A stretch of DNA of 64,000 bases. Source: Chitinophagales bacterium. GTDB taxonomy: Bacteria; Bacteroidota; Bacteroidia; Chitinophagales; Saprospiraceae. Below the pieces are notes generated by a model that saw nothing but the letters and a program-made list of their open reading frames with translations, had not been told where the DNA came from and searched no databases. Location of the stretch: the NCBI GenBank assembly GCA_013298845.1, contig JAAFJN010000004.1:124001-188000 (forward strand). The letters are read 5' to 3'. How positions within the stretch are numbered: position 1 is the first letter of the stretch; the number at the start of each line of letters is the position of its first letter. Below, in pieces: positions 1-64,000 of the stretch. The translations under genes and the position numbers were made by a program.

Positions 1-105
1 CAATAAAGTGCGCTCCAGCCCAATCATTGCGCCGACAAACCCGTTGACGAACACCAGCAGGACAAACTGGTGGATATTTTGTTGAAGTCCGGTTACTTTG
101 TTCAT
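1..105 (-). CDS. MFS-type transporter, N-terminus only (cut by window edge)
   Basis: This 35-codon open frame has an ATG at 105 and runs off the left edge. It begins MNKVTGLQQN and then enters a hydrophobic helix containing FVNGFVGAMIGLERT, which resembles the first membrane segment of major facilitator transporters from Bacteroidota. It lies downstream of the Crp/Fnr gene on the same strand, with a 71-base gap. Substrate cannot be judged from this fragment. The family call is a resemblance from memory. Confidence 0.55.
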   Translation of the reverse strand, partial: MNKVTGLQQNIHQFVLLVFVNGFVGAMIGLERTLL

Positions 106-176
106 AAGTGGCTTTTTTTTTGTAAAAAATCGCCGCAAAGTTCCGGGTGCCGGTCCCTCAAATGCTTTTACATTTG

Positions 177-749
177 TTAAATAATACGTTTCCCGGCCCT
201 GATTCGGCTCAACGTAACCTGGGTAATGCCCAAATAAGAAGCAATGTATTTAAGCGGAATTCGCTGGAGCAAATCGGGTTGTTCTTTCACCAAAATTTGA
301 TACCGTTCTTCGGCGGTATGAAACTGAATGGACTCCATTTTTTGAATAGTTTGGACGTACGCCTGTTCAAAAATTTTCCGGAAAAGCCGCTCAATCATGG
401 GGTGTTCGTCGTACAATTGGAACAATGCCGGGGCGTTAATGCCAATGATTTCGGCATTTTCCAAAATGTGAATGCCTTTTCGGGAGGGTTTACCCGCAAA
501 CAAACTTTCGGCGCGGGCAATAATGGTATTTTCGGCCGAAAAACTCTCGGTGACATCCACTTCATCTTTGTAATAAAAAATGCGCGCTATTCCTTTTTGA
601 ATAAAATAAATGGTGCGGCAGGTTTGGCCCGGCTGTTGCAAATAGTCGTTTTTAGGGACTTTAATCACCGAACACACTTCTACTATTGCTCCTTGCGATG
701 CCATCGGCAAGGGTTGAAATTGGTTAAAAAAATCAACTAAACTGTTCAT
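177..749 (-). CDS. Crp/Fnr family transcriptional regulator
   Basis: The 190-residue protein is the usual length for Bacteroidota Crp/Fnr proteins. An N-terminal cyclic-nucleotide-binding-like beta-barrel covers about residues 10-115. A long dimer helix follows, and a C-terminal helix-turn-helix ends in GITQVTLSRIRAGKR. The arginine/glutamate set that binds cAMP in E. coli CRP is not obvious, so the effector is unknown. I chose ATG 749 (MNSLVDFF) because upstream codons do not look like the family; ATG 755 is an alternative. The gene is divergent from the metal-efflux operon, and a CRP-like dyad lies in the shared control region, so regulation of that operon is plausible but inferred. Confidence 0.88.
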   Translation of the reverse strand: MNSLVDFFNQFQPLPMASQGAIVEVCSVIKVPKNDYLQQPGQTCRTIYFIQKGIARIFYYKDEVDVTESFSAENTIIARAESLFAGKPSRKGIHILENAEIIGINAPALFQLYDEHPMIERLFRKIFEQAYVQTIQKMESIQFHTAEERYQILVKEQPDLLQRIPLKYIASYLGITQVTLSRIRAGKRII

Positions 750-970
750 AATCATAAAGTTGGAACCAGAAAGGACTTGCGCCCGGGAAAACGAATAAAT
801 ACCTTGCAAGGTACTCTTTTTAATGCAGTTTTCCCGGTTTGACTGGCCGCTTTTTTGAACGCCTGTTGCAGCGCAACTCGCATAGGACAACGAGTAGGAC
901 TTGTACGAGGGCGCTTGTGGACCTCGAATTAGGTAGTAAAATAATGACTCATGGGCCTTGTCTTACCGTA

Positions 971-990
971 CTTTGTAAGAACATACAAAG
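971..990. promoter_or_regulatory. Short dyad CTTTGT-N8-ACAAAG
   Basis: This is a 6-bp inverted repeat with an 8-bp spacer in the divergent control region, 22 bp from the stronger TGTGA dyad. It could be a second operator half-site pair, or chance. Confidence 0.3.
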
Positions 991-1012
991 GTCCGGCAAA
1001 TAAAGTCCATTC

Positions 1013-1034
1013 AAGTGTGATTAATGTCACACTT
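1013..1034. promoter_or_regulatory. CRP/FNR-like operator AAGTGTGA-N6-TCACACTT
   Basis: This is a perfect 8-bp inverted repeat with a 6-bp spacer. It contains TGTGA-N6-TCACA, the E. coli CRP consensus geometry. It lies between the Crp/Fnr gene (start 749) and the metal-efflux operon (start 1161), about 100 bp upstream of the TACATTTG box. That places it at a typical activator or divergent-repressor position. Binding by the adjacent regulator is inferred. Confidence 0.6.
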
Positions 1035-1136
1035 CAATCGGCAAAAAGCAGCCCACTTTTGCAAAACATTAAAAAACGCCCATCAATAGACCGTTTCTAA
1101 ATTGATAAAAAACCCTAAATATTCCAAAAACACCGC

Positions 1137-1144
1137 TACATTTG
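1137..1144 (+). promoter_or_regulatory. Bacteroidota -7 box TACATTTG
   Basis: TACATTTG matches TAnnTTTG, the -7 element of the Bacteroidota primary sigma factor. It lies 16 bases before the ATG at 1161. No clear TTG -33 element is seen at the expected spacing, which would fit an activator-dependent promoter. Confidence 0.5.
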
Positions 1145-1160
1145 TGGCGCAATAATAAAT

Positions 1161-1550
1161 ATGAAATCCTTTTTCATTTTGGTTTTTAGTTTGAACCTGT
1201 TCAGCGGGGGTATGTTATTTGGTGAATTGGCCAAATTGCCCGCCCTCTCTATGCACTACCGGCTGCACCAAAATGAAAATGCTAATACCAGTTTTGCGCA
1301 GTTTTTGTGGTTGCATTATTTCGACGGTAAACACACCAACGATACCGCACACGACCACAATACGCTCCCCTTCCACCACCATAGTAATTTAAGTTTTGCC
1401 AAAATAGATGTATCGGTGCCCACTCCCTTGCTCGATCATCCGTTAGTGACCCTTACCGACGAACCTTCCGTTGCTGCCGCTCATTTTTATTACAGCCATT
1501 ACCTTCCCGTTGGCTTTACCGGCAGTGTGTTCCAGCCTCCCAAGGCATAA
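1161..1550 (+). CDS. Small His-rich protein leading the metal-efflux operon
   Basis: The 129-residue protein has a hydrophobic N-terminal segment (MKSFFILVFSLNLFSGG) that may be a signal anchor. A histidine-rich patch around residues 57-75 includes HDHNTLPFHHH. Small proteins of this kind are found just upstream of CzcA-type pumps in Bacteroidota. A periplasmic metal-binding or sensing role is inferred from the histidines and position. It is the first gene after the divergent promoter, followed by the pump gene 148 bp on. Confidence 0.7.
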   Translation: MKSFFILVFSLNLFSGGMLFGELAKLPALSMHYRLHQNENANTSFAQFLWLHYFDGKHTNDTAHDHNTLPFHHHSNLSFAKIDVSVPTPLLDHPLVTLTDEPSVAAAHFYYSHYLPVGFTGSVFQPPKA

Positions 1551-1698
1551 TTATTCCTTTTTCGCGCATGTTGGGTGAATGATTGGGGCTAAACCAGCCC
1601 TTCATACCTGTTTTCGGCTTTGGGCAAAACCGCCCGTTGTGTATTGCGCCGAATTCCCCGTTTGCGCTCCCCCTTTCTTGTACTTTAAATAAAAAATA

Positions 1699-4600
1699 AT
1701 GATTCAACATATCATTCAATTCAGCGTCGGTAACAAAACCGTCGTGCTGTTGGCTACCTTGGCCATTGTTATTTGGGGAGGAATTTCGCTCAGCCGCCTC
1801 CCCCTCGATGCTATTCCCGACGTTACCAACGAACAAGTGGTAGTCGCCACACAATCGCCCAACCTCTCGGCCGTGGAAATGGAACAGTTTGTCACTTATC
1901 CCATCGAAATGGCCATGCGCAATATTCAGGGGCTGGATGGCATCCGCTCCGTTTCGCAGTTTGGTTTGAGCATTGTTACCCTCGATTTTAAAGAAGGCAC
2001 CGACCTATATTTTGCCCGCAACCAGGTCAACGAGCGTCTTTTGGCCGTAAAAGAAGAAATTCCGGCGGGTTTTGGGAATCCGGCCATGAACCCGATCACC
2101 ACCGGATTGGGCGAAATTTTTCAATACACCATCAAACCCGAAAACCCCGAAGATACCACCTGGTCGGCGCAGGAATTGCGCACCGTGCAAGATTGGGTGG
2201 TGAAAAAACAACTGCTCGGCACCGAAGGCGTGGCCGAAATTAGCAGTTTTGGCGGCTATTTGAAACAATACCACGTCAAAGTGGAGCCTTCGCTGCTGCG
2301 CTCCACCGGCGTCACCCTCGCCGAAGTATTTGCCGCCGTAGAACAAGGCAACGAAAATACCGGCGCGGCTTACGTGGAAAAAGACGCCAACAACTACTTT
2401 ATCCGGGGCATCGGGTTGGCCGCTGATGAGCGCGACCTGGAACAGGCCGTGGTAAAAGTCAACAACGGCACCCCCGTGCTCGTGCGCGATGTGGCCACCG
2501 TGGATATTGGCAGCGCGGTGCGGTACGGCGCCCTCACGCAGGGCGACAAAGAAGCCGTCGGGGGTATTGTTTTGATGCTAAAAGGCGAAAATTCCCGCAA
2601 CGTCATCCTCCGAATCAAAGAACGCCTCAAAAACCTCCAATTACCCAAAGGGCTAAAATTAGAGGCTTTTCTCGACCGCGAATTGCTCATTGACCGCACC
2701 ATTTCGACCGTTACCCGCAATTTGCTGGAGGGCGGCCTCATTGTGGTACTCGTGTTGGTACTGCTACTTGGTCACCTGCGCGCCGGGTTCGTGGTCGCCT
2801 CGGTGATTCCGTTGTCCATGTTGTTTGCCATTGGTTGTATGGTGGCGTTTAATGTATCGGGCAACCTCATGTCGTTGGGGGCCATTGACTTTGGCCTCAT
2901 TGTGGATGGTGCAGTGATTATTGTGGAAAATATTGTGAGTCAACTCATTATCCGCAGTCGAACCAACGATACCAGTATTTCGCAGGAACAAACCATTGCG
3001 CAAGCGGCGGGTAGTATGGTGCGGTCGTCGTTTTTTGGCCAAATCATTATCTTAATTGTGTACGTGCCGTTGCTCACCTTATCGGGCATTGAAGGTAAAA
3101 TGTTCAAACCCATGGCCTTAACCGTTATTTTTGCCCTTAGCGGCGCGGTATTGTTGTCGCTGACCTACGTTCCCGCCGTGAGCGCCCTTGTTTTTAAAGG
3201 CAATACCAACCACCACGAAACCTTCGCCGACCGCCTCATGAACGGCATTGCGCGGCGGTATCAGCCCCTGTTGATGTTGGCTTTGCGTTGGAAAAAAACC
3301 ATTGTGGTGCTGTCCTTATTGTTGCTAACGAGCGCGGTCATGTTGTTCAACCGCATGGGCGGCGAATTTATTCCTCAACTCGACGAAGGTGATTTTGTCA
3401 TCGAAATCAGGATGTTGCCGGGTTCGTCGCTGCCCTCCATGATTAAATCGGCCGAACTGGCAGCCACCGAAATCCAGCGCCATTTCCCCAACGAAGTACG
3501 GATTTGCACGGGCAAAATTGGCACTTCCGAAGTTCCCATGGACCCCATGAGCATCGAAGAAATGGATATGGTGCTCACGATGCACCCCCGCGAACAATGG
3601 CAAAAAGTGCATTCCCGCGCCGAATTTGAGGCCGAATTGCAACAGATTTTGGGCAAAATTCCCGGTATATTTACTTCCATCCAACAGCCGATTGCCATGC
3701 GTTTTAACGAATTAATGTCGGGGGCCAAAACCGACGTGATTGTACAGGTGCTGGGGCCGGATCTGGAACAATTGTCCCAATTGGGCAACCAAATTGTGCG
3801 CGAGGTAAACAAAATTCCCGGTGCCCGCGATGTTAGTGTGGCCAAAGCCGAAGGATTGCCCCAATTATTCATCGAATACCGCCGCGACGTTTTGGCCCGT
3901 TACGGCCTGACAGTAAAAGAAGTGAACGAAACCGTACAAACGGCCATTGCCGGTCGCAAAGCCGGGATGTTGTTCGAGGGCAACCAACGCTTCGATGTGG
4001 TGGTAAAAATGCACAGCAACCCCGAACAACCGTTTGATATGATTAACCAATTGATGGTCAGCACGGCCAACGGCGCGCAGGTTCCCCTGAGCGATTTGGC
4101 GCAAATTGGCATCAAAGAGGGACCAATGGCCGTCAACCGCATTGACGGCGAACGGTGCGTCAACGTGGCCCTCAACGTGCGGGGCCGCGATATCCAAAGC
4201 GTGGTGAACGACGTACAAAAGGCCGTTCAGGCCCGCATCCAACTGCCCGATGGTTACCGCGTTACCTACGGCGGGCAGTTTGAAAACCTGCAAAATGCCC
4301 AAACCCGCCTCAAATTGGTGGTACCGGCCGCTTTATTGCTCATTTTGTTGCTGTTGTACTTCTCATTTGGCCGCGTTCGTGAAAGTTTGCTCATTTTTAG
4401 CGCCATTCCGTTCGCCGCCGTGGGTGGCGTGATGGCCCTGTGGCTGCGCGGAATGCCGTTTTCCATCTCGGCGGGCGTTGGTTTTATCGCCCTGTTTGGC
4501 GTGGCCGTGCTCAACGGTATGGTATTGGTCGGGTATTTTCAGCAATTGGAAAAAGAAGGTGTCACCGACGTGCACAGTCGGATTATTCAGGGGGTATTGG

Positions 4601-5982
4601 CGCGTTTTCGCCCCGTTTTAATGACCGCTTCGGTGGCATCGTTGGGCTTTTTACCAATGGCCATTGCGGCCGGTGCCGGTGCCGAGGTACAAAAACCACT
4701 GGCCACGGTGGTGATTGGTGGCTTGATTTCGGCCACGTTGCTCACCCTCATTATTTTGCCCGTGTTATACGCCATTTTTGCGACGGATATTCCGTTCAAA
4801 CCCCGCCGCCGGTCAAAAGGCGCGGCCACGTTGCTCGCCGTTGTTATCACAACAATGGTCGCGAGCACCCTCTCGGCGCAAACGCGCTGGACCGAAGCCC
4901 AGGTGCTCGAACTGGCGGTGCAACAACATCCGGCCTTGCAAAAAGCCCGCCATATCGTGGACGAAAAAAGTATTTTGGCCCAATCCAAAATGCCGCTGCC
5001 GCCCCTGCAAGCCTATACCTGGTTGCCCTTTAATCCCGAAGTGGGCATCACACAAGATTTTAACCATCCTTCGTTGGTAAAAACCGACCAAAAAGTGCGC
5101 GGCAGTGCCCGGTCGCTGGCCGTGGTTGAAATGTCGCTGCAAGAACAAATGATCCGCCGCGACCTGACCATTTTGTACGAAAATTGCCAGTTTTTTTTGG
5201 CTAAAACGGCCATTTTGGAACGGCAAGACAGCCTGTTGGGCCAATACTTGCGGGCGGCCGAATTAGAATACAGCACGGGCAACATCGGGATGTTGAGCAA
5301 ATTAACCATCGAGTCATTTGCCAAAGAAGCTAATCGCAGCGCCAGGGCCGCTCAATTGGAAACCCGCGCCGCGCTTTATCAACTGCGCACCGAAGCGGGT
5401 ATCCCCGATTCTTTGTGGTTGCCCCAAATGCCGTTGGCCCCCCGTTTATTGGCCGAATTACCCGCCGACAGCAGTTTATTGGCCCAATTTAAACAAATTA
5501 ACCGGCAACAAGCCGCTTTGGAACTGGAACGGCAGCAAAAAACGCTGTTACCCGGTTACGGGCTGGGCGTGGTGACCAACGTGGACCCGCGCAACCGTTT
5601 TTTGCCCAATGCTTATTTTTCGGTGAACCTACCCGTGTTCAAAAAAGGCCAAAAAGCCGAAACGGAAGCCGCCCGAACCCGCCAACTCATCGTGCAGGAT
5701 GAAATGGCCCTGCTGGAACGCGACCTGCTCGTGCGCCGACAACAATGGGCGCAACAATGGACCAACGCCCAAGCCGAACTCGCGTATTGGCAACAAACCG
5801 GCGCACCCCTTTCCACCGAATTATTGCGCACCGCCGACCTCAACCGGAAAGCCGGGAACGCCACCGTTCAGGAGTTTTTGCAGGCGCAGGAAATGGCCTT
5901 CGGGTTACAATTAAAATATTTGGACACCGTAAAAGCCCTCAACGAAGCGGTGGTGCAATTGCAATTTGCTTTTGTGCCGTAA
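1699..5982 (+). CDS. czcA: CzcA/CusA-type heavy-metal RND pump fused to a TolC-like outer-membrane factor
   Basis: The 1427-residue protein joins two parts. Residues 1 to about 1035 are a complete RND proton antiporter. The heavy-metal signature DFGLIVDGAVIIVEN starts at D397 and resembles the divalent-cation (Co/Zn/Cd) class rather than the Cu/Ag class. At about 1040-1060 the segment GAATLLAVVITTMVAS followed by TLSAQ looks like a retained signal peptide, now an internal membrane anchor. Residues from about 1062 to the end form an outer-membrane efflux domain with the long coiled-coil helices of TolC proteins. The segment would carry the C-terminal domain into the periplasm. RND-OMF fusions are known in Bacteroidota. 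The adaptor follows 45 bp downstream. Metal specificity is inferred from the motif only. Confidence 0.93.
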   Translation: MIQHIIQFSVGNKTVVLLATLAIVIWGGISLSRLPLDAIPDVTNEQVVVATQSPNLSAVEMEQFVTYPIEMAMRNIQGLDGIRSVSQFGLSIVTLDFKEGTDLYFARNQVNERLLAVKEEIPAGFGNPAMNPITTGLGEIFQYTIKPENPEDTTWSAQELRTVQDWVVKKQLLGTEGVAEISSFGGYLKQYHVKVEPSLLRSTGVTLAEVFAAVEQGNENTGAAYVEKDANNYFIRGIGLAADERDLEQAVVKVNNGTPVLVRDVATVDIGSAVRYGALTQGDKEAVGGIVLMLKGENSRNVILRIKERLKNLQLPKGLKLEAFLDRELLIDRTISTVTRNLLEGGLIVVLVLVLLLGHLRAGFVVASVIPLSMLFAIGCMVAFNVSGNLMSLGAIDFGLIVDGAVIIVENIVSQLIIRSRTNDTSISQEQTIAQAAGSMVRSSFFGQIIILIVYVPLLTLSGIEGKMFKPMALTVIFALSGAVLLSLTYVPAVSALVFKGNTNHHETFADRLMNGIARRYQPLLMLALRWKKTIVVLSLLLLTSAVMLFNRMGGEFIPQLDEGDFVIEIRMLPGSSLPSMIKSAELAATEIQRHFPNEVRICTGKIGTSEVPMDPMSIEEMDMVLTMHPREQWQKVHSRAEFEAELQQILGKIPGIFTSIQQPIAMRFNELMSGAKTDVIVQVLGPDLEQLSQLGNQIVREVNKIPGARDVSVAKAEGLPQLFIEYRRDVLARYGLTVKEVNETVQTAIAGRKAGMLFEGNQRFDVVVKMHSNPEQPFDMINQLMVSTANGAQVPLSDLAQIGIKEGPMAVNRIDGERCVNVALNVRGRDIQSVVNDVQKAVQARIQLPDGYRVTYGGQFENLQNAQTRLKLVVPAALLLILLLLYFSFGRVRESLLIFSAIPFAAVGGVMALWLRGMPFSISAGVGFIALFGVAVLNGMVLVGYFQQLEKEGVTDVHSRIIQGVLARFRPVLMTASVASLGFLPMAIAAGAGAEVQKPLATVVIGGLISATLLTLIILPVLYAIFATDIPFKPRRRSKGAATLLAVVITTMVASTLSAQTRWTEAQVLELAVQQHPALQKARHIVDEKSILAQSKMPLPPLQAYTWLPFNPEVGITQDFNHPSLVKTDQKVRGSARSLAVVEMSLQEQMIRRDLTILYENCQFFLAKTAILERQDSLLGQYLRAAELEYSTGNIGMLSKLTIESFAKEANRSARAAQLETRAALYQLRTEAGIPDSLWLPQMPLAPRLLAELPADSSLLAQFKQINRQQAALELERQQKTLLPGYGLGVVTNVDPRNRFLPNAYFSVNLPVFKKGQKAETEAARTRQLIVQDEMALLERDLLVRRQQWAQQWTNAQAELAYWQQTGAPLSTELLRTADLNRKAGNATVQEFLQAQEMAFGLQLKYLDTVKALNEAVVQLQFAFVP

Positions 5983-6027
5983 TGGCCGTTTTAACCTCTT
6001 TCTTTTAAAATTTTTAAAAAAATATTT

Positions 6028-7191
6028 ATGAAAAATATCCTTTTCAGCGCGGCAATCCTGTTGTTATTGGCCGGTTGTGGCAATAAAAACACCCCCGAAA
6101 ATACCGACGCGGCACCCGCAACTGCCGCATCCGCCGAAAAAATCACCCTCACTGCCGACCAAATGCAAAAATCCGGCATCGAAGTAGCGGCACCCTCCGA
6201 ACAGGGCATTGCGGCGGCACTTACCGTCAATGGCACCGTGGCTGTTTTGCCCGAAGGCAAGGCAACGGTTTCGTCCAAAATTGCCGGTCGGGTAGAGCAA
6301 ATTTTGGTGCACGAAGGCCAAAATGTTCAAAAAGGCCAAGTATTGGCGCGGGTATCTACCAGTGTCCTGTTCGATATTCAGCAGGCGTATTTGCAAGCCA
6401 AAGCGGATTTAATTTACCTGGAAAAAGAACTCGAACGCCAAAAAACGCTGAGCCAACAACAAGTGGGCGCGGGCAAAAATTACGAAGAAGCGCAATCGAA
6501 ATACGCCCGGGCCAAAGGTGACCTCGAAGCGGCGGCGGCCAAACTCCAGTATTTAGGCATCGGGACGGAACAATTGAACAACCCCGGCCAACTTACCTTG
6601 GCTAAATCGGTGGCCATTACGGCCCCCATTGCGGGCAATGTATCGTCCATTTTTGTGCATTTAGGCGCGCCCGTGAACGAAGGCACCCTTCTGTGCAATG
6701 TAGTGGGATTGGATAATTTGCACGCCCACGTCGAGGTTTTTGCCAAAGATATTGCCCTCGTGAACGTGGGCCAAACTGTGGTGGTACGTTTTCCCAACAG
6801 CACCATCCCCGAAATCAACGCTAAAGTGGAATACATCAGCCGGGAATTGAGCACCGACAGCAAAACCTACTCCATTCACATTCCTTTGCCCGCCAACGGC
6901 AAAAACTGGTTACCCGGAATGCCCTTGCAGGTGGATATTCACACCAATAAAGTGCAGGCTCTGGCCGTACCAGAAGCCGCTTTGTTGCACGATGGTACCG
7001 AAACCTGGCTGTTTGTGGCCAATGCAACCGGCAATAACGCCCTGACATTTGAAAAAGTAAACGTTGTGCCCACTTTGCGCGGCGGCGGCTGGGTTGCCCT
7101 CCCCGGCGCCACATTGGCGGGTAAAAAAGTGGTGGTAAAAGGTGCGCACCTGATTCAGGGCGAAATGAAACGCGGCGAAATGGAAGAATAG
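6028..7191 (+). CDS. czcB: CzcB-like periplasmic adaptor lipoprotein
   Basis: The 387-residue membrane-fusion protein has a lipoprotein signal ending LLLLAGC, with the lipidated cysteine at residue 17. A barrel-sandwich/lipoyl half follows (GKATVSSKIAGRVEQILVHE), then a helical hairpin at about 110-190, the second lipoyl half (ITAPIAGNVSSIFVH) and beta-barrel domains. It would bridge the inner-membrane pump to its outer-membrane domain. It lacks the long His-rich N-terminal extension of some CzcB proteins. Confidence 0.92.
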   Translation: MKNILFSAAILLLLAGCGNKNTPENTDAAPATAASAEKITLTADQMQKSGIEVAAPSEQGIAAALTVNGTVAVLPEGKATVSSKIAGRVEQILVHEGQNVQKGQVLARVSTSVLFDIQQAYLQAKADLIYLEKELERQKTLSQQQVGAGKNYEEAQSKYARAKGDLEAAAAKLQYLGIGTEQLNNPGQLTLAKSVAITAPIAGNVSSIFVHLGAPVNEGTLLCNVVGLDNLHAHVEVFAKDIALVNVGQTVVVRFPNSTIPEINAKVEYISRELSTDSKTYSIHIPLPANGKNWLPGMPLQVDIHTNKVQALAVPEAALLHDGTETWLFVANATGNNALTFEKVNVVPTLRGGGWVALPGATLAGKKVVVKGAHLIQGEMKRGEMEE

Positions 7192-7215
7192 CAAATCTTG
7201 CGTAGTTTTGTCCCC

Positions 7216-8418
7216 ATGATACATCGTTTATTGCTCATAGGGGGCTTGTTTTTAGCCCAGATCACAGCGGCATTTACCCAGACATTAATTCCCGGCCAAT
7301 CGTATTTTGGTCAAAATAACTACATCGAATACATTGCCGGGAATATGCCGCTGATATTGTCGGCGCCCCACGGCGGCTACCTCGAACCCGCCGATATCCC
7401 CGACCGCGACTGCACGGGTTGCGCGTACGTGCGCGATGCCAATACCCAGGAATTGGCCCGCGAAACGGCCAACGCCGTGTATGCCCTCACGGGTTGTTAT
7501 CCGCACGTGGTCATCAATCGGTTGCACCGCAAAAAACTGGATGCCAACCGCGACCTCCCGGAAGCCGCCGACGGAAACGCCATTGCCGGGCAGGCCTGGT
7601 CCGAGTTTCATTCCTTCATGGATTCGGCGCGAACGCAGGTACTGGGTACCCGTGGGCGCGGGTTGTACATTGATCTGCACGGCCACGGCCACGATATTCA
7701 ACGCATGGAACTAGGGTATTTGTTGTCGCAAAGTGAATTACAGGTGACGGATAACCAGATCAATACCGCATTTTACGTGGCGCAAAGCAGCATTGAAAAC
7801 CTGGTGGGCGATAACCTCGGCGGGGTGGAACACGCCGATTTGTTGCGGGGCGAAAACAGCATGGGGCAATTATTGGCCGATCGCGGTTATCCGGCGGTAC
7901 CCTCGCAGTCCGATCCGTTTGCGGAGACCGGAGAGCCGTATTTTAACGGTGGCTACAATACCAACCGCTACGGATCGGCCAACGGCGGCACCATTGACGG
8001 CATCCAAATTGAGTGTAATTTTGACGGTGTGCGCAACAATTTGACCAATGTGAACCGATTTGGGGACACGTTGGCGGTGGCTTTGGTGCATTTTTTGCAG
8101 GTCCATTATTTCACCGATGCACCGGGGCAATGGTGCCAAACGCCGTCGTCGGTGCTGGTGCCTGCGCCGGAACCGGGCATTCGGGTGTATCCCAATCCGT
8201 TTCATTCCAACTTGGTTATTCGGGTGCCAAACGAAACGCAGAATGAGGCCTTTTGGCAAATTTTTGACATGAATGGCAAATTAGTGAGCGACGGCGAAAT
8301 ACAAACCGAAGAGGCCCGTGTATCTTTGCCGCATCCTTTACAGTCCTTTTATATTGTTAAAATATTTAACAAAGAAGGAGTGCTTTTTTGTCAAAAAGTC
8401 GTACACCACACATTTTGA
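7216..8418 (+). CDS. Secreted N-formylglutamate-amidohydrolase-like protein with T9SS sorting domain
   Basis: The 400-residue protein has a signal peptide (MIHRLLLIGGLFLAQITAAF). The FGase-like fold shows LILSAPHGG near the start, NRLHRKKLDANRD, and YIDLHGHGHD, which supply likely zinc ligands and substrate-binding residues. From about residue 315, PGIRVYPNPFHSNLVIR begins a T9SS type A C-terminal sorting domain. ATG 7216 was preferred to an upstream TTG at 7198 because it gives a normal signal peptide. It follows the adaptor gene by 24 bp and may be co-transcribed, although a link to metal export is not evident. True substrate unknown. Confidence 0.82.
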   Translation: MIHRLLLIGGLFLAQITAAFTQTLIPGQSYFGQNNYIEYIAGNMPLILSAPHGGYLEPADIPDRDCTGCAYVRDANTQELARETANAVYALTGCYPHVVINRLHRKKLDANRDLPEAADGNAIAGQAWSEFHSFMDSARTQVLGTRGRGLYIDLHGHGHDIQRMELGYLLSQSELQVTDNQINTAFYVAQSSIENLVGDNLGGVEHADLLRGENSMGQLLADRGYPAVPSQSDPFAETGEPYFNGGYNTNRYGSANGGTIDGIQIECNFDGVRNNLTNVNRFGDTLAVALVHFLQVHYFTDAPGQWCQTPSSVLVPAPEPGIRVYPNPFHSNLVIRVPNETQNEAFWQIFDMNGKLVSDGEIQTEEARVSLPHPLQSFYIVKIFNKEGVLFCQKVVHHTF

Positions 8419-8496
8419 GTTAAAATACTTATAAAATACGGTCCTTAGTGCATCTAACCATCGAAACGATGTTCCTTTGTAGCCGTTTTTGACACA

Positions 8497-8550
8497 GTAA
8501 AAACTTATCCTTTGCTTTTTTGGGCCCGAAACCGCAGGCTAAGTTTTTAC
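8497..8550 (+). promoter_or_regulatory. Leader stem GTAAAAACTTA / TAAGTTTTTAC
   Basis: A perfect 11-bp inverted repeat (8497-8507 and 8540-8550) encloses a 32-base G/C-rich loop and ends 15 bases before the ATG of the DsbD-like gene. It could fold in the mRNA leader near the start codon. A role in translation control is speculative. Confidence 0.35.
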
Positions 8551-8565
8551 AAAAAGAATTAAAAT

Positions 8566-10722
8566 ATGAAATTTTGTCTGCGCTTATTCTTGTATGCATT
8601 AGTTTTAATGCCTTGGGGCAAATCGGTTTTTGCCCAAAACCCCATTAAATGGAGTTACACCGCCAAAGATGCCGGAAATGGCGAGGCGGATCTCATTTTT
8701 ACCGGCACCATTGACGAAGGCTGGTACACTTACTCCCAAAAATTAGAGAGTGATCAGGGGCCAATTCCTACTTCCATTACCTTTAAAGAAGGTCCACACT
8801 ACAAAACCGTGGGAGAAGCCAAAGAAAGTGGTGAACGTTTTACCAAATACGACAAAGTATTTGAAATGAACCTCACCAAATTTAAACACAAGGCGATTTT
8901 CACCCAACGTGTTAAAGTCAAAGATTATGCGCAGCCCATTACCGGCTACATTAGTTATATGGTGTGTAACGAGGAAATGTGTCTCCCGCCCAAAGACGTG
9001 GATTTCAAATTTACCGTAACACCCGCCGCGACAAAAGAAGCCCCCAAAACCAACGAAACCACCCCTACAACCGACCCAAAAACGGAAGGCAATTCGGGCG
9101 GTGTGGCGCCCGGTCTTTCCACCGCCACACCTTCCACCCCTGAGACCTCCACCGCCGGTGCGACCGATAACACCGCTGCTACTGTCGCCACCGATCCCGA
9201 TCAAAAAGGTACTTTTTCGAGCAAACGCGCCATTGATCCCACCAAATTTGTGGGTGCATGCGATACCGACGTGCAGGAAGACAATAGTTCCATTTGGCTG
9301 GTCTTTTTGTGGGGTTTTATTTTTGGCCTCGGCGCGGTATTGACCCCTTGTATTTTTCCCATGATTCCCGTTACGGTGGGATTTTTTGTAAAACGTTCAA
9401 AAGACCGCACGACGGGTTTGCGCAACGCCTTTATTTATGGTTTTAGCATTTACGCAATATACGTGGCGTTGGGGGTAGGTATTACCAAAGTCCTCGGCCC
9501 CACGGCCCTCAACGAAATGAGCACCAACATGGTGTTTAACCTGGTGTTTTTCCTGGTGTTTTTGTTGTTTGCGATTTCGTTTTTTGGCTTTTTTGAAATT
9601 AGCCTGCCCAATTCCTGGGTGAACAAAAGCGACGAAATGGCGGGCAAAGGTGGCTTATTGGGCATCTTTTTTATGGCTTTTACGCTGGCATTGGTGTCTT
9701 TTTCGTGCACCGGTCCACTGGTCGGTTCGCTGCTGGTAGAAACGGCGCGTTCCAACAACGGCCAGGAAATATTGGGCTTTTTGCCCGCGCGACCATTTGC
9801 CGGTTTATCGGGTTTTGGTTTGGCGTTGGCTCTGCCTTTTGCCCTGTTTGCGATGTTTCCCAGTTGGTTAAAAAACCTGCCCAAATCAGGTGGCTGGATG
9901 GACAACGTGAAAATGACCCTTGGTTTTGTGGAATTGGCGCTGGCGTTCAAATTCCTCAGCACCGCCGATCTGGTGTCGCACTGGGGGTTCCTGAAATATG
10001 AATTATTTATGGGCATTTGGCTGGTGTGCGCGGCGTTGCTGGCCCTGTACCAGTTTGGTATTTTGGGTTGGAAAGGTGCGCAGGGCCGCCCCGGAACCGG
10101 CCGTTTGGCGGTGGGTGTGTTGTCGGCCGCGTTTACCATTTACCTCGCTTATGGCTTGTTTAAATACGAATCTTTGTCGCTGCTCAGTGGTTTAGCGCCC
10201 CCGGTGGGTTACAGTTGGGGCCACCCTTCGGATTGTCCCAACGGCATTGATTGCTACCACGATTTCGACGAGGCATTGGCCATTGCGAAAAAAGAAAACA
10301 AGCCCCTTTTTGTGGATTTTACGGGTTACGGCTGCGTGAATTGCCGCAAAATGGAAGAAACCGTGTGGCCCAACGCGGGTATTATCGAACGTTTGCGCAA
10401 CGATTACGTGGTGGTTTCTTTGTACGTGGACGATAAAGCGCGCTTGTTTGGTGACGATAAATTTGCTTATTTGCTCGATTCGGGCACCGGCGAAAAAATC
10501 CGGACGGTGGGTGATAAATGGTCGAGTTTCCAGATCAACAACTTTAACCGCAACTCGCAGCCCTGGTACGTCCTGATGCACAACGACGGCACCACGGTAT
10601 TGAACGAACCCCGTGGCTACACGCCCAATTCCGGCGAATACCAGGACTTTTTGGAGTGTGGCCTGACGAACTTTAAAAAAGTAAAAAACGATAACAACCG
10701 GGAGTTGATTGGGGCGAAGTAG
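8566..10722 (+). CDS. dsbD: DsbD-like thiol:disulfide interchange protein
   Basis: The 718-residue protein has a signal peptide (cleavage near VFAQN), an N-terminal DsbD alpha-like domain (about 25-150) and a Thr/Pro-rich linker (about 155-225). A CcdA/DsbD eight-helix membrane domain covers about 240-540. Its redox cysteines are visible as LTPCIFPMIP (C262) and FSCTGPLVG (C381). A C-terminal thioredoxin domain follows (about 565-700) with GCVNCRKMEE (C590, C593). The protein would carry electrons from cytoplasmic thioredoxin to periplasmic thiol partners. The full domain set and cysteines suggest an active enzyme. An inverted-repeat element follows its stop codon directly. Confidence 0.93.
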   Translation: MKFCLRLFLYALVLMPWGKSVFAQNPIKWSYTAKDAGNGEADLIFTGTIDEGWYTYSQKLESDQGPIPTSITFKEGPHYKTVGEAKESGERFTKYDKVFEMNLTKFKHKAIFTQRVKVKDYAQPITGYISYMVCNEEMCLPPKDVDFKFTVTPAATKEAPKTNETTPTTDPKTEGNSGGVAPGLSTATPSTPETSTAGATDNTAATVATDPDQKGTFSSKRAIDPTKFVGACDTDVQEDNSSIWLVFLWGFIFGLGAVLTPCIFPMIPVTVGFFVKRSKDRTTGLRNAFIYGFSIYAIYVALGVGITKVLGPTALNEMSTNMVFNLVFFLVFLLFAISFFGFFEISLPNSWVNKSDEMAGKGGLLGIFFMAFTLALVSFSCTGPLVGSLLVETARSNNGQEILGFLPARPFAGLSGFGLALALPFALFAMFPSWLKNLPKSGGWMDNVKMTLGFVELALAFKFLSTADLVSHWGFLKYELFMGIWLVCAALLALYQFGILGWKGAQGRPGTGRLAVGVLSAAFTIYLAYGLFKYESLSLLSGLAPPVGYSWGHPSDCPNGIDCYHDFDEALAIAKKENKPLFVDFTGYGCVNCRKMEETVWPNAGIIERLRNDYVVVSLYVDDKARLFGDDKFAYLLDSGTGEKIRTVGDKWSSFQINNFNRNSQPWYVLMHNDGTTVLNEPRGYTPNSGEYQDFLECGLTNFKKVKNDNNRELIGAK

Positions 10723-10727
10723 GATAT

Positions 10728-10877
10728 CGTAGAGACGCGATGCCTCGCGTCTGCACAAGATTGGGTGTGAAATACCAAATGATTTTACACGTCTGCACAA
10801 AATTGGGGGTGAAATACCAAATGATTTTGTGGATTTTCATCCAAATTCGTGCAGACGCGAGGCATCGCGTCTCTACG
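10728..10877. repeat. 150-bp composite inverted-repeat element
   Basis: Perfect 29-bp arms (10728-10756 and 10849-10877, core GAGACGCGATGCCTCGCGTC) are reverse complements. Each arm is itself partly palindromic. Between them lies a 38-bp near-identical direct repeat, 10749-10786 and 10791-10828, with two mismatches and a period of 42 bp. The structure resembles a MITE or REP-type element. It sits just after the DsbD-like stop codon. No ORF or target-site duplication was recognised. Confidence 0.85.
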
Positions 10878-10972
10878 GTGTTTTAAATTTGCTGCACGTC
10901 CCCCTATTCAATATATTTGCGACGCTATTCCCTCTCTTATCAACAACTGTCGGGAAAAGGCCGCGACTTAAA

Positions 10973-11701
10973 ATGCTCCACAAACTCAAAAACTGGCTTA
11001 ACCCCATACAACTCCCCCAATCGGACGATTTTATCCGACGCTTACCGTCTTTGGTAATTGGCGAAGGTATGCTGCACCGGGGCAATATTACCCTGCTGGA
11101 ATATGCCATTCAACACCTGCCGGAACAAGGTAGTGTGGTGGAAATTGGTTCCTACGGCGGGTTATCCACCAATTTAATCACGCATTTGCTCCAAAAATAC
11201 CATAAAAACCACCTCTTGTTCAACTGCGACGCGTGGATTTATGAAGGGTACAAAGACCACTTGGGCGAAAGCGGGCCAGGCATTGACGGACGCGACGACG
11301 TGTCCCGAACCGATTACGCGCTGTACCTGAAAAATGCGTTTGTGCAGGCCACCCGGTTCTTGCACCCCCAGCGTTTACCCCATTCCTTTCACCTTCGTTC
11401 GGAGGTGTTTTTTCAAAAATGGCAACAAAACAGCCCCGAAACGGATTTATTTGGCCGAACCGTAACCTTGGGTGGCCCCATTGCGCTGGCGTACATTGAC
11501 GGGGACCATTCCTACGAAGGGGCCATGAGCGATTTTGAACACACGGCCCAATATCTCGTGAAAAATGGCTTTATTTTACTGGACGATTCCGCCGATCACT
11601 TACCGTTTGGCAGTGCCGCCATGATGCGGGAAATTAAACAAGATCGCCGATTTAGGGTTATTAATAAGAATCCGAATTATTTAATACAGCGGGTTGGATA
11701 A
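10973..11701 (+). CDS. Class I SAM-dependent methyltransferase (Methyltransf_24-like)
   Basis: The 242-residue protein has SAM-binding motif I as SVVEIGSYGGLSTN and a later AYIDGDHSYEGAMSDF plus GGF-type strand (NGFILLDDSAD). These are typical of the Methyltransf_24 group that acts on sugars or macrolide-like substrates. ATG 10973 (MLHKLKNW) is preferred; the open frame extends upstream into the repeat element at 10728-10877, which is not coding. It converges on the next gene with 8 bp between stop codons. Substrate unknown. Confidence 0.8.
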   Translation: MLHKLKNWLNPIQLPQSDDFIRRLPSLVIGEGMLHRGNITLLEYAIQHLPEQGSVVEIGSYGGLSTNLITHLLQKYHKNHLLFNCDAWIYEGYKDHLGESGPGIDGRDDVSRTDYALYLKNAFVQATRFLHPQRLPHSFHLRSEVFFQKWQQNSPETDLFGRTVTLGGPIALAYIDGDHSYEGAMSDFEHTAQYLVKNGFILLDDSADHLPFGSAAMMREIKQDRRFRVINKNPNYLIQRVG

Positions 11702-11709
11702 CGATGAAA

Positions 11710-12483
11710 TCAAAGCCCGGCATCCAAAGGACTATTATCTAAGTTCCTTTTTTTACGCACCCGGTGTTTAGGCGACACACCCGTTGCAGCCTTGAAACAA
11801 TAATAAGCCAGTACCACAATAACCCCCGCCAAGATGAACCCCAAAATTGAATCGGTGAAAATATGGTCTAAAAATAAACCGGTAAAAAGTCGCAGGGCGG
11901 AAAGCCCAAGCCCAATCCAATACGCGGATTTATTGTAAGAATTTTTGCCCCAAATACCAAGTCCAACGAATAACGCCCCAAAAAGCAACGAATTGACCAG
12001 TGCTCCAATATTTACCACGTATCTATCCTCTAAATAACCCGCCTGCTGGAGGTAAATCACCACAAAAATGGTTCTGATAACCAAAAACAACCCCACGCCA
12101 ACGAGCCAGTTGCCCGCTTTTTGGAAATAATCGGTGTATCCCGATTCGCCGCTTTGTGCACTGCTGATCCACTCTTTACCCTGGTACCATACCTCCATCC
12201 CGTGGCTTTCGTTGACCACTATAAATAGTTCTTTGTTGCTGGGTAATTGTAATTTATATCCGCCCCGTAAAACGGCATCTTCAACGACGGGGCTGAGCGA
12301 TTGTCCGTTTTGGAATACTTGAAAATTCAGGTATTTGTTCTTCCAGGTCGGGTCTAAAGCCCAGCCAAAGGACACAAATATGCCCTGAAGTACCCTAAAT
12401 ACCAGGTCAAAAATCTCATTTCTATCCCGGCTCCATTCCAACTGAATGGTTTCTTCGGCAATGTCAACGGTTAATTCGTTCAT
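11710..12483 (-). CDS. Uncharacterised integral membrane protein
   Basis: The 257-residue protein has an N-terminal soluble part (about 1-125) of mixed beta structure. Four predicted membrane helices follow at about 125-235 (starts WLVGVGLFLVIRT, VVNIGALVNSLLFG, AYWIGLGLSALRLF, ILGFILAGVIVVLA) and then a basic tail (HRVRKKRN). I do not recognise the family. It is divergent from the paralogous pair at 12829-14547, with a 345-bp hairpin-rich control region between. Confidence 0.75.
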   Translation of the reverse strand: MNELTVDIAEETIQLEWSRDRNEIFDLVFRVLQGIFVSFGWALDPTWKNKYLNFQVFQNGQSLSPVVEDAVLRGGYKLQLPSNKELFIVVNESHGMEVWYQGKEWISSAQSGESGYTDYFQKAGNWLVGVGLFLVIRTIFVVIYLQQAGYLEDRYVVNIGALVNSLLFGALFVGLGIWGKNSYNKSAYWIGLGLSALRLFTGLFLDHIFTDSILGFILAGVIVVLAYYCFKAATGVSPKHRVRKKRNLDNSPLDAGL

Positions 12484-12583
12484 GTTTGATTGTTTTTAGT
12501 AAAAATGATGGTGGCACCAAACATTTAGGGACCGAGTGCAAAGATAATTGTTTTTAATTGCTAACCTGAATTTGCCGTTCCAG

Positions 12584-12687
12584 AAATCATTTTCAGCCAA
12601 AACTCCATTTTTTTGATAGTTTTGGCTGAAAATGATTTTTTATTTCCAGCCAAAACCCTACTTTTTGGGTAGTTTTGGCTAGAAATA
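12584..12687. repeat. Two consecutive hairpins sharing an AGCCAAAAC/GTTTTGGCT stem
   Basis: Hairpin 1 has perfect 21-bp arms (12584-12604 and 12618-12638) with a 13-base loop. Hairpin 2 has 16-bp arms with one mismatch (12641-12656 and 12672-12687). Both share the core stem AGCCAAAAC. They lie in the 345-bp divergent region between 12484 and 12828, so they are not simple terminators of convergent genes. They may be regulatory or remnants of a small mobile repeat. No coding sequence is seen in this interval. Confidence 0.7.
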
Positions 12688-12784
12688 AAGTGTTCAGCAG
12701 CAACTTACCATGAATGCGCTTTTTGAACCTTAAACTTTAAATATAAACCCAAAGCAACACACCAAAAATCCCAAAGATGGCATC

Positions 12785-12820
12785 TGTGTTGATGGCGACT
12801 TTGTTGCTGCCATCAATACA
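12785..12820 (+). promoter_or_regulatory. Leader hairpin TGTGTTGATGGC / GCCATCAATACA
   Basis: A 12-bp inverted repeat with one mismatch and a 12-base loop ends 8 bases before the ATG at 12829. It would lie over the translation start region of the first paralog. Confidence 0.4.
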
Positions 12821-12828
12821 CGATTATT

Positions 12829-13665
12829 ATGAAAATATCACTACTTATCTCCGCCGGTTTGTTGGCCGTATCCAGCCTTGGTCTTGTATCCGCTTTGTAC
12901 AAAAACAGCACTGAAACGTCGGTACGCATCGAAGAAAACGACGTTCAGCCTCCAATATTGGATACAGTTACCACCTCCAACAACAAGCCTGTTTCCACCC
13001 CAGCCTATTCCAAGGAATTTGGCCGCTTTTTACAAATTTTTGGGCGCAAAGTAGCAGCGTTCCGTATGACACAAGAGCAGGCACTAGCCTTTGTTTTTTC
13101 CCGCGAAACGGTGCTGAAATATGACCAAATAACCTATCAGGAAGAGGACATTGAACTGCCCGCCGATCTGGATGAAAATGAGCAAGGGGTAGCAGATACC
13201 TTATCGAAGAAAGAAAAAAACAAACCTGCGCTCAGGGATACACTGTTTATCCACCAAAAAGAGGAGCAACGGAGCGACCTTATACGTCGGGTTACTCAAG
13301 GCAGTTCGGTGGTTTATTACTCCCGTTTTCCCAAATACTACCTACCGATTACCTACTTAGAAACCGATAGTCATTTTGTTTTCTTATACGCCGAGGTCTT
13401 AGGTTACAGGGCACAAACGCGCGAATACAGGGTAGCGGTATTCGATAAAGCAGGGAATTGGCTGACCAACGAACCCATCGCCTTTTTTAACCACTATTCC
13501 TTTGCGACGTTTTCGTTGGACAAAAGTATGGTAGTTAAAGTACAACCCTTTACAATTAATTGGAAAGATGAACGTTACGAAGATTATTCTCAACGCAATA
13601 TCGAATCATTGACCATAGAAGAGGCTGAAACCATTGATTTAAAAGCGGGTTGGGCGAACAAATAA
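12829..13665 (+). CDS. Uncharacterised envelope protein, paralog A
   Basis: The 278-residue protein has an N-terminal hydrophobic helix (MKISLLISAGLLAVSSLG) acting as signal peptide or anchor. A short linker follows, then a domain with EFGRFLQIFGRKVAAFRMT, a charged variable middle (about 95-145) and a beta-rich C-terminal part (HFVFLYAEVLGY, VAVFDKAGNW). It is paralogous to the next gene, which shares SLVSA-type signal sequence, F-x-x-F-G, and VAVFDKxGxW with YSFxTxS. The pair are 9 bp apart. I do not recognise the family or function. Confidence 0.75.
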   Translation: MKISLLISAGLLAVSSLGLVSALYKNSTETSVRIEENDVQPPILDTVTTSNNKPVSTPAYSKEFGRFLQIFGRKVAAFRMTQEQALAFVFSRETVLKYDQITYQEEDIELPADLDENEQGVADTLSKKEKNKPALRDTLFIHQKEEQRSDLIRRVTQGSSVVYYSRFPKYYLPITYLETDSHFVFLYAEVLGYRAQTREYRVAVFDKAGNWLTNEPIAFFNHYSFATFSLDKSMVVKVQPFTINWKDERYEDYSQRNIESLTIEEAETIDLKAGWANK

Positions 13666-13674
13666 GATTTGAAT

Positions 13675-14547
13675 ATGAAACGTACATTACTCTTTTCGGC
13701 TTGTCTGACGGCCATTTCCGGCATTAGTTTGGTGTCGGCGGTAGTCAAAAACCGATCCATTCAAGAACATCAGGCACTTTCTACGGTAGCCGATTCTACC
13801 ATTCTGCCCAAAGAATATTTGGGGCTGAAATCGGATTTTGTGCAGTTTATGGGCTTATTTGGCCCAAGTGTAGATCATTTTGATTTTACCAAAGAAGCGG
13901 CTTTGTCTAACCTGTTTCTGAAAGATTCCATCGTTTTGGGAAATAAACTTGATGCAGCGCATATTGATACATGGCGAAAACAACTGACATTTGAACAAAT
14001 AAAACCGCTGTACGAGTTTGTTCAACATTCAATGAGATACCAATCTGTAATCCGAAGAATGCCTACAAAAATGTATCCAGTCAAGTTTATCCAGAGCAAC
14101 AATCATTACGCCTTTATTTACAGAGAGGTTCAATCGTACAGTGCAAATCTACACTTCGAAGATTACGTTGCTGTTTTTGACAAAAATGGTGTTTGGGTAA
14201 AGACCAGTTCGCTGGGTTCAGTTAGCCCGTATTCTTTCGTCACCTATTCCATCAACAACGACTTGATTGCCAACATCCAAAAATACAAAATTACCGCCAA
14301 CGAAAAGCAAAATATATCTTTTTTATATCGCCGACAATATCAAGGTAGTAGTACCGTTGAGCAAATCACTTTGGAAAAATTCAGCACGATTAATCTTACT
14401 GAAAGCGACCATATAATGCATGGTTATTTCTCAGAAGATGTTCCACTTATTGACTCTACGGGAAGACTCATTAAGCCACACTCCCTGACACTCCCGGAAC
14501 ACCAACTCAGCAAAAACAAACGAGGTAAACGTCATTTTTCGGAATAA
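13675..14547 (+). CDS. Uncharacterised envelope protein, paralog B
   Basis: The 290-residue protein is the tandem relative of 12829-13665. It has a signal segment (MKRTLLFSACLTAISGIS), DFVQFMGLFGPSVDHF, HYAFIYREVQSY and VAVFDKNGVWV. The C-terminal extension is basic (HQLSKNKRGKRHF). ATG 13675 is chosen over a TTG at 13669. It overlaps the convergent DUF2306-like gene by 16 bp. Divergence between the copies is strong outside the core, which indicates an old duplication. Confidence 0.72.
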   Translation: MKRTLLFSACLTAISGISLVSAVVKNRSIQEHQALSTVADSTILPKEYLGLKSDFVQFMGLFGPSVDHFDFTKEAALSNLFLKDSIVLGNKLDAAHIDTWRKQLTFEQIKPLYEFVQHSMRYQSVIRRMPTKMYPVKFIQSNNHYAFIYREVQSYSANLHFEDYVAVFDKNGVWVKTSSLGSVSPYSFVTYSINNDLIANIQKYKITANEKQNISFLYRRQYQGSSTVEQITLEKFSTINLTESDHIMHGYFSEDVPLIDSTGRLIKPHSLTLPEHQLSKNKRGKRHFSE

Positions 14548-15155
14548 TAGAGCAAAATTTCCGCAATAAACCAATTTAGCAGCCAACTTGGCCAAGCCAC
14601 CAGCGTGTAGGATTCGGAAGGATCAAGGGTGGTGTACATCGCTAAACAGTATTGCATCAGGCGCAAGGTAATGGCCGATAAAGTGAGGGCATAACTCCGT
14701 ACCATCCAGATGCGGTGTTCCCGTACTTTTTTCTCCCGTATGGCCCGATAAGCCAGCCAGGTTGCCCACCACCATACTAAACTAAGGGTAATAAACGAGG
14801 CTTTCGTTAACCAGCCCCCCGAAGCATATACTGCCATAACCAACGCCGCCGGGCCGCTTACCAATAAAATAATACCAACGTATATCTTTCCTATCCACCG
14901 GTGCAAAAATGGCCATCTGCGCAGCAAATAGGTGGAAAACTGCGTAAGACCCGCCGCCAAAATCCATAAACTGGAAAAGACGTGCAGGTAAAATGCGGCC
15001 ATATAATGCCACTCCCGTACCCATTGCTGCTTGGAAAGCAAGAAGTCAATATCGGTACGGCCAGAGGAATAGGGCCAGATAATTTGAAACATGAGCCACC
15101 AGAAAAAGGCGAGTGCGATAAGTGCCAGCAGCCCAAATAAATAACGAATTATCAT
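14532..15155 (-). CDS. DUF2306-like integral membrane protein
   Basis: The 207-residue protein has about six hydrophobic helices. The pattern matches the DUF2306 family, with H-x3-G-K style residues (RRWPFLHRWIGKIYV), REHRIWMVRSYALTLSAITLR and a terminal MQYCLAMYT segment. The conserved histidines suggest heme or quinone chemistry, which is not proven. It shares its last 16 bases with the convergent paralog B. Confidence 0.75.
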   Translation of the reverse strand: MIIRYLFGLLALIALAFFWWLMFQIIWPYSSGRTDIDFLLSKQQWVREWHYMAAFYLHVFSSLWILAAGLTQFSTYLLRRWPFLHRWIGKIYVGIILLVSGPAALVMAVYASGGWLTKASFITLSLVWWWATWLAYRAIREKKVREHRIWMVRSYALTLSAITLRLMQYCLAMYTTLDPSESYTLVAWPSWLLNWFIAEILLYYSEK

Positions 15156-15191
15156 GTGTTTTTACGCGCTTTTTGAACCTTCGTAAATACC

Positions 15192-15941
15192 TTAAAAAAC
15201 CGGCGTGCCCATTCCGCCTTCCAAATCATCCACGTTACTTTCTACTTTGCCCCCAACCAGGTGCGCAGTGGCCACTTTGGCACCCGTGGACAGGGTAACC
15301 CAGCGGTCCCAGGTGGCCGTAATCCCGCCAATGGGCAAAATAGAAACCCACATTTTAAACTCCGTGGGACTGCCCTTTTCGTCCAAAAGCCAAACGTAAC
15401 TGTCGCCGGGAGTAACGCCGCCGTTGCCGTAACTTATTTTTAAACCTTTACGGCCATCGGGCAAGGTTGCAATGGTACGTTGCGTGCCGGAATCGGTGAG
15501 TTTAAAGGGCGCAATCAGCCAAAAACTATCGTTGCAAAACATGGAATAGGCTTTTTTGCTTTCCGCGTCGGCCTCGGAGCCGGATAACACAATACCCCCT
15601 TTTTTGACGATGCCTTTTTGGGTATTAAGGTCCAATACGACCTCCAGATCGTCCCATTTTACCTGTACGCGGTTGTTGAATTTATCCCAATGGTACTGGT
15701 GTCCGCGCGAAAAACGCCATTTCACCCATTGGGTACTATCCCACGCGGTTTTGTTCAGGTTGGTGTATATGGTTTGCACCATTTGGTCCGCCTCGGGGCT
15801 TTCGACCCCGGCGGGTTCCGGTTCGTGCATCGAATAACCAAAAATAAATACCCCAATGATGAGTATTAAAAACAGAAGGCCAGAAATTTTAAAAAATTTT
15901 TTCACACGTAAAATGTTGATATTGTTAAAAGACTCAAACAC
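15192..15941 (-). CDS. Uncharacterised membrane-anchored protein
   Basis: The 249-residue protein has one N-terminal membrane helix (about 17-36, FKISGLLFLILIIGVFIFGY) and a beta-rich extracytoplasmic domain. Motifs such as YHWDKFNNRVQVKWDD, VLDLNTQKG and ITATWDRWVTL resemble hypothetical lipoprotein-like proteins of Bacteroidota. No enzyme motif is seen. It is upstream of the DUF2306-like gene on the same strand (36-bp gap), so they may be co-transcribed. Confidence 0.7.
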   Translation of the reverse strand: MFESFNNINILRVKKFFKISGLLFLILIIGVFIFGYSMHEPEPAGVESPEADQMVQTIYTNLNKTAWDSTQWVKWRFSRGHQYHWDKFNNRVQVKWDDLEVVLDLNTQKGIVKKGGIVLSGSEADAESKKAYSMFCNDSFWLIAPFKLTDSGTQRTIATLPDGRKGLKISYGNGGVTPGDSYVWLLDEKGSPTEFKMWVSILPIGGITATWDRWVTLSTGAKVATAHLVGGKVESNVDDLEGGMGTPVF

Positions 15942-16023
15942 AAAGTTGGGCTATTTTGTTCGAAAACACCCAACGGGGCAATAAAATTTGTCGTACTTTG
16001 GCGCGCTAATTTACCTCATTTGC

Positions 16024-16194
16024 ATGGCTCATTTTTCACAGTATTTATGCTCAAATGCCGATGTTCATCAGTTTATTGAGAACGGTTACGTCAGGCTACC
16101 TCAACTGCTAACCGCGGATGCTTACCGGGTCTTAGCGGATGCCATTGAAAACAAATTTATCCCACCGAATCCATTCTCCGCCGGGTGGGTTTAA
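16024..16194 (+). pseudogene. Truncated phytanoyl-CoA dioxygenase (PhyH)-like fragment
   Basis: This 56-codon frame reads FIENGYVRLPQLLTADAYR, which resembles the N-terminus of PhyH-family Fe(II)/2-oxoglutarate oxygenases (F-x-x-x-G-y-v-x-l-p-x-l-l-s). Those enzymes run to about 250-300 residues and carry the HxD...H iron site later, which is missing here. The frame ends where the repeat-rich segment starts. A TACTTTG box about 30 bp upstream may mean it is still transcribed. Likely a gene remnant; family call is tentative. Confidence 0.5.
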
Positions 16195-16231
16195 TCCCGC
16201 TAATAGGGAGCGTTGCGCCAGCAGTAGTTTG

Positions 16232-16290
16232 TGGTGCCTTCGGCGGTTATTTTCGGCTGAAATCTACCAAATCTGGAAGATTTGGCAGAT
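16232..16290. repeat. Dispersed 59-bp repeat with CCAAATCT hairpin, copy 1
   Basis: The segment from GGTGCCTTCGGCGG to TTTGGCAGAT closely matches 24183-24241. Its right half is a hairpin, ATCTACCAAATCT pairing with AGATTTGGCAGAT. Two copies in one window suggest a multicopy family in the genome. Confidence 0.75.
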
Positions 16291-16497
16291 GGTCTCACCC
16301 GATATTCCGAAATGGGCAAAACTCATATCTCCGTTAATATACACAAAAATGCTACGACGGGTAAATAAACACCCTACAACAAACAAACGTGTACGCTATA
16401 ACGGGCAAAACAAATTCAACAAATTCAACCCTACCCCTTACCTCCCGCCCGGCGGGCAATTTCTATTGCACAACTCAACGCCGATTGTATTTTCCCC

Positions 16498-16576
16498 TTT
16501 TGCCCGTCGTAGGGTGTTCGTTTTACTACTAAGGTGCTAAGAATACACTAAGATTCACTAAGCGTAGAGTGTTCAT
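16498..16576 (-). repeat. Dispersed 79-bp CACTAAG-type repeat, copy 1
   Basis: Read on the minus strand it matches 28881-28958, sharing GAACACTCTACGCTTAGTGA and GAACACCCTAC-ACGGGCAAAA with a few changes. In both places a heptameric GTGA patch and a gene end are adjacent, so the repeat travels with that microsatellite. Confidence 0.75.
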
Positions 16577-16593
16577 TATGAATATTTTAAAGA

Positions 16594-16627
16594 AAAAAAA
16601 TCATCTCTCATCACTCCTCTCTCTTCA
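16594..16627. repeat. GTGA-type heptamer patch at a stop codon
   Basis: On the minus strand it reads GAGTGAAGAGAGAGGAGTGA and similar. The TGA in the first GAGTGA (16625-16627) is the stop codon of the membrane protein gene at 16625-18007. Confidence 0.65.
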
Positions 16628-18007
16628 CTCAAAAAAATATCCAACGGAGGGGTTGGGCTTGAAATAACGGGGAGGCAGGGTTTCGAGGCGATAATGCTTA
16701 AAGGTACCCAAAAACAGGTTAGGTTGCCGGGCTAAACTATCGAGTTTGGGGGTGATTTCGGTGGTTTGAAAAAACAATCGACTGCTATCGGGGCCGGGCA
16801 ACGACGTAAGCAATAGGGTTTCGTAGGGTATTCCCCAGGTAAAACGCAGTAGATCTTTGGGCAGGTCATTTTCGTTGATGACGGTTTTGGGTCCCCGGTG
16901 TTGTTGTACTAACTGTTCAAGCCACTGCAAACGGGCCGTCCAGGGGGCACGAGCAGTGTAAATATGCCCGAGCCGAAGCAGGATTGCCAGTCCGATCACC
17001 GCAAAAATCACTTCCGTTCGTCCGGGAATGGTATCGAGTAGTTGCGTCAAGGGCAACAACACCATCAGCCCCAGGGGCAGGTACAAATTTTCGAGATAAA
17101 ACTGATTATCGCCTTGGTGAAACGGAATATTCACCAGCAAAATATACCCCAACGGAAACAACAGGGTCCAGGTAAACAGCAGCCATTGCCGCCGCCGGGC
17201 CAACAAACCCAAACTCAGGGCGTACACCGCAGGGAGCAGGTAATAATCGCGCCAAAGCCATTCCGCAAAATCGCGGTTACTTTTTATATCGAGCCAATGG
17301 GGCCATAATTCCACAAAAGCCCCCGCGCGCGAAAGCGACATGGCATCGTACCAGTCGAGGGGCAAAATTTTGAATTTTACCACAAACAATAAGATGAATA
17401 AACCCAATCCTGTTGCCCATATTTTACGTTTTCCGTGGTCTTTTTGGCCAAAAAACAACCAAACGCAGGCAAATGTCATGGCGTACAAGACCATCGGGTG
17501 AAAATAAAAAGCCGTTACCAACGCCAGTAAAAACAGCGGCCATTGCCACCAGCGAATACCGCACAGCGTCGTTTGGCTATCCATCCAGGCCAATACCGCC
17601 ACCAAAAACGCCAGGCCCTGCGGTGCTTCGGACAACCAAAAAAAGGTGTGCGTCGTCAGGAGTACGGAACTGAGCAGCAGCACCAACCCCCAGCGCCATT
17701 GCCGGAGGACAACCATCACCCAGGCGAACAACAGGAAATAATACAAAACGTGGCCCAGGGAATAACTGAGCAATACGCCCCGAAGCGGCAGTGCCAAACC
17801 TTGGGCTACCCACGGGAAAAACTGCGTTCCAACGGCCCCAAAACGGCCACTTTGCACCTGCAAATCGCCCGTTCGGATAATGTGAAACGACTGAAACGCC
17901 ATATCGCTAAACAACATTCGTTCGCGAAAAAGCACCACTGCCAGGCACAAAAGCGCGCAGTATGTACCGAGGCCCGACAATAATGTAAAGCGGTATGGCG
18001 TTTTCAT
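16625..18007 (-). CDS. Polytopic membrane protein, possibly glycosyltransferase-like
   Basis: The 460-residue protein has about ten hydrophobic helices (about 8-360) and a C-terminal soluble part of roughly 95 residues. The topology is like GT39/GT83-type membrane glycosyltransferases or wzy-like proteins. A convincing catalytic DD/DE motif was not identified; ERMLFSDMAFQS near residue 29 may be the loop. It is downstream of a small one-helix protein by 6 bp, as an operon divergent from porX. Its last residues and stop codon abut a GTGA-type repeat. Confidence 0.7.
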   Translation of the reverse strand: MKTPYRFTLLSGLGTYCALLCLAVVLFRERMLFSDMAFQSFHIIRTGDLQVQSGRFGAVGTQFFPWVAQGLALPLRGVLLSYSLGHVLYYFLLFAWVMVVLRQWRWGLVLLLSSVLLTTHTFFWLSEAPQGLAFLVAVLAWMDSQTTLCGIRWWQWPLFLLALVTAFYFHPMVLYAMTFACVWLFFGQKDHGKRKIWATGLGLFILLFVVKFKILPLDWYDAMSLSRAGAFVELWPHWLDIKSNRDFAEWLWRDYYLLPAVYALSLGLLARRRQWLLFTWTLLFPLGYILLVNIPFHQGDNQFYLENLYLPLGLMVLLPLTQLLDTIPGRTEVIFAVIGLAILLRLGHIYTARAPWTARLQWLEQLVQQHRGPKTVINENDLPKDLLRFTWGIPYETLLLTSLPGPDSSRLFFQTTEITPKLDSLARQPNLFLGTFKHYRLETLPPRYFKPNPSVGYFFE

Positions 18008-18013
18008 GCGCGT

Positions 18014-18418
18014 TTATTGAACAAGGCTGACGCCGTCAACAATGTATTTGGTATCGCCCTGCCACGGAAAAGGATTGACCAATTCGCGGTAGTGCAGGGA
18101 TACATTTTTTCCTTCAAACTGCTGCAACTGTTGATAAACACCGCCGTCTTTGGCCGAAAAATCCCAAACACTTTGCGTGGTCATTTGAATGGATCCGCCC
18201 AAATGAAGTTGACCCTCATACGTCTTGAAAACGATTCCTTTTTTTGAAATTTTAAACAAAAGACCGCTGCGGTTCCCCTCACTAACGGTATAGGTACGGG
18301 CAAAATAGTAAACAAAAGACGATACGATGCCCAGTATCAGCAATATCCACAGTGCACGACGCATAAAGGTTTTTGTTTTAGTTTTGGCACTTTCTATTTG
18401 TGCATTGAAGTTTGACAT
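18014..18418 (-). CDS. Small single-pass membrane protein
   Basis: The 134-residue protein has a short N-terminal cytoplasmic tail and one helix (about 21-42, ALWILLILGIVSSFVYYF). A beta-rich domain follows with GLLFKISKKGIVFKTYEGQL and SLHYRELVNPFPWQGDT. Similar small proteins occur widely in Bacteroidota and are unstudied. ATG 18418 fits a -7 box TACTTTTG at 18442-18449. It is divergent from porX. Confidence 0.78.
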   Translation of the reverse strand: MSNFNAQIESAKTKTKTFMRRALWILLILGIVSSFVYYFARTYTVSEGNRSGLLFKISKKGIVFKTYEGQLHLGGSIQMTTQSVWDFSAKDGGVYQQLQQFEGKNVSLHYRELVNPFPWQGDTKYIVDGVSLVQ

Positions 18419-18441
18419 AAAATTCGATATGTTTTGTTGTG

Positions 18442-18478
18442 CAAAAGTACACCTCCCTTTCGGATTTGAATACCTTTG
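18442..18478. promoter_or_regulatory. Back-to-back -7 boxes for the divergent small protein and porX
   Basis: TACTTTTG on the minus strand (18442-18449) lies 24 bp from ATG 18418, and TACCTTTG on the plus strand (18471-18478) lies 19 bp from ATG 18497. Both match TAnnTTTG. The 21-bp gap between boxes means the promoters overlap and could compete. Confidence 0.55.
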
Positions 18479-18496
18479 CACCAATCATTTATACGC

Positions 18497-20053
18497 ATGA
18501 GCAAAATTAAAATTCTCTGGGCCGACGACGAGATTGATCTCCTCAAGCCGCACGTAATGTTTCTGAGCGCCAAAGGCTACGAAGTAATTACGGCTTCCAA
18601 TGGCTACGATGCCATCGAATTGTTTGACGAAAACCCCGACATTGATGTCGTCTTCCTCGACGAATCCATGCCCGGCCTTACCGGGTTGGAAGTATTACCG
18701 CGCATCAAAGAGCGCAACGTGTCCGTGCCCGTGGTCATGATTACCAAAAACGAGGCCGAACACGTGATGGAAGAGGCCATTGGGTCCCAAATTTCGGATT
18801 ACCTGATTAAACCCGTTAATCCCAACCAAATTTTGTTGACCCTCAAAAAACTCATTGACAACAAACGGCTCGTCAGTGAAAAAACGGCTTTGGATTACCA
18901 GCAGGAGTTCCGCCAGATTTTTATGCAAATTACCGGCGGGCTGGACCAAAACGAATGGGTAGATGCCTACAAAAAAATTGTGAACTGGGAATTGCGCGTG
19001 GATAATAACCAAGCCGAAGTAGGTGATATTTTGTCGCAACAAAAAGAACAGGCCAACACCGAGTTCTCCAAGTTTGTGACCAAAAATTACCTCGATTGGG
19101 TGGACCGCAAAAAAGAGGTAGGGCCGGTAATGTCGCATTCCATGATGCGCAAACACATTTTCCCGCACGTGGGCAACGGCACCCCAACGATTATGTTGCT
19201 GCTCGATAACCTGCGCTACGACCAGTGGAAAGTGATTGAACCCATCCTCAACGAGCAATTCCGCACCGAGCAGGAAGGTTACTTTTTTAGTATCCTGCCC
19301 ACCGCAACGCAATACAGCCGCAACGCCATTTTTGCCGGTATGATGCCCGCCGATATTGAAAAATCGTTCCCCGATAAATGGAAAAATGACACCGACGAGG
19401 GCGGGAAAAACCTGCACGAAGATTTTTTCCTCGAAAAACAACTCGAACGGACGTTCCGCAAAGGCATTAAATGGGATTATTTTAAAGCGACCAATGTCCA
19501 ACACGGTAAAGAATTAAACGACAATATTTTACGGTACATGAACAACGACTTTACCGTTATTGTGTATAACTTTATTGATATGTTGTCGCACGCCCGCACC
19601 GAAATGGAAGTGCTAAAAGAACTCGCCGGTGACGAACGGGCTTACCGTTCCCTCACCCGCTCGTGGTTCCTGCACTCGCCCCTGTGGTCGGCTTTGCAAA
19701 AACTCCAGGAGCGCGACGTTCAGTTGTTTGTAACCACCGATCACGGTACAATCCGCGTTAAATCGCCTTCAAAAGTGGTCGGTGACCGCGAAACAACCAC
19801 CAATTTGCGGTATAAAGTGGGCCGAAACCTGCAATTTGACCCCAAAGATGTACTCGCTATCCGCGATCCTCAATCGGTTGGCTTGCCGCGGCCCAACGTG
19901 AGCAGTACCTTTATTTTTGCCAAAGAGGATTATTTTTTCCTTTACCCCAACAACTACAACCAATACAACAACTATTACCGCAATACTTTCCAACACGGTG
20001 GTATTTCCCTCGAAGAAATGATTTGTCCGGTCATAAGAATGCGCTCAAGATAG
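18497..20053 (+). CDS. porX: PorX-type response regulator with PglZ domain (T9SS control)
   Basis: The 518-residue protein matches PorX in length and order: receiver domain (about 1-120) and PglZ alkaline-phosphatase-like domain (about 200-515). The receiver has acidic residues D10/D11, phospho-acceptor D55 in VVFLDESMPG and a later MITKN lysine. The PglZ part shows LLLDNLRYDQW and FVTTDHGTIR, likely metal ligands. In Porphyromonas, PorX acts with PorY and a sigma factor to turn on T9SS genes. The presence of several T9SS substrates in this window fits. The stop codon TAG is followed at once by a GTGA-type repeat. Confidence 0.93.
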   Translation: MSKIKILWADDEIDLLKPHVMFLSAKGYEVITASNGYDAIELFDENPDIDVVFLDESMPGLTGLEVLPRIKERNVSVPVVMITKNEAEHVMEEAIGSQISDYLIKPVNPNQILLTLKKLIDNKRLVSEKTALDYQQEFRQIFMQITGGLDQNEWVDAYKKIVNWELRVDNNQAEVGDILSQQKEQANTEFSKFVTKNYLDWVDRKKEVGPVMSHSMMRKHIFPHVGNGTPTIMLLLDNLRYDQWKVIEPILNEQFRTEQEGYFFSILPTATQYSRNAIFAGMMPADIEKSFPDKWKNDTDEGGKNLHEDFFLEKQLERTFRKGIKWDYFKATNVQHGKELNDNILRYMNNDFTVIVYNFIDMLSHARTEMEVLKELAGDERAYRSLTRSWFLHSPLWSALQKLQERDVQLFVTTDHGTIRVKSPSKVVGDRETTTNLRYKVGRNLQFDPKDVLAIRDPQSVGLPRPNVSSTFIFAKEDYFFLYPNNYNQYNNYYRNTFQHGGISLEEMICPVIRMRSR

Positions 20054-20079
20054 TGAGGAGTGATGAGGAGGGACACTCA
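20054..20079. repeat. GTGA-type patch between two convergent stop codons
   Basis: The whole 23-bp gap between the porX stop (20051-20053) and the SpoU methyltransferase stop (20077-20079) is of the form TGAGGAGTGATGAGGAGGG. It is the same heptamer style as at 28690 and 16594. Confidence 0.6.
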
Positions 20080-20601
20080 ACCCTTCCTCACCATTTCCCA
20101 CACCACAATTCCGGCGGCTACTGCCACGTTGAGCGAATGTTTGGTGCCGAATTGTGGTATTTCGAGGGCACCGTCGCAGCATAATAGCGCCTCGGCGCCG
20201 ACACCTTCTACTTCATTGCCCAATACCAGGGCGTATTTTTCGCCCGGCTGCGGCGCAAAATCCTGCAACCAAATGGGTTGTGAGGTTTGTTCCACCGCCA
20301 ACACTTTGTACCCATTATTTTTTAAGATTTCTATGGCCTCCACGGTGGATTCCTGCCATTCCCAGGCCACGGTTTCGGTACTGCCCAAGGCCGTTTTTAA
20401 TATTTCGCGGTGCGGCGGCTGGGCAGTATAACCGCACAACACCAGTTTTTCGAGCGCAAACGCGTCGGCGGTGCGAAAAATGGAACCAATATTCAGCCCG
20501 GAGCGGATATTATCCAGCACCAATACGAGCGGGCGCTTGTTGGTTTGTTTAAAATCTTCGGCGGACAAGCGCCCCAATTCCTGCATTGATAATTTTTCCA
20601 T
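20077..20601 (-). CDS. SpoU/TrmH-family RNA methyltransferase
   Basis: The 174-residue protein has the three SPOUT motifs: NIRSGLNIGSIFRTADAF, ALVLGNEVEGVG and IPQFGTKHSLNVAVA. These form the trefoil-knot SAM site for 2'-O-ribose methylation of RNA. There is no N-terminal substrate-binding extension beyond about 25 residues, as in short TrmH/TrmL-type enzymes. The ATG at 20601 begins one base after the stop codon of the upstream sortilin-like gene, so they are translationally coupled. Whether tRNA or rRNA is the target is not clear. Confidence 0.9.
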   Translation of the reverse strand: MEKLSMQELGRLSAEDFKQTNKRPLVLVLDNIRSGLNIGSIFRTADAFALEKLVLCGYTAQPPHREILKTALGSTETVAWEWQESTVEAIEILKNNGYKVLAVEQTSQPIWLQDFAPQPGEKYALVLGNEVEGVGAEALLCCDGALEIPQFGTKHSLNVAVAAGIVVWEMVRKG

Positions 20602-20602
20602 C

Positions 20603-23503
20603 CTATTCAATCACAAATTCTTTGGTAACACTGGTGCCGTCTTTTTCCAGGGTGATGCTGTAAGTGCCTTTGTACAAATACGTTTTACCGGTATCGGCGG
20701 GTTTGAGTTCGACGGCCTTTTTCGGGTTTTTCACGTCTTCGTTTAATTTTTTGACGTAGTTTTTTACGGCATCTTCCCGAACATCGAGGGTGTACGTCCA
20801 GGTATTCAGGCCATTTTTATACGGAATTGTACCCGATTGCAGTTCAAGGCCCGATTTGGTTTTTACGGTAAACCGGGCCGTTCCCGTTCCAGCCGCGTAA
20901 AACGAAACGGGCAATTCGGGGTCTTTGGTGACTTCCCAAGGCGATTTTTTACCCCAATTTCGATTGTAACGTTTTTTGCTGAGGTCAAAAAGGTGCAATT
21001 GCGCGGCCAACACGTCTTTGTTCATGGCTTGAAGGTTGCGCACGGGCAGTTTGTACATGGAGCGGCCGTGGGTACCGATCAACAGGTCTTTGTCGCGCTC
21101 CTGCACCACAATGTCGTGCACGGGCACCGCCGGAAACTCGGCGGAAAGGTTGTGAAACGTCGCACCGCGATCAAGCGAAATATACACGCCGTGGTCGGTG
21201 CCCACGTATAAAATATCGGGGTTAGCGGGGTCTTCTTTGACTACGTTAACGGGTTCGGCGGGCAAATCAAGGCCGATTTTTTTCCAATTTTTGCCAAAAT
21301 CCTCCGAAACGTAGAGATACGCGTTAAAATCGTCGAAGCGGTACCCGTTGAGGGCGAGGTACACGCGTGCCTTCTCGTGCGCGGACGCCTGCACGCGCGA
21401 CACCCACAAATTGGCGGGCAATCCGGTGGTAATCCGGGTCCAGGTATCCCCGCCGTCACGGGTGATGTGCACCAAACCATCGTCGGAGCCGGTGTACAAT
21501 AGCCCAAATTTAAGCGGACTTTCGTGCACGGAGGTCAGGGTTCCGTAGGGCACATTCCCTTTTTTGCCGCCTTGCGTGAGGTCGCCCGAAATGACTTCCC
21601 ATTTGTCGCCTTGGTTAAACGAGCGGTACAGGCGGTTGGCCCCAAAATACAACACATCCTGGTTGTGGCGGCTCAGGTGAATGGGCGTTTGCCAGTTGAA
21701 CCGAAGCGGGCGTTCACCCAATTCGTGTTTGGGGGTAATGTATTTGCTTTTGTTGTTGGTGCGGTTAATGCGGTAATAATTGCCAAACTGATAACCGGTG
21801 TAAACGGTCGTGTTGTCGCGGGTGTCAATTTCGACCTGCATTCCATCGCCCCCAAGCAGTTCTTTGTAGGGATAATGGCCCGATTGGTGCCACGAACTGC
21901 TGGCCTTGTAATCGGATGGCCCCACCCAAACACCGTTATCCTGCGCGCCGCCGTACACGTTATACGGCTCCGCGTTATCGGCATTGATGGCGTAAAACTG
22001 CCCCACGGGTGGATTATTGGCCAAAATCCAGTTTTTACCGTTGTCCCAGGAAATATTGAGGCCGCCGTCGTTACCGTTGATGAGCAAACCGGGCTTGGAC
22101 GGGTGCACCCACAGGGCATGGTGATCGGCGTGTACATTATCGCCCTGAATGGATGTCCAGGTTTTGCCACCGTCGGCGGATTGAATAATGATAAATCCCA
22201 GCAAATACACCTGATCGGCGTTGTTTGGTGCGCAGCGGATATTGGAAAAATAATAGCCGTAGGTAAAGTGCATTTGTTCAATCTCGGCCACGTGGGTTTT
22301 TACCCATGAATTTCCACCGTCATCGGAGCGATAGACTTCGGCCCCGATATAATTGGTTTCAAAAAGGTTGTTGTTTGCGTCTTCGAGGTATTCGACGAGG
22401 GTGGCGGGCACAATTTTGTTTTTGGCCACCTGGTCTTTTATTTTTTCGGCGGTGTGTTTTTCCGGAAAATCATTTTTGCGCAAAAAAGCCTCCAATTTCT
22501 CGTCGTCCAATTTGGCAAAATCGGCGCTGTTCATGGCGCGCAAAGCATCTTTGGTGAGTTCGTCTTTGGTCTCCTTTTTATCCTTTTCGGGTTTAGGGTT
22601 TTGGTTATCAATGCTGGCGTACAACACCGTTTTTCCGTCTTTTAACCCGGCAGCCAGGCCAATTCGGCCCGTGTTTTCACCGTTGGGAAAACCGCTGCCG
22701 GCCCCGCTGATGGGCGCAAACGTAATACCGCCGTCGGTGCTTTTCCAAATACCGGACCCGGTGCCCGCGCCGGAAAACGCCCAAGCGCTGCGGGTGCGTT
22801 CCCAGAGGGCGGCGTACACGGTATTGGGCGCGTTGGGATCGAGGCAAAGATCAATGGCCCCGGCAATGTCGTTTACAAAAAGGGTCCGTTGCCAGGTTTG
22901 GCCGCCGTCGCTGCTGCGGTACACGCCACGTTCGGCGTTGGGCGAGTACAAATGCCCCAATACCGCCACCAAAATGACGTTGGGGTTGGTAGGGTGCAGC
23001 ACAATCCGCCCGATGTGGTGGCTTTCGGGCAATCCGCGCCATTCCCAGGTTTTACCGCCGTCGGCGCTGCGGTACACGCCCGTACCGGCGTAGGAAGAAC
23101 GGCTGCTATTGGCTTCGCCGGTACCCACCCAAAGAATATTTTTGGCCCAATCTACGGCAATATCCCCGATGGTCATGCTGGCTTCGTGGTCGAATACCGA
23201 GGTAAAACTGGTGCCAAAATTATTGGAATACCACAAGCCGCCGGAAGCATAAGCGACATACATTTCAGCCGGGTTGGCCGGGTTAACGTCCACGTCGGTC
23301 ACGCGGCAGGAAAACACCGACGGACCGATATTTTGGGGTAATGCGCTGGCAATAATGGAATTTTCGGTGAGTTTTTTTCGTTGGTCAAAACCCGCCAATC
23401 GTTCGCCGAATGGCGTGGCTTTTTGGGCAAATAATAAAGTGCCGGAGGCAAAGGCCCACAAAAAGGCCATCAAAAACGCACTGTTGAGGTGGTATTTCCG
23501 CAT
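20603..23503 (-). CDS. Secreted sortilin/BNR-repeat beta-propeller protein
   Basis: The 966-residue protein has a signal peptide (MRKYHLNSAFLMAFLWAFA, cleavage near LFAQ). It carries at least eight Asp-box (BNR) hairpins, such as YRSADGGKTW, YRSSDGGQTW, YRSDDGGNSW and TRDGGDTW, spread over about 90-790 as in VPS10/sortilin-like glycosyl-hydrolase-annotated propellers. The C-terminal 130 residues form a beta-sandwich-like tail without a clear T9SS motif. A charged Lys/Glu-rich insert lies near 300-375. Substrate and activity unknown; some homologs are called glycosyl hydrolases without proof. ATG 23503 gives the best signal peptide. Confidence 0.85.
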   Translation of the reverse strand: MRKYHLNSAFLMAFLWAFASGTLLFAQKATPFGERLAGFDQRKKLTENSIIASALPQNIGPSVFSCRVTDVDVNPANPAEMYVAYASGGLWYSNNFGTSFTSVFDHEASMTIGDIAVDWAKNILWVGTGEANSSRSSYAGTGVYRSADGGKTWEWRGLPESHHIGRIVLHPTNPNVILVAVLGHLYSPNAERGVYRSSDGGQTWQRTLFVNDIAGAIDLCLDPNAPNTVYAALWERTRSAWAFSGAGTGSGIWKSTDGGITFAPISGAGSGFPNGENTGRIGLAAGLKDGKTVLYASIDNQNPKPEKDKKETKDELTKDALRAMNSADFAKLDDEKLEAFLRKNDFPEKHTAEKIKDQVAKNKIVPATLVEYLEDANNNLFETNYIGAEVYRSDDGGNSWVKTHVAEIEQMHFTYGYYFSNIRCAPNNADQVYLLGFIIIQSADGGKTWTSIQGDNVHADHHALWVHPSKPGLLINGNDGGLNISWDNGKNWILANNPPVGQFYAINADNAEPYNVYGGAQDNGVWVGPSDYKASSSWHQSGHYPYKELLGGDGMQVEIDTRDNTTVYTGYQFGNYYRINRTNNKSKYITPKHELGERPLRFNWQTPIHLSRHNQDVLYFGANRLYRSFNQGDKWEVISGDLTQGGKKGNVPYGTLTSVHESPLKFGLLYTGSDDGLVHITRDGGDTWTRITTGLPANLWVSRVQASAHEKARVYLALNGYRFDDFNAYLYVSEDFGKNWKKIGLDLPAEPVNVVKEDPANPDILYVGTDHGVYISLDRGATFHNLSAEFPAVPVHDIVVQERDKDLLIGTHGRSMYKLPVRNLQAMNKDVLAAQLHLFDLSKKRYNRNWGKKSPWEVTKDPELPVSFYAAGTGTARFTVKTKSGLELQSGTIPYKNGLNTWTYTLDVREDAVKNYVKKLNEDVKNPKKAVELKPADTGKTYLYKGTYSITLEKDGTSVTKEFVIE

Positions 23504-23629
23504 AGAGATAAATTTCTTTGCGGGTAAAGGTAGAGCGAATATGGTATAATCCGTCCAAAATATGTAGTATTGCACCCGATTTGGGGTAACTATTCCACTT
23601 CCTTTTTACAAAAACAAAACGAGATACAC

Positions 23630-24166
23630 ATGTTACAAAGACTTACTCAATTTTGGTGGTTGCTGGTGCTGCGCGGCGCCCTTTCCGTTGTATTTGGCAT
23701 CGTCGCTTTTTTAAATCCCAAAATGGCCTTTGAGGTATTGGTGCTGATGCTGGGTGCCTTTTTGTTTGCCGACGGGCTATTGGCCATGTTGCTGGGTTTG
23801 CGGATGCGGCACCACGATACTAACTGGTGGGCGGTGCTCACCGAGGGTTTATTGGGCATTGGATTAGGCGGTTTTGCGCTGTTGATGCCCGAGGTTACTG
23901 CTACCGGTATTGTGCTGATTTTAGCGGCGTGGTTTTTAATTTCGGGTGTTTTTGAAATTTCCACGGCCATTAAACTGCGCAAAGAAATTGACAACGAATG
24001 GCTCATGGGGGCCGCCGGAGCGGTATCCATCGTTCTTGGTGCTATTATGTTGTTCCGGCCCAACATTGGTACTTTTTCGTTGGGCATGCTGGTGGGCATG
24101 TACGCGGTGCTGTTCGGTGTTCTGTTGGTCGGATTGGGTTTGCGCGTTAAAAGAGCGGCGGCGTAA
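23630..24166 (+). CDS. HdeD/DUF308-like membrane protein
   Basis: The 178-residue protein has six hydrophobic helices in three similar pairs, the DUF308 pattern (VVFGIVAFLNPKMAF, GLGGFALLMPEVTATG, IVLGAIMLFRPNIG). In E. coli, HdeD assists acid resistance; the role here is not known. It is divergent from the sortilin-like gene, and its stop codon is followed within 20 bp by a dispersed repeat. Confidence 0.85.
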   Translation: MLQRLTQFWWLLVLRGALSVVFGIVAFLNPKMAFEVLVLMLGAFLFADGLLAMLLGLRMRHHDTNWWAVLTEGLLGIGLGGFALLMPEVTATGIVLILAAWFLISGVFEISTAIKLRKEIDNEWLMGAAGAVSIVLGAIMLFRPNIGTFSLGMLVGMYAVLFGVLLVGLGLRVKRAAA

Positions 24167-24182
24167 TGCTCACCCGGGGCGG

Positions 24183-24241
24183 CGGTGCCTGCGGCGCATA
24201 TTTCCGGCTGAAATCTACCAAATCTGTAAGATTTGGCAGAT
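24183..24241. repeat. Dispersed 59-bp repeat with CCAAATCT hairpin, copy 2
   Basis: This near-copy of 16232-16290 has the same orientation and the same CCAAATCT/AGATTTGG hairpin. It is placed just downstream of the HdeD-like gene. Confidence 0.75.
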
Positions 24242-24307
24242 TATTCCACCTGAATCTTGTGCGTTACACCTACTTGCTCGTAACCACCGTTGTGTCCATG
24301 TCCAAAA

Positions 24308-24336
24308 GTCTTTTGTCTAAGGTCTTTTGTCTGAAG
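24308..24336. repeat. Tandem GTCTTTTGTCTAAG repeat covering a gene's last codons
   Basis: There are two units, GTCTTTTGTCTAAG and GTCTTTTGTCTGAAG. The minus-strand methyltransferase ends inside it: its last residues SDKRP and the stop codon (24317-24319) are encoded by the repeat. Confidence 0.6.
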
Positions 24337-25156
24337 GCTGAAGAGGCTTGGTCATTTGCAAAGAATACATCATCGGGATAATATTTTCCAGCCCTTTGAT
24401 GCGGTAAAAGCCGTCGTCGCCCTGCACGGTATTGGCAAAACAATTGTACGGCGAAAACGGATATTCGTTAAAAAAGTCGAGTTTTAAGCCGTTTTTGAGC
24501 AAACTATTGAGCAATTCGCTCACGCTGTGGTTCCAGCCGTATTCGGTAAATTGCAAATGATCGCTTTGGTCCGTGTAAGAACTACTGTGTTCGGTAACAA
24601 TCACATCGGCGTTGTGATAAGGATATTTCAGGTGGGTCATGTTATCATCCAACATCCAAAGAACGGGGTGGAAATCGGCCATGTAAAACTGTCCGCCGGG
24701 TTTCAAAAAATGCCCGATAACCGCTGCCCACGGTGCCAAGTCGGGCAACCAGCCAATGGTACCGTACGACGTAAAAATCAGGTCAAATTGCCCTTCCAAA
24801 TGCTCGGCCAGGTCATACACATTACAACAAACAAAAGTTGCGTTCGAAATGCCCAGTTCGGCGGCCAGGTTGCGCGCCGTTTCTATGGCGTGGTCCGAGA
24901 GGTCGCAACCCGTTACGGCGGCGGCACCCATGCGGGCCATTGACAAGGTATCTTGCCCAAAATGGCATTGAAGGTGCAACACCGATTTCCCGGAGATATC
25001 GCCCAATTCCCGCTTTTCGACGGGGGTCAGGCTGTTTCCGCCCGGTTGTTTCCAGTTTTCAACGTTATAAAAAGCAGATCCTATGTGCGCACTCGTGCGT
25101 TGGTTCCATCCTGCTTTGTTGGCTTCAAAATACGAAGCGTACAGTGATTTGTTCAT
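24317..25156 (-). CDS. Class I SAM-dependent methyltransferase
   Basis: The 279-residue protein has motif I VLHLQCHFGQDTLSMARMG, an acidic turn TGCDLSDHAI for the ribose hydroxyls, and FDLIFTSYGTIGWLPDL as motif IV. This is the pattern of small-molecule methyltransferases of the Methyltransf_11/25 type. It follows the lipoprotein gene by 4 bp, so it is in the same transcript. The C-terminal residues are encoded by a tandem repeat that may have replaced the original end. Substrate unknown. Confidence 0.85.
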   Translation of the reverse strand: MNKSLYASYFEANKAGWNQRTSAHIGSAFYNVENWKQPGGNSLTPVEKRELGDISGKSVLHLQCHFGQDTLSMARMGAAAVTGCDLSDHAIETARNLAAELGISNATFVCCNVYDLAEHLEGQFDLIFTSYGTIGWLPDLAPWAAVIGHFLKPGGQFYMADFHPVLWMLDDNMTHLKYPYHNADVIVTEHSSSYTDQSDHLQFTEYGWNHSVSELLNSLLKNGLKLDFFNEYPFSPYNCFANTVQGDDGFYRIKGLENIIPMMYSLQMTKPLQPSDKRP

Positions 25157-25160
25157 GTAT

Positions 25161-26462
25161 CTAATAAAAAGTCTTTTCTACCGACATGAGTTCATTTTTA
25201 GTTTGCCAGAAATAGTCGGCATTGGTAAAAATAGTGGCTAACATTTCCTCATAACCAAAAAGACGGCGGTAACGTTCCGCCCGTACGACATTTCCATTAT
25301 CGAAGGCGTAACTGCCCAGTTGCGGATACGATGTACTCAAATCTTTGGGAAGTTGGGGCAAGGCATACGACACATTACTATCGGCAGCGGGTTCCAAATA
25401 TACCGACCATTCAATGGCCGGATAACCGGAAATGGTGCGTTTTACTACTAAGGCATCAAAACTGCCGTCACATTGCACACTAATTTGTTTGTTATCGTTA
25501 ACAAGCGTTGGTTTTACCGTAAAATCCGGGGCTTCAATGTCGGTGGGAAAAGTCTCGTACAAGCGATTCACCTTTAAACTATAACTATCGCTACCGGCCA
25601 GCATGGTACCCAATACCTCCAATTTATAGCCGTTAAACGTAACGTCTTCGGGGCGGTAAATGCTCAACACGTCACTAACGGCCACGCGGGCATCGGGTTC
25701 TTCCATAATGTCGCCCAAGGGAATAATTTTTTGCTGATCGGCATCCAAAAAGCCATCAACGTGGTAACGCCAACGCGCCGTAAAAGGGAACTTGATTTTA
25801 GGAGCAGCACCCTGTACTTTAGGCAACAAACTGGCATCAATGTTATAGGTATTAACGGTTGGTGCGTAATTTTTGAAAGTAAAATAACGCCAGGCCGGGT
25901 CGCCATTTACTTTAGCCAATAACCAAAAATCGCCCGTGTGTTTCACCGTAAAATTACCAAAAAAATTGGTGCTTTCCTGGGGCATCACCAAAGGCGTACT
26001 TTCGGGAAAAATAAGGCTGTCCAGACTGATAATATTCGTGAATTGCAACTTGATGTTGGCTTCACTTTCGTTATCGAGGTTGCGAAGATTGACTAAAGCC
26101 CCGTTTTTTACGTTGGTATAGGTAATCAATTCTACCTTTTCACTGGGGGCGGAAGGAGTACCGGCGTTGTATATTTTCACAACGGTACAATCAAAAGTGG
26201 CTTCGTCGGCGAACCGCAATGATAAAGTCGTTGTATCTTTACTGTTTAACCAATTAAAGGCGAGTACATTACCCGTCTCGTCGGTTAAAAATGCCGCGTA
26301 TCTGGCTTGTAATAAAGAAAATTCGTTGTTCAGCGTAATGCTAAACGGTTCTTTCGCCGGAGTATTTTCTTTATTACAGGCCACCAAAAGCAAACATGCG
26401 ATGGTAAACGAGCAAATGGCGGTAAATAAGCGTAAGTTGGGGCGTCTTTGAACAGTGTACAT
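25161..26462 (-). CDS. Uncharacterised lipoprotein
   Basis: The 433-residue protein has a lipoprotein signal with lipobox LVAC at cysteine 29. The rest is predicted beta-rich and looks like several Ig- or carbohydrate-binding-like domains, with no motif I recognise. It precedes the methyltransferase by 4 bp in an operon. Surface or periplasmic side exposure is expected. Confidence 0.72.
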   Translation of the reverse strand: MYTVQRRPNLRLFTAICSFTIACLLLVACNKENTPAKEPFSITLNNEFSLLQARYAAFLTDETGNVLAFNWLNSKDTTTLSLRFADEATFDCTVVKIYNAGTPSAPSEKVELITYTNVKNGALVNLRNLDNESEANIKLQFTNIISLDSLIFPESTPLVMPQESTNFFGNFTVKHTGDFWLLAKVNGDPAWRYFTFKNYAPTVNTYNIDASLLPKVQGAAPKIKFPFTARWRYHVDGFLDADQQKIIPLGDIMEEPDARVAVSDVLSIYRPEDVTFNGYKLEVLGTMLAGSDSYSLKVNRLYETFPTDIEAPDFTVKPTLVNDNKQISVQCDGSFDALVVKRTISGYPAIEWSVYLEPAADSNVSYALPQLPKDLSTSYPQLGSYAFDNGNVVRAERYRRLFGYEEMLATIFTNADYFWQTKNELMSVEKTFY

Positions 26463-26778
26463 ATTTTCGGTTTTTAAACGAATACAAAATTAGACACGTA
26501 TCGTAAATTTGTGCCTTTAGGAACTAACCTGCTTTTTGCATCGTTAAGTGCAAAATTCCAAATTGCTGATATTAGCAATTCGGGTGGTTTGTAAAAAAAT
26601 CCGCGTAAACCGCGTTTTTTTAGAGCAAAAAATGGGTTTGCCGGATTAAAAAAATAACTACTTAGAATGAATAGGACACGATGTTCAGACGTTCGTACAC
26701 AAAAAAATAACAAAAACTATACCATAAGCACCCAATTTAGGGGTGCTTTGAAAAAGAAGCGACAAAATTAAAACAATA
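26463..26778. other. 316-bp spacer upstream of the AAA+-M41 gene
   Basis: This divergent A/T-rich interval carries a hairpin, AAGCACCC (26726-26733) with GGGTGCTT (26741-26748), 30 bases before the ATG at 26779. It may be part of the mRNA leader. No convincing TAnnTTTG box or gene was seen. Confidence 0.5.
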
Positions 26779-28710
26779 ATGGAAACTATAAAAATTAACA
26801 AAGCCGTAATTAAGGAAAGAAGCGAGGTGCTTGAACAAATTCGCGTTCGGCTCAAGCAAGATTTTGTGGGGATTGACGAAATTATTGATAACCTGCTGGA
26901 GTATATCCGTATTTGGTATTTGATGCCGGAAATTCTCACGCGCCCCATTGTGGTGTGTTTGTGGGGTATGACGGGCGTAGGAAAAACCGATCTGGTGCGG
27001 AAACTGGTGCGCTACCTCGATTACCAAGACCGTTTTGTAGAGGTAGAATTGGGCAACTCCGACGAAACGTCGTGGTACAGCAGCGTATCCACGATTTTGA
27101 GTATGAACGAAATTGTGGATGGCAAACCGGCCATCGTGCTTTTTGACGAAATTCAGCGTTTTAACACCATTGAACCCGATGGCTCGCCGGTAACAAATAC
27201 AAAATTCACTGATTTTTGGGAACTGCTTTCCGACGGGCGTTTGGCCAAACGCACCCGCGAAGATTTGGATACTTACCTCAATTCTTATTTGCACAACCAA
27301 CGCCAACGCAAAAAGGAATTGGCCAAAGTTGCCGCAACGACCCACCCCGACGATTCGGGGAGCAGCGGCAATTCATCCAACACGGAAGACCCCATGCAAC
27401 AAGAAGTGGGCCTTTGGGAAGCCGAAAATATCAAAAAAATGATTGGCCTCGACGAAGATGTGCTCGACATTGCCGAAATGACCAAAACGCAAATTTTGGA
27501 AAAAATGCTGGAAGCCAAAAAACGCAAAAAGATTTACGAACCCGTAGATCACTCGCGAACGCTGATCCTCATTTCCGGCAACCTCGACGAAGCCTTCCGA
27601 ATGGCCATTCAAACGTCCGAAAGCGACGTAGATGCCGATATTTTCCACGCATTTACCAAAAAAATCACGCAAGTGGACATCAAAAATGCACTTTCCCGCA
27701 AGTTCAGACCCGAACAAGTGGCGCGTTTTGGTAATATCCACCTGATTTATGGTTCCCTGCGCCGCCGGGATTTTGAAGCGCTGATTGCCACGGAAATTAA
27801 AAAAATTGTGGCCAAAACCTACGACCGTTTTGGAATTTTGCTCACCGTTTCGGACAATATGCACCGCCTGATTTACCGCAATGGGGTATTTCCCGTGCAA
27901 GGGGTCCGGCCCGTATTTTCCAGTATTATTGACATCCTGGAAACCAACCTCAGTAAATTCGCTTTCGAGGCCATTATGAACGATTACGACCGCATTGACC
28001 TCGATTATGACTTCGATAAACAGGCCATTGTGGCCCGATTGGGTGCCGAACTGGTGGTGGAACTGCCGTACGTGGGTCGCATTGACAAAATCCGTCAAAG
28101 CAACCTGGAGGCCGTGGTGGCCAACGTCAGTGTGCACGAAGCGGGCCACGCCGTGGCGTACGTGGAATTGTTTGGACTGGCCCCGCTGCAACTAAAATCC
28201 AAGGTTGCCAGCAGTTACGCGGGTGGATTTACCTTCCCGCACCAGATCTACGAAACGCGGGACAATATGATCAAAAAAATAATGGTCTTTTTGGCGGGTG
28301 GCCTCGCCGAAGATTTAATTTTTGGGGAAGAAAATGCCACCGTAGGGCGTTCCAACGACCGCGAAAACGCCACGATTCTCGCCATGGACTATATCCGGGT
28401 GCATGGTTTTGACAGCAGTTTTCAGGCCAATTATACCATGGAAAGCCAATATTTAATGGATAAATTTAAAACGGACAAAGCGGTAGAGGAAATGATTACG
28501 ACTTTGGTGGCCAAAACCCGCGCCCTGTTGGAAGCCAACGTGGATTTTTTAAAAACGGTTTCCCGCCAACTCATGGAATCCGGGTCAATGACCGCCAAAG
28601 ACGTGGCCCAAGTCGCCGAATCCTTCGGGAAAAAAGCCGAAATCCACGAAGAAGGGCATTTGCACGTGTTTGATTACACCCGGGATCTTGGAGTGAAAAG
28701 TGAAGAGTGA
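26779..28710 (+). CDS. Soluble AAA+ ATPase fused to an M41 (FtsH-type) zinc protease
   Basis: The 643-residue protein has a Clp-like AAA+ module with Walker A GMTGVGKT (63-70) and Walker B AIVLFDE (about 118-124), plus a long charged insert (about 165-265). The C-terminal M41 peptidase has HEAGH (453-457) and the distal zinc ligand D527 in GRSNDRENAT, matching the FtsH G-x-S-N-D-x-x-x-A-T signature. Unlike FtsH there are no N-terminal membrane helices and no FtsH-style SRH arginine pattern that I can see, and the AAA+ part looks Clp/HslU-like. It should be a cytosolic ATP-dependent protease. The last residues GVKSEE and the stop codon lie in a heptamer repeat. Confidence 0.85.
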   Translation: METIKINKAVIKERSEVLEQIRVRLKQDFVGIDEIIDNLLEYIRIWYLMPEILTRPIVVCLWGMTGVGKTDLVRKLVRYLDYQDRFVEVELGNSDETSWYSSVSTILSMNEIVDGKPAIVLFDEIQRFNTIEPDGSPVTNTKFTDFWELLSDGRLAKRTREDLDTYLNSYLHNQRQRKKELAKVAATTHPDDSGSSGNSSNTEDPMQQEVGLWEAENIKKMIGLDEDVLDIAEMTKTQILEKMLEAKKRKKIYEPVDHSRTLILISGNLDEAFRMAIQTSESDVDADIFHAFTKKITQVDIKNALSRKFRPEQVARFGNIHLIYGSLRRRDFEALIATEIKKIVAKTYDRFGILLTVSDNMHRLIYRNGVFPVQGVRPVFSSIIDILETNLSKFAFEAIMNDYDRIDLDYDFDKQAIVARLGAELVVELPYVGRIDKIRQSNLEAVVANVSVHEAGHAVAYVELFGLAPLQLKSKVASSYAGGFTFPHQIYETRDNMIKKIMVFLAGGLAEDLIFGEENATVGRSNDRENATILAMDYIRVHGFDSSFQANYTMESQYLMDKFKTDKAVEEMITTLVAKTRALLEANVDFLKTVSRQLMESGSMTAKDVAQVAESFGKKAEIHEEGHLHVFDYTRDLGVKSEE

Positions 28711-28857
28711 ATAACGAATAGTGAAGAGTGAATAACGAAGAGTGAAAAGTGAAGAGTGAATAGTGAAGAGTGAATAACGAAGAGTGAAAAGTGAAGAGTG
28801 AATAGTGAAGAGTGAATAACGAAGAGTGAAAAGTGAAGAAAGTAGAGTGAAGAGTGA
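28690..28857 (+). repeat. Heptamer array (AGAGTGA family) with 42-bp higher-order unit
   Basis: About 24 consecutive heptamers of AGAGTGA, AAAGTGA, ATAGTGA and ATAACGA. A 42-bp unit of six heptamers is repeated exactly at 28739-28780 and 28781-28822. The first heptamers are coding, and the third (AGAGTGA, 28704-28710) supplies the stop codon of the AAA+-M41 gene. Confidence 0.9.
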
Positions 28858-28880
28858 AAAATATCCTTTAAAACCCTTAA

Positions 28881-28958
28881 AATGAACACTCTACGCTTAG
28901 TGAACTTAGTGTATTCTTACAACCTTAGTGGTAAAAGAACACCCTACAACGGGCAAAA
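28881..28958 (+). repeat. Dispersed 78-bp CACTAAG-type repeat, copy 2
   Basis: The reverse complement of 16498-16576 with minor differences. It sits as the core between two heptamer arrays of opposite orientation. Confidence 0.75.
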
Positions 28959-28961
28959 CTA

Positions 28962-29038
28962 TTCACTATTCACTATTCACTATTCACTCTACACTATTCA
29001 CTTTTCACTCTACACTCTTCACTTTTCACTTTTCACTA
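28962..29038 (-). repeat. Inverse heptamer array ending at a stop codon
   Basis: Eleven heptamers (TTCACTA, TTCACTT, TTCACTC, TACACTA) are the complement-sense partners of the array at 28690. The array ends on the base next to the stop codon (29039-29041) of the LytTR regulator. Together the two arrays and their core form a giant imperfect inverted repeat in the 328-bp gap between convergent genes. Confidence 0.88.
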
Positions 29039-29773
29039 TCAAAGCCTATTCTTCTCGATCATTTCGAGTAGTTCGTCGCGGTAGTTTTTACCGATGGGCA
29101 ACGATTTGGGTTTGTCTTTTTCCATCACCTCGACCAAACTGCCGTCGATGGCGATAATTTTGTCCATGGCCACAATAAAGGAGCGGTGAATGCGGCGGAA
29201 TTTGTTCTGCGGCAACCGATCTTCGAGGCTTTTCATCGTTTGCAGGGTAATTACCCGCGTGTTGAGCAGTCGGATAATCACGTAATCTTTCAACCCTTCG
29301 ATGTAAATAATCTCGTCAAAGTTCACTTTTACGAGTTTTTTATCGGCCTTTACAAAAAAGAAATCGGCACCATCTTCACCGGCAGCGGCACTGCCCGTTG
29401 AGGCTTCGCGGTTCATGGCTTCGTGGTGTTCCACGGCCCGGTTCACGGCCTTCATAAAACGCTCCAAAGAAATGGGTTTGAGCAGATAATCCAGCGCATT
29501 CAGATCAAAACCCTGAATGGCGTAATTCGGATACGCCGTGGTAAACACAATCATGGGCGGATCGGAGAGGGTGCGCACGAAATCAATACCGGTTAATTGC
29601 GGCATTTGAATATCAATGAACATCAGGTCAATTTCCTGCGACTTGAGGGCTTCGTTGGCCTCCAATGCATTGGTGCAGCGCCGGACCAATTTGAGTTCGG
29701 GCATTTGCCCAATGTATGTTTCGAGCACATCCAGTGCCAGTGGTTCGTCGTCTACAATGAGAACATTAAGCAT
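29039..29773 (-). CDS. LytTR-family response regulator
   Basis: The 244-residue protein has a receiver domain (1-120) with D8/D9 and phospho-acceptor D54 (MFIDIQMPQL). A LytTR DNA-binding domain (about 140-240) shows KVNFDEIIYIEGLKDYV and RRIHRSFIVAMDKI. It pairs with the LytS-like kinase upstream on the same strand, with a 180-bp gap that may hold its own promoter. Targets unknown. Confidence 0.93.
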   Translation of the reverse strand: MLNVLIVDDEPLALDVLETYIGQMPELKLVRRCTNALEANEALKSQEIDLMFIDIQMPQLTGIDFVRTLSDPPMIVFTTAYPNYAIQGFDLNALDYLLKPISLERFMKAVNRAVEHHEAMNREASTGSAAAGEDGADFFFVKADKKLVKVNFDEIIYIEGLKDYVIIRLLNTRVITLQTMKSLEDRLPQNKFRRIHRSFIVAMDKIIAIDGSLVEVMEKDKPKSLPIGKNYRDELLEMIEKNRL

Positions 29774-29953
29774 AGCGTAATTTGTAACAATAAAGAGGTA
29801 AAGGGGGGCAGCAATTTATACTGAGTGTCGCTTGGTTTTGTGCATCACAAGATCGGGGCATCCCAAGGATTTTATGCGCAAAACCCGCTGAGTCGAAGTA
29901 TTAGGCTGCAATATCGGGTTAAAAATTGAATTAAAGGTGTTTTTTTAAAGGCA

Positions 29954-31018
29954 CTAAAGCGTTACATTTTTCAAACTCAACTGCAAAGTCACCGTGTAAC
30001 GCCCCGGTTCGTCCTTTACCGTGAGGTTATAGGCTTCCGGATAGAGCATATTGAGGCGTTGACGCACATTTACCAAACCAATGCCGCCGCTGCGCGGATG
30101 TGCCATTTGTGGCAAATGCTCCATTTTTGAATTTTCGATTTCAAATTCAAGGTCATCACCCGATACCGAAAGGCGGATATGGACAAATCCGCCCCCGCTG
30201 ATGTGGTGGTTGAGACCGTGTTTGAAACTGTTTTCCACGAAGGGAACAAAAATGAGCGGGGCGACCATTTGTTCACTGACCCGTCCGTAACTTTCAAATG
30301 TAATGGCCGCGTCTTTGGGTTGCCGAAGCCGCTCCAAATCGAGGTAATTGTTCATATAGTGGATCTCTTTGCTCAGCAGCACTTGTTTTTCGTTGCATTC
30401 GTACAACATATACCGCATGATCTCGGAGAGTTTGAGCACAATTTCGGGGGCCTGATCGCTTTTTTTCAGGGTCAGGGCGTAGAGGTTATTAAGCGTATTA
30501 AACAAAAAATGCGGGTTGATCTGGCTTTTTAAAAAACGTAATTCGCTCTGCATCGTGCGGGTAATCAACTCCTGCTTTTCCTGTTGGTAACGCCACCAAT
30601 CCATAATAACGCGCAATACCGTGGACAACAGCGCCATCGAAATATTGCCAAACAATAAACTGCCCTGTTGCTCAAGTAGCGCCTGCTGGAAATCAATTTT
30701 GCCGTAAAATTTAATGTACAGAGCCAATACCTGAATCGGGGTAATCACGGCGCACATCACCACCATCATAATCAGGTACGACGGTACACTGCGCGCCATG
30801 AGGCGGGGAATAAGGTACAGGAGATTGCAATAAACAATCACCATGTAAAACACGAGGTTGATCAACTCGTTGGTGATGGCCATGTTGTAATCGCCGTTTT
30901 GCCGATAATCCAATAATACCAGCGACATATACACCACTATCCAGAACAAGGTGTGGTACACCACGCGTCGGGATAAAAATTCATAAACACTGTCTAATAA
31001 GGTACGTGTAACTTGCAT
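29954..31018 (-). CDS. LytS-like sensor histidine kinase
   Basis: The 354-residue kinase has four membrane helices (about 20-140), then the His_kinase (PF06580) dimer/phospho-acceptor segment QINPHFLFNTLNNLYAL with H170. An HATPase domain shows VPFVENSFKHG (N box) and GGIGLVNVRQRL (G box). There is no periplasmic sensor domain of any size, so the signal is likely sensed in or near the membrane. The cognate regulator is the following LytTR protein. Confidence 0.92.
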   Translation of the reverse strand: MQVTRTLLDSVYEFLSRRVVYHTLFWIVVYMSLVLLDYRQNGDYNMAITNELINLVFYMVIVYCNLLYLIPRLMARSVPSYLIMMVVMCAVITPIQVLALYIKFYGKIDFQQALLEQQGSLLFGNISMALLSTVLRVIMDWWRYQQEKQELITRTMQSELRFLKSQINPHFLFNTLNNLYALTLKKSDQAPEIVLKLSEIMRYMLYECNEKQVLLSKEIHYMNNYLDLERLRQPKDAAITFESYGRVSEQMVAPLIFVPFVENSFKHGLNHHISGGGFVHIRLSVSGDDLEFEIENSKMEHLPQMAHPRSGGIGLVNVRQRLNMLYPEAYNLTVKDEPGRYTVTLQLSLKNVTL

Positions 31019-31171
31019 TATGGATATAAGAAACTGTCAAATGACCTTCAATATTGGCAAAGGACGGCCAAAATTAGATAAACAAGCCGAATTGATTTAC
31101 CAATCTGCACAAAAAGAAAAAAAACGCGTCGGGAATTTCCGGTATTCGCCGCGCTGTTTGCACCTTTGTAC

Positions 31172-33172
31172 ATGCATAAATTACTTCCTTTTTTCGCCAT
31201 TGGGGCAGCGTTGTTCTGCTCGGTTTGCAGTCCAAAAACAAACCCGGCCCCCACAAATATTGCCCCCAACATGAATTTTGACCAATATCCAACCTATTCG
31301 GGTAATGATTTGGGCATGAACTGGACCGCCCAACAGTCCGTTTTTAAGTTATGGTCCCCCGCCGCCGAGGGCGCCCGATTACACCTGTATAATAACGGTG
31401 AAAAAGGCAAACCAAGCCAAACCATTTCTTTGCAAAAAGACAACAACGGCGTATGGAGCACCACCCTGCCCGGCAACGTCAAGGGCCAATATTACACCGT
31501 TCAAATCCAACACAAGGGCCAATGGCTGCTCGAATCGCCCGATCCTTACGCCAAAGCCGTGGGAGTGAACGGCAAACGCGCCATGATTATTGACCTGAAC
31601 GAAACCAACCCCGACGGCTGGGCCAACGATATTCGCCCCCCGTTAAAGCAGTTCAGCGACGTTATTTTGTACGAATTACACGTGCGCGACCTCTCGGCGC
31701 ACCCCAATTCGGGTATCAAAAACACGGGTAAATTCCTGGCATTCACCGAATACGGCACCAAAAACGCCAAAGGGTTGCCCACCGGGCTGGACCACATCAA
31801 ATCGCTGGGCGTTACCCACGTGCACCTCCTCCCCGCTTTCGATTACCGCTATACTTCGGTGGACGAAACCCGCCTGAACCAGCCGCAGTTCAACTGGGGC
31901 TACGACCCCGAAAACTACAACGTACCGGAAGGCAGTTATTCGACCAATCCCTACGACGGCGCGGTGCGCATTAAAGAAATGAAACAAGCCATTAAAACCC
32001 TGCACAGCAACGGCCTGCGCGTGGTTCTGGATGTTGTGTATAACCACACCGGCGCAACCAACGAATCGGTGTTTAACCGCTGCGTGCCGGGGTATTATTA
32101 CCGCCAAAACCCCGACGGATCGTTTTCCAACGCCTCGGCTTGTGGCAATGAAACGGCTTCCGAGCGCGCCATGATGCGCCAATTCATCGTGGAATCGGTG
32201 AAATATTGGGCCAAAGAATACCATATTGACGGTTTTCGGTTCGACCTAATGGGCATTCACGACATCGAAACGATGAACCAGGTGAGCGATGCCCTGTACG
32301 CCATTGACCCCACCATTTTTATTTACGGCGAAGGCTGGACGGCCGGGGCCAGTCCCCTACCCGATTCGCTCAAGGCCATTAAAGCGCATACCCACCAGTT
32401 GCGCCGAATTGCGGCGTTCAGCGACGATTTCCGCGATGCGCTCAAAGGCAGCGTATTTAACCACACCGAAAAAGGATTTGTCAGCGGCCGCACCGGACAG
32501 GAAGAAAGCATCAAATTTGGTATTGTGGGCGCCATCAAACACCCGCAGGTAGATTACAGCAAGGTGAACTACTCCAAAGCGCCGTGGACCAAAGAGCCAT
32601 ATCAGGCCATTTCGTACGCCGAATGCCACGATAACCACACGTTGTGGGACCGCCTCCTGCTCTCGAACCCCGAAGCCAGCGAAGAAGACCGCATTAAAAT
32701 GTACCATTTGGCCCTTTCGATGGTGTTTACGTCGCAAGGGGTGCCGTTTATCCAGGCCGGGATGGAAATGTTGCGCACCAAGGGCGGGGCCGAAAACTCC
32801 TTTGACGCCCCCGACGAAGTGAACCGCATTGATTGGGACCGAAAAACAAAATACGCCTCAACGGTAGATTTTACCCAAAAACTCATCCAATTGCGCAAAA
32901 ACCACCCCGCTTTCCGGTTGGGCACCGCCGATTTGGTGCGCCGCCACCTCAAGTTTTTGGAGGCCAAAGAACCACAAATGATCGCTTACCAACTTGGTTT
33001 TAACGCCGGTAACGACCCGTGGACCAAAATCCTCGTTATCCACAACGGCAACAGCGAAATGAAGTTTTTTGAACTACCCAAAGGCAACTGGAAAGTGGTG
33101 AAGGGAATTCGCTCCATTTTGGGCACTAAAGTAAATGTACCCGCCATATCCACGATGATTTTGGTGGAATAA
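31172..33172 (+). CDS. pulA: Type I pullulanase
   Basis: The 666-residue protein has an N-terminal hydrophobic export signal (MHKLLPFFAIGAALFCSVC) that may be lipidated, although the lipobox is poor. A CBM48-like domain (about 45-135) is followed by a GH13_14 catalytic barrel. The family signature NWGYDPENYNVPEGSY is present. Catalytic residues are nucleophile D358 (GFRFDLMGIHD), acid/base E387 (YGEGW) and the AECHDNHTLWD histidine/aspartate. It cleaves alpha-1,6 branches of pullulan or starch. Export suggests use of external alpha-glucan. No susCD partner is in the window. Confidence 0.93.
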   Translation: MHKLLPFFAIGAALFCSVCSPKTNPAPTNIAPNMNFDQYPTYSGNDLGMNWTAQQSVFKLWSPAAEGARLHLYNNGEKGKPSQTISLQKDNNGVWSTTLPGNVKGQYYTVQIQHKGQWLLESPDPYAKAVGVNGKRAMIIDLNETNPDGWANDIRPPLKQFSDVILYELHVRDLSAHPNSGIKNTGKFLAFTEYGTKNAKGLPTGLDHIKSLGVTHVHLLPAFDYRYTSVDETRLNQPQFNWGYDPENYNVPEGSYSTNPYDGAVRIKEMKQAIKTLHSNGLRVVLDVVYNHTGATNESVFNRCVPGYYYRQNPDGSFSNASACGNETASERAMMRQFIVESVKYWAKEYHIDGFRFDLMGIHDIETMNQVSDALYAIDPTIFIYGEGWTAGASPLPDSLKAIKAHTHQLRRIAAFSDDFRDALKGSVFNHTEKGFVSGRTGQEESIKFGIVGAIKHPQVDYSKVNYSKAPWTKEPYQAISYAECHDNHTLWDRLLLSNPEASEEDRIKMYHLALSMVFTSQGVPFIQAGMEMLRTKGGAENSFDAPDEVNRIDWDRKTKYASTVDFTQKLIQLRKNHPAFRLGTADLVRRHLKFLEAKEPQMIAYQLGFNAGNDPWTKILVIHNGNSEMKFFELPKGNWKVVKGIRSILGTKVNVPAISTMILVE

Positions 33173-33256
33173 GGTTTTGTCCTATAAATATTCGGGGTAA
33201 GTCCGAAAACAGGCGTGTTTGTCCGGTATAGTCGGTATTTCTTAACAGCAATGTAC

Positions 33257-33264
33257 TATTTTTG
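33257..33264 (+). promoter_or_regulatory. -7 box TATTTTTG
   Basis: This matches TAnnTTTG. It lies 133 bp before the ATG of the lipoprotein at 33398, implying a leader of about 125 nt. No good -33 element was seen. Confidence 0.4.
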
Positions 33265-33285
33265 TATCATACTTCGACGTTTACA

Positions 33286-33337
33286 GGTTTTGTGTGTGAA
33301 CATCTTGGGACATACCCAGATTGTAAAACACAAAACC
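33286..33337 (+). promoter_or_regulatory. Nested leader hairpin GGTTTTGTGT / ACACAAAACC
   Basis: A perfect 10-bp outer stem (33286-33295 and 33328-33337) encloses an inner ATCTTGGG / CCCAGAT stem. It falls inside the proposed untranslated leader of the lipoprotein gene. A cis-acting RNA role is possible, but no known riboswitch class is recognised. Confidence 0.45.
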
Positions 33338-33397
33338 AGTGCTCAGTATAAAATTATCACCGCAAAAGCCGATTACACCTTTAATATACTTCACAAC

Positions 33398-33844
33398 ATG
33401 TACATTCAACGATTTACGCCGCTTTGCTTTTTATTGGTCTTGTTTTCCGCTTGTAACCAACAAAATAGTTTCAAATTTGAGCGAATACCCGTCAGCGCAG
33501 AAACCAAAGCAACGCCGGGAGTAAACAATGCGTTGGAAGAATATTTGGTACTATTGGATTCGACGTTGATTCCCTCGGCGCACCAACGGTTAGATTGGGC
33601 AACAATTCAGCACCGGGCGGATAAAATCAAACAGTTGGAACAATTAAACGCACAGGTACTGGAGCAACTGAATAATTGGCTGCGCGACCATCAGTTAGAG
33701 GAAGATGTGGTATTGGCGCGTTACACCACGCAGGAAGTAGGGGCCGTTGTTTTGTTGGATGCCACCACGCGGCAGCGTTTATCAACAGCCCGCGAAGTAG
33801 TTAGTATCGAACCCAATCGGGTGCGTATGCTGACTTCAAAATAA
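33398..33844 (+). CDS. Small lipoprotein of unknown function
   Basis: The 148-residue protein has lipobox FSAC at cysteine 19 (MYIQRFTPLCFLLVLFSAC). A helical region (HRADKIKQLEQLNAQVLEQLNNWL) and a short beta tail follow. The open frame extends upstream, but only this start gives a signal peptide. A strong terminator follows. Confidence 0.7.
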   Translation: MYIQRFTPLCFLLVLFSACNQQNSFKFERIPVSAETKATPGVNNALEEYLVLLDSTLIPSAHQRLDWATIQHRADKIKQLEQLNAQVLEQLNNWLRDHQLEEDVVLARYTTQEVGAVVLLDATTRQRLSTAREVVSIEPNRVRMLTSK

Positions 33845-33917
33845 AGCAAACGGCAGGAAAAGCAAAATTGAGTTACACTTTTATAGGATTTTTTCTTTAA
33901 CACCAGACAGTAAAATC

Positions 33918-33956
33918 AACCCCTTCATTGTGCAAGACAGTGAAGGGGTTTTTCTT
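33918..33956 (+). terminator. Rho-independent terminator for the lipoprotein gene
   Basis: The 14-bp stem AACCCCTTCATTGT / ACAGTGAAGGGGTT has one mismatch, an 5-base loop and a T-rich tail (TTTCTTTG). Confidence 0.85.
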
Positions 33957-33973
33957 TGCAGCCCTAAAATAAA

Positions 33974-34006
33974 ATCCCGTAATCGCCAAACAAGCAATTA
34001 CGGGAT
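33974..34006 (-). terminator. Terminator for the CotH cluster (minus strand)
   Basis: Perfect stem ATCCCGTAAT / ATTACGGGAT, followed on the minus strand by TTTATTTTAGGG. It is 23 bp after the CotH stop codon, so the two convergent units each have their own terminator. Confidence 0.82.
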
Positions 34007-34029
34007 CTTATTAGGAAGCAGCCTCCCTT

Positions 34030-35646
34030 TTATTTATTCAAATCCGCCAATTTGACTTTGATCGGATTGGTGGTGTAATTATTGGGATAAAAGGCCACTG
34101 CACCCGCGTTTTCTACCATAATATAGTATTGCAATTCGGAATCGGGCGAATCGGCTTCGATATTGGCCACGAACATCCGCTCGCCGGACGACAGTTTTTT
34201 CGAAGGTTCATCGTCCATTTGCAGGGCGAAATAAGGTTGCTGCGCGTTGTGCCGGTAATAAATCCACACTTTTTTGGGAAAACGGTCGGCTTTAGCGGTA
34301 ATTTTATAACCCGTCAGTTTGTTGCTTTCAAACTTGGCGCGGCCCTGGTGGGTCACGTCACTCACCGACGAAGGCAAAGCAGTGAGATCGGGGTGGGTGG
34401 ACAAAAACTTGGTACGCGCCGCCATTAATTCCACAATTCCGGGAATTTTACTTTTGCGACCAACGGTCGTTTTTAGGCTGTTTTGAAAATCGCTGAGCGA
34501 ATACGTTTTGTATTTATCGTCAATAAACGGCACCACAATCATCGCTTGCAGTTCTTGCGCGCGTTTTTCGTATTCGCCATTTTTGAAATTTTCCTTCACA
34601 ATTTGTGCAATGTGGCTGAGGTAAATTTTGCGGTTCAACTCGTCGCTCAACAATTGTTTAATCAACGGGCGCAACGCGTTATCGCTGTGCAACATGGGGT
34701 CGAGGCGTTGCAGGTCGCGGAGTTCGATATCGCTGCCGCTGCCGGTGTTTTTTAAACCACCAAAACACAGGTTCAAATCCCAGGGAACGGGCTGAAAACG
34801 ACCAAAATTATCCTGGTACAGGTAATAATTGGTGGCAGTACCGGTGTAACTGCTCAGGTTTACCATCACGTTATTGAGGGCGAGCATCCACAGGACATTG
34901 TCCACGTCCAACATTTTCCCGATGTTTTTGGGGTCGTTGTTGAGCACGCGGGTCATTTCCTGCAAGGTCGTCCAACCTTCCGGCGAATTCATTTCAAAGT
35001 TACCCTTGTAACAATCCACGTTGTTTTCAAATTCCAAAGAACCGAAGATATTTTGTTTGCAATTGTTCGGCACTTCGGGTTTGTAATCCACCCCGGCTTT
35101 AAAAAACGGGTGTCCGGTGGAGTTAAAATGTTTTTGGGTAAACTTATCGTCCACGCTTTCGATGTTCACAAAAAGCCCGATGTACTCGTCGTTCATGTAC
35201 AATTTGGTGTACGACAACTGCGGAACGCGCAGGTACTTGGCGGCAATTTCGTAAAAAAGCACTTCGCGCACCATGCTGGGATCGCGGAGTGCCGAAGAAA
35301 TTTTTAAAGCAGTAAAGCCCTGGTGGTTTTGGCTTTCTTCTTTGTAATTTAATTTGATACTGAACGGATTGCGTTTGAGGTTGGTCTGGTAAGACTTATC
35401 ACCGCGATAACGGATACCCACGTTGGCGTACTGGCTGCCATCAATGCTGGCCGTACCCACGAGCATACCATTGCCGTAAATCCGCAGGGAATCGAGGGCA
35501 TCGGGCCAGTTTTTGACCGGAACCGTAAGCCGGATTTCACCGATGCTTTTAATATCGTAAAGGGGGCGATCAGCCGGTTTTTGGGGTGCCTGTGCGCAAA
35601 GCAACCAAGGCAAAAAGGCGATCAAAAATGGGAGTAATTTTTTCAT
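34030..35646 (-). CDS. CotH-type secreted protein kinase
   Basis: The 538-residue protein has a signal peptide (MKKLLPFLIAFLPWLLCAQA). The CotH kinase fold covers about 40-430: GIRYRGDKSY (nucleotide-binding region), LKISSALRDPSMVREVLFYEIA, LFVNIESVDDKF, and the metal/catalytic region YYLYQDNFGRFQPVPWDLNL. A beta-rich C-terminal domain (about 440-538) has no T9SS motif. CotH kinases phosphorylate proteins outside the cytoplasm. It is the last gene of a minus-strand cluster with DUF4956, HlyD and TolC proteins, which suggests action at the envelope. Confidence 0.87.
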   Translation of the reverse strand: MKKLLPFLIAFLPWLLCAQAPQKPADRPLYDIKSIGEIRLTVPVKNWPDALDSLRIYGNGMLVGTASIDGSQYANVGIRYRGDKSYQTNLKRNPFSIKLNYKEESQNHQGFTALKISSALRDPSMVREVLFYEIAAKYLRVPQLSYTKLYMNDEYIGLFVNIESVDDKFTQKHFNSTGHPFFKAGVDYKPEVPNNCKQNIFGSLEFENNVDCYKGNFEMNSPEGWTTLQEMTRVLNNDPKNIGKMLDVDNVLWMLALNNVMVNLSSYTGTATNYYLYQDNFGRFQPVPWDLNLCFGGLKNTGSGSDIELRDLQRLDPMLHSDNALRPLIKQLLSDELNRKIYLSHIAQIVKENFKNGEYEKRAQELQAMIVVPFIDDKYKTYSLSDFQNSLKTTVGRKSKIPGIVELMAARTKFLSTHPDLTALPSSVSDVTHQGRAKFESNKLTGYKITAKADRFPKKVWIYYRHNAQQPYFALQMDDEPSKKLSSGERMFVANIEADSPDSELQYYIMVENAGAVAFYPNNYTTNPIKVKLADLNK

Positions 35647-35704
35647 GGTTAAAAAAACAATAAAAATTCAAAATGCAATGATAAAGGTGAGCACAGAGGG
35701 CAAA

Positions 35705-35986
35705 CTACAAAATCGTTTCAAACTCCGAAGCATCCGACGCGGGAAATGACCGCGCAATGGCCGCCAAACGCGCCGTGTGCATGGATTGAAGTTGCTGGTT
35801 TACCGCTTCGAGCAACACTGGGTCAATAAGCCGCTGAATATCCTCCACCGTGCGAAAACGGTCGTCGTCGCCCATTTTTAAGGTAATTTCGGAAACACTG
35901 TTTTCAAATTTTACACTGGTCCGATTATCGTTTTTAAATACCGAAATTTTGAGTGTTGGATGGTCTATTTGTCCAATGATGCGCAT
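35705..35986 (-). CDS. Small uncharacterised protein in the CotH cluster
   Basis: The 93-residue cytosolic-looking protein has no signal sequence. It starts MRIIGQIDHPTLKISVFKND and shows FENSVSEITLKMGDD and RTVEDIQRLIDPVLLEAVN. It lies 58 bp before the CotH gene and 76 bp after the TolC gene on the same strand. The family is not recognised. ATG 35986 is chosen because upstream codons do not look conserved. Confidence 0.7.
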   Translation of the reverse strand: MRIIGQIDHPTLKISVFKNDNRTSVKFENSVSEITLKMGDDDRFRTVEDIQRLIDPVLLEAVNQQLQSMHTARLAAIARSFPASDASEFETIL

Positions 35987-36062
35987 ATCTGTGGTGTACT
36001 TTTCTGAACTAATCAGCCGCAAAAGTACACACCCGCGCACAGTGGCCCATTGAAAAGGTCAC

Positions 36063-37271
36063 TTATTTTTCTAACCAGTTCCTATCGGCCAAAAAACCGC
36101 CCAAAAACAGGGCTTCTAAATAATATTCGGTCATTTCCTGTTCGTACGAACGCACTTTCAACCGGCGGCGCAACTGCAATTCCTGGTGGAGCAGCACGGT
36201 TTCAATGCCGTCTTCGTCACTTTGGAGCATTTGATCGAGGTTATAGCGTTGTTTTGAGGTTTGAATTTGCTGATCAGTGGCTTGCACAACCGTCTGTCGG
36301 TCGAAAAAACGCCGAATGGCCTTTTGTTTTTCGGCGGCCAATTGGCTGCGCAGGGCTTGTTGTTCTTCCGAAGCGGCGTACCGCTCTATTTGCAATACTT
36401 GTTGGCGCGCCTGCCGGGAACCGTTCCAGGGAATCACAAAACCCGCGCCCACCGAAAAATCGTTGCGAAAAGGTTCGCCGGGGCGGTTGATATAACGCAC
36501 CTGCAAAAAGTCCACGATTTGTTGTTCGCGGGCTTTTTCCAATTGCAATTCCGCGTCGAGTTGGGTGATTTTGGCCGCGTCTTCGCCCAACGAAGGGTGC
36601 GCCGACAACGAATCGCGGATTTGAGCGCACACGGCGGCCATATCGGCCACGGTGACCCAGCGGCTGGTATCCAGCACGGCGTTGGCATTTCCGGTGAGTT
36701 CCGTGATTTTGGTGCGCAGGATATTTTCGTTCTCCCGAATGCGGAGTTGCAATTCGTCGCGGTCAAATTCGGCTTTCATCAGGGCTTCCGGGTTGGCGGC
36801 ACCCAAAGCGGCCTGGTTCTCGAACAGTCGAATTTTGTCTTCGTACACCGCCAATAACGACTGCTGAAGGGCAAGGGTGCGCGCGGCGGCGTAATAATCC
36901 GCCAGGTCTTTGTACCGCTCATAATAGGCGTAATACTGCTGTTCGAGCCGGTTGGCCTCGGTGACGCTGGTTTCGGTTTGTTGTAACTGGTGGTAGGCGC
37001 TGCGCTCTTTGCGGCCATTCATCGAAAACCGAAGTTGGTAATCTTGCTGGTAAATATCGGAGCGGCGCGTTTGGGTGCGCACGGCAATTTCGTCCAGCAG
37101 CGGCAGTCGCGCATTGGTTTGTCGCTGAAAATCGGCGATGCGTTGTTGGGCAGCGGCGGAAACATCGTCTTTGGCGGCGTTAATAATTTGGTCGGTAGTG
37201 ACCACATTTTGGGCAAAAACAACGCTACTCCACCCCCAAAAGAGCATAAAAGCCCATCCGGATTTTTGCAT
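36063..37271 (-). CDS. TolC-like outer-membrane factor
   Basis: The 402-residue protein has a signal peptide (MQKSGWAFMLFWGWSSVVFAQ) and two coiled-coil OEP repeats, with the usual N/D-rich turns and a beta segment NDFSVGAGFVIPWNGSRQ. Outer-membrane efflux proteins form trimeric tunnels for type I or RND systems. It begins 4 bp after the HlyD gene, so the two must be made together. No RND pump or ABC exporter is next to them, which is unusual. Confidence 0.87.
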   Translation of the reverse strand: MQKSGWAFMLFWGWSSVVFAQNVVTTDQIINAAKDDVSAAAQQRIADFQRQTNARLPLLDEIAVRTQTRRSDIYQQDYQLRFSMNGRKERSAYHQLQQTETSVTEANRLEQQYYAYYERYKDLADYYAAARTLALQQSLLAVYEDKIRLFENQAALGAANPEALMKAEFDRDELQLRIRENENILRTKITELTGNANAVLDTSRWVTVADMAAVCAQIRDSLSAHPSLGEDAAKITQLDAELQLEKAREQQIVDFLQVRYINRPGEPFRNDFSVGAGFVIPWNGSRQARQQVLQIERYAASEEQQALRSQLAAEKQKAIRRFFDRQTVVQATDQQIQTSKQRYNLDQMLQSDEDGIETVLLHQELQLRRRLKVRSYEQEMTEYYLEALFLGGFLADRNWLEK

Positions 37272-37275
37272 ACAA

Positions 37276-38325
37276 TTATTGGCTGGTTTGTTGGGATAAA
37301 ACGGACTGGAACGGGCTGACAATGTCGGAAGACCATTGCAAAATTACCTTTTCCTTTTGCAAAAACTTGTTGTTGGAGGGTATTTCGATCATGACTTCGC
37401 GGCCATAGGTGCGCAATTCGGGAATTTTCCGGAGGCGTTCGGGGATTTCCACAATGCGGTGCCCCAGCCCCACAATGCGCCCGCTGGTTTGTTCGGCGGG
37501 GTGCAAACTGGAGATTACCCGCAGCGAATCACCAATGTTAATTTTTAGGGAAAGACTTTCGTGCACGTAACCCACGACCAAATTGGGGCTTTGTTCGTAA
37601 AAAGAAATCAAGGCGTCAAAAGCGTCCATATTTTGGCCCTCTTTACAGTGAATTTCGCCAATTAGCCCATCCGAAGGGGCTTTTATCAACAACCGGCCCT
37701 GCTCTTTTTGGTAAAAAACCATTTCGCTTTTCAAATGGCTGGCCTCTTTTTGCTCCGATAAGCCGGACAATTTAAGTTCTTTTTCGAGGGCGGCTAATTC
37801 TTTGTCAAATGGTTCGGCGGCCAGGCGGAGTTCTTCGCGCAGGGCGTTTAACTTGGCTTGGGCGGGGTTATTGGCCGAAGAATCTTTAATTTGGACCGTT
37901 TTAAGGTCATTAATGAGGCGTTTATTGAGGGCAATTTCGGATTCGGCTACCCTGATAGCGGCCTGGATAACGCCCATTTTTTCGGCTTTTTCGGAGCGTA
38001 CCTCTTCCATTCGGGAGCGCACTTCGGCTTCGCGCCAGGTATTGGCCGATTCAATTTGGGCGATATTCGACGACAATTCGTTCATTTTAATATCCAGCGA
38101 AATGCGGCTAACTTCCATCATTAATTCGCCTTTTTTTACAAATTGGCCGGGTTTAATGTGCAATTTATGCACCGTTAAAGCGTGATCGAGGTTAATACTG
38201 GTTTCTTTATTTTCGGCAAAACCGTAAAAACTGGCCGTACTGCGGCTAATATTTTTAAAAATGCCCCAAAGTCCCCACAGCAAAAACGGGATGGCGACGT
38301 ACAAAAGATTTATTTTACGTAACAT
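37276..38325 (-). CDS. HlyD-family membrane-fusion protein
   Basis: The 349-residue protein has an N-terminal membrane anchor (about 6-25). Lipoyl half motif HKLHIKPGQFVKKGELMMEV precedes a long coiled coil (about 80-205), followed by the second lipoyl half RLLIKAPSDGLIGEIH and a beta-barrel domain. It is 15 bp after DUF4956 and 4 bp before the TolC-like gene. It would join an inner-membrane partner to the TolC tunnel; DUF4956 is the only membrane candidate nearby. Confidence 0.9.
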   Translation of the reverse strand: MLRKINLLYVAIPFLLWGLWGIFKNISRSTASFYGFAENKETSINLDHALTVHKLHIKPGQFVKKGELMMEVSRISLDIKMNELSSNIAQIESANTWREAEVRSRMEEVRSEKAEKMGVIQAAIRVAESEIALNKRLINDLKTVQIKDSSANNPAQAKLNALREELRLAAEPFDKELAALEKELKLSGLSEQKEASHLKSEMVFYQKEQGRLLIKAPSDGLIGEIHCKEGQNMDAFDALISFYEQSPNLVVGYVHESLSLKINIGDSLRVISSLHPAEQTSGRIVGLGHRIVEIPERLRKIPELRTYGREVMIEIPSNNKFLQKEKVILQWSSDIVSPFQSVLSQQTSQ

Positions 38326-38340
38326 AGCGGATGAGGGCGG

Positions 38341-39027
38341 TTATTCGTAGAGATTAATATAGGTGTCGGTAAAGGTCAGGCGGATATTTTTGGCCCCCGG
38401 TATGCCGTTCAGGCGGTCGGTGAGGGCCAGCCCTTCCATTTCATCGCGCAATTGCAGTTCGTAAGTGTATTCCACCAAAGGGTTATCGGGAATGATCCGG
38501 TAGCGTTTTAACACGTATCGTTTGGCCAATTCTTTAATCACTTCCTGCGATGCCGCCCGGGTGGATGCATCGCCGGGCAGTTCGATGCGCAATTGGCCCA
38601 ATAAGTTGTTTTTGCGGCTAAATGGCGTTAACCAAAGGAAAAAGGCCACCAAACAAAAGGCAATGGTCCCAATAATGGCAATGATAAAACTGTACACGCC
38701 ACAGGCAATACCCACGGCCATGGCCCCAAAAATAAAGGAGATATTGCGCGGGCTGAACAACTGGGTCCGAAACCGTAATATGGCCAATGCCCCAAAAATA
38801 CCAAAACCGCGCGCCGGGCTGTCACCAATGGACTGCATGATGATGGTAGTCACCAATGACATCAGGATGAGCGATTGCAAAAAGTGATCGGGGGTGGATA
38901 CATCCCGCGAAACCTTCTCGTACGTAAAAACGATCAAGGAAGACAGCAAAAAAGACAACACTACCGAAAAAACAACCAGCATAAAGGTCTGGTTGTCGAA
39001 CGTAGCGACAGACGTGAAAATTTCCAT
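38341..39027 (-). CDS. DUF4956 integral membrane protein
   Basis: The 228-residue protein has an N-terminal membrane domain of three to four helices (about 14-132) with SIGDSPARGFGIFGALAILR, typical of DUF4956. A cytosolic alpha/beta domain (about 140-228) ends the protein. DUF4956 genes are known to neighbour CotH and VTC-type polyphosphate polymerase genes. Here CotH is present but no VTC protein is. It is the first gene of the five-gene cluster. Confidence 0.88.
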   Translation of the reverse strand: MEIFTSVATFDNQTFMLVVFSVVLSFLLSSLIVFTYEKVSRDVSTPDHFLQSLILMSLVTTIIMQSIGDSPARGFGIFGALAILRFRTQLFSPRNISFIFGAMAVGIACGVYSFIIAIIGTIAFCLVAFFLWLTPFSRKNNLLGQLRIELPGDASTRAASQEVIKELAKRYVLKRYRIIPDNPLVEYTYELQLRDEMEGLALTDRLNGIPGAKNIRLTFTDTYINLYE

Positions 39028-39115
39028 AAAATTTTAATACACAAGTTTCGGTTGATAATGAGGTCTATATAAATCGCCAGGGTTGCCTGGTGGTAAACAG
39101 TTTTTTTATAAAAAC

Positions 39116-39162
39116 AAAGGCGTTGAACAAGGACAACGAGGTTTGTTATGTTCAACGCCTTT
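39116..39162 (-). terminator. Terminator for the PKD protease gene
   Basis: Perfect 14-bp stem AAAGGCGTTGAACA / TGTTCAACGCCTTT with a 19-base loop. On the minus strand it is followed by TTTGTTTTTATA. It lies 20 bp after the stop codon at 39182. Confidence 0.85.
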
Positions 39163-39181
39163 GAATAATACTATATCGCGT

Positions 39182-42100
39182 TTATCGCGTGATTGTTACC
39201 CGAACCACGAAGGAAGTTTGGGCATCGCTGATGCGGAATGCGTACACACCCGCCGGTAATGCACCGTAATCGAAGCGGTGATTCAGGCTGCCCGTGGCGA
39301 AGTTCAACCGGTCAGAACGGAGGAGTTTACCCTCGGTGCCAAACAAGTCGAACTGCAACTCATCGCTGCCTTGGCCTTCCATTTCTAATTGGAAAGCACC
39401 GGTGTTCGGATTGGGGTAAAGGCGGAATTTTTCCACCCAGTTTACATCTTCTACGCCGGATACATCCACAATAACGGTTGTTTGGAATACCGATACACCA
39501 CATTCGCTAATAGCCGATAATACCACATTGTAACTACCGCTAACGGTGTACGTGTGGGTTGGGCTTACTTCGCTGCTCGCGGCGGAGTTATCGCCAAAGT
39601 TCCAGGAATAAACCGGTGCATTTTGCGAGTTATTGGTAAAGGTCACCTGGCCATTCACGCCTACGGAAGCGTCAAAAGCAGCCGTTGGAGCGGCATTTAC
39701 GGTTATGTACAACAATTTGGAGGTCGTATTGGCACCAAAAGCGTTGGTTGCGGTTAACGAAACATCGTACACACCCGGCTCGGTAAATACCACCAATGGG
39801 TTTTGCGTTTGCGCTGTTTGCATCAAATCACCGTTGAGCGTAAATGCCCATTCCCAAGCCGTTGGCTGTCCCACCGACAAATCGGAAAATTGCACCTCAA
39901 AAGGAGCGCAACCGGACAACTGCTCACCGCCGCTAAAATCGGCAATGGGGGCGCTGCCTTCAATCACCACTTCGGTGATATAATTGCGGCTTCCACAATC
40001 GTTGGTAGCAATCATTTCAACCGTGTAGGTGCCCGGAGCGCTGTAATCATGAACGGGGTTTAACTCGGTACTGCTGCCTCCGTCGCCAAAATTCCACGAA
40101 TAAGTGTTGGCATTAAAGGACGCATTGGTAAACTGCGCCGATAAACCACCCAATTGATACGTAAATAAAGGAGTGGGCAGACCCGCAACGGCAATATAAC
40201 TGAGTTTGGTCACCACCGAATTACCGGCACTGTTGGAGGCCGTCAGGGAAACATCGTAAACACCCGCTGCGTCGTAAACAACCGTTGGGTTCGCTTCCGT
40301 GGAAGAAGAAGGTGTACCGCCGGGGAACAACCACACAAAGTCGGTGGCGTTTGGCGTTGACGTATTGCTGAACGTAGCCGTAAACGGCGCACAACCCGTA
40401 GTTGTGGTAGCGGCAAAATTCGCCGATGGCGGCGTAATTACCGTAACGAGTTGGGTAAATGTAGCCGTTCCGCAAGTATTACCCGCCGTAAGCACTACGG
40501 TATAAACACCATCCGTTGCGTAATTATGAGACGGGTCCGATTCGGTGCTGGTATTTCCATCGCCAAAATTCCAGTTGTACGAAGTTGTACCGGTAGAGGT
40601 ACTGGTAAATGTTACTTCGGTTCCGGTTGTGTCATACGTAAAGCCAGCCACCGGATTACCAACGGCGGTTACAAAATTAGTTTGGGTCACCGTAGAGGAA
40701 CCCTGCGAATTGGATGCCGTTAAAATAACCGAATACAAACCGGGCGTTGCGTAAGTCACCACCGGATTCACCGCCGTTGAAGTCGCCGGAGTACCGCCGG
40801 GGAATTGCCAGTTGAACGTGGTGGCATTGGCCGTTGAACTGTTGTTAAACTGTACCGTTAAGGGCGCGCAACCCACGTTGTTGGTAGCCGTCATGTTGGC
40901 CACGGGGGGCGTTACAATGGTTACTACTTGTGAAGAAGTGCTGGTTCCACAGGCATTAGTGGACGTCAGGATAACGGTATAAACGCCATCATTGAGGTAC
41001 AAATGACTGGTATTGGTCCCCGTTGCGGTACCACCGTCGCCAAAATCCCAGGAATGCGCCGTAGCCCCGCTGGAAGTATTGGTAAATGATACCGATGCGC
41101 CATTTTGCGTGACCATAAAGCCCGACGTCGGGCCGGAGCCAACCGTTACTGCGTTGGTTTGAGCGGTAGAAGTGGAACCCGCCGCGTTGGTCGCCGTGAG
41201 TGTAATGCTATACGTACCCGGTGCGTTATACGTTACCACCGGATTCGCATCGGTAGATGAAGCCGGGTTACCACCGGGGAATTGCCACACAAAAGAAGTA
41301 GCATTCGCAGATGAGGTATTGTTCATGGTCACCGTAAATGGTGCGCAACCATTGCTGCTGCTGACCGTAAATCCGGCCGTTGGGGGCGAAACGATCGTAA
41401 CAACCTGGGTGCTGGTGCTCGTGCCGCAGGCGTTGGTGGCCGTTAATACAACGGTGTATACGCCGTCATTTACGTAGGTATGCACCGGACTGGCCTGTGC
41501 ACTGCTATTTCCATCGCCAAATGCCCAACTGTAAGCAGTTGCATTGGCCGAACTATTGGTAAAAGCAACCGAAGTATTCGTGGTCGTGCTGGTAAAACCG
41601 GCGACCGGCGCAACGCCAACGTTAATGAAACTGGTTTGGGTCGTGCTGCCACTGCCCGCTGCGTTGCTGGCCGTCAGTACCACATTGTAAGTACCCGGTG
41701 TATTGTACACCACCACCGGATTGGCCATTGTGCTGCTGGACGGTGTGCCGCCGGGGAATTGCCAACTAAATCCGGTTGGGTTACCCGCCGAGGTGTTGGT
41801 AAATTGCACCGTGAGTGTATTACAGCCCGTTGTTGGGGTTGCCGTAAACGAGGCCGTTGGCGCTGCCACAATGGTTACGGTTTGCACCGCCGTCGAAGTA
41901 CCGCAGGCATTACCCGAGGTAAGCGTTACCGTGTAAGTACCCGCCGCCGCAAACGTGGTGGTAAAATTGGGTTGATTAGACGTTGCATTATTACTTACTG
42001 CCCAACTGTACGTGGTAGCACCACCGGTGCTTGTACTGGTGAACGTTGCTTGTAATCCGTTGATATTTTGGGTAAAGGACGCCGTTGGGGCGGTATTTAC

Positions 42101-44974
42101 CGTAATGTAACTGTTTTGAGTGGCCGTATTTGAACCGGCGGCATTGGAAACCGTGAGGATCACATTGTATTGCCCCGGAGTAGTGTAAGTTACTACCGGA
42201 TTGGCCACCGTGCTACTGGACGGTGTACCACCGGGGAATTGCCACGCAAATCCGGTTGTATTAGCGGAAGAAGTGTTGCTAAACTGCACCGTTAATGGCG
42301 CACAACCTGACGTTGCCGATGCGCTAAAATTGGCCACCGGTGGCGTCACAATGGTCACCGTTTGGGTAAATGTGCTGGTTCCGCAGGCATTTAAGGCGCT
42401 CAGAACAACCTGGTAAGTACCGTCGGCGGCGTACGTATGTTGTGGGTTGGCAGCGGTGCTGTTGGTACCATCGCCAAAATCCCAGAAATACGAAGTGGCA
42501 TTGGCCGATGCATTGGTAAACGTAACTACCGCATTATTAACACTACTGCTAAATGATGTATTAGGTACCGTTTGAACCGTAATAGTTTGGGTAGCGGTAT
42601 TGGGTCCGGCCGCGTTGGTAGCGGTCAGGGTTGCCGTGTAAGTGCCCGGATTGGTGTACACGACCACCGGATTGGGCACCGTAGCCGTGGATGGTGTTCC
42701 GCCGGGGAACGACCACTGGAGACCGGTGGCATTCACCGAAGTACTGCTAAAATTAACCGTCAATGGGCCACAACCCGAACTCGGCGATGCCGTGAAGGAG
42801 GCTGTTGGTGGCAATGCCAGGTTAACAACTTTGGTGACCGTTGTACTGCCGCAATCGTTAAAAATGGTCAGAATCACCGTGTAATTACCACCCGTCGGGT
42901 AAGTGTACACCGGATTTTGTTCGTCGCTGGTAGCACCGTTACCAAATTCCCACACGTACGAAGTGCCCGTATTGGTGATACTGGTAAAACTTACGGTAAG
43001 GCCATTGACCGTTTGTGTAAAGTTAGCCGAGGGCACCGTATTGACCGTAATTAAGTTATTGTACGTCGCAACGGAAGAACCAACGGAATTATACGCCGTT
43101 AAAGTAACCGAATAAACACCCGAACTCTGATACACAACCACGGGGTTGGCCTGTTGAGAAGACCCCGGAATACCACCCGGGAATTGCCACAGGTAACTCA
43201 CGGCGTTGGGTGAAGAATTATTAGTAAAATTCACCGTTAAGGGTGCGCAACCCGATGTTTCGGAAGCAAAAAAGTCGGCTACCGGAGCCGTATTAACGTT
43301 GGCCGTTCTTACGACACTGCCGCAAGGACCTTCAACGGTAAGAGTCACAACGTACGTATTTCCTTCCGAATAAGTGTACACCGGATCTTCTTCGGTGCTG
43401 GTATTACCGTCGCCAAAATCCCACAAATACGATGTTGCTCCCGTCACCGTAGCGTTAAACGATACGGTAAGCCCGTTCACCGTTTGGGTAAAACTGGCAG
43501 TAGGTATCCCCAACACTGTTACTTGTTTGGATATACTGGCCTGCGAAGCCGTTCCGTTGTTCAATATCAACGTTACATTTTTTATACCCGCTGTTGTCCA
43601 GGTTACCGTCGGGTTTGCCGCCGTAGAGGTGCCCGGAATACCGCCCGGGAATGTCCAGTTGTACGTATTGACGGTACCCGTTGATTCATCGGTGAAGGCA
43701 ACTGGCTGGTTGATACAAGCCGGTTCAGGCGACCATGAAAAATCAGGCGTTGGTGGCGGACCGCTGGAACAGGGTTGCAAACAACCATTATTGATCCGCG
43801 ATGTGATATGGTTACTGATTGAATTCACCGATGCCGTACTCCATTCCGTTGAAGTAGAAACAAACGGACACATAATAAATAAGGTACCGCCGGAGGGGCA
43901 GTTATCGTGCGACGCTGCGAAGTTGTGGCCAATCTCGTGCGAAGTCAAAACGCGCAACAAATCAGCGTCGCTCGAAAAGTCTTGTAAAACGTGGTAGCGA
44001 TTAGAAGTACAAACCGCCGTCAGGTAAGCAATCCCGATGGTACCGCCGTCCAAATCAATATTGGTCCACATTTCGGCCAAATCATAACTCACCCCGAAAC
44101 CACCGGCATTACCCCAGTTGCGGAAATTAGCCAAATAATTGCCCGCTACGCTGGTTGCACCCCAGGGGTTAGCGGAAGACACGATTTGAATAACAATATT
44201 AAACGTAATGTCGTGGTTAAAAACACCCGTGTAGTCGCCTTCAACATTGTTCAAAACACCAATATTGTGCGCTTGCACGGCACTTGAGGAACCGTATTTG
44301 GACAACATGGAAGCATCGGAAGCAATGGCCAAATCTACCTGATAACAAGCCGAAGCACCGTTATCAGCCTGGATTTTTTCTTCCACTTTTTGGTCAATAT
44401 CTTCGTGTAAAGGATCATCGTGATGGTGGTCGGTGCCACAACCCAGGTCCAAACCCGTAGTAATAACGTCTTTGCGGTTGTACACGAGGTACAAATCTTT
44501 GTCGTAAGACGGATCTACGTACCATAATGGCTGAATATAATAAACGTCTCCGCCGCTGCTCACCGAACCATAGATAAAACCTTCGTCCGTGGTCATACGA
44601 ACGGGGCCATTATCTACCGTATTTACGCCTTTGTAAGGGCGAACGGTGGTGCGCAATGGAAAATCACCCTGTTCCGTTTGATGCACCAATTTAAAATTGT
44701 CATCAAACATATCATTGTAATTGAGTTGCATTCCCCAATGCCGGTCTCCCAAATGGAGATAAATGGCTTCGTTGGTGTGATCCTGCGTATAATAGTGCAC
44801 TTCGGTTGCGTTGAGGCGATAGACCTCCCACTTGACGTAACGCTCCGAAATTTTAGCAGAATTTTGAACTTGAACTGGAATACCCGTGAAGTTTTGTGCA
44901 CAAACAGTAATGTGTGCAAAAGCAGTGGCTAGTACAAAAAAAAGCAGACTAAGCCTGAAACGACCAAAATGCAT
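39182..44974 (-). CDS. Secreted metzincin protease with 18 PKD modules and T9SS sorting domain
   Basis: The 1930-residue protein has a signal peptide, a propeptide-like region (to about 190), and a reprolysin (M12B)-like catalytic domain (about 200-400). Zinc ligands lie in HEIGHNFAASH (H346, H350, H356; E347) and the Met-turn in LFIMCPFV (M368). From about 405 to 1850 there are 18 PKD-like modules that alternate between a W-x-FPGG type and a W-x-FGDG type, nine pairs. The C-terminus, LYPNPNTGAFQLEME onward, is a T9SS type A sorting domain. It is likely a cell-surface or released protease with a long stalk. A good promoter lies at 45063-45091. Confidence 0.92.
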   Translation of the reverse strand: MHFGRFRLSLLFFVLATAFAHITVCAQNFTGIPVQVQNSAKISERYVKWEVYRLNATEVHYYTQDHTNEAIYLHLGDRHWGMQLNYNDMFDDNFKLVHQTEQGDFPLRTTVRPYKGVNTVDNGPVRMTTDEGFIYGSVSSGGDVYYIQPLWYVDPSYDKDLYLVYNRKDVITTGLDLGCGTDHHHDDPLHEDIDQKVEEKIQADNGASACYQVDLAIASDASMLSKYGSSSAVQAHNIGVLNNVEGDYTGVFNHDITFNIVIQIVSSANPWGATSVAGNYLANFRNWGNAGGFGVSYDLAEMWTNIDLDGGTIGIAYLTAVCTSNRYHVLQDFSSDADLLRVLTSHEIGHNFAASHDNCPSGGTLFIMCPFVSTSTEWSTASVNSISNHITSRINNGCLQPCSSGPPPTPDFSWSPEPACINQPVAFTDESTGTVNTYNWTFPGGIPGTSTAANPTVTWTTAGIKNVTLILNNGTASQASISKQVTVLGIPTASFTQTVNGLTVSFNATVTGATSYLWDFGDGNTSTEEDPVYTYSEGNTYVVTLTVEGPCGSVVRTANVNTAPVADFFASETSGCAPLTVNFTNNSSPNAVSYLWQFPGGIPGSSQQANPVVVYQSSGVYSVTLTAYNSVGSSVATYNNLITVNTVPSANFTQTVNGLTVSFTSITNTGTSYVWEFGNGATSDEQNPVYTYPTGGNYTVILTIFNDCGSTTVTKVVNLALPPTASFTASPSSGCGPLTVNFSSTSVNATGLQWSFPGGTPSTATVPNPVVVYTNPGTYTATLTATNAAGPNTATQTITVQTVPNTSFSSSVNNAVVTFTNASANATSYFWDFGDGTNSTAANPQHTYAADGTYQVVLSALNACGTSTFTQTVTIVTPPVANFSASATSGCAPLTVQFSNTSSANTTGFAWQFPGGTPSSSTVANPVVTYTTPGQYNVILTVSNAAGSNTATQNSYITVNTAPTASFTQNINGLQATFTSTSTGGATTYSWAVSNNATSNQPNFTTTFAAAGTYTVTLTSGNACGTSTAVQTVTIVAAPTASFTATPTTGCNTLTVQFTNTSAGNPTGFSWQFPGGTPSSSTMANPVVVYNTPGTYNVVLTASNAAGSGSTTQTSFINVGVAPVAGFTSTTTNTSVAFTNSSANATAYSWAFGDGNSSAQASPVHTYVNDGVYTVVLTATNACGTSTSTQVVTIVSPPTAGFTVSSSNGCAPFTVTMNNTSSANATSFVWQFPGGNPASSTDANPVVTYNAPGTYSITLTATNAAGSTSTAQTNAVTVGSGPTSGFMVTQNGASVSFTNTSSGATAHSWDFGDGGTATGTNTSHLYLNDGVYTVILTSTNACGTSTSSQVVTIVTPPVANMTATNNVGCAPLTVQFNNSSTANATTFNWQFPGGTPATSTAVNPVVTYATPGLYSVILTASNSQGSSTVTQTNFVTAVGNPVAGFTYDTTGTEVTFTSTSTGTTSYNWNFGDGNTSTESDPSHNYATDGVYTVVLTAGNTCGTATFTQLVTVITPPSANFAATTTTGCAPFTATFSNTSTPNATDFVWLFPGGTPSSSTEANPTVVYDAAGVYDVSLTASNSAGNSVVTKLSYIAVAGLPTPLFTYQLGGLSAQFTNASFNANTYSWNFGDGGSSTELNPVHDYSAPGTYTVEMIATNDCGSRNYITEVVIEGSAPIADFSGGEQLSGCAPFEVQFSDLSVGQPTAWEWAFTLNGDLMQTAQTQNPLVVFTEPGVYDVSLTATNAFGANTTSKLLYITVNAAPTAAFDASVGVNGQVTFTNNSQNAPVYSWNFGDNSAASSEVSPTHTYTVSGSYNVVLSAISECGVSVFQTTVIVDVSGVEDVNWVEKFRLYPNPNTGAFQLEMEGQGSDELQFDLFGTEGKLLRSDRLNFATGSLNHRFDYGALPAGVYAFRISDAQTSFVVRVTITR

Positions 44975-45062
44975 GGTGTAAAATGTAAATAGATAAACAG
45001 TTGAGCAATATTAAAAATAGTTTTTCAGGCAGGGTAGAATGTTTTTACTTAAGTTGCGTCTG

Positions 45063-45091
45063 CAAAGGTAAATAATTTGTCAGTTTTGCAA
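45063..45091 (-). promoter_or_regulatory. Bacteroidota promoter TTG-N18-TACCTTTG for the PKD protease
   Basis: On the minus strand, TTG (45089-45091) and TACCTTTG (45063-45070) stand 18 bases apart, close to the consensus spacing. It is about 89 bp upstream of ATG 44974. Confidence 0.7.
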
Positions 45092-45252
45092 TCTCATCCT
45101 TACAATTATACCTTTGTCTGCGTTATTCAACTTCAAGGCCCCATTTAGCGGGTTTTTCAATTGAAAATCAACAAGTTACTGGAACAATAGGTTACTTTTA
45201 GCCCAACTATTGACCACAACAATTCACATCTTTGTTCAAAAATAGCATTATA

Positions 45253-45867
45253 ATGACAAAAAACACGTTTAAAATTGCCTTTACAGGTATATTAATTGCC
45301 GTATTTACCACCGCCAGCATGGCTCAGGCCAACCTTTCACTGGATTTTGACCAGAAAAAAAAGAAGAAAAAAAAGGACGATTCCTTCAAAGAACGCCTTT
45401 GGTACGGAGCGGGATTGGGGCTGGGTTTTAGTGCTTTTAACGGCCAAAGTTCTTTTGGTATCGGAATTTCGCCCATGGTAGGTTACAAAATTATCCCCCG
45501 CATTTCCGTTGGTCCACGCGTTTCTTTCTTTTATACCTCTCAAAAGGTACAAGGACTGAAAGCATTTAACCTTGTGGATACTGAAATAGGTGCATTTTTG
45601 CGTATTCACGCTTTTCGTGGCTTCTTTTTACAAGGCGAAATTGGCCAGGGTTGGGACCAGGAACTGTACATCGACAATACCGGCGACATTGTGAAAGACA
45701 CCGAAGTTGCGCTAAATCCATATTTTGGATTGGGTTATAATTTCTCCCGTGGCCAGGGCGGCCCCGGACAGGAAATTGCGCTGATGTACAATTTCCGCAT
45801 CGCCAACGATGTATTTACCAGTCAACAACCCATTCAGTACCGCCTCGCTTTTACACTTGGATTTTAA
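45253..45867 (+). CDS. Outer-membrane beta-barrel-like protein
   Basis: The 204-residue protein has a signal peptide (MTKNTFKIAFTGILIAVFTT, cleavage near MAQA). A run of eight lysines follows at about residue 36-43, and then eight or so amphipathic beta strands (YGAGLGLGFSAFN, ISVGPRVSFFYT). It has the look of an OmpW/PorT-like small barrel. The poly-lysine tract in the mature N-terminus is unusual. Its last 17 bases overlap the convergent SWIM gene. Confidence 0.75.
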   Translation: MTKNTFKIAFTGILIAVFTTASMAQANLSLDFDQKKKKKKKDDSFKERLWYGAGLGLGFSAFNGQSSFGIGISPMVGYKIIPRISVGPRVSFFYTSQKVQGLKAFNLVDTEIGAFLRIHAFRGFFLQGEIGQGWDQELYIDNTGDIVKDTEVALNPYFGLGYNFSRGQGGPGQEIALMYNFRIANDVFTSQQPIQYRLAFTLGF

Positions 45868-47557
45868 GGCGGTCGTATATTTCATTCATTGTTTCGGGTA
45901 GCCCGACGCGTTCAGGAAACTGTTTGCTCAGTTGGGCAATGAGTTGTTTTACGGGTAAAAAACGCTTTTGGCGCAATATTTTACCCAAATTATCGCGAAC
46001 ATACTCCGAGCCGGGCCGCCCGAAATGTTCTTCCAAATGCTGCGCCAACAACGGCTGCATCAGCGCTGTCAAATCACCATCGGATAAAGCATCGGCAAAA
46101 TCAATGCACAATTCGAGGTCTTGTTGTTCTTTTAACCACAGGGCAAGCACTTCTTTTTGGCCGTCCCAAGCCAATAATTGCGCAATCCGGGCGGGTGTCC
46201 CTTCTTGCTTCATGTACGTCAACAACTCCTGAAACGCCGTCGGCCACGCACTTCCCGACAATTGCCGGATGTGTTCAAAGGTTTCGTAACGACCGTATTG
46301 GGCCAATATTTTTTGCAAATAACGCAACTGCCGCTCGGTATCGCCCGTCGTTTCGGCAATGTGAAACCGCAGTTTTTCCAATTCTGTGCGCCGAATAATG
46401 GGCAATGCATGTCGCTCCAACACCGTATCAATAATCAAAGCGGCGGCTTCCAACGATTGGGTATAGTACAACTCCAACAAAGCGTGCCGCGCGGCAGTAC
46501 TCCACAATTCGCCGCTTTCGCTTTGCAAATAGACCAACGTAAATACCTTTAGCACCTGCGTTGTTTGCCCGGCCTGCGCCAATGCTACCATGTACAATTG
46601 GCTTAAATGACGCGAAACGGTGGTATCGGCCGCCAAAAACGCCTTTTTCAACTGCTCCATGCGGGTCTTTTCGCGGGCGGCAACCTGCCCCAAAAACTCG
46701 GTAAAATCGCGGTGCAACAAATCCGGCAACTGTTCTTTGGCCACCATGCCCAGCAGCGACGACCAAACGGCGTCCTTTAGTTCGGGAGAAGCGCCATCCG
46801 TATCATAGACTTCAAAATTCACTACCGCGTACTCGCGGCACAAGTCACCCAAACGGGCTTTCACCGATTCACTCTGTTGCGTAATAACGGGTGCCAACCC
46901 TTCCAATACGGCGGCGGCAATTCGGTGCGCGGCACTCAGGTTTCCTTCCGTCCGCGCCGTGGCCAAACGGCTGTCAAAATCATTTAACAGTCGGGTCACC
47001 CGTTTAAAATCGGCTTCTTTCCACGGTTTTTGGTGTTTGGGCAATACCGATGCCAGTAGTATTTTGTACGGATTGCCGGTGCCGTCTACCGCATCGGCGA
47101 AGCGGGTTTTGAGGGCCAGGGCAAAATCACGGTCGCGCCGGGCGTAATCGCGGATAAAATCCTGCAATTGGGCAGCCGGAATCCCCGGCAAAATCCGCTG
47201 GATGGTCAAGCGGGTCAGTTCGGGTTGGGTTTCGGCTTTTTCGCGGGCTTTTCGCGCTTTTTCTTCGGCACTTTGGTACAAAAAACGCCGCAAATGCAAC
47301 AAAGACGCCGCAATGTGGGCGCACATAAACTTACGCGGTTCGCCCCAACATTCGCAGGCAAACGCCTGAATTTTGCCCGGCGAAATAATCACCTCCGTTT
47401 CGTAAGCCATTTCGGTATCCTGCACCCGCGACACCCAAAAATGTTTTTCTAATTCTTTGAGGCCACTCACCTTGCCTTCTGCCAATAAGGTCGTACCCGC
47501 AGCCCGGGTGGTACTGCTGATGTGGTACTCAAAATCAGAAAGCGAAAGTTTTTTCAT
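45851..47557 (-). CDS. SWIM zinc-finger protein
   Basis: The 568-residue protein has an N-terminal SWIM motif ACECWGEPRKFMCAHIA (C68, C70, C79, H81), the C-x-C-x(n)-C-x-H form that binds zinc and nucleic acid or protein. The rest is an all-helical repeat region. SWIM proteins of this layout are found beside MoxR/VWA chaperone genes or SNF2 helicases in other bacteria, but none lies here. Function unknown. Confidence 0.85.
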   Translation of the reverse strand: MKKLSLSDFEYHISSTTRAAGTTLLAEGKVSGLKELEKHFWVSRVQDTEMAYETEVIISPGKIQAFACECWGEPRKFMCAHIAASLLHLRRFLYQSAEEKARKAREKAETQPELTRLTIQRILPGIPAAQLQDFIRDYARRDRDFALALKTRFADAVDGTGNPYKILLASVLPKHQKPWKEADFKRVTRLLNDFDSRLATARTEGNLSAAHRIAAAVLEGLAPVITQQSESVKARLGDLCREYAVVNFEVYDTDGASPELKDAVWSSLLGMVAKEQLPDLLHRDFTEFLGQVAAREKTRMEQLKKAFLAADTTVSRHLSQLYMVALAQAGQTTQVLKVFTLVYLQSESGELWSTAARHALLELYYTQSLEAAALIIDTVLERHALPIIRRTELEKLRFHIAETTGDTERQLRYLQKILAQYGRYETFEHIRQLSGSAWPTAFQELLTYMKQEGTPARIAQLLAWDGQKEVLALWLKEQQDLELCIDFADALSDGDLTALMQPLLAQHLEEHFGRPGSEYVRDNLGKILRQKRFLPVKQLIAQLSKQFPERVGLPETMNEIYDRLKIQV

Positions 47558-47588
47558 AAGACCAAAAGACAAAGATACGTTATCTCCA

Positions 47589-49049
47589 CTACAAATATTC
47601 GCCGACTTTCTCCATCAGCCATTCCTGGTTAACGGCCGTGGCTTTGGCGTTGGTAATTTCTTCTTTTAATTTGTGGATAGCAGCCGTATCGTTGTTTTTT
47701 AAACGGGTCAAACGGCGTACAAAACTTAAAAAATTGAGGTAACCGTTTTTAATACCGTCGGGTAAATCTTTTTGGCGATTAATAAACGTGCGGTAGGTTT
47801 CGATGAACGTGTCTAAGGCTTCGTATTCGTCCAACTCATAATAGGCAATAACGATCATTACCTTACTAATCAGGTTGATGTAAATGTCTTCGTATTCCAC
47901 GTCGTGCACATGGTTCAATACATTGCCAAAGTCTTTTTTGTACAAACTCACCCGCGCCATGTTGAATTTAAAGGTATTGTTGCGGGTATCGGCGGGGAGC
48001 AAGTGCACATTATCGCGAACAAACTGTTCGGCCCAGTCATTTTTGCCCAAACGAAGCCCCGCAATCACCATATTGGTAAAACGCCGCGCGGCCAATTCGC
48101 CATTGACAATAAAAATTCCCAACCGGATACCCGACTCAAATATTTCAAAATACTCCTGCAAAAAAGATTTTTCGCCCTTGTTTACCCGTCCCACGCAATA
48201 GTTGAGAATGGCGTCGAAGAAATTGATACTTTCGGTTTGGGGAATTTGGGTGGCGTAATGGCCCAAAATGGTTTTCAGTTTATAATAGGATTCTATTTGC
48301 TCGCCGGTGCTGATAATTTGATAAGCGTAATAATTAATGGCCAGTTCGGGGTGTTGATCGAGGTTGTATTTTTCGCATAATTTCAGGATCGAAGGCACGT
48401 CGTTCATGTCGAATCCTTTGGTCCCGATAATATTATTAATTAATGCGCTGTTGATTAGTTTTAGTTTTTCAACGAGGTAAAACAAATCGAGGTTAGAAGA
48501 AATTTTATCGAGGTCGAGGCTTTGATCCACCTTCACGTCGTAGTTCATGAGGCGGTAAAATTTCTTTTCGAAGGAGTAGGCAAAATAATAGTCCGAAAAA
48601 CGCCAATATTCGCGGCCTTCGTAGAGTTTTTGTTGTTCGTTGATGACGCCTTTAAATAAAGGTTGTACATTGCGTTGAATAATAAAATCAAGCCGATCCA
48701 ACTCGGTATATTCGGAATGCGCCAGGTAGTTTTCGACCGACATAAATTGCTCCACCAGTTCCATTAGATCAGAGCAGGCTTTTCGGAAATTAATGTCGTT
48801 GAAGGGTTTTCCGGGGAAGATGCGCGCCCATACTTTTTCTTTTACAAAACCCTTTTTTTGCTTCTCTACCAATTCATAAAATACGTCAAAAAGTTTGAGC
48901 ATAATTTTGCTCTGATTAAAAAACGGAGACTGCAAAAACTTCTCCAAACGTTTCAAATCCTGGTTCGGAAGAAGGCTCAAAACCTGGAAAAGACGGTTGG
49001 TTTTCAAACCGCCGCGAGTGGGCATTTGATCGTCAGAACCGGGTATCAT
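47589..49049 (-). CDS. Uncharacterised all-helical (TPR-like) protein
   Basis: The 486-residue protein has no signal sequence. It opens with LKTNRLFQVLSLLPNQDLKR, where a conserved motif F-x-Q-S-P-F-F-N follows (about residues 38-45), and then TPR-like helical pairs. Large paralogous families of such proteins exist in Saprospiraceae. It lies 31 bp upstream of the SWIM gene on the same strand, so they are probably co-transcribed. ATG 49025 is an alternative start. Confidence 0.75.
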   Translation of the reverse strand: MIPGSDDQMPTRGGLKTNRLFQVLSLLPNQDLKRLEKFLQSPFFNQSKIMLKLFDVFYELVEKQKKGFVKEKVWARIFPGKPFNDINFRKACSDLMELVEQFMSVENYLAHSEYTELDRLDFIIQRNVQPLFKGVINEQQKLYEGREYWRFSDYYFAYSFEKKFYRLMNYDVKVDQSLDLDKISSNLDLFYLVEKLKLINSALINNIIGTKGFDMNDVPSILKLCEKYNLDQHPELAINYYAYQIISTGEQIESYYKLKTILGHYATQIPQTESINFFDAILNYCVGRVNKGEKSFLQEYFEIFESGIRLGIFIVNGELAARRFTNMVIAGLRLGKNDWAEQFVRDNVHLLPADTRNNTFKFNMARVSLYKKDFGNVLNHVHDVEYEDIYINLISKVMIVIAYYELDEYEALDTFIETYRTFINRQKDLPDGIKNGYLNFLSFVRRLTRLKNNDTAAIHKLKEEITNAKATAVNQEWLMEKVGEYL

Positions 49050-49417
49050 GTTTTTGTTTTGTTACGTATCATTTAAAGCCAACGGTTGTTTTTATAATTT
49101 TACGGTCAAAAAAGTCATCTTGAGGGTTTAAAAGAAGGACATTTAAGGAATGTGGAATTCACAAAAAAAAATACACCAACGTCCATTATTAATCCGCCAA
49201 TAACCATTTAACCCATTTAAAAAACCGCTTAACAAACGAAAATAAATATTTCGTACCACACTATTCCTTTTTCACAAAACATTACAAATGTAAAAAACAA
49301 AGCAACTGTGGCGCACTATCTCCTTTTGAATTCACAAAGGTAAAAAAACTTCGTGTTTTTAATAATTATTAGCGCCGGATAGCCTTACTTTTGTATGTTT
49401 TTTAGAATAACACATCC
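49050..49417. other. 368-bp divergent spacer
   Basis: This A/T-rich interval between the helical-repeat gene and the T9SS protein holds only the -7 box at 49386-49393. I see no small gene or clear repeat. Confidence 0.5.
49386..49393 (+). promoter_or_regulatory. -7 box TACTTTTG
   Basis: TACTTTTG lies 24 bp before ATG 49418. The expected -33 TTG is not evident. Confidence 0.5.
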
Positions 49418-51955
49418 ATGAATTTACGCATACAAAAATATTTCTTTACGGTAGTGCTAGGGATATTTGGGCTAATGCTCAAAGGCGGCGTAGTCTATGG
49501 CCAACAGAACTCTCCATACCGTCAGTTGAGTACGGCAAAAAACGTACCCGTTTACGACACCATTTCAGGAGTAAATCTTGATTTGAACCTGATCAATCCG
49601 CTTGCCAAAAACGGGAGTGTTCAACTCACCGTACTGAGTTCTGGCGGTGCTGGCAACCCGTACGTTTACCGGTTACGCTACACCCCGGATCCGGGCTTCA
49701 CCGGTATTGATACCTTTGCTTTGGAATACAACTATTACGGTTCTTACCCGTTCCTCACTTACCGGGGCATACGGGTCACTGTTTATCCGTCAATGCTTCA
49801 GGTACAGCAAGACTTTGCCACTACGGAGGCGGGTACGGCGGTAAACGTTCCGGTGTTGAGCAACGATATTTCCTCCACCGGGGGCTTGATCCTGTCCGAA
49901 ATTCCGGCATCCACCCACGGTACAGCGGTTATTGCCGGAAACAACGTTATTTTCACGCCAGAAACGGGCTTTACCGGAAGTGCGCATTTCAATTATACCG
50001 TTTGCGATGCCGATGGTTTCTGCCAAACTGGCTCGGCCACCGTTGGGGTGCATAGCGGCAACCCGGTGAACGATACCATTCAGGTGTTTACCGCAAAAAA
50101 CACGCCACTGAATTTCCCGTTGCTCCACGGCGGCTATTCCATTTTTCAGGCGCCCGCCAACGGGACTGTTTTTATGGCCAATACTCAAAGTTTCCGCTAC
50201 TCACCCACGTTTAATTTTAGCGGCACCGATGAGTTTACCCTGATTAATACCGATTTTGGCGCGCCCATTTATCAAATTGTAAAAATAACAACCCTCAATA
50301 CGCCCACGCAAAACACGATGGCGATGGAGGATTACGCTTATACCCCCAGAAATACCCCGATTTCTTTCAATGTTCGCCAAAATGACATTGGCAACCTCAC
50401 CGTAAAAGGCTGGATTATCCCCACCAACCTGCAAGGCACCGTAACTGGTACCAATTCCATCGGTAACGTAACATTTACCCCATATCCCAACTTTTCGGGC
50501 GTAGCCACTTTTTATTACAAATTGGGCAACAACAATATTCCCGATCTCGAAGTTGGAACAGTAAATGTGATTGTGGGCAACTTGTCGCCCGCGTCCGGTT
50601 TATTTGATTTAACCACGCCCAAGGCAACGCCGTTGGTGATTAACTATAAATTGCCCTTCATCGGCTTCGATTTTTCCATAACCGATGCCCCCGATAACGG
50701 TTCTTGTTCTTATCACCCCGGCTTAAGCACCCAAACCTACGGCACTCAAACCGTTACCGGTCACAACCTCTTGGTGTACACCCCGGCTCCGGGTTTTGTG
50801 GGCTTCGATGAATTTGAAGTAAACTACTGCATTCCGTCCAATGGCAACTGTGAGACGGTCAAAATATCCGTAAACGTCACCGATGTGTTATCGGCCCCCG
50901 GCCCCTATTGCATCGGCGAAGAATGTGTTTGGGCGGGTGATGCCAATAACGACGGTAAAGTAAACAACAAAGACTTGTTGCCCATTGGTTATTTTATGGG
51001 TCAGGAGGGCGTTGTTCGCACGGGTGCCGCGTTGGAATGGTTTGGCCAATACGGCGACGACTGGAATATCCCTTATTACAGCAGCCCAATTGATCTTAAA
51101 TACGCCGATACCGACGGTAGCGGGCAAGTAGAAAGCAACGATACGTTGTCGCTGGGCTTGTTTTACGGACAAACCCACAAATTAACCCCTGCGATTCCAC
51201 CGGTGTCCAAAGGGTTGCCCTTTTTCTTAAACTTCCTAACGCCACCTAACCCACAAATTGGTGATGTGGTAGAAGTAGAAGTTTCACTGGGCAACAGCAA
51301 CCTGCCCGTTACCAGCATTTACGGTTTTACGTTTGATGTGCGGTTAAGCCCACAATTGAGAGATTCGGCGTTCCACATGGAATATTACGCCAACTCGTGG
51401 CTCAATGCCAACGCACCCTATCTGACGTTGAGCAAACGTCCCACCACGGGAAAACTGGAAACAGCATTTACTCGTACCAACGGCGCGGCCGTTAGTGGTA
51501 TGGGCAAAGTGGGCAAATTTGAATTTATTATTGTAGATATTATTCAGGGAGCACGCCCTTCTTCAGCAGCGGCCGGTAGTTCCTTTTCCGATATGCTGTA
51601 CTTTGAAGGCAGCACAATGGATGCCAATGGGGTGCAATCACCCCTTTACGGCGGCGAAATCGCCATTGAGGTGCAACTTCGCGCCGCCGAAAATGACCTT
51701 ATCAGCGTTCAAAACGAAGACTTGCGGGTGTATCCATCACCAGCGTATAGTTTAGTGCAAATCCACCTGAATGGCAATGACCTGATGGAGGAAATTACTG
51801 TAACGGATCTGGCGGGTAAACTTATTTGGCGTTCGGATGTTAATGGAAAAGACCACGCTCAAGTAGATGTTTCCGGATTTTCCAATGGTGTTTATTTTGT
51901 AAACGCACGCACGCAGAGTGGTTTTGTTACCAAAAAATTTGAGGTTTTAAAATGA
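49418..51955 (+). CDS. Secreted Ig-like / dockerin-like protein with T9SS sorting domain
   Basis: The 845-residue protein has a signal peptide (cleavage near VVYGQ) and four to five cadherin/VCBS-like Ig modules with FTGxDTF or FSGxATF motifs (about 40-495). Two dockerin-like calcium loops follow, GDANNDGKVNNKDLL (about 507) and YADTDGSGQVESNDTL (about 565). A cohesin-like beta domain follows (about 605-735, GDVVEVEVSLGNSN and YGFTFDVRLSPQ), and a T9SS type A C-terminus (LRVYPSPAYSLVQIHL). Dockerin and cohesin-like parts in one chain are of interest. A terminator follows. Confidence 0.85.
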   Translation: MNLRIQKYFFTVVLGIFGLMLKGGVVYGQQNSPYRQLSTAKNVPVYDTISGVNLDLNLINPLAKNGSVQLTVLSSGGAGNPYVYRLRYTPDPGFTGIDTFALEYNYYGSYPFLTYRGIRVTVYPSMLQVQQDFATTEAGTAVNVPVLSNDISSTGGLILSEIPASTHGTAVIAGNNVIFTPETGFTGSAHFNYTVCDADGFCQTGSATVGVHSGNPVNDTIQVFTAKNTPLNFPLLHGGYSIFQAPANGTVFMANTQSFRYSPTFNFSGTDEFTLINTDFGAPIYQIVKITTLNTPTQNTMAMEDYAYTPRNTPISFNVRQNDIGNLTVKGWIIPTNLQGTVTGTNSIGNVTFTPYPNFSGVATFYYKLGNNNIPDLEVGTVNVIVGNLSPASGLFDLTTPKATPLVINYKLPFIGFDFSITDAPDNGSCSYHPGLSTQTYGTQTVTGHNLLVYTPAPGFVGFDEFEVNYCIPSNGNCETVKISVNVTDVLSAPGPYCIGEECVWAGDANNDGKVNNKDLLPIGYFMGQEGVVRTGAALEWFGQYGDDWNIPYYSSPIDLKYADTDGSGQVESNDTLSLGLFYGQTHKLTPAIPPVSKGLPFFLNFLTPPNPQIGDVVEVEVSLGNSNLPVTSIYGFTFDVRLSPQLRDSAFHMEYYANSWLNANAPYLTLSKRPTTGKLETAFTRTNGAAVSGMGKVGKFEFIIVDIIQGARPSSAAAGSSFSDMLYFEGSTMDANGVQSPLYGGEIAIEVQLRAAENDLISVQNEDLRVYPSPAYSLVQIHLNGNDLMEEITVTDLAGKLIWRSDVNGKDHAQVDVSGFSNGVYFVNARTQSGFVTKKFEVLK

Positions 51956-51962
51956 CAGACCT

Positions 51963-51995
51963 TTAAAGGAGGCCGATAATAACGGCCTCCTTTAA
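51963..51995 (+). terminator. Terminator-like hairpin after the T9SS gene
   Basis: Perfect 13-bp stem TTAAAGGAGGCCG / CGGCCTCCTTTAA with a 7-base loop, 8 bp after the stop codon. The T tail is short (TTT). Confidence 0.75.
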
Positions 51996-52037
51996 GCGCC
52001 TGAAATCCAATGCCACCCGGCGGTGGCGTTTCATCTG

Positions 52038-53633
52038 ATGCTGAAAAAACTCGTACCCTTCGAAAAAGTCCCACAATTAGCCAAAACCGATCTTGCCTAT
52101 GCCACCGGAGTATCTCACTTGGTGCCATTTTTTAAATACGATCTGCGGCAAGACGTTTTCCACCAAATTATTCAGGATAAAAGCCACGCGGTGGTACCTC
52201 GGCAGGATATTGCCGATGTATTGCAGCGCCAATACGCCAATATCCCCAACAGCGACTTCATTCGCCCTTTGATTGAGTCCCTGCGGGAAGAAAATACGTA
52301 CACGGTGACCACGGCCCACCAACCTTGTCTTTTCACCGGTCCACTGTATTTTATCTACAAAGCCATTACCACCATTAACCTCGCCGAAGCCATTCAGGGG
52401 ATCATTGGTCCGGCGGGTAAAATTGTACCTATTTTTGTATTAGGCAGCGAGGATCACGATATTGATGAGGTCAACCACATCAATTTATTCCATAAAACGG
52501 TGACCTGGGACCCCGGAACCAAAGGCCCCGTTGGTAAACTCAGTACCGAAACCCTGGCCCCGGTTCTGGAACAAATAAGTACCATTCTCGGTACTTCCGA
52601 TGGTGCGCGCAACCTTTACAAACGTTTGGATGACGCCTACACTCAACACAAAACTTTCGGGGAGGCCACGCGGGCATTATTGCACGACTTACTCGGCCAC
52701 TACGGCCTGGTGGTGCTGGATATGAACGAACCGGTTTTTAAAAAATCGTTCATCCCGGTGATGGAACAAGAACTCACCACGCAGGTATCCATTAAATTGG
52801 TGACCGAAACGGTGGAAAAACTCAACCAGGTTGGTTTCAAAACCCAGGCCACACCGCGCGAGATCAACTTGTTTTACATGACCAACGACAGCCGCGAGCG
52901 CATTGTAAAAGAAGGTGATACCTATAAAGTACTGAACAGCGACCTGAGTTTTAGCCACGACGAAATAGTGGCGCATTTGCACGAACACCCCGAGCATTTT
53001 AGCCCCAATGTCGTTTTACGCCCCCTCTTTCAGGAAACTATTTTGCCCAACCTCGCCTACGTGGGCGGCGGCGGCGAATTGGCCTATTGGCTGGAACGCA
53101 AAAGTTTGTTCGACCACTTTGGCATTAATTACCCCATGCTCGTGCGCCGCAACTCGGTGTTGTGGATTGATCGGGATTCCTCCCGCAAATTAGAGCGCTT
53201 TGGCTTCACCGCCTCGCAGTTCTTTGATGAAGCCGAGTCACTGGTGCGCCAATTTGTGGAAAACAACGCCGCAACGGACGTGAACCTTACGCAGGAAATT
53301 AATGATTTTGACAAAATCATTAAAAAAATTGCCCAAAAAGCCCTGGCCATTGACCCAACCCTTGAGTCAGCGGTGGTGGCCGACGGGATAAAATTGCGCA
53401 ACAACCTCGAACAATGGGGCGGCCGATTGATTCGCGCTGAAAAACAAAAACACGAAGTTGTACTCAATCAGTTAAGGGCTTTAAAAGAAAAACTCTTCCC
53501 GGCCAATGGCCTGCAAGAGCGTTACGATAACTTTATTCCTTTTTATCTCCGCTACGGGGAACGTATGTTTGACATACTAAAAGAAAAAATGCTCCCTCTG
53601 GAACATGGATTTATCGTCCTCGAAGATACCTAA
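52038..53633 (+). CDS. bshC: BshC, putative bacillithiol cysteine ligase
   Basis: The 531-residue protein matches BshC in length and motifs: TTAHQPCLFTGPLYFIYK (Rossmann core), VPIFVLGSEDHDIDEVNH, and AYVGGGGELAYW. It is the enzyme thought to add cysteine to GlcN-malate in bacillithiol synthesis, common in Bacteroidota. BshA and BshB are not in the window. Start ATG 52038 is preferred over an upstream in-frame ATG because the upstream codons fall near the terminator. Its last 29 bases overlap the next gene in another frame. Confidence 0.93.
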   Translation: MLKKLVPFEKVPQLAKTDLAYATGVSHLVPFFKYDLRQDVFHQIIQDKSHAVVPRQDIADVLQRQYANIPNSDFIRPLIESLREENTYTVTTAHQPCLFTGPLYFIYKAITTINLAEAIQGIIGPAGKIVPIFVLGSEDHDIDEVNHINLFHKTVTWDPGTKGPVGKLSTETLAPVLEQISTILGTSDGARNLYKRLDDAYTQHKTFGEATRALLHDLLGHYGLVVLDMNEPVFKKSFIPVMEQELTTQVSIKLVTETVEKLNQVGFKTQATPREINLFYMTNDSRERIVKEGDTYKVLNSDLSFSHDEIVAHLHEHPEHFSPNVVLRPLFQETILPNLAYVGGGGELAYWLERKSLFDHFGINYPMLVRRNSVLWIDRDSSRKLERFGFTASQFFDEAESLVRQFVENNAATDVNLTQEINDFDKIIKKIAQKALAIDPTLESAVVADGIKLRNNLEQWGGRLIRAEKQKHEVVLNQLRALKEKLFPANGLQERYDNFIPFYLRYGERMFDILKEKMLPLEHGFIVLEDT

Positions 53634-53982
53634 CCGCCCCGATTTTCTCGGTCGGCAAGTCCACCTCGAACTTTACGATTGCCCCCACGAACTGCTCAAT
53701 GACCCCGCAACGGTCGAAGCAGCCCTACTCGCCTGCGCCGCCGCCATTAAGGCGACCGTGGTGCAATCTACATTTCATCAATTTAGCCCACAAGGCGTTT
53801 CCGGGGTTGTTGTCATCATGGAAAGCCACATTGCCATTCACACCTGGCCAGAGTACGGGTACGCCGCCGTGGATATTTTTACCTGCGGCGATATGGATAT
53901 GGAACCCGGCGTAAATACCATTGCCCGGTGTTTGGGTGCACAGCGTTGGGAAGAAGAGGTATATTTGCGGGGAAAATTTTAA
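53605..53982 (+). CDS. S-adenosylmethionine decarboxylase proenzyme
   Basis: The 125-residue protein is of the short prokaryotic class. The self-cleavage site is in ESHIAIHTWPEYGYAAVDIF, where S74 would become the pyruvoyl group; E73, H79 and C94 match the processing and catalytic residues. It makes decarboxylated SAM for spermidine. It overlaps bshC by 29 bp, so the two are translated from one mRNA. A spermidine synthase gene is not near. Confidence 0.9.
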   Translation: MDLSSSKIPNRPDFLGRQVHLELYDCPHELLNDPATVEAALLACAAAIKATVVQSTFHQFSPQGVSGVVVIMESHIAIHTWPEYGYAAVDIFTCGDMDMEPGVNTIARCLGAQRWEEEVYLRGKF

Positions 53983-53994
53983 AGGTTCAGACTT

Positions 53995-56595
53995 ATGCGC
54001 ATTATTCGCCACTTATTTGCAGCCGTCCTGTTGGTTCCGGCGCTGTTGTTGGAAGCCCAATTAAACGACCATTTTACCGATGGCGATTTCAAAAACAACC
54101 CGGTTTGGCAGGGCGATACGGCCCGGTTTATCGTCAACGCGGCGGGTGAATTACAATTAAACGCTCCTGAAGCCGGTATTTCGGCGCTAACGACCGAGGT
54201 GGCCTTTCCTTATGCAACCGTTTGGGATTTCCGGACCCGGCTGGAATTTGCGCCCAGCAACACCAATTTATTGCGCATTTGGCTGGCCATTAGTTCCACC
54301 GCCCCCGATGCCGAAGGCTATTTGTTGGATATTGGGGAGGTGGGCAGTAACGATGCCTTGCGTTTTTTCCGGCGGCAAAATGGCTCCGCTACCCTATTAG
54401 CGACCGGCATTACCGGTGAAGTAGCCGCCGAACCGGTTGATGCCCGTATTGTAGTGCAACGCACCGCCAATGGCGATTGGACGGCTTTTTTGAGCAAAAA
54501 TGGCGGGCCATTGGTCCAACAATTCAGCGTCAATGACGCGGCAGTGCCTTTTAGCAACCTGCATGTTTTTGGGTTTAATTGCATTTATACCGAAACGCGT
54601 AAAGACAAGTTTTTTTTCGACGATATTATTATCAAAACGGACTCCTCCGATATTGTTCCGCCCGCGCTTGTTAACTACAACGTGGTTGACCAACAAACCA
54701 TCACCCTGACGTTTAATGAGCCGTTGGACTCGGTGTCCGCGCGCGTGTTGGGTAATTATTTGCTTAGCGGCGGCACTTTCCCCAACCAGGTAACGTGGGC
54801 GGCGGCCACGCCAGCGCAGGTAACCTTGCAGTTTGGGTCGCCATTTGCCAATGCCCAAACTTATACCCTGCAAGCCAGCAACATCAAAGACTGGCTGGGC
54901 AACGCGGCCAATCCACAAAGCATTTCGTTTTCTTATATCCAGGAAGGAATAGCCGCCCCCGGCGATATTATCATCAACGAAATTATGTCGGCTCCCAATC
55001 CGGCGCAAGGGCTTCCGGAAAATGCCGAATGGGTGGAAATACTCAACCGCTCGACCAAATACATCCGGTTGTCGCAACTGACATTTGCCGACGCGACTTC
55101 TACGCCAAAAAACCTGCCGGATATTGTACTCGCCCCCGATTCGGTGCTGGTGCTTTGTTCGGCGAATACGGCCGCTGCACTGGCGCCATTTACCACCAAA
55201 ACAGCGATTATTTCCGGTTTCCCGTTGCTCAATGACGACGGCGACAACCTGAAAATCAGCAATATACAGGGTACTTTGATGGATGGCGTAGCCTACCTGG
55301 ACGATTGGCATACCGATCCCAACAAAAGCGACGGCGGCTGGTCGCTGGAGCGCGTTAACCCCGATTTATTATGCCTGGGGGCCGAAAACTGGCAGTCTTG
55401 CCCGTCTAATATCGGCGGGTCACCGGGGCAACGCAACTTTGCGTTTAGTACCGCCCCCGATACCAGCGCGCCCGTACCCGTAAAAATAACAATTGTCAAT
55501 ACCCTTGCGGCACAGGTGACGTTTTCGGAATCTATGGATCTTGCGGCACTCACCGATGCCGGCAACTACCTGATTTCACCCGCCGTAACCGTTGCCCAAA
55601 CGACCATCAACCCCGATGACCTTAGCGTCGTTACGCTTGTGTTTTCGGCGCCGCTGCAAACCAAAATCTTGTACGAATTGCGCTTTGATACCGGCATGAC
55701 CGATTGTTCGGGTAATTCGGTAGCCACCGAGCGTTTATTGGCTTTTGGTATTCCCGAAAACCCGGAAAAAGGGGATGTTTTGGTGAATGAACTATTATTT
55801 AACCCCAATACCGGGGGCGCCCGTTTTGTGGAACTGTACAACAACAGCGATAAAATTCTTCGTTGGGACGCTTTTTCATTAAGCAACCAACAAAAAAACA
55901 GCACGGTGGATATTGCAACGGATCGCCTGTTTTTACCCGGTGATTATTACGTGTTCAGCCTTGACCGCGCTGACATTCTCACCCGTTATCCCGATGCGCG
56001 GGAAGGTCGGGTTATAACGCAGGTATTACCGTCGCTGGACGACCGCAGTGGCAATATCAGCGTGATTTGGGCGGAGGGAGCGCAGCGAATTGTGGTGGAT
56101 TCATTGGACTACTCCACCGATTTGCACAACCAACTGCTCAGTTCGGGCGATCAGGAAGGTGTTTCCATCGAACGAATCCGGTTTGATGCACCCACCAACA
56201 ACCGCAACAACTGGACATCGGCGGCGAAAAATGGCACTCCTACCCTGCCCAACAGCCAGGCTTCGAGTGTATCGCCCATCCAGAACGATATTATTACGTT
56301 ACAACCCGCCCGTATTTCGCCCGACGGCGACGGCCGCGAGGATTATTTGGACATTATCTGGAACCTGGAACAGCCGGGTTATACCGCTACGATTACCATT
56401 TACGATTCGGAAGGTGTACCGGTAAAACGGATTTTAAAACAGGAATTGGCGGGTACCAGCGGTGCTTTGCGCTGGGATGGCGATACGGAAGAGGGTGGCA
56501 GGGCCAGACCGGGCATTCACATTCTTTTTATGGAAATCTTTAACGCCAGTGGCGATGTAAAACGAGTGAAAGTGCCGTTTGCGGTTATTTTTTAA
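53995..56595 (+). CDS. Secreted lamin-tail-domain protein
   Basis: The 866-residue protein has a signal peptide (cleavage near LLEAQ). A jelly-roll-like N-terminal part (about 20-220) is followed by Ig-like Big_5 modules (LTFNEPLDSVSARVLGNYLL and VTFSESMDLAALTDAGNYLI). Two lamin-tail domains begin at IIINEIMSAPNP (about 325) and VLVNELLFNPNTGG (about 595). A FlgD-like Ig C-terminus (about 775-866, ITIYDSEGVPVK, LRWDGDTEEG) ends the protein and may serve as secretion tail. It is 12 bp after the SAM decarboxylase. Adhesion or nuclease targeting roles are possible but not shown. Confidence 0.85.
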   Translation: MRIIRHLFAAVLLVPALLLEAQLNDHFTDGDFKNNPVWQGDTARFIVNAAGELQLNAPEAGISALTTEVAFPYATVWDFRTRLEFAPSNTNLLRIWLAISSTAPDAEGYLLDIGEVGSNDALRFFRRQNGSATLLATGITGEVAAEPVDARIVVQRTANGDWTAFLSKNGGPLVQQFSVNDAAVPFSNLHVFGFNCIYTETRKDKFFFDDIIIKTDSSDIVPPALVNYNVVDQQTITLTFNEPLDSVSARVLGNYLLSGGTFPNQVTWAAATPAQVTLQFGSPFANAQTYTLQASNIKDWLGNAANPQSISFSYIQEGIAAPGDIIINEIMSAPNPAQGLPENAEWVEILNRSTKYIRLSQLTFADATSTPKNLPDIVLAPDSVLVLCSANTAAALAPFTTKTAIISGFPLLNDDGDNLKISNIQGTLMDGVAYLDDWHTDPNKSDGGWSLERVNPDLLCLGAENWQSCPSNIGGSPGQRNFAFSTAPDTSAPVPVKITIVNTLAAQVTFSESMDLAALTDAGNYLISPAVTVAQTTINPDDLSVVTLVFSAPLQTKILYELRFDTGMTDCSGNSVATERLLAFGIPENPEKGDVLVNELLFNPNTGGARFVELYNNSDKILRWDAFSLSNQQKNSTVDIATDRLFLPGDYYVFSLDRADILTRYPDAREGRVITQVLPSLDDRSGNISVIWAEGAQRIVVDSLDYSTDLHNQLLSSGDQEGVSIERIRFDAPTNNRNNWTSAAKNGTPTLPNSQASSVSPIQNDIITLQPARISPDGDGREDYLDIIWNLEQPGYTATITIYDSEGVPVKRILKQELAGTSGALRWDGDTEEGGRARPGIHILFMEIFNASGDVKRVKVPFAVIF

Positions 56596-57213
56596 CGTTT
56601 TAGCGCAATCCATTCTTGCAAATAACGCAAAAACTCGGGCATATTGAGTTGTTCAATTTGCTTTGGAGTAAAGCCGTTGGCCTCAAACTCGGCCAATAAA
56701 TCCATGTTAAAGGCATTGTACTCATACCAAATAGTATTCGGGCCGGGCAAATCCCACTCCAGGAGGGAAGCCAGCCAGGCGCGTACTTCTTCGATGAGTA
56801 ACTCCGGGTTTTCGTAGTGGCACCGCACATCGGAGCCGGAAAGGTCAGAAATGGCCTTTTGGTAACTAAATTTCTCGGCTTCTAATATGAGTAATTGTTT
56901 GGCCCTGTATTTAGGGTCGGAATGGAATAGTTTGCATCCCATATCAATACCAATCTCAAAACCGATGTTCAGGCGGTAATACTCATCGGGGGCCGACGAA
57001 CGGATACGGGACAAATCGTGAATGCTGTATTTGCATTCTTCAATAATTTCCTGAATTTTTTCGATGCGCACTTCTGGAATCCAAACGTTCCGAGGCAATA
57101 CGGGGAATTAAATGGCAAAATTGAATGGTAAAGAGGAGCGGTTTTAACAATATCCGGTATCGTTCATCAAAAGGGCAATTGATAAATACGCTGCTATTAA
57201 ATGTATCGCTCAT
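56592..57213 (-). pseudogene. Frameshifted gene of an NDT/TIR-like hypothetical family
   Basis: The downstream frame (to 56592) encodes ECKYSIHDLSRIRSSA, LNIGFEIGIDMGCKLF, AISDLSGSDVRCH and EEVRAWLASLL. A second frame begins at ATG 57213 and encodes SVFINCPFDERYRILLKPLL and PRIASERLD. Together they give the full pattern of a family I recall (VFINCPFD..Y, C.YSIHDLSR, FE-G, SD-x-x-G-x-D). The frames part near 57072-57078, where one base is extra or two are missing, and frame one stops after 57 codons. The start overlaps the DUF2188 stop as ATGA. The fold is inferred to be nucleoside-deoxyribosyltransferase/TIR-like from the strand order and FEIG glutamate. Mutation or sequence error cannot be told apart. 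Confidence 0.7.
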
Positions 57214-57407
57214 CGGGCAGGCAAACCTCTTTCTACTCTTTCAACGGTTCCGTCGTCGCGGTGAACAATCAAATCATCTTTAGGGTCGTGGGCACGAGCG
57301 TACAAAATGGCCGCCTCTTTGGATGGATAAATATCCGGCACGACCAATTGCCCCGCTTTCCAAATTACCCAGCCGTTGTGGTGCTTGATAATGTGAAGCC
57401 TTTTCAT
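57210..57407 (-). CDS. DUF2188-like small protein
   Basis: The 65-residue protein starts MKRLHIIKHHNGWVIWKAG and has PSKEAAILYARAHDPKDDLI and VHRDDGTVERVE, the DUF2188 layout of a small beta-alpha-beta fold. The start at 57407 is preferred to an ATG at 57431 because the promoter -7 box at 57442-57449 would leave the latter almost leaderless. Its stop codon overlaps the start of the frameshifted gene (ATGA), so the two are coupled. Confidence 0.75.
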   Translation of the reverse strand: MKRLHIIKHHNGWVIWKAGQLVVPDIYPSKEAAILYARAHDPKDDLIVHRDDGTVERVERGLPAR

Positions 57408-57441
57408 TGCTGCTGTGAAAAACTTTTTCATATCTGTAGGG

Positions 57442-57472
57442 CAAAATTAGGGGAATTGTCTGGAAAAACCAA
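57442..57472 (-). promoter_or_regulatory. Bacteroidota promoter TTG-N20-TAATTTTG for the DUF2188 bicistron
   Basis: On the minus strand, TTG (57470-57472) and TAATTTTG (57442-57449) are 20 bases apart, matching the consensus. It lies 34 bp upstream of the chosen ATG 57407. Confidence 0.7.
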
Positions 57473-57525
57473 AATAACCTTCCTGATTTGATTTTGCGTT
57501 GCGCTTAACGGGGCAAAAATGGCAC

Positions 57526-57566
57526 AAAAAAACGCCGAAAGTAGCGGGTGGCCACTCTCGACGTTT
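57526..57566 (-). terminator. Terminator for the charged-repeat protein gene
   Basis: On the minus strand, AAACGTCGAGAGTGG pairs through G-U wobbles with the CTACTTTCGGCGTTT arm, followed by seven T. It lies 34 bp after the stop codon at 57601. Confidence 0.8.
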
Positions 57567-57600
57567 GGAATCATCCGTACGAAACGGATCAGAATAGAAA

Positions 57601-58098
57601 TTAGTTCTTGATATCGCGACGGTTTTCTTTGCGGTCGCGTTTGTTTTCGGCGCGGTCACGTTTGTTTTCGGCGCGGTCGCGTTTATCTTCACGTTTGTCT
57701 TTTACATCTTCGCGGCTATCGCGGCGATCTTCGCGTTTATCTTTTACGTCTTCGCGACTATCTTTTACATCTTCGCGGGCGTCGCGGCGATCTTCCATTT
57801 TATCGCGGCGGCCACCGTCGTGTTTAGCATCCCGAACGTCTTCGCGGGCATCGCGGCGATCTTCACGGGCGTCACGGCGGTCTTCGTTTTTATCTTTTAC
57901 ATCTTCCGCGTTGTCTTTTACATCTTCGCGGCGATCACGGCGGTTTTCAGCGCGGTCGCGTTTGTTTTCTGCACGATCCATTTTATTTTCTTTCCGGTCA
58001 ACTTTGTCTTCCAATTTATCGAGTTTTTCGGACTGTTGGGCTTGTGCCGTAAGAACAAGTGCGCAGAAGGCAACTAACAACATGAATTGCTTTTTCAT
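57601..58098 (-). CDS. Exported highly charged heptad-repeat protein
   Basis: The 165-residue protein has a signal peptide (MKKQFMLLVAFCALVLTAQA). About 140 residues then consist almost only of D, E, R, K, N and A in 7-residue units such as DRAENKR, DRREDVK and DAREDRR. The period fits one continuous charged helix (single alpha-helix type) rather than a classic coiled coil, because the a/d positions are not hydrophobic. A helix break lies at KHDGGRRDK. The DNA has matching 21-bp repeats. Function unknown; similar proteins are seen in Bacteroidota. Confidence 0.78.
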   Translation of the reverse strand: MKKQFMLLVAFCALVLTAQAQQSEKLDKLEDKVDRKENKMDRAENKRDRAENRRDRREDVKDNAEDVKDKNEDRRDAREDRRDAREDVRDAKHDGGRRDKMEDRRDAREDVKDSREDVKDKREDRRDSREDVKDKREDKRDRAENKRDRAENKRDRKENRRDIKN

Positions 58099-58210
58099 AA
58101 TAGTACATTTATTTTTTGTGAAAGGATGCGATTTTGACGCGAAGAATTGGTTTAGGTTTAATAAGCCAATATTTTTTTCAAAAAAAAGCCGCAAAAACTT
58201 AAAACAGGTG

Positions 58211-59470
58211 CTAACTGGCCAAGGCTTCGGATAAATTCATCCTCCAGGCTTTAATCGCCGGAACCAAAGCCGCTAATACACCTACGCCCAATACAATAGC
58301 GCCCAGTACCAACTCCTCCGAAATGAGGTGATTGGTTAACGTCAGGCGCAGGTCAGAACCGGCCTGTTCGTTAATCATCCAAATACCAAACCTGCTTAAA
58401 AGAAGACCCAGGCCCAAACCTAAAATGGCCAAAACAATACCTTCGGTGAGCAACAAAGCCGCCAGGCGGAATCGGCTGCTCCCCAAAGAGCGGAGTAAGG
58501 CCAATTCGTATTTGCGTTCTTTGAGGCGATTGTACAGGGCAATAAACACACTAAAACCCGAAATCAGCATAATAGAAAAAGCCAATAACCGCAGGGTGGT
58601 GATGCCCAAACCCATCAAATGAAATAGCCGGTTCATTTCCAAAGCCGGTACGGCAGCCTGCATCGTTGTGCCGCTGTTGATCATGCGCGGCAGCGACATG
58701 ATCCCCATTGGAGAGCGAAACTTGACCAGATAAGCGGTGATTTCGCGCGTTGAATCAATGGCTTCTTCTTCGTGTTCATGTTCGTGATCGTGGCCGTCGC
58801 CTTCGTGGTGATGCCCGTGGTCGTGGGCTTCGGCGGTACCTTCTTCGTGTTCTTCCGGGTGTTCGTGCATTTCCCACACGGATGCCAGCGGCGTCACGAT
58901 GAGATTATCCAAAATGGTATTGGTTGAGGACAAAACGCCCACCACTTCGTATTCGTGTTCGTCGTGGGTTTCGCCCTCGGCGGCTTCACCGTGCGTACCT
59001 TTAAAGGTTTTTCCCGGGGCAAGTCCCGTTTTTTGGGCGACATTGGCCCCTAATACAACTTCGAGGGAACGTTGGAAAAGACGGCCATTTTGCGCCACCG
59101 CGTTGTACTTGTGAATATAATTGGTATCCGTACCCAAGATGCGATAACCTTGGTACGAATCGCCGTACGACAACGGAATGGCTTGCTTTACCAGCGGGCC
59201 TTTCATGAGTTTTTGCGCCTCCAAAAGGTTAATATTACCAGTGGGAGCATCCACGTGATAGACGGCAGATAACACCAATTGCAGCGGGCTGCCTTTGGCC
59301 CCCACGACAAGGTCAATATCTTTCAGGTCCGTTTCAAATTTAGTTTCCAGTTGCTTTTGAACCAACAACAACAAAGAAATAATACCGGTACTAAAGGCCA
59401 GCAATACCACACTTAGTGTTGTATTGAGGGGTTTAAACCACAAATTTCGCCAAACAATTTTCAGAAACAT
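58211..59470 (-). CDS. ABC transporter permease (MacB/FtsX type) with His-rich loop
   Basis: The 419-residue protein has one N-terminal helix (about 18-37), a large extracytoplasmic domain, and three C-terminal helices with the FtsX pattern (YELALLRSLGSSRFRLAALLLTEG). The periplasmic domain holds a His/Glu/Asp-rich stretch at about 202-236 (HDHGHHHEGDGHDHEHEHE), a likely metal-binding loop, plus a smaller THDEHEYE patch near 168. It is 6 bp after the ATPase gene. Such type VII ABC systems move no solute across the membrane but work on envelope substrates. The histidines suggest zinc, cobalt or nickel, which is an inference. Confidence 0.88.
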   Translation of the reverse strand: MFLKIVWRNLWFKPLNTTLSVVLLAFSTGIISLLLLVQKQLETKFETDLKDIDLVVGAKGSPLQLVLSAVYHVDAPTGNINLLEAQKLMKGPLVKQAIPLSYGDSYQGYRILGTDTNYIHKYNAVAQNGRLFQRSLEVVLGANVAQKTGLAPGKTFKGTHGEAAEGETHDEHEYEVVGVLSSTNTILDNLIVTPLASVWEMHEHPEEHEEGTAEAHDHGHHHEGDGHDHEHEHEEEAIDSTREITAYLVKFRSPMGIMSLPRMINSGTTMQAAVPALEMNRLFHLMGLGITTLRLLAFSIMLISGFSVFIALYNRLKERKYELALLRSLGSSRFRLAALLLTEGIVLAILGLGLGLLLSRFGIWMINEQAGSDLRLTLTNHLISEELVLGAIVLGVGVLAALVPAIKAWRMNLSEALAS

Positions 59471-59476
59471 AGACTA

Positions 59477-60106
59477 TCAGGATAAGTGTACGCGGTTTTC
59501 AATTTTATCTTTCAAACGCCCGTCGTGGGTAACAATTACCAGCGCAGCCCCTTGTTGCGCCGCCATTTCGCGCAACAATTGATACACCTCGAAACAATTT
59601 TGGTCATCGAGGGCACTGGTGGGTTCATCGGCCAACAAAAGACCGGGCTGGTTAATAACGGCCCGAACAATAGAAATACGTTGCTGCTCCCCGATACTGA
59701 GTTGGGCCGGGTATTTTTTTAAAGTATGCGCCACCCCGAGACGGTCGCTCAAATCCGTAATGGTTTTAGCCGGATACGAATGGTGGCCCAACCAACCGGG
59801 TAGTTTTAAATTATCCATGACCGAAAGGGCCGCCAAAAAATGCGCCTTTTGGTACACCAAACCAATGTTTTTTGCCCGAAACTGGTCTTTTTCGGCGCTC
59901 GAAAGCCCCGTAATATCGGTATCATGAATACGAATTGCGCCTTTATCGGCGGTTAGAATACCGGCTAATAAATGCAGCAATGTTGTTTTACCACACCCCG
60001 ACTGCCCGGTAACCAGCAAAATTTCTCCTGCGGCACAATGCAAATCAGGGAATTGAAACCCTTTTGCTCCTTTGTAATGAAACTGAACGTTTTCTGTTGT
60101 TAACAT
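59477..60106 (-). CDS. ABC transporter ATP-binding protein (LolD/MacB type)
   Basis: The 209-residue ATPase has Walker A GQSGCGKTT (about 35-43), signature LSIGEQQRISIVRAV, Walker B LLLADEPTSALD and the H-loop VTHDGR. Its small size and the sequence around GLVYQKAHFLAALSVMDNL are typical of LolD/MacB-type ATPases. Its start codon is 2 bases from the stop codon of the T9SS protein gene and it ends 6 bp before the permease. Confidence 0.92.
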   Translation of the reverse strand: MLTTENVQFHYKGAKGFQFPDLHCAAGEILLVTGQSGCGKTTLLHLLAGILTADKGAIRIHDTDITGLSSAEKDQFRAKNIGLVYQKAHFLAALSVMDNLKLPGWLGHHSYPAKTITDLSDRLGVAHTLKKYPAQLSIGEQQRISIVRAVINQPGLLLADEPTSALDDQNCFEVYQLLREMAAQQGAALVIVTHDGRLKDKIENRVHLS

Positions 60107-60108
60107 CC

Positions 60109-63100
60109 TTATATTTTTATCAATTTCGTCGTGTACAGACGCTTATTGTCTTTAACCGAAATGGTATAAACACCGGCGGGCCAATGTTCAATGGAGAAAT
60201 CTAACGATTGCTTCCCGAAAATATCGGTGTGGAACATCAACCGGCCATCCAAATCCCGAATATCCAACTGAGCATCGGTGTTGTTCTCCGGCTCAAAAGT
60301 AAGATTTACCGATGCGCGGGCCGGATTAGGCCATACTTTCAGGTGAACGGCTTTTAGGATATTTTGTGCACCTTCTGCGTACAACCCGATGCTGCGTTGT
60401 TCCCCGTTGGGCAAAAAAGCCGCGTTGCGCAACGTTGGCGTATTGACCAAAGCCATTCCACTGCTTTGTTCCACCCAACCCAACAATACCCTTTTTGGGG
60501 TATCCGCCGGGTAGTCATCCACAACAATGGAAAGTATACCTTGTTCACTGAGTGCAAAATGGTCCTCGTCGGTGAATACCGGGATAAACCGTGCACCCAC
60601 CCCAATATCCAAGGCCATTTGAAAACCGGCCAGGTCAGTTTGTGCTTCCACATAAACGGGTAAACGTGCGCCCGCTTCGAGGTGATTACCCACAACAACT
60701 TTCATTGCTTCCGGCATTGTCCGATCAGCGGCGGCGGCTCCAAACGGCGTTGGAGCGGCGGTGTAATCAACATCTCCGATTTTAATGCCGTAAAAGTCGG
60801 CATTTTCGATGATATTAAACGCCGAGGAGACATTATACTGCTCCGGGAATGCCGTAGAGAACGGATTATTGGCATTGGGAAAGGTAAAACTACGCGGAAT
60901 AAAACGCCAACTGGTATTACCTGGCAATACCGCCAGTGTACCTAAAATCACCTTGCGTAAGGTAACAATATCAAACGTGGTGACGGTATTGGATTTATTT
61001 GCATCAGCGGCGATGAGTTTGTAAGGGGAATCAAAAGGTTCCAAATTCAAAATATGCCGTGAAATAAGAATCAAGTCGTAAGCATTAATGCCGTTGAGCA
61101 GATCGGAGGTATCCAATTGGGGCCGGACGAAATAATTACCAAACTGCGCCAAATCATTAAAATAATAGTATCCCAGCCCGGTATTGGTACAAGAACCTAC
61201 AAAATTGGTGTCCGGCATTTGGTAAAGTTCGAAATTGAGCGGAATTTGTTCCTCCAGCAAATTTTTCGCTGTACCGCTAATGGCCGGTAAATAATCCGGG
61301 CATTGTAAATTAGGGTCTTTAACCGCCACAATCGCCGTACAATGAGCGGTATTGAGGGCCTCGTCGCGCGCCCACACGCGTACCTCCCGGTAGCCAAGAT
61401 CGGCACACGTAAACCAAATGGTATCTTGCGGCGCACCAACGTTATTCAACGGAAAAACATCGCCGTAAGGCTGTCGCTCCACGGCCGTTAAAATATTTTC
61501 GGGGAGGCTGCGGTTATCAACGGCGCTGGCCAACAAATCGCTCAATGCAACTGGTGTGGCCAATGAACCATCCGTGGGAATATTCACCGAAGCACCGGGA
61601 TAACACGTGACTGTGGGGGCAATACAATCATCCGAAATCGAAAAATAATGGTTAAACGTAGTTGCATTACCGCAACGATCAATGACCGTCCACACGATAA
61701 AATGCGAACCGTACGGGAATTGCGGCACAACATAAGTATTGGGTTCGGCCATCGAATTCCAACGGACGCGCAGCAATAAGGAGTCACCCTGCGGGACTTT
61801 TTCCAGCGCAAAAACATATTTGTTATCAATGGAGGTAATCCGGCGATCGAACGGCCGTTGCTCCCCAATCGTCGTGACATTATTAAATAAAATGCTGCCG
61901 GGCGGGGGAGGATTGGCACTGTTTATAAATGTTTCTACAATTTGATCGCCATCCAAATCCAAAAACAGCACATAACTGGCCGTCAGGTTGGTATTACTGC
62001 AATTATCGGTCACTTTGAGGGTAATATCGGTGGGGCCATCAAACAGGTCATTGGTATTGTTCACCGGATTAAACCACATTGATCCCTGCCACAGATTGGG
62101 ATCATTGATGGTTTGGTCACAATACAGCGATGGTGCCGTAACCCGGCCTTTGGGCGCTACGGTATCGTACACAAAAATTCTTTGTTGGTAAATAAACCCA
62201 TTGGCCTCCGGTGTCCAAAACGCGCTATAATCGGTTTCGGAAGGGTCAAAAGGTTGAATTTTATGGCTCGTAGCAATTCCAGGCGGCCCTACGACCGGGC
62301 CGATAAAATTAGCCGGGGCAATCGGATTTATCAATGGAGTCGGGTTGGGCACGTATATAAGTGGTGTCGAGCCTGAGTAATGACACCAATTATATACCCT
62401 CCAGGTACGGATAATACTCATGCACGGTGCCGATTGGCTGCTGTATTGCACGGTATCAATGTGCCCGATGAACATGTTTTCGCAATTATTTTCCAAAATA
62501 ACCGGCGCCCCCAGCACAGCGGGTGATAAATCAGCGCAGCCCACCACGACTTTATCGTCGGGGAATTGTGCGTAGTAAAGTTGTTCGTTGGTGACACTAA
62601 TCAGTTGGGTACTGGTAGCGGTGTTACCCGCACAATCGCGGGCGGTGAACCGGCGACGGATATTTCCCCTTTTGCAGGTAACGTCGTAGGTGAGGTACTG
62701 ATCAACGTATGTGACAGTATCGAGGCAACAGTTATCAAAAACGGCCGGGTAGGTAATTTCGGTGTTTGGATTGGTATAGGTTTCGCAACTGAGGGTAATA
62801 TTGGGCAAAGAAGATATTTGAGGGTTCACCAACTCATCAACAATGACGCGGGCAACGCAATCGTCGTAATTGCCCACCCCAAAATCCGGGCTGACGGCAC
62901 CCGTATCCACGCTAATATTGTACACGCGAAATACTACCTCGATGGTATCACCGGCATCTTCGCAGCAGAAACGCAGTTGAGAACGGAACAAATCATCGCT
63001 GCCGCAAGGACCGGGCAACACGCGGCGCATCTTAAAAAAAAGGAAGTTACCAGCCTGATCATAACTGCCATCGTCCAGTTGAGAAGCGATCAGATTTTTG

Positions 63101-63267
63101 GTACCGTTACTATTCAACACCAGATCAAAGGTTGCAGTGCACACCGCTACCGGCGGCATTGCGTTTTGGGGGTTATTCTTTTCAGATTTTACGGCAAAAT
63201 GTAACCCATAAACCGATAAAAGGATGGCCAAAAAGCCATTAATTGAAAAAAATCGGGCGTTCAACAT
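60109..63267 (-). CDS. Large secreted T9SS protein with dockerin-like and cohesin-like regions
   Basis: The 1052-residue protein has a signal-type N-terminus (FFSINGFLAILLSVYGLHF), several HYR/Ig-like beta modules with paired cysteines (about 40-690) and a dockerin-like segment (about 725-790, GINAYDLILISRHILN and ADANKSNTVTTFDIVTLRK). A cohesin-like domain (about 852-960) and a T9SS type A C-terminus (LKVWPNPARASVNLTF) follow. It heads the operon with an ABC ATPase 2 bp downstream, so an envelope-related link with the transporter is possible, though unusual. Confidence 0.85.
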   Translation of the reverse strand: MLNARFFSINGFLAILLSVYGLHFAVKSEKNNPQNAMPPVAVCTATFDLVLNSNGTKNLIASQLDDGSYDQAGNFLFFKMRRVLPGPCGSDDLFRSQLRFCCEDAGDTIEVVFRVYNISVDTGAVSPDFGVGNYDDCVARVIVDELVNPQISSLPNITLSCETYTNPNTEITYPAVFDNCCLDTVTYVDQYLTYDVTCKRGNIRRRFTARDCAGNTATSTQLISVTNEQLYYAQFPDDKVVVGCADLSPAVLGAPVILENNCENMFIGHIDTVQYSSQSAPCMSIIRTWRVYNWCHYSGSTPLIYVPNPTPLINPIAPANFIGPVVGPPGIATSHKIQPFDPSETDYSAFWTPEANGFIYQQRIFVYDTVAPKGRVTAPSLYCDQTINDPNLWQGSMWFNPVNNTNDLFDGPTDITLKVTDNCSNTNLTASYVLFLDLDGDQIVETFINSANPPPPGSILFNNVTTIGEQRPFDRRITSIDNKYVFALEKVPQGDSLLLRVRWNSMAEPNTYVVPQFPYGSHFIVWTVIDRCGNATTFNHYFSISDDCIAPTVTCYPGASVNIPTDGSLATPVALSDLLASAVDNRSLPENILTAVERQPYGDVFPLNNVGAPQDTIWFTCADLGYREVRVWARDEALNTAHCTAIVAVKDPNLQCPDYLPAISGTAKNLLEEQIPLNFELYQMPDTNFVGSCTNTGLGYYYFNDLAQFGNYFVRPQLDTSDLLNGINAYDLILISRHILNLEPFDSPYKLIAADANKSNTVTTFDIVTLRKVILGTLAVLPGNTSWRFIPRSFTFPNANNPFSTAFPEQYNVSSAFNIIENADFYGIKIGDVDYTAAPTPFGAAAADRTMPEAMKVVVGNHLEAGARLPVYVEAQTDLAGFQMALDIGVGARFIPVFTDEDHFALSEQGILSIVVDDYPADTPKRVLLGWVEQSSGMALVNTPTLRNAAFLPNGEQRSIGLYAEGAQNILKAVHLKVWPNPARASVNLTFEPENNTDAQLDIRDLDGRLMFHTDIFGKQSLDFSIEHWPAGVYTISVKDNKRLYTTKLIKI

Positions 63268-63333
63268 GGGATGGTTTTTATTTTAATGATAGAAGCAACG
63301 CGCGGGGGGAAAGAAATGGATTAAAAATAATTG

Positions 63334-63378
63334 GGTAGAGCAGTACTCACCGTGTAATATAAGGTATACTGCTCTACC
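63334..63378 (-). terminator. Terminator for the 63401-63841 gene
   Basis: Perfect 12-bp stem GGTAGAGCAGTA / TACTGCTCTACC with a 21-base loop. On the minus strand it is followed by CAATTATTTTTAATCC. Confidence 0.75.
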
Positions 63379-63400
63379 AAAGGCGATTTCAAAGCAATGT

Positions 63401-63841
63401 TTAGTACAACAGCCCTTTCATGGCCAAAGTGACCACGATTAACAAAGCACCGGCACCCGTGAAAATAGCCACCGTTTTATGTTTTTCGGTATCATCCGTT
63501 TTGCGTTTAGAAAATGTGCGACCCAACTGAATCAACACAATGGCCAACAACATGGTTGTAATGTGTTCAACCGCAAAATAACGCAAAGTAGGGTCCTTCA
63601 TCGCTGCACCCATATCAGCAAACGCTGCTTTGGTGTACGCACTGGTAAAAAAATACTGAATCAAACCAACCAACAACTGGAGGTGGGCCAATCCGACCAA
63701 AGCGCCTCCGGCAGCGGAGTCCACTTTCTCGTACGGGCGTTTGCCAAGCCAGCCGCTAATGGAGCGGAACAGAACAAAAGCCAACGCGGCCAGAATCAAA
63801 TAGCGATTGTAATAGTGTAAATGGTATAACGCTGTGTGCAT
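63401..63841 (-). CDS. Small four-helix membrane protein
   Basis: The 146-residue protein has four hydrophobic helices and begins MHTALYHLHYYNRYLILAAL. Conserved histidines (about residues 7, 9, and HITTM near 95) and HLQLLVGLIQYFF give it a cytochrome-b-like look, and such proteins are often annotated that way in Bacteroidota without proof. ATG 63841 is chosen; a TACATTTG -7 box lies at 63870-63877. Confidence 0.75.
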   Translation of the reverse strand: MHTALYHLHYYNRYLILAALAFVLFRSISGWLGKRPYEKVDSAAGGALVGLAHLQLLVGLIQYFFTSAYTKAAFADMGAAMKDPTLRYFAVEHITTMLLAIVLIQLGRTFSKRKTDDTEKHKTVAIFTGAGALLIVVTLAMKGLLY

Positions 63842-63869
63842 ATCAATTTTGATTGTTGAAAAATAATAG

Positions 63870-63877
63870 CAAATGTA
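63870..63877 (-). promoter_or_regulatory. -7 box TACATTTG
   Basis: This matches TAnnTTTG on the minus strand and lies 28 bp upstream of ATG 63841. No -33 element is clear. Confidence 0.45.
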
Positions 63878-63926
63878 ATGCTTAAAGCAATTATCTTGTT
63901 CACCGAAGGACCGATAGCCTTGGATA

Positions 63927-64000
63927 TTAATTAAAAAAGCCGCTCCAGGCCTGCCCACCCGCTGCTCCGCCTTTCTCTTTATCGCCCTCCTCTCCGCTGC
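63927..64000 (-). CDS. Possible C-terminal end of a protein cut by the window edge
   Basis: The minus strand frame gives 24 codons ending SGFFN and a TAA stop. It is rich in G, E and K (EEGDKEKGGAAGG), like a flexible C-terminal tail. Only the open frame supports it. Confidence 0.35.
   Translation of the reverse strand, partial: SGEEGDKEKGGAAGGQAWSGFFN

Follow-up and report, generated by a model that had tools for sequence, protein, structure and literature searches.

In a 64,000-nucleotide stretch of DNA from a Chitinophagales bacterium (positions 124,001 to 188,000 of contig JAAFJN010000004.1, the whole of which is here called the window), five minus-strand genes encode, in order of reading, a DUF4956 protein, an HlyD-family adaptor, a TolC-like channel, a protein of 93 amino acids and, two genes downstream of TolC, a CotH kinase (Table 1). 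All five lie where an initial annotation had them. The first three, the trio, occupy 39027–36063 on that strand with 15 and 4 bp between them; 76 bp then separate TolC from the 93-aa gene, and 58 bp that gene from CotH. Immediately flanking the trio are a PKD metalloprotease gene upstream and the 93-aa gene, and, as had been remarked from the letters, no RND, ABC or MFS pump gene adjoins it. The same holds for the reported lack of a VTC polyphosphate-polymerase gene; a copy elsewhere in the window's genome was considered, with zero matches. That genome has a single DUF4956 gene and 13 CotH genes. Some 30 kb from the trio, within the window, an ordinary adaptor stands beside an OEP-bearing frame.

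Table 1. Genes and sites at the locus, in window coordinates.
Feature	Position	Strand	Remarks
Inverted repeat with T-rich tail	39119..39159	-	interval between PKD protease gene and DUF4956; by eye
DUF4956 protein	38341..39027	-	228 aa; proposed inner-membrane component
HlyD-family periplasmic adaptor	37276..38325	-	349 aa; 15 bp after DUF4956
TolC-like outer-membrane channel	36063..37271	-	402 aa from ATG at 37271; 4 bp after HlyD
TACTTTTG, TAnnTTTG match	36020..36027	-	upstream of 93-aa gene; consensus search
93-aa gene	35705..35986	-	probably outside system
CotH kinase	34030..35646	-	538 aa; unit membership doubtful
Perfect 10-bp inverted repeat, then T-rich tract	33974..34006	-	after CotH; terminator-like; by eye

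What bounds the unit? The repeat at 39119..39159 is a terminator-like upstream border for the trio. The terminator said to follow CotH is there in terminator-like form, recognised by eye, its 13-nt loop placing it outside the reach of the terminator scanner. The scanner counted 11 sites resembling terminators and 7 resembling promoters, near its shuffle means of 9.6 and 6.7, and the interval from TolC to the 93-aa gene holds no strong terminator. TACTTTTG fits TAnnTTTG, the Bacteroidetes -7 consensus, and hints at a separate promoter for the 93-aa gene; as the window holds 75 such matches against 58.9 expected, it is weak as promoter evidence.

The DUF4956 protein is over its curated Pfam cut-off (PF16316, 49.9 bits versus 30.6, E 3.9e-13), and the adaptor, whose N-terminal segment is hydrophobic by eye, is over those for HlyD_D23 (32.5, cut-off 30) and HlyD_3 (28.1, cut-off 22.2). 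The TolC-like protein has no relevant Pfam match of its own, OEP included; Pfam OEP is matched by 16 of the 69 proteins in its family (best 4.6e-10), and its structure (pLDDT 93.5; all models being of single chains) models as a TolC fold, the best of the Foldseek comparisons with TolC and OprM structures being to E. coli TolC at 1.3e-11. R65 and R81 of its barrel do not vary in any of 69 rows and, judged by alternation, fall in the polar phase of the strands. An anion ladder there was considered and is not supported: conserved acids (63, 67, 77) lie amid the two arginines, and because of them the barrel has no clear anion-selective lining. DUF4956 itself (pLDDT 85) is predicted to have about five membrane helices followed by a ferredoxin-like (ACT-like) C-terminal domain. 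Only that domain found Foldseek matches, and these are weak and general. A spliceosome chain is the one match below 0.001; MgtC C-terminal domains rank second and fifth, and 2lqj and 7qa5 score 1.1e-3 and 1.4e-3 (TM by target 0.60 and 0.64) in the company of many further ferredoxin-like domains. By sequence, solved structures gave two chance-level matches (E 0.7). Q51 and R94 of DUF4956 are invariant in the trio.

Is the trio more than a local accident? Relatives were sought with two conserved peptide patterns from four proteins picked for an adjoining HlyD, and among the best 80 of the 263 so found DUF4956 is accompanied by HlyD and TolC in 75 of 75 informative cases, five being cut by a contig end, while HlyD and TolC follow it on the same strand in 74 of these best 80, locus L100 having a different order. 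In an order-level sample HlyD was present at 33 of the 34 trio-tier loci examined, of 36; the 17-kb stretch that bears the trio-tier DUF4956 of genome G508 (L179) shows neither HlyD nor TolC. Conservation of the trio across many genera, also beyond Bacteroidota, is supported, and the supposition that the first three genes are one unit, drawn from their short gaps, is borne out. Given this conservation, DUF4956 is the natural choice of candidate for the inner-membrane part. (Row set A2 comprised 75 of the 80 loci and the window, and A3 68 of the 75 TolC loci and the window. All trees were quick trees with SH-aLRT support only and a midpoint root, that of DUF4956 with 76 of 121 rows and that of HlyD thinned by locus number.) Flavilitoribacter nigricans DSM 23189 (L119) and Neolewinella maritima (L124) are among the carriers of the trio. 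The window's HlyD clusters with other trio HlyDs. When the neighbours of 81 of 83 loci were clustered, the clusters being partly annotated, CotH was the sole family to recur at a fixed place beside the trio.

A regulatory or sensory role has been proposed for some proteins of the MgtC family, which is not known to be linked to HlyD or TolC. In DUF4956, as in MgtC/SapB proteins, membrane helices precede a C-terminal domain, one that may in DUF4956 be ACT-like; unlike them, the window's protein is under the Pfam MgtC cut-off (14.1 bits versus 31.4), and 17 of 76 family members match that profile at E up to 0.01, the best at 1.2e-4. Could DUF4956 then be a regulator or sensor tuning an HlyD–TolC pair that uses an unlinked RND, ABC or MFS pump? 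An ACT-like domain, those 17 matches and the other HlyD and OEP genes in the genome would suit such a role, which is nevertheless unlikely given the unbroken association among informative relatives, the lack of any fixed neighbour besides CotH in the partly annotated clusters, and a second DUF4956 clade that has an HlyD of its own.

CotH and DUF4956 had been put forward as neighbours of VTC polymerases, and at family level the link is real. In L100, L125, L126 and L260 (which shares its genome with L131), none titled Bacteroidota, a VTC gene accompanies HlyD and TolC, and this combination is new here. Of 34 trio genomes, 24 have no VTC, including that of the window, so polyphosphate is no more than a candidate substrate; overall VTC is neither commoner nor rarer with the trio (10 of 34 trio genomes versus 95 of 264 others, p 0.57). 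We infer that VTC was lost from the cluster in the window's branch. As the HlyDs of L100, L125 and L126 sit among the trio HlyDs, and are not clearly basal, the loss is not firmly ordered.

There are two further DUF4956 clades. Clade B has HlyD–VTC–DUF4956 at 14 of 16 loci, three of them with TolC too; an independent profile of generic HlyDs finds HlyD at 15 of the 16, and a generic OEP profile finds TolC at 4 of the 16. In the tree its HlyDs fall with generic adaptors (SH-aLRT 92, not starred), and the L035 HlyD, used alone as the query, reached generic adaptors at 6e-12 and no trio HlyD. Iterated profiles do join the two sets, as is expected within one superfamily. Their nearness to generic adaptors suggests that clade B recruited HlyD separately, a second time, and a single recruitment for all DUF4956 systems is not favoured. 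In clade A, which has VTC and mostly CotH as well, none of 11 stretches has HlyD or OEP, so DUF4956 does not always depend on them. A beta-propeller protein recurrent in clade B (9 loci) separates HlyD from TolC in L126 and is found at the end of the HlyD in L125, the two being 42% identical over 292 columns; with a single weak match among Bacteroidota trio loci (L082), it was dropped as a further part.

The scarcity of VTC raises the prospect that the trio exports a cargo other than phosphate compounds, such as a lipid, peptide or polysaccharide precursor, and that VTC and CotH each make separate use of a shared membrane part. In keeping with that, VTC is missing from most trio genomes, nothing but CotH recurs as a neighbour in the clustered loci, and Gram-positive Pel clusters, in the portion of PMC7112168 available, also carry CotH, a polyphosphate polymerase and DUF4956. 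It is nonetheless rather improbable, since VTC accompanies HlyD and TolC in 4 of 4 cases among relatives that have no Bacteroidota title and either lie outside that phylum's VTC-less branch or group with such, and since R87 (121 of 121 aligned rows) and R85 (114 of 121) of DUF4956 are kept in VTC-bearing and VTC-less forms alike.

What of the remaining two genes? The window's CotH is unambiguous as a family member (141 bits versus a Pfam cut-off of 23.8, E 8.4e-41), and a CotH adjoins the cluster (within 700 bp, same strand) or lies inside it at 27 of 93 trio-clade loci; in L181, L185 and L186 it stands between DUF4956 and HlyD. In none of the 93 was one found on the opposite strand within 700 bp. 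CotHs of the trio-linked clade occur in 19 of 34 trio genomes versus 18 of 264 others (Fisher p 2.7e-11, uncorrected for kinship, 4 of the 19 having supplied query rows). To that extent a family-level link of CotH to the trio is real; the window's own copy does not readily follow. In the tree (fragments under 180 aa left out; 8 of the 12 other own-genome CotHs in, the remaining 4 scored separately), its nearest 21 relatives, 57% identity being reached with L206, are all unlinked to the trio (98 SH-aLRT), and in 11 of 11 stretches reaching about 1.5 kb to each side its nearest kin are not beside DUF4956, HlyD, TolC or VTC. A CotH of the main trio-linked clade is on another contig of this genome (G000:C47; 66% to the CotH of L055). 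The 93-aa gene is present in 41 of 61 family genomes and is on a different contig from the trio in 6 of the 6 others where both places are known. On this comparative sequence evidence the window's CotH is a doubtful part of the unit and the 93-aa gene is probably not part of the system.

The five genes might all the same form one operon with the local CotH as the trio's kinase: they share a strand, gaps are short, nothing like a strong terminator follows TolC, CotH often adjoins the trio in relatives, and the wider 26-row clade of the window's CotH takes in two trio-adjacent CotHs (L062, L065), a third that lies 1.2 kb upstream of the L096 trio, and a fourth from an HlyD–VTC–DUF4956 locus (L174). 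This is quite unlikely, and not the best reading, because the histories of this CotH, with its unlinked nearest kin and a trio-linked counterpart elsewhere in the genome, and of the 93-aa gene run largely apart from that of the trio. Of the five-gene system as originally envisaged, the trio stands and the other two members are in doubt.

Our reading of the trio, which is marginally probable, is of a conduit for export that spans the envelope and has DUF4956 as its partner in the inner membrane. As first proposed for a new tripartite system, it retains the conserved trio and the missing adjoining pump and loses the assured place of the local CotH. DUF4956 would take the inner-membrane position of the usual RND, ABC or MFS pump and contact HlyD, which would span the periplasm, with TolC passing through the outer membrane. 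In yeast, by the available portion of PMC9911596, synthesis by VTC is coupled to passage across the membrane, the channel having basic residues along its walls. In DUF4956, R87 is fully and R85 nearly invariant. By analogy with yeast, outside Bacteroidota a clustered VTC may synthesise polyphosphate and drive it by way of DUF4956 into the conduit. As the window's branch has no clustered VTC, a different enzyme would have to supply its conduit, or the cargo would be a different compound, perhaps a related one. Genes for CotH kinases with T9SS-type tails are often found next to the trio; the kinases would be located beyond the outer membrane, there to use an exported phosphoryl donor or to act as its acceptor. 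Polyphosphate, or a phosphoryl donor that serves CotH kinases at the surface, is the candidate substrate, and like the DUF4956–HlyD contact and the outward direction it is inferred. The full proposal is a fourth tripartite class, powered by polymerisation and not by ATP-binding cassettes or proton flux, in which VTC threads cytoplasmic polyphosphate via DUF4956–HlyD–TolC to T9SS CotHs at the surface that use or anchor it, the VTC-less branch delivering another phosphoryl donor; it would explain how a kinase beyond the outer membrane obtains its substrate. It is speculative and, taken whole, unlikely to be right.

How does this compare with known systems? Like tripartite efflux pumps and type 1 secretion, the trio has an HlyD-family adaptor and a TolC-fold outer-membrane channel in one apparent operon; unlike them, its candidate inner-membrane partner is DUF4956, the energised transporters named in the abstract of a 2021 review (PMC8277102) being RND, ABC and MFS. 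The accessory genes of Gram-positive Pel clusters likewise pair DUF4956 with CotH, and some trio relatives share their VTC gene; the available portion of PMC7112168 describes no HlyD or TolC there, and the window's genome is without VTC. As in the yeast VTC complex, VTC-bearing relatives have, close to a gene for a VTC domain, one for a membrane protein of several helices and conserved basic residues, though that bacterial protein is of another family and the route would, relative to the yeast one as covered in that portion of PMC9911596, continue through periplasm and outer membrane.

The VTC link in distant relatives gives the trio a function to test. If the reading is true, DUF4956 would be a fourth kind of inner-membrane partner beside the three described for tripartite assemblies, bacteria would have a route for the export of phosphate polymers and DUF4956 a role, and there would be a possible supply of donor for kinases secreted beyond the outer membrane.

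The initial annotation had noted five neighbouring genes (DUF4956, HlyD, TolC, a 93-residue protein and a CotH kinase), one reading being that DUF4956 is the inner-membrane partner in a new tripartite export or surface-phosphorylation system. Re-reading of the positions bears out their single strand and the 15- and 4-bp gaps within the DUF4956–HlyD–TolC-like trio, and Pfam the identity of DUF4956, HlyD and CotH; the gaps onward to the 93-residue gene and then to CotH are 76 and 58 bp.

Genes of the set and two other features of the window
Feature	Position	Strand	Basis
DUF4956	38341–39027	minus	Pfam
HlyD	37276–38325	minus	Pfam
TolC-like gene	36063–37271	minus	fold match of model; OEP matches in family
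93-aa gene	35705–35986	minus	gene position
CotH	34030–35646	minus	Pfam
1930-aa secreted protein	39182–44974	minus	
ordinary adaptor gene	about 5470–6921	plus	HlyD_D23 6.8e-33

Does the set hold together elsewhere? A pattern scan with four trio-type DUF4956 proteins against one genome per species (84,980 species) gave 263 relatives, the best 80 of which were kept. All three trio genes are present in 75/75 informative loci of these best 80, a contig edge cutting the other five (L052, L058, L104, L108, L131), and in 74 of the 80 the order is DUF4956, HlyD, TolC with all three genes co-oriented; the locus L100 reads HlyD–TolC–VTC–CotH–DUF4956, VTC being a polyphosphate polymerase. The lowest DUF4956 identity to that of the window among aligned relatives is 35%. 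Within the order-level sample of 298 genomes, trio-tier DUF4956 (E below 1e-60) occurs at 36 loci in 34 genomes, and HlyD is present at 33 of the 34 such loci examined. The exception, L179 in genome G508, has a trio-type DUF4956 with neither HlyD nor TolC within 17 kb, an orphan which may reflect assembly error or loss. The trio part of the order initially proposed is conserved; CotH is near or inside the cluster (same strand, within 700 bp) at 27 of 93 trio-clade loci, including 23 of the best 80.

Pfam gives no OEP match for the window's TolC-like protein itself, and gives one for 16 of 69 members of its family. Its AlphaFold model (pLDDT 93.5), of long helices and two beta-hairpins, resembles the E. 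coli TolC and OprM structures (Foldseek, best 1.3e-11). The DUF4956 model (pLDDT 85) has about five membrane helices and then a ferredoxin-like C-terminal domain, the only part with Foldseek matches, all weak: MgtC C-terminal domains rank 2 (1.1e-3) and 5 (1.4e-3), with a spliceosome chain ahead of them and ACT and other domains intermixed. Independently of Foldseek, a Pfam MgtC match at E up to 0.01 is seen for 17 of 76 members of the DUF4956 family. A terminator-like repeat separates the trio from the gene immediately upstream, that of the 1930-aa protein, which combines an M12-type metallopeptidase domain with 18 PKD stretches and a T9SS tail. About 30 kb from the trio, the ordinary adaptor gene adjoins an OEP-bearing frame of 1429 aa, which may be a fusion of RND and OEP.

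The remaining two genes of the proposed cluster fare differently from the trio. The 93-aa gene, found in 41 of 61 family genomes, is on a different contig from the trio in all six other genomes that place both (G385, G444, G462, G478, G524, G580), and a weak TAnnTTTG box precedes it. The window's CotH, on which no T9SS tail was seen by eye, groups with 20 unlinked CotHs from relatives and one more from its own genome (98 SH-aLRT), its nearest relative being L206 (57%); one step further out, a clade of 26 rows (99) takes in the CotHs of L062 and L065, both beside a trio, that of L096 and one from L174. Stretches reaching about 1.5 kb to either side of its 11 nearest relatives contain no DUF4956, HlyD, TolC or VTC gene. 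Its kin (L206–L216 and other places) are often tandem CotH pairs in genomes of the family. Trio, 93-aa gene and CotH of the window are therefore probably separate units.

Trio-linked CotHs are a real feature at family level: 0 of 93 trio-clade loci have an opposite-strand CotH within 700 bp vs the 27 on the same strand, and chance adjacency would be below 1% by arithmetic (13 CotHs in 6.4 Mb). CotH even lies between DUF4956 and HlyD in L181, L185 and L186. Nine trio-locus CotHs (those three, L054, L055, L057, L062, L090, L188) form one clade (100 SH-aLRT), and other linked CotHs take different places in the tree. Twelve Bacteroidota trio-linked CotHs end, by eye, in T9SS-like tails; for L055, L129 and L249, the copy in the window's own genome, a Pfam match bears this out. 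Contig C47 of the window's genome has a CotH of the nine-member type (66% to L055, 785.8 bits, T9SS tail). This type occurs in 19 of 34 trio genomes vs 18 of 264 others, a comparison uncorrected for kinship and in which query rows came from 4 of the 19; in 6 of the 19 its distance to the trio is about 3 kb at most.

As initially noted, no VTC gene accompanies the window's trio, and the genome search found none elsewhere in that genome. Among the 34 trio genomes VTC is absent from 24, and each of the 10 carriers has a second, low-scoring DUF4956; the rate does not differ from that of the others (95/264, p 0.57). Sixteen further genomes were reached through their loci. VTC is in 2 of 12 of the Bacteroidota-type branch (L103, L119), on contigs other than the trio's; one of the 12, L053, is titled Thermoanaerobaculia and groups with Saprospiraceae rows in the DUF4956 tree. 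The remaining four all have VTC together with HlyD and TolC: between TolC and CotH in L100 (titled 'bacterium'), as DUF4956–HlyD–TolC–VTC in L125 (Fibrobacteres), as CotH–DUF4956–HlyD–propeller–TolC–VTC in L126 (Chitinispirillaceae), and, in L131 (Deltaproteobacteria), with DUF4956 at a contig end and HlyD–VTC–TolC on another contig (L260). The propeller-like domain is fused to the HlyD C-terminus in L125 (9003–11708) and a separate gene in L126 (3397–4623, weak DUF3616/Phytase-like matches), the two being 42% identical over 292 columns.

A quick DUF4956 tree (76 of 121 rows, midpoint root, L100 thinned out) has three clades: A, with VTC and mostly CotH; B, with HlyD–VTC–DUF4956; and the trio clade, which contains a 46-row branch without VTC in the stretch (99 SH-aLRT) and, outside that branch on this root, L125, L126 and L131. 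In the HlyD tree L100 joins L125 and L126, which lie among trio HlyDs. HlyD–VTC–DUF4956 stands in 14 of 16 clade-B loci; in their stretches L039 has HlyD and TolC with VTC not found, and L173 VTC with HlyD not found. TolC is in L035, L037, L175 and L039. Independent profiles, built on further HlyDs and OEPs encoded in the window's genome, recover HlyD in 15 of these 16 loci and TolC in 4, and neither HlyD nor OEP in any of 11 clade-A stretches. Because clade-B HlyDs cluster with generic HlyDs, apart from trio HlyDs (92 SH-aLRT, not starred), the sequences suggest that HlyD was recruited to DUF4956 systems at least twice. Clade-B loci with HlyD–VTC–DUF4956 repeatedly have a neighbour from a ~320-aa family (L035–L038, L040, L049, L170, L175, L176), some members of which look by eye to have lipoprotein-like N-termini. 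Of 121 aligned DUF4956 rows, all have R87 and 114 have R85; R94 and Q51 occur throughout the trio rows (88 of 88) and the VTC-bearing trio rows (3 of 3), positions at which clades A and B have mostly other residues.

In the literature searched, preprints and most subscription journals being outside it, no report was found of polyphosphate polymerase together with HlyD, of polyphosphate export together with the outer membrane and TolC, or, among the papers listed for HlyD/TolC operons, of CotH, nor, in the available portions of PMC7112168, PMC10434189 and PMC6848847, which mention DUF4956, of DUF4956 linked to HlyD or TolC. A table in PMC2879425 has a Clostridium perfringens VTC gene near CotH.

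Tripartite assemblies require a component in the inner membrane; DUF4956, the only candidate for it within the trio unit, would be that partner. Yeast VTC couples polyphosphate synthesis to translocation by way of a channel with a lining of basic residues (PMC9911596); the analogy suggests that in VTC-bearing relatives such coupling may continue through HlyD and TolC. For the VTC-less branch, since T9SS-tailed CotH kinases are likely at the cell surface, a phosphoryl donor is suggested as the candidate substrate.
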